A stretch of 45,822 nucleotides of DNA, taken from positions 1 to 45,822 of the IMG/VR virus record IMGVR_UViG_3300023176_002375; one strand, 5' to 3'. This document shows positions 1 to 45,822 of the stretch, piece by piece. The notes beneath the pieces are model-generated. The model searched no databases, was not told the origin of the DNA, and was given only the letters and a program-made list of their open reading frames with translations. The DNA comes from a virus. Positions within the stretch are counted from its first letter, which is position 1; each line of letters begins with the position of its first letter. The translations under genes and the position numbers were made by a program.

Positions 1-2
1 AA

Positions 3-242
3 CTAGAAAACACAGTTATTCAAGCCCTAAAAAAAGAGTTTGGAATGATTTATGAAGAAAATGAAGAACATATTGTTATGGAAAAGGTAAGGATTGCTCG
101 TCATCTTTATGAAAAGGCAACCGATGATTTCCGAGTGAATCAATCTGCTCAAAACTACAATCATCTAATTATTGCTATGGTTTCTTTACAATACTGGAAT
201 CAAAAGAAAGTTCGTCTATTCTCAACTAGGGAGGACTTTTGA
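3..242 (+). CDS. Hypothetical protein, 5' end outside the window
   Basis: The reading frame is open from the first bases of the window to a TGA at 240-242, so the gene almost certainly starts upstream and 79 C-terminal residues are visible. An internal ATG at 45 is not preceded by a convincing ribosome binding site. The visible part is charged and probably helical, with no motif I recognise. Its stop overlaps the ATG of the next small gene (TGAATG), which suggests translational coupling in the forward operon. Confidence 0.6.
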   Translation, partial: LENTVIQALKKEFGMIYEENEEHIVMEKVRIARHLYEKATDDFRVNQSAQNYNHLIIAMVSLQYWNQKKVRLFSTREDF

Positions 243-353
243 ATGTGTGGTGCAATTTCAACCCCGTGTGAAACAGAAGGTTGTGAACGATTTACTAAGG
301 AGGTTTATTGCTTTAAATGTAAAGCAAACATGGCTCATCCAACAGGTGTTTAA
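243..353 (+). CDS. Mini zinc-ribbon protein, 36 aa
   Basis: This very small frame starts at an ATG directly abutting the upstream TGA, with GGGAGGA a few bases before it. It encodes 36 residues with Cys at positions 2, 9, 14, 23 and 26. The last two form a CxxC knuckle (CFKC) that could bind zinc with C9 and C14. It is followed at once by another Cys-pair protein. No specific function can be assigned. It is one of about nine miniature Cys-rich proteins in the window, which makes chance less likely. Confidence 0.55.
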   Translation: MCGAISTPCETEGCERFTKEVYCFKCKANMAHPTGV

Positions 354-354
354 A

Positions 355-657
355 ATGGATTGTAAAAAATGTCAAGGAACGGGATGGTATAAAGTCCCAA
401 ATGTCCGTCTTGAAATTATGGAGAATGTTGAATGTATGGATTGTTTAGCACATGAAAACTTCAAAGACCATTTGAAAGGCGAATTGTCCCGACTTCTAAT
501 CAACACAAGCCAACAGAAACTTGCTCAAATTGTAGCACAGTTGATTGTTAATTCAGTTGATAGGAACGAGAATGACGACATTCAACGAATTGAGAGTATA
601 ATTCATACGAAAAACACAATGAACGCTCTCACGCTTGCAGAAGCGTATTCACAATAA
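355..657 (+). CDS. Small protein with DnaJ-like zinc knuckles
   Basis: The frame is open from further upstream, but the likely start is the ATG at 355, immediately after the preceding stop, giving 100 aa. The N-terminus carries CKKCQGTGW (C3, C6) and CMDC (C27, C30), a four-cysteine zinc site. The CxxCxGxG pattern resembles one half of a DnaJ-type zinc finger. The remainder is predicted helical with no known motif. It ends 15 bases before the tRNA gene. Such knuckles usually mediate protein or nucleic-acid contacts, and a more precise role is not visible. Confidence 0.6.
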   Translation: MDCKKCQGTGWYKVPNVRLEIMENVECMDCLAHENFKDHLKGELSRLLINTSQQKLAQIVAQLIVNSVDRNENDDIQRIESIIHTKNTMNALTLAEAYSQ

Positions 658-672
658 GGAAATGGCTCACAT

Positions 673-748
673 GGGCGTATGGTGTAATAGGATAGCATTT
701 TGGCCTTCTAAGCCGAAGATTCGGGTTCAAATCCTGATACGCCCGCCA
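673..748 (+). tRNA. tRNA-Arg (anticodon UCU), CCA encoded
   Basis: A complete cloverleaf can be folded by eye. The acceptor arms are 673-679 (GGGCGTA) and 738-744 (TACGCCC). The D arm is GTGT/GCAT. The anticodon stem TTGGC/GCCGA encloses the loop CTTCTAA with anticodon TCT. The T arm is TCGGG-TTCAAAT-CCTGA. The discriminator is G745, followed by an encoded CCA at 746-748. No intron is seen. It reads AGA and AGG arginine codons, and AGA is common in the neighbouring genes, which fits a virus supplementing host decoding. Confidence 0.93.
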
Positions 749-800
749 TTTTCTGTTGTTGAACCAACTTTTAGACAAGACCGCCGCCATGTTTGGGTTT

Positions 801-808
801 TTTATATA
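801..808 (+). promoter_or_regulatory. TATA-box-like promoter element
   Basis: TTTATATA, followed by CT, lies 56 bases before the ATG at 864 in the gene-free stretch 749-863. The spacing allows initiation near 830 and a leader of about 30 bases containing the AGAGGTAAT ribosome site. The same TTTATATACT core occurs before the ubiquitin-like gene at 2030. The match to an archaeal TATA box is seen in the sequence; its activity is inferred. Confidence 0.5.
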
Positions 809-863
809 CTCTCGGCTGTTGGTCTTTTCAACCAAACCAATTAAAAAATAAAGAGGTAATAAA

Positions 864-1238
864 ATGTATAGTGAACAAGAAACAATGCAAACCGTGATTC
901 TTAATATCCTTTTGAATCACGAAAGAGTTACGAATGAAGATTGTAAAAACGCTTTACTTCATGCGAATCTTATTAAGCCAACAACCAATGATATGAATAA
1001 TACTATTCGTGCATTATTTATTTCCTTGAAAAGATTTTTCAAGGAATATGATATTTCGTTGTATGGTGGTTTTTTAGATGTAAAAGATAATGTTAAGTAT
1101 TACAAAGCAACAGAAGAAGCAGTTGAGTTTTGTAGCAAGATGCTATTACAAGAAATGTATGACGAAGATGGACAATTAATTGGGTGTTTCTTTCAACACC
1201 CAATTGCACTTAAAAAAGAAAGGATGGAATTAATATGA
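864..1238 (+). CDS. Hypothetical protein, 124 aa
   Basis: It starts at ATG 864 with a GAGG ribosome site nine bases upstream and follows a TATA-like box, so it is probably the first gene of a transcription unit. The N-terminal 60 residues look like an all-helical, winged-helix-type arrangement, but I cannot assign a family. There is no signal peptide or membrane segment. It overlaps the next gene by four bases (ATGA), indicating coupled translation. Confidence 0.7.
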   Translation: MYSEQETMQTVILNILLNHERVTNEDCKNALLHANLIKPTTNDMNNTIRALFISLKRFFKEYDISLYGGFLDVKDNVKYYKATEEAVEFCSKMLLQEMYDEDGQLIGCFFQHPIALKKERMELI

Positions 1239-1483
1239 ATGAAATAAAACCAAAAGTAGAATTTAGAATAATTGACGCAGAAGATATGCCGCCAATGGTT
1301 ATATCACAGAATGAAAATGATGAACCGAAGGTGGTGATTAATACTTATCACCGACTTTGGTTAAGTCTTAACCGACGATTGATTGCAGGTATCATTGATG
1401 CTTTGCCTGAAAAACTAGATATGATTCTCTCTTCATATCTTAGAGAACAACGAAACTTTGAAAAAATGGATAGGGAGGAATAA
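1235..1483 (+). CDS. Hypothetical protein, 82 aa
   Basis: It starts at an ATG overlapping the previous stop. The product is acidic, with a short beta-rich N-terminus and a helical C-terminal half. It contains a segment WLSLNRRLIAGIIDALPE that looks amphipathic. I recognise no family. It lies between two genes of the same small operon and is followed three bases after its stop by the next ATG. Confidence 0.6.
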   Translation: MNEIKPKVEFRIIDAEDMPPMVISQNENDEPKVVINTYHRLWLSLNRRLIAGIIDALPEKLDMILSSYLREQRNFEKMDREE

Positions 1484-1485
1484 AT

Positions 1486-1914
1486 ATGGCTGGAATACAA
1501 AAACAATGCATTGTTTGTGATGAATTTTTTATGAGTAGAACGATTAAGTCGGCAAGGTGGGAGAAAAAATGCCCAACTTGTTATGGGAAACAAAAACAAA
1601 CAAGTGTTATTGCACAAGCACAAAAGAGACAAAGCAACTTTGATGCTTCTGTTCGTAGGGATATTGAAAAGTTGTATGCAAAAGTCTCTGACATTGATGT
1701 TCTGATAAGTGCAGAAATTAGTAATGCTTTTGCCTCATTATCAGACAATCAATTGTTTGATAAAATCCATCAGCAGATGGAACAAACTCTTAGTGAAAGA
1801 CTCAAAGAAATCAAAGAAGAGAACGATAAGTTCAAAACTAAGATTCAGAGTCAATTGGTTACTTTGAACAATAAAATTGTAAAAATTATGCAGGAGATGG
1901 AAGAAAATGATTAA
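1486..1914 (+). CDS. Zinc-ribbon coiled-coil protein, 142 aa
   Basis: The start at ATG 1486 has a strong GGGAGGAATAAAT leader. The N-terminus has CIVC (C8, C11) and CPTC (C29, C32), a classical four-cysteine zinc ribbon. From about residue 85 to the end the protein is a long charged helix with heptad-like spacing of hydrophobics, suggesting a coiled coil and oligomerisation. The architecture fits a nucleic-acid or scaffold-binding protein, but no named family is evident. Its stop overlaps the following small membrane-protein gene. Confidence 0.65.
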   Translation: MAGIQKQCIVCDEFFMSRTIKSARWEKKCPTCYGKQKQTSVIAQAQKRQSNFDASVRRDIEKLYAKVSDIDVLISAEISNAFASLSDNQLFDKIHQQMEQTLSERLKEIKEENDKFKTKIQSQLVTLNNKIVKIMQEMEEND

Positions 1915-2020
1915 AGGATTGATTAAAGGTATTGCATATACCGCAGGTGCATTAGCATTGGGCGGGATTGGCGTAGCCATCGTAGCCCATATTGCAGAAC
2001 GGGACTACCCTTTGGAGTAA
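1907..2020 (+). CDS. Small single-span membrane protein, 37 aa
   Basis: The ATG at 1907 overlaps the end of the zinc-ribbon coiled-coil gene by eight bases and is preceded by AGGAGATGG. The 37-residue product is almost entirely one hydrophobic, glycine- and alanine-rich segment (residues about 9-29, GIAYTAGALALGGIGVAIVA), flanked by Lys at the N-terminus and a short acidic tail. A holin-like or membrane-anchor role is possible but only speculative. Confidence 0.55.
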   Translation: MIKGLIKGIAYTAGALALGGIGVAIVAHIAERDYPLE

Positions 2021-2029
2021 GTGGACTCC

Positions 2030-2037
2030 TTTATATA
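2030..2037 (+). promoter_or_regulatory. TATA-box promoter of the ubiquitin-like gene
   Basis: TTTATATA sits in the 58-base gap before ATG 2079 and is preceded by GGACTCC, which could include a BRE. Archaeal spacing would put the start site near 2060, leaving a leader of about 20 bases with AGGAGATGA. The identical 15-base string GGACTCCTTTATATA recurs at 18405-18419. Confidence 0.6.
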
Positions 2038-2038
2038 C

Positions 2039-2314
2039 TTTGGAAGAGTAGAGAAAACACACATCAGGAGATGATATTATGATTAAGTTAAGAATTATGA
2101 ATGAAACTGGACACACAGAAGTTGTTCTCGCACAAAGCGAGGTTATTGATGAAATTGACCGACACCCTACCCATTGGGTCTTTATTGACGGAGAAATGGT
2201 TAGCCGAGAATCTATCGGTGAAATTAACTGGGAAACGGTTCAATCTGTTGATTTGACTCCCGCAATCGTTGGAGGGTGCTATTGAAATTAGTGTAATTTC
2301 TTTACTCTTCCAAA
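2039..2314. repeat. 12-bp inverted repeat flanking the ubiquitin-like gene
   Basis: TTTGGAAGAGTA at 2039-2050 is the exact reverse complement of TACTCTTCCAAA at 2303-2314. The two arms bracket the 2079-2285 gene. The left arm begins just after the TATA box and the right arm lies between the stop codon and the terminator hairpin. Possible explanations are a regulator binding site on both sides, a long-range RNA pairing, or a remnant of cassette insertion. Confidence 0.5.
2079..2285 (+). CDS. Ubiquitin-like beta-grasp protein (ThiS/MoaD type) ending in GG-CY
   Basis: The 68-residue product starts at ATG 2079 behind AGGAGATGA. It has an N-terminal beta hairpin (residues 2-18), a short helix (20-29), then the strand WVFIDGEMVSRE, which resembles the ThiS segment around its IVPRE motif. 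A final strand leads to PAIVGGCY. The Gly65-Gly66 pair matches the C-terminal di-glycine of ThiS, MoaD and ubiquitin-like modifiers, which E1 enzymes adenylate. Here two extra residues (Cys67, Tyr68) follow and would need removal, as in ubiquitin precursors. E1-like and JAB genes lie at 7611 and 9241. It sits alone between a TATA box and a terminator. The family call rests on motif comparison by eye; the function as a protein modifier rather than a sulfur carrier is inferred. Confidence 0.72.
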   Translation: MIKLRIMNETGHTEVVLAQSEVIDEIDRHPTHWVFIDGEMVSRESIGEINWETVQSVDLTPAIVGGCY

Positions 2315-2323
2315 CCGCATTTT

Positions 2324-2366
2324 GGGGGTAGCGTGGGGTTAATCCTCCCTGCGCTATCCCCTTTTT
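2324..2366 (+). terminator. Hairpin plus T-run after the ubiquitin-like gene
   Basis: GGGGGTAGCG at 2324-2333 pairs with CGCTATCCCC at 2352-2361 over ten base pairs with one G-T. The inner GGGG and CTCC stretches can extend the stem. Five Ts follow at 2362-2366. Archaeal termination depends mainly on T-runs, so the strong stem may also protect the 3' end. Confidence 0.65.
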
Positions 2367-2372
2367 CGGGTG

Positions 2373-2753
2373 ATGCAACCCGATTTGATTAATTTTATCA
2401 ACCAAAATGGATTAAAAATAATGCTAGACCTTAAAGGATGGAAATTAGCATCCTGTATTCAGATAAACGGTTTAGCAGTAGTAAAACCTGACTTCTATCC
2501 CGCCCGTCATGTCCTCGCTATGGGGACGAGGGGCTACATTTATGCCGAAGGGCAGACTCGGATTGAATACGCAGGGCAGACATTTTCATCCACAGAAGAA
2601 TTGCTTTTTTCTTGTGGAAAAGATGCTATTCTGAATTTTAAGGACTGGGTATTCCTTGAAGAAATGGAGTGGGTAATAACCGATGGAACTAATTGGTTAT
2701 CTTCTTTCTCTAATCTTTCTGAATTACCTAAACGAAGTAAATATAGGTGTTAA
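2373..2753 (+). CDS. Hypothetical protein, up to 126 aa
   Basis: The frame opens right after the terminator T-run. Possible starts are GTG 2370, ATG 2373 and ATG 2421, and none has a strong ribosome site, so the N-terminus is uncertain. The product is a mixed alpha/beta protein rich in Trp and Tyr, with two cysteines and no recognisable motif. Its stop precedes the ribonucleotide reductase ATG by two bases, so the two genes are probably cotranscribed. Confidence 0.55.
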   Translation: MQPDLINFINQNGLKIMLDLKGWKLASCIQINGLAVVKPDFYPARHVLAMGTRGYIYAEGQTRIEYAGQTFSSTEELLFSCGKDAILNFKDWVFLEEMEWVITDGTNWLSSFSNLSELPKRSKYRC

Positions 2754-2755
2754 AC

Positions 2756-4621
2756 ATGACTCAAGCCCCAAACAAAAAGATTTTATCAGACATTACTGTG
2801 CATATGAAATACGCAAAATACAACCCTGAACTTCTCCGCCGAGAGACTTGGGATGAAATTGTTGAGCGAAACATGGAAATGCACATTAGAACTTATCCCC
2901 AATTAGAAACAGACATTAGAGAAGTTTATACTCACTTTGTCAAGACTAAGAAAGTTTTGCCTTCTATGCGCTCAATGCAATTTGGCGGTAAGCCGATTGA
3001 AATTAGCCCTAACCGTGTTTATAACTGTGCTTATATGCCTATTGATACTCACATCGCTTTTAGTGAAGCCATGTTCCTATTGTTAGGAGGAACAGGTGTA
3101 GGATATTCAGTTCAACGACATCATGTTGAATTGATGACTCCTATTCAACATCCTAACCCAAATCGCCAACGACGATATTTAGTTAATGATTCAATAGAAG
3201 GTTGGGCTGATGCAGTAAAAATTCTAATGGAATGTTATACGGGTATAAGAACATCTACTCCTACATTTGATTATTCTGATATTAGACCAAAAGGTTCTCT
3301 TTTGAAAACTTCTGGCGGAAAAGCCCCAGGCTCACAACCATTAAGAGAATGTCTTGTTAAAATTGAAGGAATGCTTCAAAACATTCCTAATGGTTCTGTA
3401 TTGAAACCTATTCAAGCACATGATATTATGTGTCATATTGCTGATGCTGTTCTTAGTGGGGGTATTCGTCGTGCGGCCATGATTAGTTTATTTTCAGCAG
3501 ACGACCATGAAATGATTGCTTGTAAATCTGGTAATTGGTGGGAAAACAATCCACAAAGAGGCAGGGCAAACAATTCAGCAGTATTGCTACGCCATAGAGT
3601 AACTAAAGACTTCTTTATGGATTTGTGGAACAGAATTAAAGCATCTGGTTCTGGAGAACCGGGAATTTATTTCAATAATGACAAAGATTGGGGAACAAAC
3701 CCCTGTTGTGAAATTGCTCTCCGACCATATCAGTTTTGTAACTTAACTGAAGTAAATGCTTCAGACATTACAGACCAAGCAGATTTAGAATCAAGAGTTT
3801 CTGCCGCCGCTTTCCTTGGAACGCTTCAAGCAGGATATACTGATTTTCATTATCTCCGTGAAGTTTGGCGAAAGAATACAGAAAAAGATGCTTTGCTCGG
3901 AGTTTCTATGACTGGTATTGCTTCAAATGTTGTTGAGCATTTAGACTTAGAAATGGCCGCCTATGAAGTTAAAAAGGAAAACGAAAAGGTTGCTAAGTTA
4001 ATTGGTATTAATCCTGCTTCACGAACCACCTGCGTTAAACCTGCTGGAACGACTTCTCTTGTTCTTGGGACAAGTAGTGGGATTCATGCTTATCACGATG
4101 AGTATTATATTCGCCGTCTGCGTGTTGGTAAGAATGAAGCAATCTATGGTTATCTCGCAACCAATCATCCCGAATTGGTTGAGGATGAGTTCTTCAATCC
4201 GCACGAACAGGCTGTTATTTCAGTTCCTCAAAAAGCACCAGAAGCAGCAATTACTCGCCATGAATCAGTATTTGATTTATTAGAAAGAGTGAAAAACTTT
4301 AGCATTCGTTGGGTTCGTGCAGGACATAATGATGGGTTGAATACTCACAATGTTTCTGCTACTATTTCTATTAAAGATGATGAATGGGAAACAGTTGCCG
4401 ATTGGATGTGGCTTAACCGACATTATTATAACGGACTGTCTGTTCTTCCATACGACGGAGGCACATATACTCAAGCACCTTTTGAAACCTGCGATAAAGA
4501 AACATATGATAAATTGACTGAAACACTACAAGATGTTGATTTGACTTTGATTCAAGAATTGCAGGATGATACAGACCTTTCAGGCGAAATTGCCTGTGCT
4601 GGCGGTGCTTGCGAAATCTAA
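2756..4621 (+). CDS. nrdJ: Class II (adenosylcobalamin-dependent) ribonucleotide reductase
   Basis: This 621-residue protein reduces ribonucleotides to deoxyribonucleotides for viral DNA synthesis. The start is ATG 2756, with AGGTG six bases upstream. The finger-loop motif NPCCEI (about residue 315) and FCNL (about 325) correspond to NPCxE and CNL of the monomeric Lactobacillus-type enzyme. YNCAY near residue 90 supplies the partner active-site cysteine. GGTGVGYSV and DIRPKGS are also family signatures. The C-terminus CAGGACEI gives the CxxxxC redox pair used for thioredoxin-type re-reduction. It is shorter than the roughly 740-residue reference enzyme. No separate small subunit is present, as expected for class II. 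Confidence 0.88.
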   Translation: MTQAPNKKILSDITVHMKYAKYNPELLRRETWDEIVERNMEMHIRTYPQLETDIREVYTHFVKTKKVLPSMRSMQFGGKPIEISPNRVYNCAYMPIDTHIAFSEAMFLLLGGTGVGYSVQRHHVELMTPIQHPNPNRQRRYLVNDSIEGWADAVKILMECYTGIRTSTPTFDYSDIRPKGSLLKTSGGKAPGSQPLRECLVKIEGMLQNIPNGSVLKPIQAHDIMCHIADAVLSGGIRRAAMISLFSADDHEMIACKSGNWWENNPQRGRANNSAVLLRHRVTKDFFMDLWNRIKASGSGEPGIYFNNDKDWGTNPCCEIALRPYQFCNLTEVNASDITDQADLESRVSAAAFLGTLQAGYTDFHYLREVWRKNTEKDALLGVSMTGIASNVVEHLDLEMAAYEVKKENEKVAKLIGINPASRTTCVKPAGTTSLVLGTSSGIHAYHDEYYIRRLRVGKNEAIYGYLATNHPELVEDEFFNPHEQAVISVPQKAPEAAITRHESVFDLLERVKNFSIRWVRAGHNDGLNTHNVSATISIKDDEWETVADWMWLNRHYYNGLSVLPYDGGTYTQAPFETCDKETYDKLTETLQDVDLTLIQELQDDTDLSGEIACAGGACEI

Positions 4622-4630
4622 GGTGATTAA

Positions 4631-4999
4631 ATGAAACTCTTCAAATCGTTTGAAGAGTATTTAGAAACAGTAATATTAATGATTAGAGATTTGTCAGACG
4701 ACTCTCTTAAAAGAATAAACTTAGCAATAAATGTCTGTGATTCATACATGGATGAGAATGAAAAAATGTTTAGACTAAATACTACATTAAAAGAATGTTT
4801 TTGGGAAATTGAGGAAGCCATCTTTTGTGGCTTTCACAAATACCTAATAGAACAAAGTGCTAAGACTAAAGAGTTGGTTGATTATCATAGAGTCAATTGC
4901 GAAGGAATAGATTGTAAAATCTGTAAATCAAAAGAATTAACAATAAACAGAATGAGGAATTTAAATGAGAGAACACGACCCAAATTATATTCTCAATAA
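4631..4999 (+). CDS. Hypothetical helical protein with Cys cluster, 122 aa
   Basis: It starts at ATG 4631 behind AAGGTGATTAA, shortly after the reductase stop. The N-terminal 85 residues are amphipathic helices with many acidic residues. Near the end lies a cluster, NCEGIDCKIC, with three cysteines. I recognise no family. The last 35 bases overlap the next small zinc-ribbon gene in another frame. Confidence 0.6.
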   Translation: MKLFKSFEEYLETVILMIRDLSDDSLKRINLAINVCDSYMDENEKMFRLNTTLKECFWEIEEAIFCGFHKYLIEQSAKTKELVDYHRVNCEGIDCKICKSKELTINRMRNLNERTRPKLYSQ

Positions 5000-5126
5000 G
5001 AGAAACAATAAACAAATAGCCACACGATGCCGTGTGTGCGGTGGGCAACTTATGGTTGCTGATGAAATTAAAAAAGAAATTCACAATAAATGTGATAATG
5101 ATGATAAAAATGTATATATGATGTGA
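4965..5126 (+). CDS. Mini zinc-ribbon protein, 53 aa
   Basis: ATG 4965 lies within the end of the preceding gene and has GAGGAATTTA just before it. The product contains CRVC (C22, C25) and a later H40 and C43, a plausible CCHC zinc site, in a Lys/Asn-rich background. It ends four bases before the next ATG. There is no functional assignment beyond a small metal-binding protein. Confidence 0.5.
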   Translation: MREHDPNYILNKRNNKQIATRCRVCGGQLMVADEIKKEIHNKCDNDDKNVYMM

Positions 5127-5130
5127 TAAA

Positions 5131-6291
5131 ATGAAATTAAATATATCAGTTCCCGACGATTCCAACAAATATTATAGTTGTGATATTACCTGCGAAACTT
5201 TTAGTTTTCCTGAACTCAAAACCGTTTCTTATATAAGAGCCGCAAAAGACCCTGTTCAAGCGGGCTTAGAATTATTTTGGAAAAACATTATTTCTCCAAG
5301 AAAAAAACGGACTTATCATAGTCTAAGACAGCAAATACATTTTGCTGACCAGTTTCATCATATTGTGTTCATTGAAGAATGTCCTATTGTTCTTTCAAGA
5401 GAAGGTATTCGCTACCACTTGAACGGTAAGGCTTACAGTTTAGCAACTATTTGTTCTGCTTTGGCTAGAATTACTTTCAAGGCTTGTTTTGAAAAAGATG
5501 GTGCTAAACTTCTTTCTTCTCTTTATTCAACTCTTGATTTACCTGAAAATGTTCTATATTGTATTGAAAACCGAGCACCTTTTCATTTCTTTGTTGATTT
5601 TGAAAAACAAGATGTTCGTTTAAATGTTGTTCAAATTGATGAGAAAATGCTGGCTATGGAAATTAGTGATGGTATTTGGGGCGAAATTACTCCTAAGCAA
5701 TTAGATTCATATTGTAATTTTTATCTTCATGGAAAGAAAAGAGGCTCTTGGAAGTATCTTTCTCCTAAGAGTCTTTACACTAAATTAATTGGTCGTGAAC
5801 CCAGCAGTTCTGAGTTAAAGGTTATGATTGCTTTTTTGATGCAAAACAGAATGCAAGATATTGTTGATGCTAGAGCATTGGAATTGGTTGCAGATATGCT
5901 GGTTCAACACAAAGGTCGTCTTTCTGCTGAGTATGATGATGATGTTCTTACCACTATTTATATTCGTGGTAAAGACTATGATTGGATGCTAACCAACAAC
6001 CGATATAAGTCAGGCATTCAAATGGTTTCAACTTATGTTTGGCAACCAATTTTTGAAGAATTTAAAGATGAAGAAAGCGGTATAGTTAAAAAAGTTCTTT
6101 CTCCTCCAAGTTGGAGAGGCCCAATTTGTATTGATAATATGGCCGAAGGTTCTCCTTTGGGCGACCAATTCGCAACAAGGGCATTGGCTTTATTAAACGA
6201 CTTCCACACAATTAAAATAGTGAATACAATTAGGCGGTATCTTACTGCTGAACCCAATGAATATAGAGTTGATAATGATGAATTGCGATGA
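5131..6291 (+). CDS. Unassigned 386-aa protein, possibly with an E2-like C-terminal segment
   Basis: The gene starts at ATG 5131, four bases after the preceding stop. The product is a soluble mixed alpha/beta protein whose family I do not recognise with confidence. One stretch is suggestive: near residues 325-350, SPPSWRGPICIDNM is followed by SPLGDQFATRALALLNDF. This recalls the HPN...ICLD...SP...LL pattern around the catalytic cysteine of E2 conjugating enzymes. If real, it would add a conjugating enzyme to the Ubl, E1 and JAB genes in this window. The similarity is short, and the segment sits unusually late in the protein, so I treat it as a hypothesis. The 3' end overlaps the TFB gene. 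Confidence 0.6.
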   Translation: MKLNISVPDDSNKYYSCDITCETFSFPELKTVSYIRAAKDPVQAGLELFWKNIISPRKKRTYHSLRQQIHFADQFHHIVFIEECPIVLSREGIRYHLNGKAYSLATICSALARITFKACFEKDGAKLLSSLYSTLDLPENVLYCIENRAPFHFFVDFEKQDVRLNVVQIDEKMLAMEISDGIWGEITPKQLDSYCNFYLHGKKRGSWKYLSPKSLYTKLIGREPSSSELKVMIAFLMQNRMQDIVDARALELVADMLVQHKGRLSAEYDDDVLTTIYIRGKDYDWMLTNNRYKSGIQMVSTYVWQPIFEEFKDEESGIVKKVLSPPSWRGPICIDNMAEGSPLGDQFATRALALLNDFHTIKIVNTIRRYLTAEPNEYRVDNDELR

Positions 6292-7135
6292 ATGTGGTAG
6301 CAACGATAATTACTTTGATGAGATTCAAGGTGAAAGAATCTGTAATGAATGTGGCCTTGTTCTTGTTCAAGAAATGTTTGAAGAAACTGTCCATATCTTA
6401 GATACTGGCGGTAATCTGCAACATTCAGCAGACAAGGGGAAATTAGGCTCAGTTATTACTGGAAAAGGTTCTTATAAGTTTAATAAGTTTGGTAAAAATA
6501 GTGTGATTCCTAAATCCATTCAAAATGGACTTGTTCATTGTAACATGGTATTAGCAAATGTAGCACCTAATCTTAACTTAAATGAAAGAGTTGAAAAACT
6601 TTACATAGACTTAAACAACAAAGGCATATTTGGCCGAAGTCAATACGAAGCAAGAGCAACGGCAGTTGTTTTTTATGCGTTAAGGGAAAATGGAACACCC
6701 TACCCATTTAAAGAAGTAATGGGTGAGTTTGAACCTAATTTAAAAGTAGTAAAGCGTTTGGTTAGAAAAATTAACCAAACCTATCGTAATAGCGCAAACT
6801 ACATGCCTATCAATCCTCAGTATTTACTTGAACAAACTCTCAATAAAATTACTGATGATTTAGTATTCAAGCGTCAAGCAATTAAAGTGCTTGAATTTTT
6901 TGAATCAAAGGTTGAACAGAATACATTTAACAGAGGCCGTTCTTATTATGCTTCTATTATTTGGATTACTGCAAAAATGACTGTGAATACTCAAATTACA
7001 CAAGTATTGATTACAAAGAAAACTGGGTTTTCTAGATTTAATATTCGCAGACAAACCAAAGAGATTCTCAGTATGATTGGATTAGAATTAGCCAATCAAG
7101 TTAAAGGAAAACAATTAAGTGAACTAGGTGAATAA
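6275..7135 (+). CDS. tfb: Transcription initiation factor TFB (TFIIB-like)
   Basis: TFB bridges TBP-bound TATA DNA and RNA polymerase in archaea. The 286-residue product begins with a zinc ribbon, C4xxC7 and C23xxC26. A linker follows, corresponding to the B-finger region, and then two cyclin-like repeats of about 90 residues each. The first cyclin-type segment includes SQYEARATAVVFYALRENG and the second includes RGRSYYASIIWITAKM. Starts at 6257, 6275 and 6278 are in frame. I chose 6275 because it places the ribbon at the N-terminus, as in the family. The start lies inside the preceding gene. A virus-borne TFB could redirect host polymerase to viral promoters. Confidence 0.85.
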   Translation: MMNCDECGSNDNYFDEIQGERICNECGLVLVQEMFEETVHILDTGGNLQHSADKGKLGSVITGKGSYKFNKFGKNSVIPKSIQNGLVHCNMVLANVAPNLNLNERVEKLYIDLNNKGIFGRSQYEARATAVVFYALRENGTPYPFKEVMGEFEPNLKVVKRLVRKINQTYRNSANYMPINPQYLLEQTLNKITDDLVFKRQAIKVLEFFESKVEQNTFNRGRSYYASIIWITAKMTVNTQITQVLITKKTGFSRFNIRRQTKEILSMIGLELANQVKGKQLSELGE

Positions 7136-7136
7136 A

Positions 7137-7460
7137 ATGTTTGAAAGGGAATGGAATAGAATAGCAAAGAAAGTATATACAAATGCAGTTAATCATGGCT
7201 TTTGGAAAGAAACTCCTAATGATGGCGAGCGCATGGCTTTAATTCATGCTGAAATTAGTGAAGCACTTGAAGCCCTGCGAGAAGGTAATCCTTCTTCATC
7301 AAAGATTATTGAATATAGTAATCTTGAAGAAGAATTAGCCGATGCAGTAATTCGTATTATGGATTATGCTTTTGGAAAAGATTTAGATATAGCGGGTGCG
7401 ATTCTCGCTAAGATTGAATACAATCAAAGCCGTGAATATATGCATGGTAAATCGTTTTAA
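7137..7460 (+). CDS. MazG-like nucleotide pyrophosphohydrolase
   Basis: The 107-residue protein has the all-helical MazG signature: HAEISEALEALR followed by EEELADAVIRIMDY, matching the ExxE and ExxD metal-binding motifs. MazG-type enzymes hydrolyse NTPs or dNTPs to monophosphates. Viral copies are proposed to adjust nucleotide or alarmone pools. ATG 7137 is preferred over GTG 7128 because AGGTG sits seven bases upstream. It lies between TFB and a small zinc protein in one operon. Confidence 0.82.
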   Translation: MFEREWNRIAKKVYTNAVNHGFWKETPNDGERMALIHAEISEALEALREGNPSSSKIIEYSNLEEELADAVIRIMDYAFGKDLDIAGAILAKIEYNQSREYMHGKSF

Positions 7461-7470
7461 GGTGAATAAG

Positions 7471-7608
7471 ATGTGTGAACACGATTGGAAACAGACAGAC
7501 AGTTATGCTGATACCTTTTGGGAAGGATATGGCGTTGATGCTGTAAATTTTGAAGAATTAATAATTGAATACACTTGCACAAAATGTGGAGAAACTAAGG
7601 AGGAATAA
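7471..7608 (+). CDS. Mini zinc-binding protein, 45 aa
   Basis: The likely start is ATG 7471, preceded by AAGGTGAATAAG. The product has CEHDW at the N-terminus and CTKCGE near the C-terminus, a CxH...CxxC zinc site with an acidic middle. The layout is common in small archaeal and phage zinc proteins that describe nothing more than a metal site. It ends two bases before the E1-like gene and shares its operon. Confidence 0.6.
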   Translation: MCEHDWKQTDSYADTFWEGYGVDAVNFEELIIEYTCTKCGETKEE

Positions 7609-7610
7609 AT

Positions 7611-8168
7611 ATGAGAAAAGTATTAGTAATTGGAGCAGGCGGAATTGGAAGTTTTCTAATTCCTACTTTAGATAAAGTCGGACTTTACCGCATTCATGTG
7701 GCTGACCCCGATAGCGTAGAAACAAAGAACCTACCTTATCAAAACTTTAAGAAAGGTCATGTAGGGCAAAATAAGGCTCAAGTAATGATGGATTCTTATG
7801 AATCTGTCGCTACTTATAGCAAATATCCTGTTTTGACTGAAAAACAAATGTCGGGCTATGACCTTGTGATTTGTTGCGTTGATAACTTGGGCGTAAGGCG
7901 AACCTTATACAACACAAGCCTTAAATGGCTTGACTTACGAGCGCAGGGCAGAAATGCCGCCCTTGTGTCGCATAAGGCCGACCCGAAAATGTATGATATG
8001 CTCTTAGCAGGTGAAGAAGGTTCATTCAGTTGTCAAGGGGATTCATGGGATGGAACAAATAGTAATGTTCATTTTATGCAGGTCGCAATCGCAGGATTAG
8101 GCGCACAATGGATTCAAAGATACTTCAATCAAGAAGAAGTAAGAGATTATATGGTGGTGAATGTATGA
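7611..8168 (+). CDS. Minimal E1-like (ThiF/MoeB family) adenylating enzyme
   Basis: E1-like enzymes adenylate the C-terminal glycine of ubiquitin-like or sulfur-carrier proteins. The 185-residue product starts at ATG 7611 behind AAGGAGGAATAAAT. It has the Rossmann motif GAGGIG (8-13), the acidic pair D32/D34, NLPYQ (40-44, equivalent to NLNRQ), K55 in HVGQNKA, and VDN with D91, which is the order seen in ThiF and MoeB. C141 in GSFSCQG is a candidate crossover cysteine. The N-terminal helix carrying the arginine finger is missing, and the usual CxxC zinc pairs are absent, so it is a stripped-down form. It is next to the SANT-like and JAB genes. Its substrate is probably the Gly-Gly protein encoded at 2079. 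Confidence 0.85.
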   Translation: MRKVLVIGAGGIGSFLIPTLDKVGLYRIHVADPDSVETKNLPYQNFKKGHVGQNKAQVMMDSYESVATYSKYPVLTEKQMSGYDLVICCVDNLGVRRTLYNTSLKWLDLRAQGRNAALVSHKADPKMYDMLLAGEEGSFSCQGDSWDGTNSNVHFMQVAIAGLGAQWIQRYFNQEEVRDYMVVNV

Positions 8169-9238
8169 GAAAAAGAAAGATATATACTGATGAAGAGATT
8201 GCTCACATGGTTGTAGGCAGAACTCTCAAGAAAACTTGGGAAACTATTGCTGATGAAATAGAAGTAAAGTTCGGCTATCGTCGCTCCCCAGCAAATCTTT
8301 CATTCAAATATAACTCTTTGATTGGATTAGATTTCAGCAATTATTATACTGATAAACAAACACAGTTTGTTTATGCCGCTTGGCTAAATAATTTTCCTAT
8401 GAAGAAAATTATTGCTGGCTTTGAGGAACAATTTCAGCAAAAAATTAACAAAGATAATGTTGATTTTATCGTGAAACAAATGAATCACGAACAAAAGGTT
8501 AAATCAGAATTAACCGAAACAAAAAACAAAATAAAACAAAATATGGAGATGAAAAAGATGAAGAAAAATGCATGGACAAAAGAAGAAGATGAGCAATTGC
8601 TTGCTTGTGGTTCTTGGAAGAAGGCTATGGAATTGGATAATGGTCGGTCAAGGTCGGCTAAAAACCAGCGATGGTCTTTTCTTCAAAAACAACAAACAAA
8701 AAATGGCGTAAAGCGTGGGCGGCTCTCACAGGTTGAATTAGAAATGATTCGTAATTGTGAAACCGTTGAAGAAGCAATTGCTCTTAACTTGCGAAAACCA
8801 GAAACAATTACTAAGCATTTCTTGTTGCTTAAAAGTGATTCACATTCTCATAAGGAATGGAAGAAGAAAGAAGCGGTTCTTGCCGTTGAGCCTAAGCAAA
8901 AGGTTCATGGAAACAAAGGTAGAAAATATAGCCCTCGCTGGACAAAAGAAGAGGACTATGACCTCATCTTGAACTTTTACGAACTTTCAATTGACGAAGC
9001 CCGAAACCGATTTAATCGGCCATACGGGGCTATCGCAACCCGCTTAGAAAAGTTGGTTGATAGCACAAAGCCTGAGCATATCTCTATGCTTATGGAGGCT
9101 TCTAAGGAAATCAAGGCTCGCAAACAATCGCAAGCCCCGAAGCCAAAAAAGAGCCGCCGTATGCTTCGTAAGGAGCGAAAACAGGCCAAGAAAACCGCTA
9201 AGTTGGAGGCCAAATTGAAGCGTGTCCGAGGTGAATAA
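8165..9238 (+). CDS. SANT/Myb-like multi-repeat DNA-binding protein
   Basis: The start ATG 8165 overlaps the E1 stop (ATGA). The 357-residue protein shows Myb/SANT-type helix-turn-helix units. One at about 136-170 opens with AWTKEEDEQLLACGSW. Another at about 258-298 opens with RWTKEEDYDLIL and includes RFNRPYGAIATRLEKL. A weaker one at about 6-50 contains YTDEEIAHMV. The C-terminal 50 residues are very Lys/Arg-rich. The WxxEED opening is typical of Myb repeats, which bind DNA or chromatin proteins. Its position between E1 and JAB suggests a regulator of, or target for, that system; this is inference. Confidence 0.72.
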   Translation: MRKRKIYTDEEIAHMVVGRTLKKTWETIADEIEVKFGYRRSPANLSFKYNSLIGLDFSNYYTDKQTQFVYAAWLNNFPMKKIIAGFEEQFQQKINKDNVDFIVKQMNHEQKVKSELTETKNKIKQNMEMKKMKKNAWTKEEDEQLLACGSWKKAMELDNGRSRSAKNQRWSFLQKQQTKNGVKRGRLSQVELEMIRNCETVEEAIALNLRKPETITKHFLLLKSDSHSHKEWKKKEAVLAVEPKQKVHGNKGRKYSPRWTKEEDYDLILNFYELSIDEARNRFNRPYGAIATRLEKLVDSTKPEHISMLMEASKEIKARKQSQAPKPKKSRRMLRKERKQAKKTAKLEAKLKRVRGE

Positions 9239-9240
9239 AC

Positions 9241-9831
9241 ATGGGAAAAATTAAAGATAAATACTGGAAAGAAATTGAAAACGAAGATGATTCAGGCTAC
9301 GATGATTGGGTTGCTGAAAATGCCCTCATTGATGAAGCACGACTTACTGCTCAACAAATCATTGAAAACCACTTTGAAGAATTGCTTCAAGAACAATTAA
9401 CTTCTTGTGCTGGCCCAAAAGAAAAACTTCTTGATGTTGCTATGCACAACCATAGTTTTCACGACACTATTTGGGAAGCATCAACGGTTCTTTTGCCCAA
9501 TCTTGAAGTTCAAGTAGTTATTGATGGTAAAAACAATTGTTTCGTATCAACAGGAACAGCAGGATATGTTGATTTCTTTCAACCTCCTGTTGGAATGAGT
9601 TTGCCTATTCGTTGTTGGATTCATACTCATCCCTTTGGGGCAGCATACTTTAGTGGAACTGATATTCGGACAGTTTCTATTTGGGAACTAAATATGGAAT
9701 GTGCATATGTTCTTGGTGGAGAAGGCCACTATGGTTTTTGGAATCAAAAAGAACCACAACAACTTGAAATCTATCGCAACTTTGAATCAGAACAAATTCA
9801 AACTTGGAATAAAAAGGAGGAAGAAGAATGA
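9241..9831 (+). CDS. JAB/JAMM-domain metallopeptidase (deubiquitinase-like)
   Basis: JAMM peptidases are zinc enzymes that cut after the di-glycine of ubiquitin-like proteins. The 196-residue product has the complete motif HxH-x7-SxxD: H128, H130, S138 and D141 in WIHTHPFGAAYFSGTD. A Glu in the preceding beta strand region (E79 in IWEAST) could be the general base. A helical N-terminus of about 60 residues precedes the domain. It starts at ATG 9241 with GAGGTGAATAAAC. The co-occurring Ubl precursor with two residues beyond Gly-Gly gives it an obvious substrate. It lacks an NlpC/P60 domain, unlike lambda-type tail K proteins. Confidence 0.85.
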   Translation: MGKIKDKYWKEIENEDDSGYDDWVAENALIDEARLTAQQIIENHFEELLQEQLTSCAGPKEKLLDVAMHNHSFHDTIWEASTVLLPNLEVQVVIDGKNNCFVSTGTAGYVDFFQPPVGMSLPIRCWIHTHPFGAAYFSGTDIRTVSIWELNMECAYVLGGEGHYGFWNQKEPQQLEIYRNFESEQIQTWNKKEEEE

Positions 9832-10115
9832 CAAAGTTTAGAACAATTAAAAGTGGGTTAAGCACAGCAAAGAAATACGGAGAAAGACCAATGCGCCGAC
9901 ATGATGAAGAACCATTAGAACCTCATCATATTCGTCATCCTAATGACAAAAATGAGCGAAGAACCGATAAAGGTGTTCAATGGGTTAAGAAAGGTGCTAA
10001 AAAGACTGAGCGTGAAAAGCGTCTTGAGCAATTTTACAAAACTCATGTTTATACTTGGGTTTCAGAAAACCGCCGAGCATGGGTCGCTATTCCTCAATCG
10101 GAGGAAGAAGAATGA
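9828..10115 (+). CDS. Hypothetical basic protein, 95 aa
   Basis: The gene starts at an ATG overlapping the JAB stop and is preceded by AAAAAGGAGG. The product is strongly charged, Arg/Lys/His-rich over residues 10-65, with an acidic tail (EEEE). The composition suggests disorder in the N-terminal half and nucleic-acid contact, but no motif is recognisable. It overlaps the GroES start by four bases. Confidence 0.55.
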   Translation: MTKFRTIKSGLSTAKKYGERPMRRHDEEPLEPHHIRHPNDKNERRTDKGVQWVKKGAKKTEREKRLEQFYKTHVYTWVSENRRAWVAIPQSEEEE

Positions 10116-10330
10116 AGGCTTTGGGTAATTATGCAGTAATTAAACTAGAAAACTCTGTTTCTGCGTCAGGTATTCAGGTTAAAATTGATAGCACAGGTAT
10201 TGTGCATTCATGTCCTTCTATGCCTGAAGTAGAGGGTAAATTGGTTCTATTTGATGATAGACACCGTTTTGTTACCCATGATGATATGATTATTGTTTCC
10301 GTTGAACATTTGTTGGGTGTGATTGAATGA
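10112..10330 (+). CDS. groES: Co-chaperonin GroES/Cpn10-like
   Basis: GroES caps the GroEL folding chamber. The 72-residue product matches the Cpn10 pattern: MKALGNYAVIKLE at the start (compare PLGDRVVVK), SASGIQV at the position of the mobile loop (compare SGGIVL), then VEGKLVLFDD and a C-terminus IIVSVEHLLGVIE (compare LIMSESDILAIVE). It is about 25 residues shorter than typical GroES, mainly through loss of the dome region. The start is ATG 10112, with GGAGGAAGAAG before it. The GroEL gene begins four bases inside its end. Confidence 0.8.
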   Translation: MKALGNYAVIKLENSVSASGIQVKIDSTGIVHSCPSMPEVEGKLVLFDDRHRFVTHDDMIIVSVEHLLGVIE

Positions 10331-11850
10331 TTTTGAATGGAGAAGAAGTAAAACAAAAGTTGCTACAAGGTATTAACTTGGTTGCTGATACTGTAAAACC
10401 TACTCTTGGCCCTCAAGCCAAAACTGTTATTTTGCAGGGTAATCCACCAGTCGTCATTAATGACGGAGTAACTATTACAAAGTATGTTTCCCATGATGAC
10501 CCTTATGTTCAAATGGGTGTCCAATTAGTTCAAAATCTAGCAAGTAAAGCACAAGAAGGGTCAGGTGATGGAACGACTACTGCTTGTATTCTTGCACAGG
10601 CTTTTTGTAACGAATTGATGAAAAATGAAGAACAATTGACTACTCACGACTTTAATCTTCTAATGGAATCTCTTCGTGAACAAACTATTAATTTCTTAGA
10701 TAGCATCTCTATTGAAGTTAATGACAACGATATTATGAATGTTGCTACTATTGCGGCAAATAACGACTCGGCATTGGGTGAATTGATTCAAGAAGCATTT
10801 AATACGGTTGGTCGTGATGGAGTTATTACTGTTGAGGAATCTAACAATTACCAAACTCAACTAATTCTTCGTGAAGGTATGGAGATTCAAGAAGGCTATC
10901 TTAGCCATCTTATGTGTAATACAGAAAGTGGAAAAGTAGAATTTGATAATCCCGTTGTTTTCATGTCAAATATGAGCCTTCGTCATTTCAAGGACATTAT
11001 GCCTTTGCTTGAGTATTCAGCAAGTCAAAGCCGACCACTTTTAATTATGTGTAAAGGAATGGATGGTTCGGCACTTAACAATTTGATTATGAATCTAATC
11101 AATAAAACTGTTGAATGTGCAGTAGTTATGTCTCCTAACTTCGGAGATGCTCAAATTGATGAGTTGTCGGATATTCAGTCTTTGATAGGAGGTAAAGTCT
11201 TTGTTGAAGAGAGTAAAGACGACTCTAAACTTTTTACTGAAACTGATTTGGGAACTTGTTCTAAGGTTATCATTACTAAGGAAACTACGACTTTTATCGG
11301 TGGAGAAGGTAATACAGAAGAACGCATTAAATCTCTAAAACAACAGGCTCAAGAATTAAAGGGACATGATTTGGCTCGGATTAAAGCGAGAGTCTCTCGT
11401 CTAAAGGGAGGTATTGCTACCATTAAGGTTGGTGCTTCATCTTCAATTGAAATGCGTGAAAAGAAAGAAAGACTTGATGACGCACTTAACGCAACAAAAG
11501 CCGCTTTAGAAGAAGGTATTGTTGTTGGTGGTGGTGTTCCGTTTATTCGTCTTGCTTATGCAATTGAAGCACCAGAATGGTTTAGAAAGTCGGTTGTTAA
11601 GCCCTATCGTGTTTTGATGGACAATGCAAACTATACCGAGCAAACAAGAGTCGTTGAGTTTGAAATTGAAAAGACAATTGATGGGACAAACCCTAATTGG
11701 GGTTTCAATGCAGTTTCATGTCAGCATGAAGATTTGTTTAATGCAGGGGTCTTTGACCCTGTGAAGGTTTCTAAGAATAGTTTCTTAGCGGCATTATCAA
11801 TTGCTCAGTTGTTTTATTCAACAGATGTAGCAGTATTAGTGGAGGAATAA
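10327..11850 (+). CDS. groEL: Group I chaperonin GroEL-like
   Basis: The 507-residue protein is a bacterial-type (group I) chaperonin rather than a thermosome. Signature segments are TLGPQAK (TLGPKGR in GroEL), NDGVTITK, GDGTTTA, RLKGGIATIKVGASS with EKKERLDDALNA, and EEGIVVGGG. These cover the equatorial ATP-binding site, the intermediate domain and the catalytic Asp. It is about 40 residues shorter than GroEL and lacks the Gly-Met tail. It overlaps the GroES gene (ATGA), so the two are translationally coupled. Viral chaperonins are thought to fold virion proteins. Archaea usually rely on group II enzymes, so this pair points to acquisition from a bacterial source. Confidence 0.92.
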   Translation: MILNGEEVKQKLLQGINLVADTVKPTLGPQAKTVILQGNPPVVINDGVTITKYVSHDDPYVQMGVQLVQNLASKAQEGSGDGTTTACILAQAFCNELMKNEEQLTTHDFNLLMESLREQTINFLDSISIEVNDNDIMNVATIAANNDSALGELIQEAFNTVGRDGVITVEESNNYQTQLILREGMEIQEGYLSHLMCNTESGKVEFDNPVVFMSNMSLRHFKDIMPLLEYSASQSRPLLIMCKGMDGSALNNLIMNLINKTVECAVVMSPNFGDAQIDELSDIQSLIGGKVFVEESKDDSKLFTETDLGTCSKVIITKETTTFIGGEGNTEERIKSLKQQAQELKGHDLARIKARVSRLKGGIATIKVGASSSIEMREKKERLDDALNATKAALEEGIVVGGGVPFIRLAYAIEAPEWFRKSVVKPYRVLMDNANYTEQTRVVEFEIEKTIDGTNPNWGFNAVSCQHEDLFNAGVFDPVKVSKNSFLAALSIAQLFYSTDVAVLVEE

Positions 11851-11852
11851 AT

Positions 11853-11984
11853 ATGGTAGATGCCCTAAATATGTTATTGGATAATGAAATTGTAAGAATG
11901 ACCGTTGTTTATGCTGATGGCTCGTTGGCCATTTTCCTTAGACAAAAGGACGGAACTTTTAGTGTAGAAAGGAGGCATTCTTGA
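11853..11984 (+). CDS. Hypothetical small protein, 43 aa
   Basis: ATG 11853 lies just after the GroEL stop and is preceded by GGAGGAATAA. The 43-residue product has a beta-strand-rich centre (VRMTVVYADGSLAIFL) and a basic tail, and no motif I recognise. Its TGA overlaps the next ATG (TGATG), a pattern seen throughout this operon, which supports it as a real gene. Confidence 0.5.
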   Translation: MVDALNMLLDNEIVRMTVVYADGSLAIFLRQKDGTFSVERRHS

Positions 11985-12379
11985 TGAAAAAAGCAATAAC
12001 TGTGACTTTACCCGCACCTCACAAAGCAAGGGTTAAATGCCCTATTTGTGTAGGCAATAAATGTAAAGTCTGCGGAATGACTGGAGAATTAGCAATTGAA
12101 GTTGCGCCAAAAATCCCCATTCAAAGAGCACATATTATTAAATATGTTGTTGAAAATATTCATGAAGTAGCGAAAGAAATAACCAAAAAATATGGTTTAG
12201 TTCCAGAAATCAATACTTCTGAAGTCTTAGAAGTTAATCAAGGACAATTTGAAGTTGTTCAAGTTTCTAGTCTAGGTGGTGTTTGTTGGGTTGTGAATCG
12301 TTTGGATGATTTAGATACCCCAAGATATTTTACATCAAAACAGGAACTTGATAAGTTTAAACAGGGGTGGATGAATTGA
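11984..12379 (+). CDS. Protein with DnaJ-like zinc knuckle, 131 aa
   Basis: The ATG at 11984 has AAAGGAGG ten bases upstream. Near the N-terminus, CPICVGNKCKVCGMTG (C19, C22, C27, C30) forms a four-cysteine zinc site of DnaJ-like spacing. The remainder is helical (about 45-75) and then beta-rich. The position shortly after GroEL makes a link with chaperone work tempting, but the sequence itself shows only the zinc site. Confidence 0.62.
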   Translation: MKKAITVTLPAPHKARVKCPICVGNKCKVCGMTGELAIEVAPKIPIQRAHIIKYVVENIHEVAKEITKKYGLVPEINTSEVLEVNQGQFEVVQVSSLGGVCWVVNRLDDLDTPRYFTSKQELDKFKQGWMN

Positions 12380-12588
12380 CAGATGAATTAGAAGTCAAAG
12401 GAACGATAGTCCGTAATGCTGAACTGGACTGTAAAATAAAGCGTGGTGTCTATTGGAACATAGATGTTATGGATATTCGTTGGTATCGTAATGACAAGCC
12501 AACGAATAAAGGCATTCGTTTGAATGTTGATGAAGCAAAATTGTTATTACAAATTTTAAGGAGAGAATTAGATGAAGAGAGTGAGTGA
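12367..12588 (+). CDS. PC4/Sub1-like ssDNA-binding protein
   Basis: PC4-type proteins bind single-stranded DNA and act in transcription or repair. The product of up to 73 residues carries the typical pattern VMDIRWYRNDKPTNKGIRL followed by VDEAKLLLQIL. This matches the beta-strand DIRxxY, the KPTxKGI turn, and the C-terminal helix of PC4. There is no ATG; candidates are GTG 12367 and TTG 12376, the latter preceded by GGTGG. It overlaps the preceding gene, and its 3' end overlaps the next gene. Confidence 0.6.
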   Translation: MDELTDELEVKGTIVRNAELDCKIKRGVYWNIDVMDIRWYRNDKPTNKGIRLNVDEAKLLLQILRRELDEESE

Positions 12589-12835
12589 TGTTCAATCAAA
12601 GAAAAGCCTACGGGCGGCAAATGAAGAAAGACAATACGGCCATAACGCAGTTCCGAGATTTGGAAATTGTGCTGGTAAGATTATTGATTTATTCGCACAG
12701 TATGTTGAGGATAGTATGACTGTTCCGCCTAAAGGTGGAAGAGGTTGTCGTGTTCAAAAAGAACATATTGATTTGTGTTTCGGTAAGTTTTATCAAGCGA
12801 TGAGAGAATTTATGGACGGTGAAAAAAATGAATAG
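12572..12835 (+). CDS. Hypothetical protein, 87 aa
   Basis: It starts at ATG 12572 within the end of the PC4-like gene, after AAGGAGAGAATTAG. The product is basic with two cysteines and a helical C-terminal half. It includes a Gly/Lys-rich loop PPKGGRGCRV that might contact nucleic acid. I recognise no family. The last eight bases overlap the following gene. Confidence 0.55.
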   Translation: MKRVSDVQSKKSLRAANEERQYGHNAVPRFGNCAGKIIDLFAQYVEDSMTVPPKGGRGCRVQKEHIDLCFGKFYQAMREFMDGEKNE

Positions 12836-13193
12836 ATATAATGAATTATTAGATTGGCTACAAAACGAACACAACGAAGTGTTTAATCAATGGGCGCAAA
12901 TAGAAGAAGTAATGCTTCTTGAAGAAGAGCAGAAAGCCTCAGAAGAACATTCTAGAAATAATAGAATGTTTGATTACTGTATTTCTATGTATAAGAAAAC
13001 ATATCCCGACACTTCACCAGAGATTTTAAATGCTATTGATATGATTAATGATTCAGTAGATTTGGCTTATCCATATAAAATGGACGCTATTCGTTCTTTG
13101 TTGCATGAAAGGGGAGGAAGAATTTTTAGAGGTAGCGGTAATCTTTGGGGTCAATGGAAGAAAGAATTTAATACATTGGAGGAAGAAGAATGA
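12828..13193 (+). CDS. Hypothetical acidic helical protein, 121 aa
   Basis: The likely start is ATG 12828, preceded by ACGGTGAAAAAA. The protein is strongly helical and acidic, with clusters EEVMLLEEEQ and a C-terminal EEEE. It has no metal-binding or catalytic signature. It overlaps its neighbours by a few bases on both sides, so it belongs to the same polycistronic unit. Function unknown. Confidence 0.6.
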   Translation: MNRYNELLDWLQNEHNEVFNQWAQIEEVMLLEEEQKASEEHSRNNRMFDYCISMYKKTYPDTSPEILNAIDMINDSVDLAYPYKMDAIRSLLHERGGRIFRGSGNLWGQWKKEFNTLEEEE

Positions 13194-13549
13194 ATAAACT
13201 ATATTTGATTACAACCAACAATAAGAAGTTTGATTCTTGGTCTAAAGAAGTGAAGAAGCAACTAAAGGCAAACTCTATTGCTTTAGAGGCTTTTAATTCG
13301 GGATATAATGAAGTAGTGAATGGAAATTATTTGGCGAGAGCCTCTTTTGTTTGCTATTGGGAAATCTATACAAATGACTCTTTAGCAAGACTAGCACCTG
13401 CAATTACTCAAGCATCATTAATCCATATGTTGCATAGATTCTTGGACGCACAAATGTATGAAGAAGCGAGGGTTGTTGAGCAATTAATGTTCAATTTCTT
13501 GCGTCTCCTTCAAAAACTAGACGGAGAGGAAAACAATGAAGAAGAGTGA
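13190..13549 (+). CDS. Hypothetical helical protein, 119 aa
   Basis: It starts at ATG 13190 behind GGAGGAAGAAGA. The product has a basic N-terminus, a long helical centre and an acidic, Glu/Asn-rich tail. There are no recognisable motifs. It overlaps the preceding stop by four bases and the following start by fourteen. Confidence 0.6.
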   Translation: MNKLYLITTNNKKFDSWSKEVKKQLKANSIALEAFNSGYNEVVNGNYLARASFVCYWEIYTNDSLARLAPAITQASLIHMLHRFLDAQMYEEARVVEQLMFNFLRLLQKLDGEENNEEE

Positions 13550-13763
13550 TTGGGTTTATTTGGCGAAAGCCATGTGGACTTATTCAGAGAAACATGAAGG
13601 AAAAATCAGTAACCTTCTAAAACAACTGATTGTAGAAATAAATAATAGTAAGGAGATGATTGAAAATGACATGGGAAAATATGAGCAGAATGCTACAAGC
13701 GACAGACCAATTGACACCGACTCAACAGATAAGTCGGATTTCACGGGACTTGGAGAGTTTTAA
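13536..13763 (+). CDS. Hypothetical protein, 75 aa, overlapping the ligase start
   Basis: ATG 13536 has GGAGAGGAAAAC upstream, a good start signal. The first 45 residues are helical; the rest is Asp/Ser/Thr-rich and probably disordered. Its last 98 bases overlap the N-terminal coding sequence of the DNA ligase in another frame. That is unusually long for this genome, so either this stop or the ligase start may be wrong, or the overlap is genuine. Confidence 0.5.
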   Translation: MKKSDWVYLAKAMWTYSEKHEGKISNLLKQLIVEINNSKEMIENDMGKYEQNATSDRPIDTDSTDKSDFTGLGEF

Positions 13764-15207
13764 TACTGAAAAGAGTAGTCCTTCTTTGGTTTTGCAGATT
13801 CTTGATAAAGATAAACTTGAAGCAAATAGTCTCGGTTTAGCAAAAGCAAAGAAATGGATGGCTAAAATCTTTGATGTTTTTGACGATGAAATTGATGGAT
13901 TAATGTATGCTCACGATGATTTGGGCGAAGCAATTTATCACCTTGACCCATCAGCAGAAAAACAACGAAACTTTTCTGTTCAGTATGTTCATCGTATTTT
14001 GAACATGAACTGCGGAAAGATTGATTCTAACGAGTTTTCTATTCTTGAGGAATCAATTTTGGCTATGTCTGCAAACGCACGACGCTGGTTCATTCGCTAT
14101 ATGCTAAGAACACCACGAAACGGAATCAATGAAGGAACAGTTGCGAAGATTATCGCCAAGCATTACAATAAGAAGCAAGCAGATGTAAAGAAACATTTAA
14201 ACTTCAATTCTGTTGAAGTAGTTATTTCTCATTATGTTGCTGGCTCTAATCCTCCATGTAATCTAACATATGGAAAATTCATTAAACCAATGCTTGCTAA
14301 AGAAGTTCCGATGAATAAATGGCCGACTAACTTTGTTGTTGATTACAAATACGATGGAAACCGCTATCAGATTCACATTGATGGTGATAAGACGATGATT
14401 TTTAATCGTAAAGGTAAGATTGTGACTAATCAATTCCCTGATGTTGTTGAATTGGTTCAAGCATATGGTGTTCAAAATGCAATTCTTGATGGTGAAATCT
14501 ATCCTATCTTGGAAAACGGCGCACCTGCACCTCATAAGCAAATGGGAACAAGAGTTCATTCAAAGAATGTTCAAGAGGCTATGGAAAGAGTCAAGGTTGA
14601 ATGGGTTATTTTTGATTGTCTAATGTTGAACAACGAAACAGTCATGGATTTATCATACACGGAACGCTTGGAGAAGATGAAAGACTTGCCGAATCAAGCA
14701 CACCGAATCACCGAGGGCGACATTATGGCCTTTTACCATGAAGCAATCAACGAAGGATTTGAAGGAATCATCGTTAAGGACGCAAGCCAACCTTATCAAT
14801 CAGGAAAACGCTCCGTTTCTTGGGCTAAATATAAACCTCCGCAGATTAATCTTGATGTTGTTGTCCTCTCCGCAAAATACGGGGAAGGAAAGAGGTCAAG
14901 TGTTTTCGGCACTTACGAATTAGGCGTGAAGGCTGATAATGGTTTTCATAGCGTTGGCTGGTGCGGGACAGGCTTCTCGGATAGCGATTTAATCAACCTC
15001 ACCAATACCCTTCGGCGTAATGTTGAGTCGTTTGAAAATGGCCAATTCTTTGTTTCACCTGTTGTTATTTTAGAAGTAAAGGCTGATTTGGTTAGCCGTG
15101 ATGAAAAGGGGAACATTGGACTTAGGTTTCCTCGTTGTGTTCGTATTCGTGACGATAAGTTCGTTGCTGATATTAATACTTTAAATGATGTGGAGAGATT
15201 AGAATGA
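13666..15207 (+). CDS. lig: ATP-dependent DNA ligase
   Basis: The 513-residue enzyme seals nicks in DNA. Motif I is KYDGNR, with the adenylated Lys near residue 228. Motif III is LDGEIYPI, IIIa is WVIFDCLML, IV is EGIIVKD and V is WAKYKPP. A C-terminal OB-fold region includes LEVKADLVSRDEKGNIGLRFPR. An N-terminal DNA-binding domain of about 200 residues matches archaeal and eukaryotic type ligases. The start ATG 13666 has AGGAG eleven bases upstream; a TTG at 13660 is also possible. It belongs to the replication block. Confidence 0.93.
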   Translation: MTWENMSRMLQATDQLTPTQQISRISRDLESFNTEKSSPSLVLQILDKDKLEANSLGLAKAKKWMAKIFDVFDDEIDGLMYAHDDLGEAIYHLDPSAEKQRNFSVQYVHRILNMNCGKIDSNEFSILEESILAMSANARRWFIRYMLRTPRNGINEGTVAKIIAKHYNKKQADVKKHLNFNSVEVVISHYVAGSNPPCNLTYGKFIKPMLAKEVPMNKWPTNFVVDYKYDGNRYQIHIDGDKTMIFNRKGKIVTNQFPDVVELVQAYGVQNAILDGEIYPILENGAPAPHKQMGTRVHSKNVQEAMERVKVEWVIFDCLMLNNETVMDLSYTERLEKMKDLPNQAHRITEGDIMAFYHEAINEGFEGIIVKDASQPYQSGKRSVSWAKYKPPQINLDVVVLSAKYGEGKRSSVFGTYELGVKADNGFHSVGWCGTGFSDSDLINLTNTLRRNVESFENGQFFVSPVVILEVKADLVSRDEKGNIGLRFPRCVRIRDDKFVADINTLNDVERLE

Positions 15208-15578
15208 AAGAAGAACAAGCAACTTGGAATACAAAATATTATCCTGATATTATGGGAAGATGCCGTAAGATTTCTGAAATGAGTCTTAAACAATGTAATA
15301 CAGCAATTGGGACTTCTTTTGCTAGAATGAAAACAATTAAGACTCAACTTGATGGTTTATATCAACGGCGTTTTGTTCTCATGCAAGAGATGGGCGAAAC
15401 AGATTATATGCGTAAAAACACTAAGGAAAAAATTGTGCAAAATCTTGCCCTTAAAGAACAAGTGCAAACTAATGAAAGAATGCAACAGATTTTACTTACG
15501 GCTCTCAATTTTATTGAACAAGGCCAAAGTGTTGATTTAGTAAAAGCAATTCTTGAACAAGCGAGGGATGAATTATGA
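15204..15578 (+). CDS. Hypothetical coiled-coil protein, 124 aa
   Basis: It overlaps the ligase stop by four bases and has GTGGAGAG upstream. Nearly the whole product is helical, with heptad-like hydrophobic spacing from about residue 45 to 110, suggesting a coiled coil. No domain is recognised. It overlaps the histone-fold gene by four bases. Confidence 0.6.
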   Translation: MKEEQATWNTKYYPDIMGRCRKISEMSLKQCNTAIGTSFARMKTIKTQLDGLYQRRFVLMQEMGETDYMRKNTKEKIVQNLALKEQVQTNERMQQILLTALNFIEQGQSVDLVKAILEQARDEL

Positions 15579-16018
15579 TTCAGCAAGGAGAAATGACAAT
15601 TATTGATGCAGTAACATATAGGTGTTTAAAAGTTGATGAAGAAGGCTATGCTCATCTTAAGAATATTCTACATGAACAGGGAAGACCTAAATTAATTTTG
15701 CAGAAGTATTGTCCTTATATTGAGAATAACCAAATCATTATTCCCGAAAAACCAAAGTATGTAAAACCTAAACCTACTACTAAAATCAATGTAACTCAGT
15801 TAATAAAAGAAACTACTGATTTACAAATATCAAATGAAGCAAAGTATTTCATTACACAATGGGTGGAAACTGCGATTTCTAATCTTGTAAGCAACGCAGA
15901 AGAAAACGCTATTAACAGGGGCGACTCTCGCCTAACTGCGGCGCACTTCTATTGGCTTGAAACAAATACTGCACCTAATGGTTATTGGCCTTCAAACACA
16001 GAATATATTCAGGATTGA
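15575..16018 (+). CDS. Histone-fold protein
   Basis: The 147-residue product has an archaeal-type histone fold at about 72-130. Helix 1 is VTQLIKETT, loop 1 is DLQIS, and a long helix 2 is NEAKYFITQWVETAISNLVS with AEENAINRG. Loop 2 is DSRLTAAH, which carries the Arg-Thr pairing feature, and it is followed by helix 3. A Lys/Pro-rich linker (KPKYVKPKPTTK) precedes it, and an unrelated 60-residue N-terminal domain comes first. Histone-fold proteins wrap DNA or form heterodimers in transcription complexes. Here genome compaction or a transcription role is inferred. The start ATG 15575 follows GAGGGATGAATT. Confidence 0.62.
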   Translation: MIQQGEMTIIDAVTYRCLKVDEEGYAHLKNILHEQGRPKLILQKYCPYIENNQIIIPEKPKYVKPKPTTKINVTQLIKETTDLQISNEAKYFITQWVETAISNLVSNAEENAINRGDSRLTAAHFYWLETNTAPNGYWPSNTEYIQD

Positions 16019-16022
16019 TAGT

Positions 16023-16379
16023 ATGATTGCCGATACCCAAATCCAAAGTTGGATAGAGGAATTTGGGACAGTAACAAGTTTTACTTTTATTGTATATGGT
16101 GATATGAAAGATGAAGAATTAGCCACTATTATCAAAGGCTTAGTTTTTCACTTAAACTGTAAAGGTCTGCAACCTGAAACTGCCGTATTTTCAGAATACA
16201 TTGACGAAGAAAAAGCAGTTGCTTGGAATACTTTTCAAGGAACATCAATTTCTTTTGTCTTTGCAGGAGATGTATTAGACATTGAGAATGAGATTATTGA
16301 AGTTGTTCAAGATGGTTTAAAGTATCTTAGATATAAAAATGACTATATGGGTAATGATAGGAGTTGTTCTTATGTATAG
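16023..16379 (+). CDS. Hypothetical protein, 118 aa
   Basis: The likely start is ATG 16023, five bases after the histone-fold gene; the frame extends further upstream without a better start. The product is an acidic alpha/beta protein with no recognised motif and no membrane segment. Its 3' end overlaps the next gene by eight bases. Confidence 0.55.
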   Translation: MIADTQIQSWIEEFGTVTSFTFIVYGDMKDEELATIIKGLVFHLNCKGLQPETAVFSEYIDEEKAVAWNTFQGTSISFVFAGDVLDIENEIIEVVQDGLKYLRYKNDYMGNDRSCSYV

Positions 16380-16767
16380 TAAGGATATGCTTATTGGTAT
16401 CTTGTTATCTTCGGGTAAATTAGACTTTAATATTGAAAGAGTAAAAGATGCCCAAATGGGCTATCGTATTCGGGTGAAAATTATCCTTCGTGCTGAAGAA
16501 CCGTTTCTTAGAGCAGTAGAAAGAACACTACTTCAACATGAAATTACATCTTCTTACAAAGAAAAAGAGTCAAAGACAAGACCTAAGCCAGTCTTAAAAA
16601 TTGGCGGCATTAAAAATCTGTATAAATTGACACAATTAGTTCCAGTATTGCCCGACGCAAAGGATGAATGGGGAATATTTAGAGAATTAGTTAGTCTAAT
16701 ATCTGAAAATAAACATAGAACATCAAGTGGACTTGATAGAATATTTGAATTAAAAGGGGTAATTTAA
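16372..16767 (+). CDS. Possible LAGLIDADG-fold protein, 131 aa
   Basis: The start ATG 16372 has TAGGAG ahead of it. The order is a helix starting MYSKDMLIGILLSSG, a beta hairpin (YRIRVKIILRAEE), a helix (FLRAVERTLLQHEI), and strands including KPVLKIGGIKNLYKLTQLVP. This follows the helix-strand-strand-helix pattern of single LAGLIDADG units, as in short archaeal proteins of that fold. The acidic catalytic residue of the LAGLIDADG helix is not obvious, so it may be a DNA-binding relic rather than an endonuclease. The evidence is moderate at best. Confidence 0.45.
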   Translation: MYSKDMLIGILLSSGKLDFNIERVKDAQMGYRIRVKIILRAEEPFLRAVERTLLQHEITSSYKEKESKTRPKPVLKIGGIKNLYKLTQLVPVLPDAKDEWGIFRELVSLISENKHRTSSGLDRIFELKGVI

Positions 16768-17612
16768 TGGGATTGACAAATAAAAATAATGACAATAGAA
16801 CAATTTTACTAACGGGCAAAACTGGAACGGGAAAATCAACAAAGGCACTTACATTTGTAAATGACCCAATCGTTCTTTATGCAAACGATATTGATTTTGA
16901 CATAGGTTCATTTCCTGTGGAGAACGGTATTGTTATTGAAGATGTGCATTACAAGGCAGATAAGTCTGCAATTTTGCACATCATACGAAATTATCAAGGT
17001 CAAGTAGTATTGACTTCTATTAATCAAAAATCTGTTCCTAAAGAAATTAAGGATATGTGTAAAATTAAAAGAGCAGGTTCTCATAATTTTCTTGAGGAAG
17101 AAATAAAAACAATTGCACCAAATAGTGAAACTCCTTTCTCCTTAGAAAGAGACACCTATTCAATTGTAAATGGTTTTCTAAAAGAAAGAGATAGGGATTT
17201 AGTTGCCGAGGTATTGTTATTTAACAAACCATCAGATACGCAGATTTTATCATGGTTGTCTGAAAATATGCATCCTAACAGATTAATTTTTGTTGATGGA
17301 AGAGTTAAAAGAAGATGGAGTCAAAGATATTTTTATGAGATGCTCGCCTATTCTCATACAGGTGGTTTCGTTGGGCAGTTAAATATGCCGAAAAGAAAAG
17401 CCTACTCACAAATACCTAAACTAGCAAAAAGACTTGGTGTTAAGAACCAAAGGCTTCTTCCTGCTTTATTAAAAGATGAAGTATTTAAGGAACACGCAAA
17501 AAAGAAACTTAATAATGCTGAATGCCGCATACTTAAAATTGGTGAAAAAAGGCGTAGAAAGAAAACTACGCCAATTGAAATTCAGCAATCTTCATTGGAG
17601 GAATACATTTGA
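16767..17612 (+). CDS. P-loop ATPase with C-terminal PIP box, possible clamp-loader partner
   Basis: The 281-residue protein begins with a P-loop, LLTGKTGTGKST (about 14-25), and a possible Walker B in GIVIEDVH. Its extreme C-terminus is QSSLEEYI, matching the PCNA-interacting pattern QxxLxx followed by an aromatic and a hydrophobic residue. A Lys/Arg-rich stretch precedes the PIP box. Archaeal RFC large subunits end in a very similar way, and the RFC small subunit gene lies 250 bases downstream. The body is too short and divergent to call RFC-L from motifs. It starts at ATG 16767, overlapping the previous TAA. Confidence 0.6.
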   Translation: MGLTNKNNDNRTILLTGKTGTGKSTKALTFVNDPIVLYANDIDFDIGSFPVENGIVIEDVHYKADKSAILHIIRNYQGQVVLTSINQKSVPKEIKDMCKIKRAGSHNFLEEEIKTIAPNSETPFSLERDTYSIVNGFLKERDRDLVAEVLLFNKPSDTQILSWLSENMHPNRLIFVDGRVKRRWSQRYFYEMLAYSHTGGFVGQLNMPKRKAYSQIPKLAKRLGVKNQRLLPALLKDEVFKEHAKKKLNNAECRILKIGEKRRRKKTTPIEIQQSSLEEYI

Positions 17613-17854
17613 AAAACCAATATAAAAAATTAATTCATAGAGTATTAAAAGATAGAGAACCTTTAACATCAAGGCAGATTTTTGATGCTATTATTGACTT
17701 ACCTGCGATGGAAGAAGGCGGAAAGCCAAAAAGAAGGGCAACCATTCCAGAATACAATGTATTAGTTGGAATGTTATCTAATCCCAAATATGGATGCGTA
17801 AGAGCAAACGGTAAATATGTTTATCCTGCTCTTTGGAAATTAAAGGAGGAATAA
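17609..17854 (+). CDS. Small winged-helix-like protein, TTG start
   Basis: There is no ATG. TTG 17609 follows TTGGAGGAATACA, an excellent ribosome site, so TTG is the likely start. The 81-residue product has a pattern (LIHRVLKDREPLTSRQIFDAIIDL, then YNVLVGMLSNPKYG and a final strand pair) like winged-helix domains of the HARE-HTH type, which bind DNA. It lies between the PIP-box ATPase and RFC genes. Identification is by fold pattern only. Confidence 0.55.
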   Translation: MKNQYKKLIHRVLKDREPLTSRQIFDAIIDLPAMEEGGKPKRRATIPEYNVLVGMLSNPKYGCVRANGKYVYPALWKLKEE

Positions 17855-17856
17855 AA

Positions 17857-18765
17857 ATGCTATGGACAGAAAAATATAGACCAAAAAATTTGAATGAAGT
17901 AATTGGACAAGAACACTTTGTATCTGATGCAAGAGGTTGGGTTGAAGAAAATAATATGCCTAATATTCTATTATACGGAAATCCTGGAAATGGTAAAACA
18001 GGAGCAGGATTAGTGATTGGAAGAGAAATCTTAGGTGAATCATTTCAAGATAATTTCATTGAAGTAAATGCGTCAGATGATAGGCGATTAGAAAATGTGC
18101 GAACTACAATTAAAAATATCGCACAAAGCGGCACAATCGGTGATGCACCATTTAGAATCGTATTATTAGACGAAATGGATGGTATGACTACCGATGCCCA
18201 AAACGCACTAAAGCGTATCATGGAAAGATATGCAAGCAATATTCGTTTTATTATTACCTGTAATGATAGAAATAAGATTATCTTTGCATTACAAAGTCGG
18301 TGTGCAAATTATCATTTTAAACCGCTTTCTAATGAGGCTGTCCTTGAAGTATTAACTTCAATCCTCAAGGCTGAAGAAATAACCCGATTCTCCCAAGATG
18401 AATTGGACTCCTTTATATATGCGATGAATGGTGATATGCGGAGGGCGATTACGGAACTACAAGCGGCAAAGGCAAGCAATTCCACCCTCAAATCGCAAAT
18501 TGATGCAGGACTGAATGAATACAAAAAATTGTTAATGAAAATTGTTAATAAAGATAACTTCGCATTAAGCACAATACATGATTTCTTACACAACGGATTT
18601 ACTATCCGTGAAATCTGTATTGGCTTACATGATGCAGTAATTGATTCTGAATTAGAGAGTAATTTGAAATTCAAAATCCTTAGAACTATTGGAGAAAGCG
18701 AATGGCGTTCAACCACTATGACTCCAAAAGTGTTAGCCTCTTGGTTAATTAGCCAACTATCATAG
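17857..18765 (+). CDS. rfcS: Replication factor C small subunit (clamp loader)
   Basis: RFC opens and loads the PCNA ring at primer ends using ATP. The 302-residue product begins MLWTEKYRPKNL, the RFC box II. It has Walker A GNPGNGKT (41-48), Walker B LLDEMDGM (about 104-111; DEMD in place of DEAD), a sensor 1 region FIITCND, and the SRC arginine-finger motif near residue 147. The length is near the usual 320. The start ATG 17857 follows AAAGGAGGAATAAA. A recognisable large subunit is absent, but the adjacent PIP-box ATPase is a candidate partner. Confidence 0.95.
   Translation: MLWTEKYRPKNLNEVIGQEHFVSDARGWVEENNMPNILLYGNPGNGKTGAGLVIGREILGESFQDNFIEVNASDDRRLENVRTTIKNIAQSGTIGDAPFRIVLLDEMDGMTTDAQNALKRIMERYASNIRFIITCNDRNKIIFALQSRCANYHFKPLSNEAVLEVLTSILKAEEITRFSQDELDSFIYAMNGDMRRAITELQAAKASNSTLKSQIDAGLNEYKKLLMKIVNKDNFALSTIHDFLHNGFTIREICIGLHDAVIDSELESNLKFKILRTIGESEWRSTTMTPKVLASWLISQLS
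18405..18419 (+). promoter_or_regulatory. Possible internal promoter inside the RFC gene
   Basis: The string GGACTCCTTTATATA is identical to the BRE/TATA region upstream of the ubiquitin-like gene at 2023-2037. Here it lies inside the RFC coding sequence, about 390 bases before the putative ssDNA-binding protein gene. It may be an internal promoter for that gene, or a coincidence of coding sequence. Confidence 0.2.
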
Positions 18766-18805
18766 AATTGAACAAAAATAAAAACAAAAATGGAAGTGAA
18801 AAAAC

Positions 18806-20023
18806 ATGGAAGAAAACATGAAAGCAGAAATTGAAAAGAGCGCACAATACATTGGTATGAGCGTTGAAGAAGCGACGAACAAGTTTGAAGAGATTTGTTC
18901 CGAAAACAACATTGAAACCACTAACCCCATTTCAAGGGGTCTTTGGCGCAACTATGTTGCGAATGTGCGAAGAACGCAAGATAGCGGAGATTCATCCAAA
19001 GGTAATGATTCTTACTACAAAGCAGCATTTGGTTTCTTTGTTTCCCTTGATGCCCCTAGAGACATGATGGCTTGGAATCGCATGAAGGCAAAAGAAGAGT
19101 TTATGCGTGATGCTGATAATGCCCTTGAACAAGGTATTGTTGCTATTGCATCACAAAATGCACTTGGAAAGTGGGTTGTTTCCCGCTATCACAACGGAGA
19201 ATACGGTGAAAAAACTGTTTCAACGCTTCCTTCTGGTGCAGAAGAAGCAGAAGATGGTCGTTTCTTTATTCCTTTGGATAATACCGCAACCTACATGAAT
19301 GGTGGTAAAAACAACAATTACGGTAAGCCTCTTCCCGCAGAACAAATGCGAAGAAGCGGTGTTTTCTTCGGCTCTATCGGTCAAGGAGAAATGAAGCCTT
19401 ACTACTTCTCTTACAAAAATGATGCAGGGGTTCAATTTGCACCAAACACTTTTGAATGGGTGCATTTCCTTTGTATCGCTAACGACAACGGGACTGATAT
19501 TTATGGGGCTAAAGATTTGACTTTGAACAGTCTTTCTCTTAACTCAGAAATGAATCCCGAAAACGAACTTTACCGTGATATGTCGTCTTTTGACTTTGAG
19601 GATTGTTTGCGTGAGAACTTCTCTTCTCATCTTGTTCCTCTTGTTGATATGGACAAAGCGCACATTGAGCGTCAAGCCCTTCCTTCTAAAGAGCGTTATG
19701 TGATTACTGACGGAACTGTGTGTAATATGAACATGACTCCTACAAAGAACGGAAACAGAATCATTAACCTAACTGACTTAAATGCAGAAATGGACTATGA
19801 TTCTGAATCAACGGGTATTACTACCTGTTGGATTCCTGAACATTTGACTCTTGATTTCGGTATTGGTTCTTCCGTTATCGTTATTGGGCGAACTAGTCAA
19901 AGAACGACTGATGAAGGAGTTGAGCCAGTTACTATCAATGTTGCTGGTCTTTACTGCGTTATTCGTCATGGTTCGGCAGTTGAGGTTTCAGTTCCAGTTG
20001 AAGAGGATTTTGACTGGTTTTGA
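18806..20023 (+). CDS. Putative single-stranded DNA-binding protein (RPA-like)
   Basis: The 405-residue product starts at ATG 18806, with GGAAGTGA eight bases upstream. It ends PVEEDFDWF, an acidic tip with terminal aromatics like those by which SSB proteins recruit partners. A C-terminal segment (SSVIVIGRTSQRT, then TINVAGLYCVIRH) looks like an OB-fold. It sits between the clamp loader and a Sak4-like recombination ATPase and is followed by a terminator, consistent with a highly expressed replication protein. Family membership is not proven by any single motif. Confidence 0.45.
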   Translation: MEENMKAEIEKSAQYIGMSVEEATNKFEEICSENNIETTNPISRGLWRNYVANVRRTQDSGDSSKGNDSYYKAAFGFFVSLDAPRDMMAWNRMKAKEEFMRDADNALEQGIVAIASQNALGKWVVSRYHNGEYGEKTVSTLPSGAEEAEDGRFFIPLDNTATYMNGGKNNNYGKPLPAEQMRRSGVFFGSIGQGEMKPYYFSYKNDAGVQFAPNTFEWVHFLCIANDNGTDIYGAKDLTLNSLSLNSEMNPENELYRDMSSFDFEDCLRENFSSHLVPLVDMDKAHIERQALPSKERYVITDGTVCNMNMTPTKNGNRIINLTDLNAEMDYDSESTGITTCWIPEHLTLDFGIGSSVIVIGRTSQRTTDEGVEPVTINVAGLYCVIRHGSAVEVSVPVEEDFDWF

Positions 20024-20066
20024 TTAAAACCACCTTTTGTGTAGTCGTTGGCGTTAATGACGGCCA

Positions 20067-20092
20067 TAGAGGTGCGAAGCCTCTAGTTTTTT
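20067..20092 (+). terminator. Hairpin plus T-run after the putative SSB gene
   Basis: TAGAGG at 20067-20072 pairs with CCTCTA at 20080-20085 (loop about seven bases, with a closing T-G possible), followed by G and six Ts at 20087-20092. It lies 44 bases after the stop at 20023 and separates this gene from the next unit. Confidence 0.65.
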
Positions 20093-20107
20093 AAAAAAGG
20101 TGAAAAT

Positions 20108-20404
20108 ATGCAAAAGATTACAATTAATGATTATAAATCAGCATTTATCTCTAATGGCTTTGTAGTTAAGGCTGGAAGTTGGATTATAAATTTAAGAGAT
20201 GTTGAATTTATGACTTACAGATTAAACGACAAAGATGAAACTTCATATTTAGTGGCGTTTCATATTGGTGATAAAGAAACAAAAATCATGGTAAATGATA
20301 TTCAAGCGGTTAAGGAACTTTTCAAAAGTTGGACAAACGCTAAAGGAACTGAATTAGAATTTGAATACGAAGATATTAAAGGAGGAATAAGAGAATGGGA
20401 TTAA
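20108..20404 (+). CDS. Hypothetical protein, 98 aa
   Basis: It starts at ATG 20108 behind AAAAGGTGAAAAT, directly after a terminator, so it probably opens a new unit or is reached by readthrough. The product is acidic, beta-rich in the middle (residues 20-60) with helices at both ends. No motif is recognised. It overlaps the next gene by ten bases. Confidence 0.6.
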   Translation: MQKITINDYKSAFISNGFVVKAGSWIINLRDVEFMTYRLNDKDETSYLVAFHIGDKETKIMVNDIQAVKELFKSWTNAKGTELEFEYEDIKGGIREWD

Positions 20405-21216
20405 CCAGTAATAATAAAACAAACGCAGTTGATGAAGGAATGACTAACAATGCAAGAGTTGTTGCCTTCAAAGAAAAGTTGAAGAAACAAACAGAAGGAC
20501 GAATGGCTAGAAACAATCGTCTTATTTGTGGTATTTGGGGAGAGCCTAAGACTGTTAAAAGCGGTTTGGCTTTAGATTTTCCCGATAAACAGATTTATGT
20601 TCTTGACTGGGATGATGGTTGCGAACCTACTTGGAGACAAAACCATGAAATGACTGATAGAATTACTCTTTGGAATCCCGAAGTGCGAAACAAAAATGGA
20701 GAATTGGATATTCAAAAGTCCGAAGCAAACTCAGAAGATTTTGTTTTGTTTGTGAAGTCAAAGATTGAAGAAGGCGAAGATGTTCTGTTTGTATTTGATG
20801 GAATTGATAAGTGGCTTGATTGTTGCACTTTAAATGTAACTGGTTCTTCAAAGATTGGAAAGCCTCAAAAGATGAAGTTTGAGTGGGGAAAGCGAAACGC
20901 ACCATTCTATTCTCTTCTTATGATGTGCAAGAATCTTGATTGCGACCAAATTTACATTACTCATGCTAAAGCAGATTATGGAGCAACAGGAGAAGTTATT
21001 GGTTCTAAACCAAACTGGCATAATTGGGGTGATTATCTGTATCAAATTATTTCAACAAGAAGAACACGCAAAAAGAATGATGTTGTGTATAAGGCTGAAT
21101 TACTCAGCAGTAAAACCAACACCGAATTAGTGGGCAAAACTTGGGAAACTCTAACCGTTGGTGGTGGAAATGTTTCTTGGGAAGGAATGCCTGAATTGCG
21201 TGAGGGATTGATTTGA
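20395..21216 (+). CDS. Sak4-like RecA-fold recombination ATPase
   Basis: Sak4-type proteins are small RecA/RadA relatives used by phages in homologous recombination, often with SSB. The 273-residue product has a P-loop GIWGEPKTVKS (near residue 45), in which the usual Gly before Lys is replaced by Val. It then has IYVLDWDDGCEP and a Walker B LFVFDGIDK. The length and motif spacing fit Sak4. It is next to the putative ssDNA-binding protein and the clamp, consistent with recombination-dependent replication. The start is ATG 20395 after AAAGGAGGAATAAGAG. Confidence 0.65.
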   Translation: MGLTSNNKTNAVDEGMTNNARVVAFKEKLKKQTEGRMARNNRLICGIWGEPKTVKSGLALDFPDKQIYVLDWDDGCEPTWRQNHEMTDRITLWNPEVRNKNGELDIQKSEANSEDFVLFVKSKIEEGEDVLFVFDGIDKWLDCCTLNVTGSSKIGKPQKMKFEWGKRNAPFYSLLMMCKNLDCDQIYITHAKADYGATGEVIGSKPNWHNWGDYLYQIISTRRTRKKNDVVYKAELLSSKTNTELVGKTWETLTVGGGNVSWEGMPELREGLI

Positions 21217-21686
21217 ACGAACCAAAACAATGTTGTGGGGTAAATTCTTATAATAGCGGGGGCTCAAAGAAAGGAAATAGATGCAGAATGATAGTAAAGG
21301 ATTTTGATACAAGACTTAAATCTTGTCTTAATCCTTATCAAGACCTTTGTTTTATGCATTGTGATTGCGAATATTGCTCGCAAACATATAGTCCTCGCAC
21401 TAATCGTGGTAAAAGACATCCTTCAACGCTTAATGAAAGTTTTTATGGTCGGGTTCGGGATTTCAGAATTAAAAAGTCAGTCCCAGATTTTATTTTAGAA
21501 GAAACTAACATTGAAAAACTCAGAACTATTTGTTTAGTGATGTTTGACGAATACCCCCAGTATTGGTCAGATATTATTTCTATTTCTAAAAGAAAATTTT
21601 TTGTTAAAGAAAAAAATAACAGAATTATGTCAAAAATCAATGAATTACAATTAGAAATAAATAAATTAACGGAGGAATTAGAATGA
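21213..21686 (+). CDS. Cys/His-rich protein with coiled-coil tail, TTG start
   Basis: The frame has no early ATG. TTG 21213, with GAGG seven bases upstream and overlapping the previous stop, is the likely start. The N-terminal 60 residues hold eight cysteines and a histidine, including CFMHCDCEYC, which probably bind zinc. The C-terminal 30 residues form a leucine-rich charged helix (INELQLEINKLTEELE). The family is not recognised. It overlaps the sliding clamp gene by four bases. Confidence 0.58.
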   Translation: MNEPKQCCGVNSYNSGGSKKGNRCRMIVKDFDTRLKSCLNPYQDLCFMHCDCEYCSQTYSPRTNRGKRHPSTLNESFYGRVRDFRIKKSVPDFILEETNIEKLRTICLVMFDEYPQYWSDIISISKRKFFVKEKNNRIMSKINELQLEINKLTEELE

Positions 21687-22450
21687 AATTTACAATTGAT
21701 AGTGATATTCTAAAGAAAGCATTAGAAAGCGTTCAAGTGAGAGGCAAAGGAACAACAAATAGTGGGTTTGGCTCAACTAATTTCGGCACTTATGCTTATT
21801 TGGTAGCCGATACTGCTTCTATTGAAGTTTGGAATGGAAATGCTACTTTTTGTGTTAAAATTAGTATTGATGCCGAGGTTGAAAAACAAGGAAGGGTTTG
21901 TTTAAATAGTGAAACTGTTATTCCCTATCTAAAAAACTTTAGTGGTGAGAATATTATTTTTTCTGTGAATGATTTTATTCTTATCAGTTGCGGAACTAAG
22001 AAAGCCTCAATTCCTTTAGTAGTAAATCATCCAAATGCTGATGCTATTTCAAGAATGCAAAACATGATGAATCCTATTTCATATGAAATTCAGCCGCAGA
22101 CATTTTTTAATTTTGGTAAATCCAAGTTTGAAGGTGCATTTACTCTTACACAAAGACAATTACAGGATGCAATTAAAGCCTGTGAATTAGTCAAAAGTGG
22201 AGTGTATAAGTTTGATTTTAATAATGGGGTGTTGAATGTCTCAACACGCCAAAATGTTACAAACAAATACGAAGAAACAATAACTCCTGCTTTTCCTACG
22301 GGAGAACCTGCTACGGTGGAGTTTAGTTCTCCAATTTATGCTTTCTTTGAGAAAGACCAGATGTTGAATTTTTATCTAAAAGATGACTTTCCTCTTTTAG
22401 TAGTAGCGAATGATAGAATACTGTTAAAAGCACCACATATTTCAGGGTGA
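21683..22450 (+). CDS. pcn: DNA sliding clamp (PCNA-like)
   Basis: The clamp encircles DNA and tethers the polymerase and other PIP-box proteins. The 255-residue length fits the two-domain PCNA rather than the three-domain bacterial beta clamp. The C-terminus, MLNFYLKDDFPLLVVA and RILLKAPHIS, matches the PCNA pattern of a strand, D.PL, and a final LAP.I segment. The N-terminus MKFTIDSDILKKALE is also seen in clamp families. Two proteins here, the polymerase C-half and the 281-residue ATPase, end in PIP boxes that could dock on it. The start is ATG 21683 after ACGGAGGAATTAGA. Confidence 0.8.
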   Translation: MKFTIDSDILKKALESVQVRGKGTTNSGFGSTNFGTYAYLVADTASIEVWNGNATFCVKISIDAEVEKQGRVCLNSETVIPYLKNFSGENIIFSVNDFILISCGTKKASIPLVVNHPNADAISRMQNMMNPISYEIQPQTFFNFGKSKFEGAFTLTQRQLQDAIKACELVKSGVYKFDFNNGVLNVSTRQNVTNKYEETITPAFPTGEPATVEFSSPIYAFFEKDQMLNFYLKDDFPLLVVANDRILLKAPHISG

Positions 22451-22456
22451 ATAATA

Positions 22457-24142
22457 ATGATAATTAGTAAAATGAATGATGGAATGAGAATATACAAATC
22501 TTGGAGAGAAAACGGAGAGAAAAAACATGAAATTGTTCCCTTTAGACCTTACTTCTATGTTTTACAAGATGAACCTGAGCGACCTCACTATAAACCTACT
22601 AAATATCTTACTAGGGATTTTGAGTATCAGCGTGGCGATTGGGTTAATCTTGCGGGACAGCCTTTGAAAAAAGTATTTGTTGAGTCAGCACAAGATATTA
22701 GGAATGCTAAAAATAAGTTTAGGGAAACCTATGAAGCAGATGTTCCTTTTCACTTTCGGTATTGTGTTGATGAGTTAGATGAAATGCCCGAATATAAACT
22801 GCGTAAGTGGTATTGGGATATGGAATGGGCGCAAGGTGGAGAATATCACGACCAATTGACTACAATTGTTGTGTATGATAATTACGACGAAGAATATATT
22901 CAATGGGTGTGGTGGCCTAAAGATGATACTAAAAAAGATTTGGCTGATGTTATTTTAGAAGGAGATATTTGCCCACCTTCTAACTGTTCTGTGCGTTTTT
23001 TCTCATCAGAAAAAGAAATGATTGAGGATTTTATGAACACCATGATTGTAAAAGACCCTGATATGTTAATTGCTTGGTTCGGTCATTTTGCTGATTTACC
23101 AAAGTTATTTGAACGGGCTTCTGCGGTGGGTCTTGACCCACGCATTATTTCACCAACGGCAACAGTCAAGGGATTTAATTCCATGAAAGAAGGTTTTTCT
23201 ACGAAATATTCGGAGAAAGGTTTTTCACCAATTGAACAACCCATTGGTGGGCGAATTACCCTGTCTTTGGACTTAGCATTTGAAAGACAATGGAATGATT
23301 CTCAAAGAGGAACATTACCTTCTCTTTCTCTTGATTATATCGGTGAAACTGTTCTTGATAAGAAGAAGTTAGTGTCGGAAAAGTTTCCTGACCCTAACGA
23401 TTTTTACCGAAGAGCATGGCTTGAAGATACGGAAACTTATCTTAAATATGCTTTAAGAGATGTTGAATTGATGGTTGAAATTGATGAGAAGAACTTTTGT
23501 AGTGAAGCAATTGTTTCTCTTCAACGATTACTGAAAGCACCATTTGATGCTTGTTTCTATGCTTCTCATATGGGTTCTATTTACTTCATGCGAAATGCTG
23601 ATTGGAAAGCACCAACAGGTAGTAAAGTAGATAAAAGACAAGAATATGAAGGTGCTATGATTTACGACCCACTAAGCGAAGGAACAAATGGTTTGCACCT
23701 TAATGTAGCGGCATTTGATTTTGCTGGTCTATATCCTTCAATGATGATTGCACGAAACATTTCTTGGGAGACAAAATCTGTTGAGCCAACTGAATTTGGA
23801 GTTAATATTCTAACTCCAAGAGATTTCAGCGATGTTAAACATGAACAAATGCTATATTACAAAACAGACAAACTCGGCTTGTTGCCGAGAGCCGTTCTTG
23901 AGTTGAAGGAACTCCGCAACGAATATAAACGACTGATGCGAGAGGCGAGAGAAACGGACAATGGCGAATATGCGAAGTGGTATAACAATCAAATGGCTGT
24001 TAAGAGATTAATGGCTTCTTTCTATGGTATTGTTGCCTTTCAAGGATTTGGTTGGGCTGATGTTGATTTAGCCGCAAGTATCACGGCCAGCGCAAGAGAA
24101 GCAATTAGATTAGCCGCATTTGCAGCAAAGGAGATGGAGTAA
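22457..24142 (+). CDS. polB: DNA polymerase B, N-terminal part (exonuclease, motifs A and B)
   Basis: This 561-residue piece carries the 3'-5' exonuclease: Exo I DMEW (D121, E123), Exo II AWFGHFADLP (about 205) and Exo III YALRDVEL (about 330). It also carries polymerase motif A FDFAGLYPSMM (about 420) and motif B KRLMASFYG (about 515), where the usual Asn is replaced by Ala. It stops at TAA 24140 just before where motif C should follow. Motif C lies in a separate gene at 25297. Joined end to end, KEME + MKVVY aligns within one residue of intact archaeal polymerases, so nothing seems lost. The two halves presumably assemble as subunits. The start ATG 22457 follows GGGTGA. Confidence 0.92.
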   Translation: MIISKMNDGMRIYKSWRENGEKKHEIVPFRPYFYVLQDEPERPHYKPTKYLTRDFEYQRGDWVNLAGQPLKKVFVESAQDIRNAKNKFRETYEADVPFHFRYCVDELDEMPEYKLRKWYWDMEWAQGGEYHDQLTTIVVYDNYDEEYIQWVWWPKDDTKKDLADVILEGDICPPSNCSVRFFSSEKEMIEDFMNTMIVKDPDMLIAWFGHFADLPKLFERASAVGLDPRIISPTATVKGFNSMKEGFSTKYSEKGFSPIEQPIGGRITLSLDLAFERQWNDSQRGTLPSLSLDYIGETVLDKKKLVSEKFPDPNDFYRRAWLEDTETYLKYALRDVELMVEIDEKNFCSEAIVSLQRLLKAPFDACFYASHMGSIYFMRNADWKAPTGSKVDKRQEYEGAMIYDPLSEGTNGLHLNVAAFDFAGLYPSMMIARNISWETKSVEPTEFGVNILTPRDFSDVKHEQMLYYKTDKLGLLPRAVLELKELRNEYKRLMREARETDNGEYAKWYNNQMAVKRLMASFYGIVAFQGFGWADVDLAASITASAREAIRLAAFAAKEME

Positions 24143-24744
24143 TGGGAAAAAGGTCATTACCAATTAGAAAAACTATTTATACTTATTGGGAAAATAGCCC
24201 ACTTAAAATAGTCTTAAATAAACAAGCATTTGATAAAAATAATAATAAATGTATGGCTTGTGGTGTGGAGGCAAATATAGACCGAGCGCACATTGTTTCT
24301 AAATTTTATGGAGGTTCAAATGAGCCATCAAATATTCATTGTTTATGTCAAATTTGTCATAAGTTAAGTGAAAATTTACAAGGACATGATTATTGGTTAT
24401 GGATTGCCCTAAAATCAAAATTATTTTCATACGGCACAGACATGACCTATGAATTAGACCATACTTCATCAAAGGATAAGAGTCTTAGACCATATTATAT
24501 GGAATTTGAATATCCTGAAAAATTAAGGAAATACTCTAAAGAATATACTCAACTTTCTTTACTTGAGGGATGGGGAGGAAGAAGCACTATTTGTTATTTG
24601 TATTTAGCAGGTCTTATGCCGAATTCATATTTAGATATTAATTATCCTTTATTATCGGACATAGAAGAAATTCTAGAATATAATTCAGAGATACATTTTT
24701 ATATACCTGAAATAAAAAGGAGATGGAATTATGAAGGAATGTAA
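24142..24744 (+). CDS. HNH endonuclease inserted in the polymerase gene
   Basis: The 200-residue protein has a zinc-HNH core: CMAC (C37, C40), DRAHIVSKFYGG (47-58, catalytic His50), then N64 and CLCQICHKL (C67-H73). HNH enzymes nick or cut DNA and often act as homing endonucleases of introns or as freestanding invaders. The ATG overlaps the stop of the polymerase N-terminal gene (TAATG). Its position at a conserved polymerase site, a known hotspot for inteins and homing genes, suggests that it or an ancestor split the gene. The C-terminal 100 residues are not recognised. Confidence 0.85.
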   Translation: MGKRSLPIRKTIYTYWENSPLKIVLNKQAFDKNNNKCMACGVEANIDRAHIVSKFYGGSNEPSNIHCLCQICHKLSENLQGHDYWLWIALKSKLFSYGTDMTYELDHTSSKDKSLRPYYMEFEYPEKLRKYSKEYTQLSLLEGWGGRSTICYLYLAGLMPNSYLDINYPLLSDIEEILEYNSEIHFYIPEIKRRWNYEGM

Positions 24745-24832
24745 AAGATGTAAAAGTAGAAAGGCCGTTCACCCAATACACGGATATTGCTGGAATTGTT
24801 ATAGACAATGGAGATGGAAAAATGAAAACTAA
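24731..24832 (+). CDS. Mini zinc-ribbon protein, 33 aa
   Basis: ATG 24731 overlaps the HNH gene by fourteen bases and follows AAAAGGAGATGGAATT. The 33-residue product has CKRC (C4, C7) and CWNC (C20, C23) with a basic, Trp-rich tail. It is a complete four-cysteine zinc ribbon in minimal form. Similar Cys-rich miniatures occur throughout the window. Confidence 0.55.
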   Translation: MKECKRCKSRKAVHPIHGYCWNCYRQWRWKNEN

Positions 24833-24992
24833 ATATGTAACGATTAAAGTATCATATGATACGGAAGAAACTTGGGATATTACTTTACAAGAAGTAAAGG
24901 AGTTATTTCAAATGATGAATAACTTAAAGCGTCATGCTATCATTATAGAAATTGAACAAGGTGTTAATCGTGATGATGGACAGGACGAATGA
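24822..24992 (+). CDS. Hypothetical protein, 56 aa
   Basis: ATG 24822 overlaps the preceding mini zinc-ribbon gene by eleven bases and has GGAGATGG upstream. The product has a beta-hairpin-like start (KYVTIKVSYD), a helix (QEVKELFQMMNNLKRH), and a strand (AIIIEIEQG), with an acidic tail. No family is recognised. It sits within the insertion between the polymerase halves. Confidence 0.5.
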   Translation: MKTKYVTIKVSYDTEETWDITLQEVKELFQMMNNLKRHAIIIEIEQGVNRDDGQDE

Positions 24993-25101
24993 ATTATTGG
25001 AAGAGTTGCTAGCCATGATAAATAGAAGCAACAAGATTTTGATGATGGTTAATATAGTAAATATTGCGACTATCATTACACTACTGGTGGTGGTATTATG
25101 A
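24973..25101 (+). CDS. Small membrane protein, 42 aa
   Basis: ATG 24973 lies within the end of the previous gene. The product has a short charged N-terminus and one hydrophobic C-terminal segment (about 23-42, containing NIATIITLLVVVL). It overlaps the next gene by four bases (ATGA). The ribosome site is weak, so the call depends on the tight packing. Confidence 0.45.
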   Translation: MMDRTNELLEELLAMINRSNKILMMVNIVNIATIITLLVVVL

Positions 25102-25292
25102 GAGATGAAGAATTTTATTTTGAAGCATTAAAAGAAATTAAGAAAATGAAAGAACATTTAGAAAACGAATTAGAGGATATGGAAATCAAACTTCGTTCTC
25201 TTCAATTGGTTAAGAGGCAGATTATGGAACTCCAAGATGAAGTTGCTAAAATGCAACAACAACCTGTTGGTATGCTTTTTACTCTAAGGTGA
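25098..25292 (+). CDS. Small coiled-coil protein, 64 aa
   Basis: It starts at ATG 25098, overlapping the previous stop. Residues 5-55 form a continuous Glu/Lys-rich helix with heptad-like Leu/Met spacing, probably a coiled-coil dimer. It is the last gene before the polymerase C-half, four bases away. No domain assignment. Confidence 0.55.
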   Translation: MRDEEFYFEALKEIKKMKEHLENELEDMEIKLRSLQLVKRQIMELQDEVAKMQQQPVGMLFTLR

Positions 25293-25296
25293 TTAT

Positions 25297-26190
25297 ATGA
25301 AAGTAGTATATGGACACACAGATTCAATTTATGTGCAAATTGATTCTGTTGAAACTGCTGAATCTGCAATTAAGCAGATTGAGGCAAAAGTGCGAGAGCA
25401 TTTTCCTAATGTAATGGAACTGGAAAATCATCCTGTTGTTCTTGAATTTGAGAAATACTATTCTGCTTTGGGTGTTGGAACAACAAAGAACCGCAACGCT
25501 GGATTAGTTTCTTGGGAAGATGGAGTATGGTTAGATAAGCCAAAGTTTAGTATGACTGGTTTTACTGCAAAGCGTGTTAGTGAAACTAAATTAGCAAAAG
25601 AAGTGCAAACTAATACTCTTAAAATGTGGGTTGAACAAAAATCTTATGCAGAAATTACTAAGTATTTACATGAAACCTTTAGCGCAGTAAATAACGGTGA
25701 AATTCCTCTTGCTTCTATTATCAAGAGAAGCCGTCTTAGGAAAAACAGATTTACTGTTCAATGCCCCAATTGTGAAACTAGATACAATTTAAGAGACTGT
25801 TCTACTTTACCGCACAAAGTTTGCGAAAAGTGCTCTACGCCAACAAAACAATTTACTACTCTTGAAGGAAAGAAACCTACTATTGGTTCAGGAATTGCTG
25901 GTGTTTTATACGCATGGGAAAAGAAAAACACTAATTTTGATGACTCTTATCTCTTCTTAAAAGTAAAGAGGGTAAATGATTTCTATACCCATCCTTTAAC
26001 TCAAGAAAAGCGAGAAGTTGAATACTTATCAGGCATAACCTACGAGGATTTTGAAGGTTGTAGTCCCGATTGGGACTTCTATGCTCAACAGGTGGTTAAG
26101 AAGGCCGACCCCGTTTTCAAGGCTATGGGGTGGGATATAGCGTCCATACGGACGGGAAAAATACAAGCAAGCCTTGACGAATGGTGGTGA
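25297..26190 (+). CDS. polB: DNA polymerase B, C-terminal part (motif C, thumb, PIP box)
   Basis: The 297-residue piece begins MKVVYGHTDSIYV, polymerase motif C, in which the first Asp of the usual DTD is His (codon CAC) while the second, metal-binding Asp is kept. The thumb region follows. At about 155-180 there is a four-cysteine zinc knuckle, CPNC ... CEKC. The last residues are QASLDEWW, a canonical PIP box (QxxLxxWW) for docking on the viral clamp. It needs the product of 22457-24142 to complete the palm, so the enzyme must be a two-chain polymerase. Start ATG 25297 follows AAGGTGATTAT. Confidence 0.9.
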   Translation: MKVVYGHTDSIYVQIDSVETAESAIKQIEAKVREHFPNVMELENHPVVLEFEKYYSALGVGTTKNRNAGLVSWEDGVWLDKPKFSMTGFTAKRVSETKLAKEVQTNTLKMWVEQKSYAEITKYLHETFSAVNNGEIPLASIIKRSRLRKNRFTVQCPNCETRYNLRDCSTLPHKVCEKCSTPTKQFTTLEGKKPTIGSGIAGVLYAWEKKNTNFDDSYLFLKVKRVNDFYTHPLTQEKREVEYLSGITYEDFEGCSPDWDFYAQQVVKKADPVFKAMGWDIASIRTGKIQASLDEWW

Positions 26191-26194
26191 ACAG

Positions 26195-27121
26195 ATGAAC
26201 ACAGATGAAAAATATGAAGCACGAATTAATTCAATGAGAGAATATACTTACGATTGGTCGCCCGAAAATTATGACGACCCTTCAAAACCAATTTTGAAGA
26301 TTAGCAAATCTTCTCTTGTTGGTGCTTTTTCTTGGTGTCCTAAGAAATATGATTTCTCATATATTCAGCGTTTGCCTCAAGACCAAACCGAGGCTATGCG
26401 GAAAGGAACTATTCTTCACAATAGCCGAGAAGCATTCTTTGATGAGTTTGATATTAAGAAAGCAGAACAGATGAACAATTCTGAAGTGCTGGAATATTGC
26501 ACTTCTCTTATGCCCGTTGATGATTATTTTGACATTTCTTTGACGGTTGCTGCTTTTGAAGCACAAAGATTTATTGAAGCAAGAACAGAAGATAGAGTTC
26601 ATGAGTTTTTACCTGTTATTAATGAGAAGAAGTTTGATTGTGAATTTACTCTTCGTAAGAATACGAGTAAGAAATATCCATTACAGAGAGATTATGTGAT
26701 TCGCCTTCAAGGTATTATTGACCGTGTGTTTATTGAAAACGGGAAACTAATTCCCTTTGAATATAAGACAGGAGGTTGGAAAGAATCTAAGGCTTCCTCT
26801 ATGCGTCAAGAAATGGCCTTTTATCAGTTGATGATTGAAAATGCACCCGAAGAAGTTTTAGAAAAACATGGTTTAACAAAAGACATGGAGGTTAGTCATT
26901 GGGGTTGGTATTATCCCGTTGCTAATCACATTACGGTTGAACCTGTTAAGAAAAGGTCAATGACGGCTCTTTTAGAAAACATGGCTAAGTTAGTATATAC
27001 CTATGAACAAAAAGCATTTGAGGAAGTAGATTTCCCTACTTCTTTTTGGAGACAGACCTGTTCTGAATATTGTTCTTATTATGGTATTTGTCCTGCCGCA
27101 CAAGAAGATGCTTGGTTATGA
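26195..27121 (+). CDS. Cas4/RecB-like Fe-S nuclease
   Basis: The 308-residue protein has the PD-(D/E)XK order of Cas4/RecB nucleases: a Cys in SWCPKKYDF (about 48), GTILHNSREAFF with His (about 72), GIIDRVF with the catalytic Asp (about 176), and PFEYKTG (E and K, about 190). A C-terminal triad, TCSEYCSYYGIC, completes a four-cysteine [4Fe-4S] site. Such enzymes resect DNA ends. There is no CRISPR locus here, so a recombination or repair role is likely. Start ATG 26195 follows GGTGGTGAACAG. Confidence 0.83.
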   Translation: MNTDEKYEARINSMREYTYDWSPENYDDPSKPILKISKSSLVGAFSWCPKKYDFSYIQRLPQDQTEAMRKGTILHNSREAFFDEFDIKKAEQMNNSEVLEYCTSLMPVDDYFDISLTVAAFEAQRFIEARTEDRVHEFLPVINEKKFDCEFTLRKNTSKKYPLQRDYVIRLQGIIDRVFIENGKLIPFEYKTGGWKESKASSMRQEMAFYQLMIENAPEEVLEKHGLTKDMEVSHWGWYYPVANHITVEPVKKRSMTALLENMAKLVYTYEQKAFEEVDFPTSFWRQTCSEYCSYYGICPAAQEDAWL

Positions 27122-27138
27122 TTAAAGGAGGTGAAAAA

Positions 27139-27345
27139 ATGGTTGATTTAAAGAAAACAAGAGAAAATTTTAAGAGAGACACTAGGAGAGCATATAGACT
27201 GAGACAGGCTACTATGGAAAAAATAGGGGTCAATTCCTATGAAGATTTTTTGATTGAAGAACTCATCAAAAAACATTATGCTCAGTTCTCGCACATTGAT
27301 TACGAAAAATTATTGGAGGCTCTTTTAGATGAAAGAATTAATTGA
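27139..27345 (+). CDS. Hypothetical helical basic protein, 68 aa
   Basis: The start is ATG 27139 behind AAAGGAGGTGAAAAA, the strongest Shine-Dalgarno match in the region. The product is helical and basic at the N-terminus (KKTRENFKRDTRRAYRLRQ) and acidic at the C-terminus. No motif is recognised. It overlaps the next gene by 17 bases. Confidence 0.6.
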   Translation: MVDLKKTRENFKRDTRRAYRLRQATMEKIGVNSYEDFLIEELIKKHYAQFSHIDYEKLLEALLDERIN

Positions 27346-27700
27346 AAACAAAGTCCTGTCAAGAAATTGGACATTTAATGAGATTTCAAATCTTAATGAT
27401 ACAGTAGTATCTTTATCACAAGATATTTATTCAGAAATGACTCTCATTGAAAAATTTAAACTTGTCCAAGATTTGAGAATCAAAGAGGACTATGTGGGGG
27501 CATATTTTGAAGATGTTCTCAAACTTACTGTTATGACAGTATTAAATGGCGAAATCGCTATGGTAATGAAGCAATTATTGAATGGTGCAACAATTAGTTT
27601 TGGAGGTAATAATAATGAGATTTCCGAGGGAAGTATGGGCGGGAAGCCACATCAAGAACGCCCCACAAATGAAAAGAAAAGTCGTCTTAGCGAGGAATGA
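27329..27700 (+). CDS. Hypothetical protein, 123 aa
   Basis: It starts at ATG 27329 following ATTGGAGGCTCTTTTAG. The first 90 residues are predicted helical with a hydrophobic core. The last 30 are Gly/Asn/Lys-rich and overlap the primase start by 86 bases in another frame. No family is recognised; a primase-associated role is possible from position only. Confidence 0.55.
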   Translation: MKELIENKVLSRNWTFNEISNLNDTVVSLSQDIYSEMTLIEKFKLVQDLRIKEDYVGAYFEDVLKLTVMTVLNGEIAMVMKQLLNGATISFGGNNNEISEGSMGGKPHQERPTNEKKSRLSEE

Positions 27701-28655
27701 TTATGCTAACTTTATTAATGCTCAAAATAACAGGACAAATGTCTATACTACGGTCTATGACTTTGAACATTTTTCGGAAAAAGCAAAAATAGAATCCTCT
27801 GTTATTATTGATAGAGTTTTTCTTGATTTTGATGCACACGAAAATGACTTAGATTTGGCTTGGAGGGATGTTAAAGTGGTAATGCAATTAGTCCATCAAA
27901 AAGATTATCTACATACTCTTTTCTTTTCAGGTCGTGGATTTCATTTGTTTTTATTTGGTAAGAGAACAAAGAATATGAGAAATGTTCAAACCTTTTTCCG
28001 AGAAATTAAGGCATACTTATCTTCAAAAGTAGGAAGCAAAAACAGTCTTGATGATAGGGTAGGACAAACAACAAGATTACGCCGTATTCCAAACACCGTG
28101 AATATGTCATCTTCGGATGAAAATGGTAATCCTTATTATTGCATACCCTTGACACGATTTGACCTTATGTGTGAACTTGAAGATATTCTTGAAATTGCGA
28201 AAGAGCCTCGCCTTATCCCCTTCAAAAAGGAGGGAAAAAACGAGGTGTTGTTTCCCGATGCACCCCCTATGGCGGCGATAGAGGGAGAGATTTCTGTTCC
28301 AAAAACAGTAGGAAAACTCCCAATGTTGCCCTGTTTGCATAATGCAGTAATGACGGAGAATCCTTCTCATATGTCAAGGGCTTACCTTGTTTCATGGTAT
28401 CGTGATTTGATTTCGGGCTATCGTGATTTGGTTTCAGGACAACAAAAAATGCAAACACTTGAGTTAGTCGTTGAAGAACTTGAAAGAGTATTTGCTGATT
28501 CCGATTCTGTTTGGTTAGATTGGGATAAAAACGAAACGAGAAAACACGCAAGATTTACAGTATTCAATAACTACAATACTCCCCATTGTGATAAATTAAT
28601 TAGTGAAGGATATTGTGTAGGTAAATGTTGGAGGTTTCCTGATGCTGATAATTGA
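27615..28655 (+). CDS. priS: Archaeal-type DNA primase, PriS-like with PriL-type Fe-S C-terminus
   Basis: The 346-residue product makes primers for DNA synthesis. The catalytic PriS-like core has FLDFDAHE (DxD, about 68-71), FFSGRGFHLFLFG (SGRGxH, about 105-117) and TRLRRIPNTVN. The C-terminal third carries PCLHN (about 239) and HCDKLISEGYCVGKCW (324-339). This is the cysteine pattern of the PriL [4Fe-4S] domain, so both subunit functions appear fused in one chain. A 21-base tandem duplication encodes YRDLISG-YRDLVSG around residue 263. The start ATG 27615, with GGAGGTAATAATA, lies within the preceding gene. Confidence 0.85.
   Translation: MRFPREVWAGSHIKNAPQMKRKVVLARNDYANFINAQNNRTNVYTTVYDFEHFSEKAKIESSVIIDRVFLDFDAHENDLDLAWRDVKVVMQLVHQKDYLHTLFFSGRGFHLFLFGKRTKNMRNVQTFFREIKAYLSSKVGSKNSLDDRVGQTTRLRRIPNTVNMSSSDENGNPYYCIPLTRFDLMCELEDILEIAKEPRLIPFKKEGKNEVLFPDAPPMAAIEGEISVPKTVGKLPMLPCLHNAVMTENPSHMSRAYLVSWYRDLISGYRDLVSGQQKMQTLELVVEELERVFADSDSVWLDWDKNETRKHARFTVFNNYNTPHCDKLISEGYCVGKCWRFPDADN
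28398..28439 (+). repeat. 21-bp imperfect tandem duplication in the primase gene
   Basis: Units 28398-28418 and 28419-28439 match at 18 of 21 bases and encode YRDLISG and YRDLVSG. It keeps the frame and lengthens a helical linker between the catalytic and Fe-S regions. Confidence 0.8.
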
Positions 28656-29331
28656 TTCAAGAGAAAAATCAAAACTAGCCAAACTAGTTATGCAGAAAGC
28701 AAAAGGATTACAGATTCCTTTTGAACAGCGTTGGATTGAGATTGGCGATTATGTTTATGATGATGTTTGTTTTGAAGCAAAATCCACGACTGATTTCTTA
28801 GGTTCAGTAATGTCAAAAAGATTATGGACTCAAGTTGATAATATGGATAGGCATTACAAAACAAATGTAGTAATTATTCATGGTAGTCTTGATGAAGCAA
28901 TTATGAATGTTATTGAAAACTCTCCTAGTAAAATGCCTATCGGAGCAAGAAGTATTATGTTAAACAATAAGTTTCTTGGGGCAATAGGCAGACTTATTCT
29001 TGATACTGATATTAAACCAGTATGGGTAGAAACAGAAGAAGAGGCCGCACTTATTATCACAGCAGTTAGCAAAATGAAACCTATGACAAGAGATGTAATT
29101 GCACCTCAAGTGTTTAAAAGATTAACAACCGATGATTTAAGGCTTGATTTACTATCTAGCATTAAAGGTGTTTCAATAAAGAAAGCAAAAAAATTAATAA
29201 AAGAATTTGGCTCTATTATGGAAATAGGTGAATGTTCAGTATTTGAATTACAAGCCATTGAAGGTATCGGAGAAACCTTAGCCAAAAGAATTATCTCCAC
29301 ATTAAACTCAGAAGAGAAGGTGAAAATATGA
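28642..29331 (+). CDS. ERCC4/XPF-Mus81-type nuclease with HhH domain
   Basis: The 229-residue protein starts MLIIDSREKS, the ERCC4 opening. It has GDYVYDD and then CFEAKSTTDFLGSV, matching the GD...ExK...D catalytic layout (E45, K47; ERK in most family members, here EAK). Residues about 165-225 form tandem helix-hairpin-helix motifs (IKGVSIKKAKKLIKEFGS, IEGIGETLAKRI). Such nucleases cut branched or flap DNA in repair and replication. It overlaps the primase by fourteen bases and the helicase-like gene by four. Confidence 0.87.
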   Translation: MLIIDSREKSKLAKLVMQKAKGLQIPFEQRWIEIGDYVYDDVCFEAKSTTDFLGSVMSKRLWTQVDNMDRHYKTNVVIIHGSLDEAIMNVIENSPSKMPIGARSIMLNNKFLGAIGRLILDTDIKPVWVETEEEAALIITAVSKMKPMTRDVIAPQVFKRLTTDDLRLDLLSSIKGVSIKKAKKLIKEFGSIMEIGECSVFELQAIEGIGETLAKRIISTLNSEEKVKI

Positions 29332-30791
29332 ATGAAGAATATGATGAAGAAGAATATATGGAATTGCTTGAAACTAATGCAGGTGTTTTTAGCGAAGCCT
29401 TACCAAGAATTGTTAGAGAGTTTCAATCATCAGCAGTTGAAGTATCACACTATAATGATATTCCTGCTGGTATTTGTTTTTTCAATATTTTAGGTCAAAT
29501 CGTGAAAGATTTTATCACGATTCCTAATGGAAGAAACCACGAAGATACTAGAATACATTTTTGTTGGGTGCAAACTAGCGGAACTGGAAAATCTACAATG
29601 TGGAACTTTGTTGGGCCTGTTGCTGAAAAAACATTTTCTATGATTAATTCTAGCAACAAACACCCTCCGTTTGTTCGTAATAACTTACCTATGAACCGCA
29701 TTTTCAATACTTTTGGCGTGACGGATTATACTGATTCTGTTCTTATTGGTGGCTATGATAAAGAAATGAATGATGATGATGAAGTTGAATTTGTGAGAAG
29801 ACCTGGAGTTTTAGAAGGAAATGGGCTTGCTCATTGGGATGAGTTTGAATATTCTGGTATCTTTAAACAAAGCCAGCACAAAGAAAACTCAATTGTTTAT
29901 CTAAATACTTTGATGAACTCATTAGCAGGTGAGTCTTGGATTATTTCTAAGGCTTTGACTTCCTTTGGTGGTATGATTATGGAATGTTTTTGTGAGCGTT
30001 CTGTTTTGGCTATGACTTATCCACCTAATAATCTAAACGATGTTATGGCTGAAAAGGGTGTTCTTCAAAGAATGCTTTTGTATGTTTGGGAAGTGCCTGA
30101 GTTTATTCAACATAAAATGCGTCTTGAGCAAATTGAAAAGGCTGGAACTATTGAAGAAGTAAATCAACCAATTGATAAATATGCAAATGCTATCTTTAAG
30201 ATTTATGAACTTACTCAACAACGATTTAATGATGTAGGAGGCGACCCTCTCAAAACAATGCGCTATACTGAAGATTTCAACCAAGTGCTAAAGTTAGAAT
30301 ATGAAAGCATGAGAATGTATCTTCACAATACTCGCCCTGATGTTGCTAAAATTGCGGGTAATTTTACTACCCGTTTAATGAAGATTCTCTATAAAATGTC
30401 TGTTCTTTGTAGTGTGGCTTCTGCACCTTCAATTAAGAATAAAGACCAACAATTCGTTGTTACGGGGCATAATGTTCGTCAAGCGGCAACAATCGTCCGA
30501 CAATGTTATATGACATTGGTAGATTGGCTAGAGCGAAGCCTCCGAGCGAAGCGCAAGAGCATAGCCGAAAACTCGCTTGAATCAGTCTTTATTGATGTTT
30601 ATAACAAAATGAAGAAAGATGATGAAGGTTTCGTCAATAAAACAACACTCTTAACAGAAGTCCGAACTAAGGCCAAAAAATCAAGAGCGCAAGTGTATAG
30701 ACATTTTGATGTGATTAGACACAAGTTTGAAGAACAAAAAGGGTCAAACAACAGGACTTATGTTAAGTTAATTAGGAGTGATGAAGAATGA
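29328..30791 (+). CDS. AAA+/helicase-like P-loop ATPase with C-terminal winged helix
   Basis: The 487-residue product has a Walker A, QTSGTGKST (about 82-90), and a Walker B, AHWDEFEYSG (about 168). A sensor-like SVLAMTYPP follows (about 225). The C-terminus (about 415-485) looks like a winged helix-turn-helix (NKTTLLTEVRTKAKKSRAQVYRHFDVIR). Its place directly after primase and ERCC4 nuclease, and the lack of another helicase in the window, suggest it is the replicative helicase, perhaps MCM-like or a DnaB/D5-type replacement. The precise family is not settled by the motifs visible. Confidence 0.6.
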   Translation: MNEEYDEEEYMELLETNAGVFSEALPRIVREFQSSAVEVSHYNDIPAGICFFNILGQIVKDFITIPNGRNHEDTRIHFCWVQTSGTGKSTMWNFVGPVAEKTFSMINSSNKHPPFVRNNLPMNRIFNTFGVTDYTDSVLIGGYDKEMNDDDEVEFVRRPGVLEGNGLAHWDEFEYSGIFKQSQHKENSIVYLNTLMNSLAGESWIISKALTSFGGMIMECFCERSVLAMTYPPNNLNDVMAEKGVLQRMLLYVWEVPEFIQHKMRLEQIEKAGTIEEVNQPIDKYANAIFKIYELTQQRFNDVGGDPLKTMRYTEDFNQVLKLEYESMRMYLHNTRPDVAKIAGNFTTRLMKILYKMSVLCSVASAPSIKNKDQQFVVTGHNVRQAATIVRQCYMTLVDWLERSLRAKRKSIAENSLESVFIDVYNKMKKDDEGFVNKTTLLTEVRTKAKKSRAQVYRHFDVIRHKFEEQKGSNNRTYVKLIRSDEE

Positions 30792-31015
30792 AGTGGGAAA
30801 ACACATACCTAGTGTTTCAAGTTGAGAAAGGGCCAAAAGTGATTATTGATACTTTAAACACTTATGGTGAAGATGGTTGGGAATGTTGTTCTCAATTAAT
30901 CGTCGCAAATAAGCAGATTGTCTGCTTCTTAAAGCGAAGAACCGACCTTGAAGATGAGCCAAAGGTGAACAAGGAAGAAGAAAAAATTAGCAAACTTTGG
31001 TCTAGCGGTGAATGA
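30788..31015 (+). CDS. DUF4177-like small protein, 75 aa
   Basis: It starts at ATG 30788, overlapping the previous stop. The opening MKWENTYLVFQVE, then a helix, and GEDGWECCSQL followed by a strand resemble the MKWEYKVV ... GxxGWELVSV pattern of DUF4177 proteins, whose function is unknown. A charged tail follows. It ends just inside the exonuclease gene's leader. Confidence 0.6.
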   Translation: MKWENTYLVFQVEKGPKVIIDTLNTYGEDGWECCSQLIVANKQIVCFLKRRTDLEDEPKVNKEEEKISKLWSSGE

Positions 31016-31016
31016 T

Positions 31017-31610
31017 ATGTCAGTATTGGCTATTGACCTTGAAACCAAAAATATGTCTTATGACATTGGTGGATTTGGTAATACTCATATGTTTCAGGTT
31101 TCAACCGTAGCAACATGGGATGGTAATACAGGAACAGTTTATGTAGATGAATCCGTTGATTCATTTGCTAAGTCGGGTCATAATATCAAGCCCCTATCTG
31201 AACTTAAATATGATTTAGATAATCATTTTCAAAAGGGAGGACTATTGTTAGGACATAACATTAAGGCTTTTGATTTACCCGTTCTTCGGGACTCAATGGA
31301 CATTTATTGCATTAATAAATACATCAAAGAAGAACAGTTTATTGATACTTCAAGAATCCTTATGAAAGAACATGGTGAAAGATTTCAATTAAAAAATCTT
31401 GTTAAATGCACTATGAATGATTCCAAATTAATGGAAAGTGCTGATGCACCTAGATTATGGAAAATGGGTCAATATGATGAAGTAGTTGAGTATTGTATGA
31501 AAGACACACAGTTAGTTTATGACCTTTGGAAATACGGACAGGATAATGGTATTGTTAAGGCTTTTTCTTTAGAACATGGAGAACACAAAGATTTGGAGGT
31601 GAGTTGGTAA
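31017..31610 (+). CDS. DEDDy 3'-5' exonuclease
   Basis: The 197-residue enzyme is an RNase H-fold exonuclease related to the proofreading domain of family B polymerases. Exo I is AIDLETKN (D7, E9), Exo II GHNIKAFDLPVL (about 80-90) and Exo III YCMKDTQLVYDL (about 160), with the Tyr of the DEDDy subtype. It has no polymerase domain. ATG 31017 is preferred over GTG 31008 because GCGGTGA precedes it. It may assist repair or primer removal. Confidence 0.85.
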   Translation: MSVLAIDLETKNMSYDIGGFGNTHMFQVSTVATWDGNTGTVYVDESVDSFAKSGHNIKPLSELKYDLDNHFQKGGLLLGHNIKAFDLPVLRDSMDIYCINKYIKEEQFIDTSRILMKEHGERFQLKNLVKCTMNDSKLMESADAPRLWKMGQYDEVVEYCMKDTQLVYDLWKYGQDNGIVKAFSLEHGEHKDLEVSW

Positions 31611-31756
31611 TGACGACTTGGGAATGGATTGGTTTGCTTTTCTTCTTAATCATCTTAATGCTTCTCTTCTTCGCAGCATTCGGTGGAACTAATATCACCG
31701 ATGAAAGCGTTGAAGAATACATGAAGCGTTTGATGGGCGAAGAAAGCCGAAAGTGA
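31610..31756 (+). CDS. Small single-span membrane protein, 48 aa
   Basis: The ATG overlaps the exonuclease stop (TAATG), with GGAGGTGAGTTGG upstream. Residues 7-24 form one strongly hydrophobic span (IGLLFFLIILMLLFFAAF), followed by an acidic, helical cytoplasmic-type tail. A holin or membrane-tether role is possible; nothing specific is visible. Confidence 0.6.
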   Translation: MTTWEWIGLLFFLIILMLLFFAAFGGTNITDESVEEYMKRLMGEESRK

Positions 31757-31760
31757 TTAT

Positions 31761-31904
31761 ATGGCTTTAAAACAAGAATGCTTCTATTGTCAAGAAAAGA
31801 CAGTAGCAAGAAGACTTCTTGGTTTTTATGTCGGTTCAACAGAACAGATAAAATTATGGGAATGCCGAGCCTGTAAAGCCATTTGGTCGGAAAAAACAAA
31901 TTGA
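31761..31904 (+). CDS. Mini zinc-ribbon protein, 47 aa
   Basis: It starts at ATG 31761, after AAGTGATTAT. The product has CFYC (C7, C10) and CRAC (C35, C38) around a beta hairpin (LLGFYVGSTEQIKLWECRAC), a classic zinc-ribbon arrangement. It is the last forward-strand gene, with its stop inside the terminator stem. Confidence 0.62.
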   Translation: MALKQECFYCQEKTVARRLLGFYVGSTEQIKLWECRACKAIWSEKTN

Positions 31905-31934
31905 GGGAGCGTATGCTCTCTCTCCTTTTTTTTT
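31903..31934 (+). terminator. Terminator of the forward block
   Basis: GAGGGAGC at 31903-31910 pairs with GCTCTCTC at 31915-31922 around the loop GTAT (eight pairs, one G-T). It is followed by TCC and nine Ts, with another T-run at 31938-31944. It closes the rightward transcription block before the convergent tail operon. Confidence 0.8.
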
Positions 31935-32025
31935 GGATTTTTTTCTATGGCCTATTTTAAATTCGCTTATTACTAATTTTGTTGGGCTAAATGAGAGCAT
32001 TTTCGCATCTTAGAAAGGCGACCCC

Positions 32026-32063
32026 TTGCATTCAAAGGCTACAATCTCGGCCAATGAATGCAA
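32026..32063. other. Stem-loop between convergent gene blocks
   Basis: TTGCATTCA (32026-32034) and TGAATGCAA (32055-32063) are perfect reverse complements. Inside them is an AA/AA internal loop and a GGC/GCC inner stem. It lies 30 bases past the stop of the reverse-strand fibre gene. It has no T-run, so it may be a 3' processing element or protein-binding site rather than an ordinary terminator. I see no gene in 31935-32093. Confidence 0.5.
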
Positions 32064-32093
32064 CGCAAAAGTTGATATTGTTGAGTCAAATGC

Positions 32094-33431
32094 TCACAAT
32101 TTATAAGCCATCCATTCAGTCCCGCTTAAACAAATAACTTCCCAAATATCGCCAGCCGCCCCTGTTGGAGTAGTTTGTGATAAAATCTCATAGGCAGTAG
32201 TTAGAGGGGTTCTAGTATTATCTAACAATTGGTCGCCGCTTTGAACATCAATTGTTAAACTTCCTGTTCCAGTAACAGGAAGAATTAATCTATAAATTTG
32301 TCCAGTTCTTGCAGAAGAAGCAGAAGGCAAATTTAAAGTTAAGTTATTTCCTATGGGGTCTAACGAAGCAAGAATAATATAATCTTCATCTGTAATATCA
32401 TAAGTATTAAATGGCGGAGGCGAAGCAGTTTGTTCAACTACATTCACAACTAAGCCTTTTGTTTTAGAAACACCATCTACATGAAGTTCTGCATCGGGAG
32501 ACGCTACATTAATTCCGACACCATCTTGACTTCCATCAACAACTAACATATTGACATTATTATCAGATTCAACTCTAAAATCAACACTAGCCCCTGCTTC
32601 ATTAAAAACAACATTTCCTGCAACACTTAATGAACCTGTTAAATCTATTGCTGATTCTGCTTCTACGGCATCAATGACTCTAGTTGTAGTATGATATAAA
32701 TTAGTCCCTTCTGTTAAATCACTAGTGGTTTTTCCTGCAAAATCAGTATCAAAACTAGTATAAGCCGACAAATCAGCAATTTGTTGAGCAGTAGCAGTTT
32801 TGATAATATCAGAGTCATCCGTGTCTTGAAGAATAATTTTATCATCAGTAGCAGGAGTAGGAGTAACCGTTGGTAAGGTATCTAATTTGTAAAGTCCTGT
32901 CATAGTAATGCCGTTGTTATCACCCGTTAATTTACCTGCTTCTGTATAAGTTCCAGAATTATCATAAGCAATACTTAATGAGCGTGAAGAAGGACTATAA
33001 GTTAAATATTGAATCAAAAAAGCACTTGCTCCTGCATTTACATTTCCTAAAACAGCAATAACAGTATCTCCTGAATCAATATCTGCTACTGTGTCAATTC
33101 CTCCTGCTCTTACTGCAAGAGTAGTATTACTATTTGCTGGTATTACTAGCAAACTGTATGTTGTTCCTCCTGAATTACCAGCAATAGTAAAGGTATTGGG
33201 AGATAATGAAATAGTTTCTATTTTTCCTTCACGGCTAATCACTCCATCACTTACTGTTCCTGTATTATTACCAGTAGGAGTAATATTAAATCCACTAATA
33301 ACATAGTTTCCAAGAATACCATGTGCTAAGGTTTTAATTAACCCAGTATGGGGAAAATCATTTCCATCTTGTATTTGCGTTGGGGTCGTGCCTGTTGTGC
33401 TTTGTCCGTAATAGTTTGGGTTATTTACCAT
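32094..33431 (-). CDS. Tail fibre protein, probable host-recognition component
   Basis: The 445-residue product is rich in Thr, Ser, Gly and Asn with beta-helix-like composition. Segments TSDLTEGTNLYHTTTRVID and GINVASPDAELHVDG are typical of marine phage fibres (compare DLTEGTNLY and VGI..SP...LHV repeats). The N-terminus would attach to the baseplate and the C-terminal part may bind the host. It starts at ATG 33431 with GAGGTGGAATGAC and is the last gene of the tail operon. Confidence 0.75.
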   Translation of the reverse strand: MVNNPNYYGQSTTGTTPTQIQDGNDFPHTGLIKTLAHGILGNYVISGFNITPTGNNTGTVSDGVISREGKIETISLSPNTFTIAGNSGGTTYSLLVIPANSNTTLAVRAGGIDTVADIDSGDTVIAVLGNVNAGASAFLIQYLTYSPSSRSLSIAYDNSGTYTEAGKLTGDNNGITMTGLYKLDTLPTVTPTPATDDKIILQDTDDSDIIKTATAQQIADLSAYTSFDTDFAGKTTSDLTEGTNLYHTTTRVIDAVEAESAIDLTGSLSVAGNVVFNEAGASVDFRVESDNNVNMLVVDGSQDGVGINVASPDAELHVDGVSKTKGLVVNVVEQTASPPPFNTYDITDEDYIILASLDPIGNNLTLNLPSASSARTGQIYRLILPVTGTGSLTIDVQSGDQLLDNTRTPLTTAYEILSQTTPTGAAGDIWEVICLSGTEWMAYKL

Positions 33432-33432
33432 G

Positions 33433-33810
33433 TCATTCCACCTCTAAAATAAGAAATAGTTCTAATGTTTCGCTTGTTGAAAAAGGGCCAACTCCTGAAA
33501 AATTTTGTCTAATTAACATATTATCTTCTCCTGTATAAACAGCAGTAATGTCTGCATTAGTATTAGCATCATCAAAAATACCTAGTTCTCGTATAACTTG
33601 TCCTTGGATAGTATTACCAGAAATGCTTAATTTAATTTCCATTATATTATTATTGGTTGAAACTGCTTTAACAACAGTCGCACCAGATAAAGGAGAATCT
33701 AAATCATTATTAATAGGATTAGTAGAATTTCCTCCAATTCCTACCTTTCCAGAACTTATAATACTCTGAATGTATTCAGCAATAACCTGTTTTCCTGCTT
33801 CTGTTATCAT
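33433..33810 (-). CDS. Tail fibre-associated or tail-tip small protein, 125 aa
   Basis: The product starts MITEAGKQVIAEYIQS and is otherwise beta-rich, with IRELGIFDDANT and a final LELFLILEVE. Similar openings and the ELGIFD motif are seen in phage tail-fibre or fibre-assembly proteins. The ATG overlaps the stop of the 2033-residue gene. It lies between hub and fibre genes, consistent with a tail accessory role. Confidence 0.6.
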   Translation of the reverse strand: MITEAGKQVIAEYIQSIISSGKVGIGGNSTNPINNDLDSPLSGATVVKAVSTNNNIMEIKLSISGNTIQGQVIRELGIFDDANTNADITAVYTGEDNMLIRQNFSGVGPFSTSETLELFLILEVE

Positions 33811-36800
33811 GTTAAATCAACCTCGGTAATATCAGTAATTGTAGTCGTTCCGCCGTTAAATCCAAGTGATTGTGAACCAGTATTTAGAGGTGTCGTAAAA
33901 CCAAGTCCACCCCCACCCGAAGTAGTTGATTTGCGTATTTTAAGTTTTAGTGGCTTTAATTTAATAGTGTCTAAGAAATCATAAGATACTTCATCACTAG
34001 TTAAATCCTTACTTCTCAAAGAAGCACTTGTATTTCGGTTTGAAATTAAAATACCAGATAGAGTATCAGATAAATCTTTGCTATATCTCCCAAGTGTTAA
34101 TTTAATAAAACCAGATAAATTATATTTCATTTCTAAAACTAAAAAAGTGCTCAAAGGAATATTTTCTTGAGGCAGTTCAACTTGAATAATATCTCCGACT
34201 TTTAATTGACTTATTCCCTTACTGTGCATTGTTAAAACTAATTTTTGATTTAGAGTAGAATGTATTCTTAATAATCTTGATGCTTCTTTATCTGTTTCTC
34301 CTTGAGTTAAAAGAGACTCATCTATTACATCAAATGATTTTCTTCCTCTCTTTTGAATAGATTTTAAATCCTTTCTAACTGATTTATGTTGCCTACCATA
34401 AACAGTAATTTCATTATAGTAATCAAAAAGAGTTGATACTTTTTCAAACTCACTAATAAGATAATCATCACTATCATTAATAAGAATATTAGTATAATAA
34501 TCAGCATTTGTTTTTAATACTGCATTAAACACATTATCTTCTTCTATTAATTTCATGTTCTTTTTATTTAGAACAAAATTAATAGCACTAAACAAATCAA
34601 CACCTTGATAATTGGGACTGAGATATAATGGGCTATCATCGTTTGAATCTAGGCTAAACGAAATCTCTTCATTCTCCATTAATTCATTAATAATATCTTT
34701 TCCTTCTAAACCAATATTTAACGATGTTCCGATACAGGCTCTTGTTGGAGAAATATTTAAAGTATTAACAGTAGTAATAGTAAAAGGCTCGCTAATACTA
34801 ACAATACCATGTTGTTCTTTTATTTCAGAAAATTTTAAACCTATTTCTTTTTCAGTAGTATAATCTTTATTTTCAAAAACAGAAATAGATGAAGAATATT
34901 TATTATCCCCATCGCTTAGATACAATGAATGTTCTCCTTCGGGAAGAATATCTAAAAAGTTTTTTGCTTTTCTAATGACTAAATAATCTTCATTTGAACT
35001 TTGTTTATCTACATCAACTGCAACATACATTGACAAAAAGCCTTCTCTTCTTGGGCCATTTCCGTTATCACCTTTATATCCTTCTAAAATATCAATATCT
35101 TGATTTATGTCATACATTTTATTGTCATTTGGCATTTTAGTATATCCATGAGAAAGCATATTTAAAGTAATTTCATTGGGAGTAAAGTTATAAAAAGTAG
35201 TTTCGTTGGGTTTAAGTATTCTATAAGCAGTTGCATCAGTTAAGGTCTTATCTGTTATAATTATATGCTTTTTTGCATTAACTGGTGTCCCCAAAGAGTT
35301 TTTAGTTTGAATAGTAGTAGAATTGGCGACTTCGTGAGAAACAATATAAATTATTTCTTCGGGAATAACCCCATGCATAGAATTACCAGTATTTAATGAT
35401 TCTGTTCCAGTAGTGATAGTTGTTTGAGTAATAGTGTTATAACCACTTTCCGAAACTAAATAGCAACCAGTTAAGTCTATCATATCTATCCAAGCATTCT
35501 GTGAAGCAAATACATCTAGTCCATATCTATATAAATCACCATTTGATGATTTAACAGTCACTACTGTTTCATGGTCGCCAGATTCAAACCAAAATCTTGG
35601 TTTTATTCCAAATCTTATTCCTGTTGCTTCATATGGGCCACTTCCCGAAGCAACTAAAGTATTTGCTGTTAAATCTGGATATTTGTATTGGACAAAATGT
35701 GTTCCGCTTTGTAAGGTTAAAAAATCAGTATAAAAAGAACCATCATCTGCTTGTTTAATAGCATCTCCCGATAATCCAACGGTTGTTCCTGTTTGAATGT
35801 CTATTGTATTTCCATCTTCAATGTTATAAGTATCTAAAATGACGGCAATCCCCTGTTTAAAAATATTTCCTGAACTTGCGAAATATTGATAAATTGGACG
35901 AGAAGGCATTTGTCTGATTGTAGAAGATAAAGAACTTTTAGTATTTGCATATAGAAATCTTATAGGCGTAGCAATAACATCCGAAGAAGAAAAAACTCCT
36001 GATAAAGTAGTTGAAAAATTATTACTATACCAATTATTACTAGTATCTGTTTGATAGTTTGCAGTAATAATTGCTCCTTTTTGAATATGAGGTGTCATTT
36101 GTTGCATAAAGGTATCATCTTTAGCACCTCTTGTGAAAATAGTTGTTTCATCATCTAAAACAAATAAATTACCACTTGTAAATGTTCCTTCTTCATTTAA
36201 ATAGGCATCAGTTTGTAAAGTAATAACTGGATGGGAATAACTAGAAATAATACCTATAAATTGGTAATTACTATCATATAATTCTCCTGTTGGTGCGGGA
36301 GAAATAGCAGAACCAGTAATGTGTATTTCATCACTATTAGCACTTAATGTGCTAGCAATATCTATTGCTCTTGCTAAATCAGTAAATGTCCTTCCTTTAA
36401 AATCAGAAAATCCTTTAAGATAGTTTTCATTTTTAACCTTTCCTTTTTCAGGATTATATTGATTAAAATGAGTATCAAAACAAATTTCAGTTAATCTCAT
36501 AATTCCAAATCTTTTAAGAGAAGATATTTCTCTTTCTGAATTAAAAGAAATAGTTTGAAAAGATTTATCACTTAAAGCCAATTTTTTACCTGAAGAAGTA
36601 TTACTATAATTTAAACTCTCATCAATAATTTCTTTTTCTTGTAATAAAAATAAGTTGTAAGAATTAATTGTTTTATTACCATCCATCAAACTATCATTCC
36701 TTAAAGAAGAGTATGGAAGTAAATCAGAATTTAAATACATAAATAGGGTAGCCGAAGGAGTATTTAGTTGGTCTAAAGTAACCAAAAGAGAGTCAATTTC

Positions 36801-39800
36801 AGGAACAAATGCAGATGTTTTGTTAGGGTATTTATCTTCAGATGCAACATATTTTCTTATTCTTTGTAAGTTTTGAAATAAAGAACCAAGTGCGCTTCCA
36901 AAACCTCTCATATCTAAATCAGCATGAATATCATCACCTGTTCCAGTTGTATCGTAAAAGGTTTTATTATCGGAATTAATATTTGGTTTAAATTTATAAG
37001 CAATAGAAGAATATTTTAATTTAGAAGTATTTGGATAAGTTTGGAAACTAGAATATTGGGAAACCCTTTTTTTCCTAGTCAGATTAAAACTTCCTTTAGA
37101 TTTACTCATTAGCCTATAATAAGGTTGTCCGTATTTTTTACTAATATCAGTATTATCTAAATCCCAACAATTTGTATAATTTAAAGGAACTGCTCCAGAA
37201 GAAGTGATTTTGGGATGAGGAATTGTTAAAATTTTACTGTTCCATAAATGCGCCCCATTAACAAAAAATAAATCATGCGTGTCTTTATCAGCCTTAAATA
37301 TTTTATATATACTTAAATTATATGTAAAATCTCTATCTAAATATACTAAATTATTATTGTTTGCCGTTCCTCTTTTCATGCTAAGAATAACAACATATCC
37401 TGCAAAAACTGCACTTTCTGTATCTTCTCCAACAAAAACGGCATCCCCTACATTTAGATTTTTAATACCATCACTTGTTGCCTCTAAGATATTATTTCTA
37501 GTATTATTTGCTCCGCCAACAGTTGTCAAATCGGCAATTTCTGTTAAAGTATAACTTTCACTATTTTCAAAATTAGCAATTTTTCTTCCTAAAGTAATAG
37601 GAATATATGGGGCTAAGGTAATTTCTGAAAGATTTTCATTGTTATTTACTGAAACAATTTCAAAGTCTATTAAGGTATTAATTGTATCTAAGTCAGTATT
37701 TGAAAGTCTAGTTTGAAATTTATAGTCATTGTCAATAGAAGAAGGATATAAAATATCATATCCTATTGCTTCAGTATTTGTAGAATTAGAAGTATTAGGT
37801 AATTCAGTAGTTTCGGAAGAGCCTGTTAAACTTTTCCCTGAAGTAAAAATAATTCCTTTATTAGCAGAGCCAGTTAAACTAGTAGGATTTAAAGAATTAT
37901 ATTGAGAAGAAGATAATGCTTTATTTAAAATATAGTTCTTTTCTGTCTCAACATATATTTTTTCGGAATAAACTTGACTTAATGCTCCTCTAGTTAAAGT
38001 AATAGTCAAAGGGTCGCCAGTAGCAGTTAAAATTTCTCCAATATATCCATTAGCAGTAAATAGTTTATTTCCTGCAACGGGCAAAATATCAAAGTCAGCA
38101 ACATTTACTCCTGTTGCTAGACTAGTATCTCCAATATCAAGAGAAAAGTTGGTTGAATCAATTTGTGATAATTTATTATATGGGCTGTTAGAAGAATAAA
38201 TAACATCTTGACTAAACAGAATATTTCTGTTAATAATCGGAGAAAGCAACTTATTAAACTTATCTCTTCCTTGGATTTTCATAATAGTTTGTCCATCTTC
38301 TTTAGTGGACTCTATGTTTTCAACTTCACCATTAAATCTTTCAACAAACAAATAATACTGCCCTGTCAAATAATTTAACGCAGAATCATTATAAGAGTCT
38401 TTTGAATAGGATAAAGTAATCATATTTTTAGTTGCATCACAAGCAGTAATATCTGCAAAAATACCATTAAAGTTCAATGCGCTAAATGCAATATACATCT
38501 TGCTAAACCTTCCATTAAGCAAGGAAATATCAAGCATAAGTGTCCTGTCTTTTGCGTTATATGCTCGCCTGTAAAGGACGGCATCGGTTGATGGTGAAAC
38601 GCTAACAGATGCAAAAAGAGCATCGGTGGGGAGTCTCGCAACAGACTCAAAGACGATGTTCTGAGTGTTGTTGCTGAACCCACCAAACGAAGAAACAAGC
38701 ATGATGTAATCATCTATTTTAACTTCATCTCCTGTGTTTAATACTGTTTGTAGGTCATAGTCACAATAGAAGTCAAAAGCATTCGTGCTAGTAGTTTGTT
38801 TGTATTTTGCTTTGAGAGGATAAAATGTATCTAAATCTCCTTGATGTATATTATCTCTAACCCTATATTCATAAAATTCTTCAATTTTCTTAGGTAAAAT
38901 TCTAGCATTGTCTATAATACTAGTTTCTGAAAAGCCAGCCTTTCCATCAATTGATTCTGTATTTATATGGTCATATACATGATAAACCAAGTTTGCCTTT
39001 AATGGAGAAAAATCATAATGTAAATATCTTTGTGGGCCAGTATGTTCTTGATAACCAGCAATATAATCATCTTGTTCTCTTCTAGCGTTAGGAAACATTT
39101 TGTTATATAAATTAGAAGTAGCAGTAATAGTATTACCTTCATTAGTGGTAATAGACCCAGTAGTAGTATCATCTAAATCTCTTAATTTATCAGTAAAAGA
39201 AACAAAATGAGAGTATTTACTATAATCTTTAATAACTTCTCCAAAGTCTTGGACTGTTCTAAATACAACTGCATTTGTTGTATTAAATGTAAAAGAACCA
39301 GCATTACCAAATCTTTGCATAGCATAATATTTGGTATTGTGATTTAGTTCATCGGGCTTATCTAACAAATCATTAAAAAAGTAAAATAAAGGCCTTGAAC
39401 AATTTAAATTATTTGCTAAATCTAAACTAAGACTATTTTGCAGTATTCCTCCCGAAAATGCTAAAATAGTTGGGCCAGTTTTATAGTGGCCTTGAATAAT
39501 CATAAATTTTGTATTTTTAGGAATTTCATTTCCTAGTTTTGGTTCAAATTCAAAAGCATCTCCTTCTTCATCTTCTGTAATAACTTCTGTTATTCTTGCG
39601 AAGTGGTGTTTAGTGTCATCATCTGAATAAATTAAAACAAAATAATAATAAAGGTCAAATGAATAAGTTGGTGTATCAAATTGTATTCCTTCTTGTGTAA
39701 GTGCATCATAACATTTTATTCTAAAACCTTTTGTGGTTTGTAAATTAGAATATTCTGCTTCTACTCCCTTATAATATCTAGGAATAAAAACATCTCCATC

Positions 39801-39908
39801 GTCTGCACCAATAGCAGTAAATATTCTATTATTATTCAATGCTCCTAGACTATCACTAAAAACAGGATTTGTTGGGGCATTTGCTGTGTCGCTTAAATCA
39901 ACAGTCAT
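33807..39908 (-). CDS. Very large tail hub/tip protein, 2033 aa
   Basis: The gene encodes a 2033-residue, Asn/Thr/Ser-rich, beta-strand-rich protein starting at ATG 39908 behind GGAGGTGGACTT. Residues about 1740-1930 resemble the baseplate hub domain (gp27/gpD-like): NEITVYGRQHKSVRKDL, a helical EASRLLRIHSTLNQKL, then LKVGDIIQVELP and FLVLEMKYNLSGFIKLTLG. The long N-terminal part is not recognised and may form the tail tip and receptor-contacting modules. It ends in a Gly/Thr-rich tail (TTSGGGGLGF). It follows the distal-tail and LamG-like genes. Confidence 0.72.
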   Translation of the reverse strand: MTVDLSDTANAPTNPVFSDSLGALNNNRIFTAIGADDGDVFIPRYYKGVEAEYSNLQTTKGFRIKCYDALTQEGIQFDTPTYSFDLYYYFVLIYSDDDTKHHFARITEVITEDEEGDAFEFEPKLGNEIPKNTKFMIIQGHYKTGPTILAFSGGILQNSLSLDLANNLNCSRPLFYFFNDLLDKPDELNHNTKYYAMQRFGNAGSFTFNTTNAVVFRTVQDFGEVIKDYSKYSHFVSFTDKLRDLDDTTTGSITTNEGNTITATSNLYNKMFPNARREQDDYIAGYQEHTGPQRYLHYDFSPLKANLVYHVYDHINTESIDGKAGFSETSIIDNARILPKKIEEFYEYRVRDNIHQGDLDTFYPLKAKYKQTTSTNAFDFYCDYDLQTVLNTGDEVKIDDYIMLVSSFGGFSNNTQNIVFESVARLPTDALFASVSVSPSTDAVLYRRAYNAKDRTLMLDISLLNGRFSKMYIAFSALNFNGIFADITACDATKNMITLSYSKDSYNDSALNYLTGQYYLFVERFNGEVENIESTKEDGQTIMKIQGRDKFNKLLSPIINRNILFSQDVIYSSNSPYNKLSQIDSTNFSLDIGDTSLATGVNVADFDILPVAGNKLFTANGYIGEILTATGDPLTITLTRGALSQVYSEKIYVETEKNYILNKALSSSQYNSLNPTSLTGSANKGIIFTSGKSLTGSSETTELPNTSNSTNTEAIGYDILYPSSIDNDYKFQTRLSNTDLDTINTLIDFEIVSVNNNENLSEITLAPYIPITLGRKIANFENSESYTLTEIADLTTVGGANNTRNNILEATSDGIKNLNVGDAVFVGEDTESAVFAGYVVILSMKRGTANNNNLVYLDRDFTYNLSIYKIFKADKDTHDLFFVNGAHLWNSKILTIPHPKITSSGAVPLNYTNCWDLDNTDISKKYGQPYYRLMSKSKGSFNLTRKKRVSQYSSFQTYPNTSKLKYSSIAYKFKPNINSDNKTFYDTTGTGDDIHADLDMRGFGSALGSLFQNLQRIRKYVASEDKYPNKTSAFVPEIDSLLVTLDQLNTPSATLFMYLNSDLLPYSSLRNDSLMDGNKTINSYNLFLLQEKEIIDESLNYSNTSSGKKLALSDKSFQTISFNSEREISSLKRFGIMRLTEICFDTHFNQYNPEKGKVKNENYLKGFSDFKGRTFTDLARAIDIASTLSANSDEIHITGSAISPAPTGELYDSNYQFIGIISSYSHPVITLQTDAYLNEEGTFTSGNLFVLDDETTIFTRGAKDDTFMQQMTPHIQKGAIITANYQTDTSNNWYSNNFSTTLSGVFSSSDVIATPIRFLYANTKSSLSSTIRQMPSRPIYQYFASSGNIFKQGIAVILDTYNIEDGNTIDIQTGTTVGLSGDAIKQADDGSFYTDFLTLQSGTHFVQYKYPDLTANTLVASGSGPYEATGIRFGIKPRFWFESGDHETVVTVKSSNGDLYRYGLDVFASQNAWIDMIDLTGCYLVSESGYNTITQTTITTGTESLNTGNSMHGVIPEEIIYIVSHEVANSTTIQTKNSLGTPVNAKKHIIITDKTLTDATAYRILKPNETTFYNFTPNEITLNMLSHGYTKMPNDNKMYDINQDIDILEGYKGDNGNGPRREGFLSMYVAVDVDKQSSNEDYLVIRKAKNFLDILPEGEHSLYLSDGDNKYSSSISVFENKDYTTEKEIGLKFSEIKEQHGIVSISEPFTITTVNTLNISPTRACIGTSLNIGLEGKDIINELMENEEISFSLDSNDDSPLYLSPNYQGVDLFSAINFVLNKKNMKLIEEDNVFNAVLKTNADYYTNILINDSDDYLISEFEKVSTLFDYYNEITVYGRQHKSVRKDLKSIQKRGRKSFDVIDESLLTQGETDKEASRLLRIHSTLNQKLVLTMHSKGISQLKVGDIIQVELPQENIPLSTFLVLEMKYNLSGFIKLTLGRYSKDLSDTLSGILISNRNTSASLRSKDLTSDEVSYDFLDTIKLKPLKLKIRKSTTSGGGGLGFTTPLNTGSQSLGFNGGTTTITDITEVDLT

Positions 39909-41092
39909 AAGTCCACCTCCTCAAATCGTAAATATAATACAGTATTATCATAATTAGGTAATAAATTACTTACTCCATTAAATTCATTTTTCTTAATGTT
40001 TAAGATAGCAAGTTCATGCAATTCTCCCATGAATTGATTGTTGGTCTGTGCTGAACCTGCGCCCGTTGAACCTGTTCCGTTTGCTCCTATGTAAAAATCT
40101 TCCTCCGCTAAAGAAAAAGAACCCGAACCAGAATACTTCTGTTGTAGTATTTTATTACCATTAAAAAACAAAGAAATGCTTTTATTCTGTTCTGAATAAG
40201 TGCAAGCAATATGATATAAATTATTGATATAGTTTGGTTCTTGTTCTGCTTTTACGAAAATAAAATCACTTGTTGTCAAGGTAATGCTTGGAGTGCTGGT
40301 TAAAACAATATCACTTGCATTTGCTTGATTAACAGTTCCTAAAGAAATAAAGTCTTTTCCTTGTTTGGTAAATACTTCAATTTTATCCCCGCCAAACAAA
40401 TAATTACTTGCACCCGCTAACCCTATTGTTGAACCGCTAACGCTTGTAATAATTCCCAATTGTCTATATTTAGTTTTATTTGTTGAATCATATGTTCTAA
40501 TATCATTCCCACTATTATAGTTATATTGAAAACCCCAATTAGGATAGATGATTTCATCGCTTGTAAAATACTCCATAGGGTCAGTTCCTAATTTAATTCC
40601 TACTTTTAATTTATATCTGGCTGGACTATTTTCATTGTGTAGAGTGTTATTTAGCAAACTGATTTGTAAATCACTACTATGAAATATTCTCATTTCGTGG
40701 GAGTATCTATTATTTCTTGAAAGATATAATTCGCTTTCATGGTCATTTTCAGTTGAAGCATCATAAATAGATTGCTCTAATCCAGAGTTTATTTTTTTAC
40801 TGTTTGACACATAACCGTTTCCATCAGTATGATTTTCTTTTCTTAAGTTTCCATTAACACTAGAAGTAGGAGCATATAAATCTCCATTACTGCTATGTGT
40901 TCCAAAACCATTTATTTCATAGGGAGTAAAAATACACTCAAAAGTAAAATCTCCAGTTAAATCCCAAAGACCATAAGTAATATCAGCAGAAGAATCAACA
41001 ATGTTTTTAGAGTAGTCAATTGTTAAAAAACCATTACACATAACTGGAAATACCAGCGAGCGTTGTTTTCCGACAAAAATAGAATACGCCAT
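39905..41092 (-). CDS. Tail protein with LamG/ConA-like lectin domain
   Basis: ATG 41092 is taken as the start; the frame also opens at TTG 41116. The C-terminal 130 residues have the LamG-like pattern LYHIACTYSEQNKSISLFFNGN, then FYIGANGTG and FMGELHELAILN, a carbohydrate-binding jelly-roll often seen in phage tail proteins. The N-terminal 250 residues are beta-rich and unrecognised. It probably contributes to host surface contact. It overlaps both neighbours in the tail operon. Confidence 0.68.
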   Translation of the reverse strand: MAYSIFVGKQRSLVFPVMCNGFLTIDYSKNIVDSSADITYGLWDLTGDFTFECIFTPYEINGFGTHSSNGDLYAPTSSVNGNLRKENHTDGNGYVSNSKKINSGLEQSIYDASTENDHESELYLSRNNRYSHEMRIFHSSDLQISLLNNTLHNENSPARYKLKVGIKLGTDPMEYFTSDEIIYPNWGFQYNYNSGNDIRTYDSTNKTKYRQLGIITSVSGSTIGLAGASNYLFGGDKIEVFTKQGKDFISLGTVNQANASDIVLTSTPSITLTTSDFIFVKAEQEPNYINNLYHIACTYSEQNKSISLFFNGNKILQQKYSGSGSFSLAEEDFYIGANGTGSTGAGSAQTNNQFMGELHELAILNIKKNEFNGVSNLLPNYDNTVLYLRFEEVDL

Positions 41093-41096
41093 AAAA

Positions 41097-41720
41097 TCAG
41101 CCCAATACACTCGCAATAGTAAAATCTAGAGTAAATTCAACTTCTAAAGTTTCTCCACTAAAAGTAAAACCAAAACTAGAAATAAATCCTCTTAAGCCCT
41201 TGTATTTTCCAACGCTTACATCGGCAGTAGTAGGGAAAGAAAAAGGTAAAACCACATTTTTATTATCTAAACTCAACGCAGCACCTCTAGCATGGAAGGT
41301 AAATGGAATATTTCTTTCAGCAACTTCGTTATAATCTTCATCAACTGTTGAAGGCATTAAAATCACTAATTCATCAATGGCTTGGTATCTTGCTAAACCT
41401 GTTGAATCTACACCCGAAGCAATCATTTGAGCAACTTCATGGGCAGTAAAATTAATTGCTGTGCTTCCGCTATGGCTTCTCTTAAGTTCCATAGGTAAAA
41501 TAAAACCACTTAATGAAACTCTTTTATTTGACATTCCTAAATCTAAAGCAGCAGTAACCGATTCGCCTGTAAATAAACCACTAAGAGGAACTGGGATATT
41601 AGGAATTGTTTTATCAACTGAAAAATTAGCCGACACTACTCTTAAAGGAAATGTATCTACATCTATACTCGTTTCATCGTCAAATTGTGCTAGTTTAAGA
41701 TAAGCATAATAATCGGGCAT
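41097..41720 (-). CDS. Distal-tail-like (Dit) protein, 207 aa
   Basis: The product is a beta-rich protein with no cysteine. It is located directly after the tape measure gene, where siphoviruses encode the distal tail protein. The start ATG 41720 follows GAGGTGATATTA; GTG 41729 is also in frame. The end ETLEVEFTLDFTIASVLG is compatible with a tail-tube-like sandwich. Assignment is mainly positional. Confidence 0.55.
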   Translation of the reverse strand: MPDYYAYLKLAQFDDETSIDVDTFPLRVVSANFSVDKTIPNIPVPLSGLFTGESVTAALDLGMSNKRVSLSGFILPMELKRSHSGSTAINFTAHEVAQMIASGVDSTGLARYQAIDELVILMPSTVDEDYNEVAERNIPFTFHARGAALSLDNKNVVLPFSFPTTADVSVGKYKGLRGFISSFGFTFSGETLEVEFTLDFTIASVLG

Positions 41721-41725
41721 TAATA

Positions 41726-44700
41726 TCACCTCAATGTGCTGGAAGATGTGCTTCTGTTAATTTTAGCAGAAATGTCTCTTCCTATCATATCTGCTATTCT
41801 TCTCATTTCTGATTGTGAGGTATCTTTTGCATTTACAGTAATATTGAAATTATTTACTACATTTTGTGTTTTTCCTCCAACCATAGCCTTAGAATCCTTA
41901 TTGCTAAATACCGTTGCACCTTTCGGGAGATTAACTAATTCTGGCCCTTCTTCACCAACAACAGCCATTCCTCCTTGAGAAGTCCCTCCATCTGCAAAGA
42001 AATCAAAACCAAACATCTTTTTCATTTTTCTTACTAACCATTTTCCGACCTTAAACATGACTAAACCAATAACTGCCGCTAACCAAATAGGTGCGCCAGC
42101 AATAAGAGCGACAATAACACCAACAATTCCCAAAATAACAGCAATACTCTTAGCAAATTGTTTTATATCGGTTACTGTTCCTATAAACCAATCCTTTACC
42201 TTTGTCCAAAGTTCCATCGTCAATGTCCCAATAAAAACAATTGCTAGTGAAAGAACAGTTAATCCGAAAGATACAGCAACGCCAAGCAACCCTACTGCTA
42301 TCTTAACCAAACCATCAATCAAACTTTCAAGACCACCATCACCAAAGAATGCACTAAGAACATCAATAACTCCCTCTTTGATAAGAGAAAATGAAGCCAT
42401 CATCCAACCGATAAACGGAAGGAAAGTTTTTACTATTCCAAATGCTTTCTCCAAAGCAGAAGAAACAACAGGCCAAGCCTTCTTAATAATCAAGAATATC
42501 GCAACAATAGCAAGATTGAGATAAACAAAGGACATAGCCAATCCCCGAATAAGCATACCTAAGACTGGTTTCATCATTTTAAAGAAATCAACGACCTTAA
42601 ATAAAGTCCTAAAGAACTTATGCTTACCTAGAAGATTTTTAAGGCTTTCCATTCGCATTTGTTTAAATTCTTTCAACAAATCTTTAGCGTTAGATTTTTC
42701 TCCTTCCTTTGTAGCAATTTCTGATTCTTTACCTTTAATTTGTTCTTTGGCTTGTTCGTTTTGGTTTAACAAAGGATTAATTCTTTCATCCCTTTCTGTT
42801 TCCGTAATGCTTCCCATACTGTATAATTCTTCAATTGTTTTAATTTGTTCTTCATTTAAAGCAATTTTTTCTTTTAAGGATTTAACTTCTTCCTTTCTCT
42901 TCTTAATAACTTCATTAATTGAATCTATTTCTAATTGGAAAGCAACCGCATTATTGCTCTTAAGAAGTTCTTTTTTCTTTTCAGTTACATTACTGATTTC
43001 TTTCTCATATTTTTGCATATTTTCGTTAAGACGAATAATTTCTTCTGCATCACCAAATTGGTTTGCTATTTCTTTTAGATTTTCTGCTTCCTCATTTACT
43101 GCATTAAATTGTTGTTGTAATTTAGCAAGTTGTTCGCCATATCCTGCCCCAGTCTTCCCCTTTGCTGAGTTTATTTTTTCTTGTAGTTTATCTAATATTT
43201 CTAATTTTTCTTGATAGCCTTCATGGGCAGTAACAACTTTTTGAATATTTTCAGCCTGAACTTCAAATGCTTTTTTTCCTTCTTCTAAATCATCGGGAAC
43301 AAGTGAAAATTTATCCATTTTCTCTTTTGCTTCTGCAAGAAGTTCTTTTTGACTATTCAAAATACCAGTATAATTTTTTATTTTGTTCATAGATTTATTA
43401 GTAACATCCAAAACTCTTTGTTTAGCATCTGCTAATTCATTTTCCGCATCAGCGATAAGACTAGCATCTCCCGATTTATGCGCTATCTTTAATTGTTTTT
43501 CAAATTTAGAGACTTCTTTAGTCGCTTCCGATACTTCTTTACTGGTATTTAAACCAAAAGAAGATGTTTTATTAATAATAGGAAGAACACTAGCAAAAGC
43601 AGAATAATACTCTTCTGCTGATTTTTTTAATTGTTTTGTGTAGTTTTCTTTTCCTTTTTTATTTAGTTTATCTAAATCCTCTTTTGTAGTGGACAACACA
43701 CTTTCAATACTTTTTCTATATTCTTCATTTGCATCAGCAAGAGAACTTCTAGCATTAGTTTCTCTTACCAAACCATTAGCAAGCCTTTGTTCTATCTTTT
43801 GTTGTCTAGTTCTTTGTTGATATGTTAAATTTCCATTTCTTAGTTCTAATTCTTCTAATTCTTGAAGTTTTTCTCTTCTCAATCTATTTTCATTAACTAT
43901 TATAGCAATTTTTTCTTCACTTTCTGCAACTCTTTGATTAACCAAATAATATTGAGTTAAAAATTCTGAAGATTTTTTAATTTGTTCATTATATTTATCT
44001 ACTTCATCCCCGTTTTCTACTCCACCTAATTTAAGAGAGTCTAATTGAAATTGTGCTTTTTCAATTAGGCTTTCTTGTTTCTTAATAAAATCATTGTCAA
44101 TAATATCTTTCATTTCAGGAGTATTATATTGAACTCCTTTAAGCGTCTTATTAATAATTTTAATTTTCTTTTCTAGTTCGGATGCTTCTTTTCTTTCATC
44201 CACATTTAGTAATGTAGGCATTTGTAGTGCTTTTTTGATTTCTTTTTTAAATTGTTTTGGTTTAACTAATGCTTTAACAATTGCTTGTGGTTTAAAAAAC
44301 GACCTTGTAGTAATTTGTTTAAACATATCTTTAAGACCAGTCATAACTCGTTTATCTTCAACAGTAGGAGTTATGCGAAAGAAATTTTTAATTTTTCCAA
44401 ATTTAGTTGCTTCTTTTTCAACCTCTTTCATACCTTCAAAGAATTTATCGGTTTCAAAATTAAATTGAATTGGATTTTTCGAAAATTCGGTCACTTTTTT
44501 CATTTGCTTAAACACATTTTTAAATATGTTGGGCGAACTTTCTTTTTCTAATTCTGCAATAATTTCTTTTATTTTTTCTAAATCCTCAATATCTTGAGGG
44601 TCAGTTGAGGCAACTAATTTTGGGTCAGCCGCTAGTTTCTTGTATTTTTCTAATTCTTTATTTAAACCGCTATGGTTATCTCTAGTTTTTCTGATAACTC

Positions 44701-45280
44701 CACCTGCAAATTGCATAGTAGAAGAAAATTGATTCATTATTCTAAACATTCCTCTAGGTAAAAACCCATACATAAACTTACGAGCCTTAGCCGCCTCAAA
44801 CCCAAATACAGTTAATTCTTCTCTCGCTGAACTTAAAAATTCAGCAAAGTATTCTAACGAAGTTCCTCCTTGTTTAAGATAAACTGTCAAACCTTCAAGA
44901 AATGGAACTGCCCTTCCTTCTCTTGCGAATTTATTAACAGTATTAGTCAAAATTTGAGTTCTTTTATTAAAGTTCCCCATTTTTTCGCCAGCAACACCAG
45001 CAAGGGCTTGCCCATATTCATTAACTCTTACACCTGCTTCTGTGAAATACTTTCCGTCTTTTACGCTATCCACTAATTTAGATTGAGCATAAGATAAATT
45101 ATCAATAGATTTAATTGCTGGCTTCATAGACTTAGCAAAAGAAGAGTTAGTTTTCATTAACTGTTCTGTTGCCTTATTAGCACCTTGGAAAACTGTTTCA
45201 TAGTTAGACATGACAGGAATCATGCCGTCTAAAACTTTTTGGAGTTTTCTGATAGACGCATTTAAAGCCGCAACATCCAA
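41726..45280 (-). CDS. Tail tape measure protein
   Basis: The tape measure sets tail length. The 1184-residue product has long charged helices with coiled-coil character (about 350-880) and hydrophobic membrane-active segments (about 900-1090, e.g. AKSIAVILGIVGVIVALIAG). Near the end it has the hallmark GGMAVVGEEGPELVNLPKGA, common to many phage tape measures. At the usual 1.5 angstrom per residue it predicts a tail of about 175-180 nm. There is no ATG at the N-terminus; TTG 45280 with AGGAAGTG upstream is the best start. It follows the tail chaperone genes. Confidence 0.93.
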   Translation of the reverse strand: MDVAALNASIRKLQKVLDGMIPVMSNYETVFQGANKATEQLMKTNSSFAKSMKPAIKSIDNLSYAQSKLVDSVKDGKYFTEAGVRVNEYGQALAGVAGEKMGNFNKRTQILTNTVNKFAREGRAVPFLEGLTVYLKQGGTSLEYFAEFLSSAREELTVFGFEAAKARKFMYGFLPRGMFRIMNQFSSTMQFAGGVIRKTRDNHSGLNKELEKYKKLAADPKLVASTDPQDIEDLEKIKEIIAELEKESSPNIFKNVFKQMKKVTEFSKNPIQFNFETDKFFEGMKEVEKEATKFGKIKNFFRITPTVEDKRVMTGLKDMFKQITTRSFFKPQAIVKALVKPKQFKKEIKKALQMPTLLNVDERKEASELEKKIKIINKTLKGVQYNTPEMKDIIDNDFIKKQESLIEKAQFQLDSLKLGGVENGDEVDKYNEQIKKSSEFLTQYYLVNQRVAESEEKIAIIVNENRLRREKLQELEELELRNGNLTYQQRTRQQKIEQRLANGLVRETNARSSLADANEEYRKSIESVLSTTKEDLDKLNKKGKENYTKQLKKSAEEYYSAFASVLPIINKTSSFGLNTSKEVSEATKEVSKFEKQLKIAHKSGDASLIADAENELADAKQRVLDVTNKSMNKIKNYTGILNSQKELLAEAKEKMDKFSLVPDDLEEGKKAFEVQAENIQKVVTAHEGYQEKLEILDKLQEKINSAKGKTGAGYGEQLAKLQQQFNAVNEEAENLKEIANQFGDAEEIIRLNENMQKYEKEISNVTEKKKELLKSNNAVAFQLEIDSINEVIKKRKEEVKSLKEKIALNEEQIKTIEELYSMGSITETERDERINPLLNQNEQAKEQIKGKESEIATKEGEKSNAKDLLKEFKQMRMESLKNLLGKHKFFRTLFKVVDFFKMMKPVLGMLIRGLAMSFVYLNLAIVAIFLIIKKAWPVVSSALEKAFGIVKTFLPFIGWMMASFSLIKEGVIDVLSAFFGDGGLESLIDGLVKIAVGLLGVAVSFGLTVLSLAIVFIGTLTMELWTKVKDWFIGTVTDIKQFAKSIAVILGIVGVIVALIAGAPIWLAAVIGLVMFKVGKWLVRKMKKMFGFDFFADGGTSQGGMAVVGEEGPELVNLPKGATVFSNKDSKAMVGGKTQNVVNNFNITVNAKDTSQSEMRRIADMIGRDISAKINRSTSSSTLR

Positions 45281-45284
45281 ATAA

Positions 45285-45494
45285 TCACTTCCTCATTTTT
45301 TTGTTGTGTTTCTCCATTTCTTCTGCTTCCATTTGTTTTACTGCTAAATCAACAGATAATAAATCCATGACTAAACTAGCGGGCATTTTATATATTTCAA
45401 GTGGACTAATTGCTAAGGCTTTCGCTAAGGTATAAACAACGACTAAAGAAGCCTCATGGGGTTCGGCTTTGCCTCCCCTCAATACTGACTTCAT
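45285..45494 (-). CDS. Tail assembly chaperone, downstream (T-like) part
   Basis: The 69-residue frame can start at ATG 45494, overlapping the upstream stop. It also lies exactly in the -1 frame relative to the upstream gene and in phase with the slippery site at 45500-45506. In siphoviruses the equivalent part is made as a G-T fusion just before the tape measure gene. The sequence is helical, ending in an EEMEKHNKKMRK tail. Confidence 0.7.
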   Translation of the reverse strand: MKSVLRGGKAEPHEASLVVVYTLAKALAISPLEIYKMPASLVMDLLSVDLAVKQMEAEEMEKHNKKMRK

Positions 45495-45822
45495 TCTTCG
45501 TTTTTTTCTTCATCCCCCGAAAAAGTATCAAAGGGATTTGGTAGGATTTCTTTAATCTGATTCCCAATATAAGGAGTCAAACGAATAATATCAATAGCAG
45601 TAAGCGAAGGCTCTGTCTTTACGATAAAATTATCAACCATATAACGATACATTGAGTTCAAATCTAATTTCATGTCTTGGTTTCTTGCATCCAGTTGCAT
45701 GACACTATTCACGGCTTTATCAATTTCAAGCCATGTAGGTTCTTTAATCCAAACCTTTAGGTATTCGTCGCTTTCTGGTGCTACACGAACATAGTGTAGT
45801 TTTGGCTCAGTTAGTGCAAATA
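45491..45822 (-). CDS. Tail assembly chaperone, upstream (G-like) part, 5' partial
   Basis: The reverse frame is open to the window edge; 110 residues are visible, the first complete codon at 45820-45818. The product is helical with a central segment MYRYMVDNFIVKTEPSLT and PYIGNQIKEILPNP, typical of tail assembly chaperones. It ends in an acidic tail encoded over the slippery A-AAA-AAC. The chaperone guards the tape measure during tail assembly. Confidence 0.7.
   Translation of the reverse strand, partial: FALTEPKLHYVRVAPESDEYLKVWIKEPTWLEIDKAVNSVMQLDARNQDMKLDLNSMYRYMVDNFIVKTEPSLTAIDIIRLTPYIGNQIKEILPNPFDTFSGDEEKNEE
45500..45506 (-). other. Probable -1 ribosomal frameshift slippery site
   Basis: On the reverse strand, codons GAA AAA AAC contain the heptamer A-AAA-AAC exactly in the X-XXY-YYZ phase. 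A -1 shift continues as CGA AGA ATG AAG TCA into the downstream frame and fuses the two chaperone parts, eight to ten bases before the zero-frame stop. Confidence 0.7.

Follow-up and report, generated by a model that had tools for sequence, protein, structure and literature searches.

Lambda and other long-tailed phages carry, before the tape measure gene, two short tail assembly chaperone ORFs of low sequence identity, and in the lambda-type G/GT arrangement a slippery heptamer of the form X XXY YYZ is found close to the 3′ end of G, T following in the −1 frame; the slippery site of lambda itself is G GGA AAG. A second reference point is the dnaX-type bacterial −1 cassette, which consists of a Shine–Dalgarno (SD) sequence at a spacing of about 10, the heptamer A AAA AAG and a stem-loop. 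Different tailed phages use −1, −2 or +1 shifts, with Mu as the −2 case (PMC5009743). For archaea, reviews record few documented cases of frameshifting, and they list predicted −1 frameshifts in the haloarchaeal tailed viruses HVTV-1, HCTV-1, HCTV-2 and HCTV-5 and a +1 frameshift in HSTV-2 (PMC5009743, PMC8211752); for Hardycor1 the heptamer G GGA AAT is given (PMC7911831). G/GT frameshifting is classical, and archaeal cases are already in print.

The locus described here shares with lambda and other long-tailed phages the gene order before the tape measure and the short, low-identity chaperone ORFs, and with lambda-type G/GT the X XXY YYZ heptamer near the end of G and a T part in the −1 frame. 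It differs from these in belonging to a family with archaeal-type gene content, with AAC as the second heptamer codon at most junctions, with a conserved SD-like element and, in many members, with a conserved stem. The three-part layout of SD-like element, heptamer and stem-loop is that of the dnaX-type cassette, whereas the gene is unrelated, the host domain different, the SD spacing 7 nt and the stem not general in the family. The haloarchaeal tailed viruses belong to other virus families; we compared HCTV-2 by sequence and the others by description. The HCTV-2 chaperone is 28.2% identical to G of our locus (E 8e-3), its record carries a joined chaperone CDS whose first ORF has A AAA AAC immediately 5′ of its TGA, and folding of the HCTV-2 sequence downstream gave no stem (z 0.09).

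Results and Discussion

The analysed stretch, hereafter the window, is a 45,822-base virus record (IMGVR_UViG_3300023176_002375) with 34.7% G+C. At its right end the minus strand holds three consecutive ORFs, in the order G-like, T-like and tape measure, with the following features.

45491..45820, minus strand: G-like tail assembly chaperone ORF (3′ 109 codons, the 5′ end being cut by the window edge)
45514..45518, minus strand: SD-like GGGGG, 7 nt before the heptamer (same place in relatives; codon bias)
45510..45512, minus strand: TGA closing the −1 frame shortly before the heptamer (sequence; relatives)
45500..45506, minus strand: slippery heptamer A AAA AAC (in phase with G; kept in relatives)
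45491..45494, minus strand: ATGA, the G stop overlapping a possible T start (sequence)
45441..45499, minus strand: predicted stem-loop 3′ of the heptamer (−17.9 kcal/mol, z −1.67)
45285..45500, minus strand: −1 frame encoding the T part of the predicted G-T fusion (open frame; weak phrog_9001 match)
45494-45285, minus strand: T ORF of 69 aa from ATG 45494, as given in the ORF list
41726..45280, minus strand: tape measure protein ORF, 1184 aa (phrog_19914, tail length tape measure protein, E 9e-10)

Because the window stops at 45822, G lacks its 5′-most codons here; the relative L002 has a longer G of 123 aa counted from its ATG. In profile comparisons the G ORF matches phrog_25860 (tail assembly chaperone; E 3.4e-4), a family that 16 of 19 aligned relatives also match (best E 3.8e-7), and chaperone homology of the G/GT type is accordingly found for the G part; the T ORF matches phrog_9001 (tail assembly chaperone) weakly, at E 0.024. 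Comparison of the T frame between the window and L002 gives dS 0.76 and dN 0.07. Two short overlapping ORFs thus stand directly 5′ of the tape measure gene, an order that an earlier, sequence-only reading of the window had likened to the G/GT arrangement; the ORF order and the phrog_19914 match agree with it, as does the relative L003, in which a tail protein gene is followed by G, T and tape measure. With 556 aa, the tape measure ORF of L003 (5556-7226) is about half as long as that of the window (1184 aa), and the relatives may accordingly have tails that differ about twofold in length. G of L077 found no match among phage records, and no relatives of G were found in the genome contigs collection.

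At the 5′ side of the G start, L003 (4919-4960) reads TCCACCAACA...TTTGTTTGTTTGTTGG...AGGTGGA, an arrangement common to L010, L013 and L031 at the same place, and in these four relatives a CCACC farther upstream is a potential pairing partner for the SD of the G start. A hairpin around this SD gave z-scores of +0.39, +1.28, +0.21 and −1.40 in the four relatives tested, three of them no better than shuffles.

Genes on the plus strand include those for an RFC small subunit, a split family B polymerase, an ATP ligase, GroEL, ribonucleotide reductase and a TFIIB-like factor; the HNH, TFIIB and RFC matches fall short of the whole-protein cut-offs curated by NCBI or Pfam.

22457-24142, 24142-24744 and 25297-26190, plus strand: family B DNA polymerase in two ORFs with an HNH-like ORF between them (profile matches)

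This replication gene set, which runs opposite to the morphogenesis genes, corresponds to that of Magrovirales, viruses of marine Poseidoniales, and published descriptions of this group fit the window (PMC10768690, PMC12999244). A search of phage records with the polymerase gave 1161 matches (E up to 1e-5), none of which reaches 60% identity; a haloarchaeal virus ranks first (24.8%), with cyanophages close behind. No support was found for a PCNA identity of ORF 21683-22450, and no capsid gene was identified in the window. Judged by its genes, the window is probably a marine tailed virus of archaea, with a gene content that resembles that of the magroviruses of marine archaea. It also encodes a tRNA-Arg (TCT; 673-748, plus strand) and a tRNA-Lys (anticodon TTT; 20002-20093, plus strand). 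The latter matches the AAA codon at the slippery site; it may influence slippage there or may only serve the A-rich codon usage.

At its end, G reads GGG GAT GAA GAA AAA AAC GAA GAA TGA on the minus strand. The sequence-only reading had pointed to an in-phase A-AAA-AAC near the 3′ end of the upstream frame and to a −1 frame running into the downstream one. Both hold: the heptamer is located at 45506-45500, within a run of seven A (45507-45501), its full codons AAA AAC being the fourth and third before the G stop TGA (45493-45491), and the −1 frame past it is open until TGA 45287-45285. We consider it very probable that G and T are joined by a programmed −1 ribosomal frameshift at A AAA AAC to give a predicted G-T fusion, which is what the same reading had proposed and what the conserved heptamer, the open −1 frame and the elements on either side now support. 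Together the two ORFs would make up a tail assembly chaperone of the lambda kind, one ORF being its G part and the other its T part. The majority of ribosomes would terminate at the G stop to yield G, while a minority, stalled by the SD-like GGGGG behind and the stem-loop ahead, would continue into T after both tRNAs slip back one base on A AAA AAC, yielding the G-T fusion. By analogy with lambda, G may act by binding the tape measure protein, and GT may recruit the tail tube protein through its T part. The comparison of relatives shows that the heptamer is conserved and in phase, that the −1 frame is open, that an SD-like element and, in many relatives, a stem are present, and that T is under selection; the slippage itself and its frequency, the action of the SD-like element and stem on the ribosome and the roles of both products are what we infer.

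Relatives were collected in four IMG/VR scans, two by G and two by T, which together gave 245 usable loci including the window; the G scans contributed the best 80 of 87 and the best 80 of 352 relatives. One of the six peptide patterns of the first G scan includes heptamer-coded residues, and none of those of the other three scans do. Many of the 245 loci are repeat fetches of one contig, at least 154 being distinct over 270 nt, and a non-redundant set at <90% nucleotide identity comprises 100 junctions. L147, which has no upstream DNA, was excluded before all counts, and L166, in which T is broken at +35, was kept in the sets of 154 and 100 and excluded from that of 99.

AAAAAAC occurs 22 times on both strands of the window against 34.6 expected from shuffles. 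It is thus not rare, and the heptamer alone proves nothing; conservation is the test. All 154 distinct junctions listed carry one heptamer of the form A AAA AAN or G GGA AAN, in phase with G and no more than 36 nt from its stop, the conservation for which the sequence-only reading had called; in the remainder of G, heptamers of these classes stand at 3 of 8442 codon positions. T occupies the −1 frame at 141 of these 154 junctions and the −2/+1 frame at 12, and it is broken at 1. The 141 −1 junctions use AAAAAAC (57), GGGAAAC (46), AAAAAAG (11), GGGAAAA (10), GGGAAAT (10), AAAAAAA (4) and GGGAAAG (3), with G GGA AAG, the lambda site, at 2 of the 100 junctions of the <90% identity set. A conserved in-phase heptamer near the end of G, followed by a T that is open in the shifted frame, is hence found here as in other G/GT pairs. 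On a tree of 99 G+T proteins a single change separates G-type from A-type heptamers (support 98/82), so slipperiness was kept while three bases and one amino acid changed. Where the second heptamer codon encodes Asn, it is AAC in 66 of 75 cases as compared to 27% in long ORFs. In L166 the heptamer GGGAAAC is intact, and the broken T, whose −1 frame ends 35 nt past the G stop, may reflect an error of assembly or sequence.

Upstream, the 5-mer ending 7 nt before the heptamer is GGGGG in 39, GGAGG in 38 and AGGGG in 13 of the 100 junctions. Of the 100 codons that begin 12 nt 5′ of the first full heptamer codon, 53 are GGG and 39 GAG, together 92, and codon choice at this position is strongly biased: Glu is GAG in 39 of 39 cases against 18% of Glu in long ORFs of the same loci, and Gly is GGG in 53 of 59 against 10%. 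The element keeps its distance to the heptamer while the heptamer codon ranges from 6 to 27 nt from the G stop. At the level of sequence, the family therefore has the SD-like element at fixed upstream spacing that marks the dnaX-type cassette. The virus seems to start its genes with SD-like motifs, which precede some ATG in the first 30 codons of 30 of 39 viral ORFs, with internal ATGs, taken singly and counted somewhat differently, giving 19 of 265; the motif would pair with host 16S RNA. Between this element and the heptamer, the −1-frame TGA of the window recurs at the same fixed place in 91 of 99 junctions, and a −1-frame stop lies within 10 nt of the first full heptamer codon in 93 of 99, in which the −1 frame is consequently open only from about the heptamer on.

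Downstream, the outcome depends on the heptamer type. Where a stem-loop is present, it too is positioned by the heptamer while the G stop shifts. Over 64 nt, A-type −1 junctions fold with a mean z of −4.08 (36 of 41 below −2) and the −2/+1 class with a mean z of −4.77 (8 of 8 below −2), whereas G-type junctions average −2.02, with 23 of 50 below −2 and 25 of 50 above −1. Of the 50-nt segments folded, the two that start 8 and 14 nt past the beginning of the first heptamer codon do better than shuffles (mean z −1.66 and −2.29), and six others do not (mean z −0.57 to +0.06). The window's own stem is modest, as 15 of 200 shuffles fold as well, and its register differs from that of most relatives; the nearest relative, L002, has a stronger stem (z −3.47). 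G-type members such as L041, L050, L051, L070, L168 and L172 keep G GGA AAN and the upstream GGG codon and show no stem signal; such stem-less relatives may use another stimulator, or none.

RNAalifold gave no consensus pairs on either of the two alignments. Helix registers differ between subgroups, and the commonest register was therefore written by hand and then counted. For A-type and −2/+1 junctions we used an alignment (A3) of 46 of the 49 representatives, without L112, L131 and L142, in which the heptamer codon lies 24 nt from the stop. The 15-pair helix is favoured by having been chosen once the same sequences had been folded, and its two arms are also protein-coding. It pairs in 73.6% of cells versus 38.7-52.3% when slid, and reaches 93 double-change cells versus 26-51 and a covariation score of 0.372 versus 0.152-0.181. 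In pairs changed on both sides it equals the −2 slide (12 each), and in further pair types the −2 slide exceeds it (37 to 35). In the G-type alignment the helix is unconvincing, with 48.5% paired versus 38.3-42.7% slid and a covariation score of 0.142, below the 0.173 of the +1 slide. An Rfam search of 44900-45822 found no match at E up to 1. The downstream stem for which the sequence-only reading had suggested a search is thus present in A-type relatives, by folding and covariation alike, and lacking in about half of the G-type ones. Counting against the frameshift proposal are the weak family match of T, the modest stem of the window with its deviating register, the 25 of 50 G-type junctions that have no stem signal, the unconvincing G-type helix count, the lack of consensus pairs from RNAalifold and of a stem in HCTV-2, and the ATG that overlaps the G stop of the window.

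The same comparison bears on other ways in which T could be expressed. T might be a separate protein, reinitiated at the ATG overlapping the G stop, an alternative that the sequence-only reading had named; the overlap is there in the window (ATGA, 45494-45491), and an ATG overlaps the stop in 11 of 91 non-redundant −1 and in 7 of 8 non-redundant −2/+1 junctions. As the sole route it is rejected on a census of start codons, since 44 of the 91 non-redundant −1 junctions have no ATG, GTG or TTG from the heptamer to +21, and 19 have none up to +60. The heptamer, moreover, is kept in every one of the 154 junctions listed, so that ATGA without heptamer, the pattern said to speak against a frameshift, was encountered in none, whereas heptamer without ATGA is common; the SD-like element and the −1-frame stop are likewise fixed in place relative to the heptamer and not relative to the G stop. 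We regard separate synthesis of T as very unlikely, with some reinitiation being possible in members that have the ATG, the window included. Transcriptional slippage, by which a base added to the mRNA on the A run would fuse G and T, could make use of the seven A of the window, but the G GGA AAN members (50 of 99 junctions) have no long homopolymer and the base before the heptamer is not A in 15 of 41 A-type −1 junctions, and polymerase slippage as a general route is rejected on these grounds; the conserved SD-like element and stem fit ribosomes, and we hold this explanation to be extremely improbable. That an A-rich genome merely holds an unimportant heptamer between two ordinary overlapping genes would agree with AAAAAAC not being rare, but is rejected on the position-specific conservation in relatives and has a negligible probability.

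Programmed −1 frameshifting thus being the preferred reading for the window and most relatives, a separate class has T in the −2/+1 frame. It comprises 12 distinct junctions (8 at <90% identity) on 14 contigs, and a pattern scan for such junctions returned 14 contigs, all among those already found. All 12 use AAAAAAG, reading GA[AC] GAA AAA AAG GA[TC], and lack one base between heptamer and T relative to aligned −1 members. Their T proteins are 64-97% identical to two query T proteins among the matches listed. In each of 7 pairs, two of which have few changes, dN/dS is about 0.05-0.14 in the −2/+1 frame and higher in the −1 frame, indicating from sequence comparison that T is under purifying selection in the −2/+1 frame. 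Sequencing error as the origin of this frame was rejected, as 12 distinct sequences share the shift and T is under selection there. The 8 non-redundant junctions retain the SD-like element and the stem, the latter at the same place in T (register 60 as against 62 in the other members). On the tree the −2/+1 label needs three changes; a single origin of the class is possible.

We see about an even chance that this sublineage changed its shift mode, with the ribosome slipping two bases back on A7G. In such a tandem −2 slip both Lys tRNAs would re-pair on AAA AAA, and the fusion would have the length of that of the −1 relatives. A +1 slip at A7G (AAA to AAA), giving a fusion one residue shorter, is possible, as is reinitiation of T at an ATG overlapping the stop, which is present in 11 of the 12 junctions and absent in L088. 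We favour the −2 slip because SD spacing and stem equal those of the backward-shifting relatives. In phage Mu, T is reached in the −2 frame, as is proposed for this sublineage; what sets the present case apart is that close relatives combine −1 and −2/+1 junctions, at A7G, with one common set of surrounding signals.

Conclusions

What is new in this system is the detail: an SD-like element that is conserved, the stem, and the change of frame. The literature searched contained no report of a tail frameshift in magroviruses or Poseidoniales, although a prior mention is possible: the profile of the Aoguangviridae (magroviruses) labels a TAC gene and mentions no frameshifting, PMC10160649 has no mention of 'frameshift', and a further magrovirus paper has the word only in the title of a reference. 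For annotation the consequence is that gene callers will miss or mis-start T at the many junctions where no start codon lies near the G stop. By retaining the signal while T changed to the −2/+1 frame, the sublineage offers a natural experiment on the evolution of shift direction. The family as a whole supplies about a hundred natural variants of one signal, from apparently archaeal viruses, so that the rules of archaeal slippage, in terms of heptamers, SD spacing and the need for a stem, become readable from evolution.
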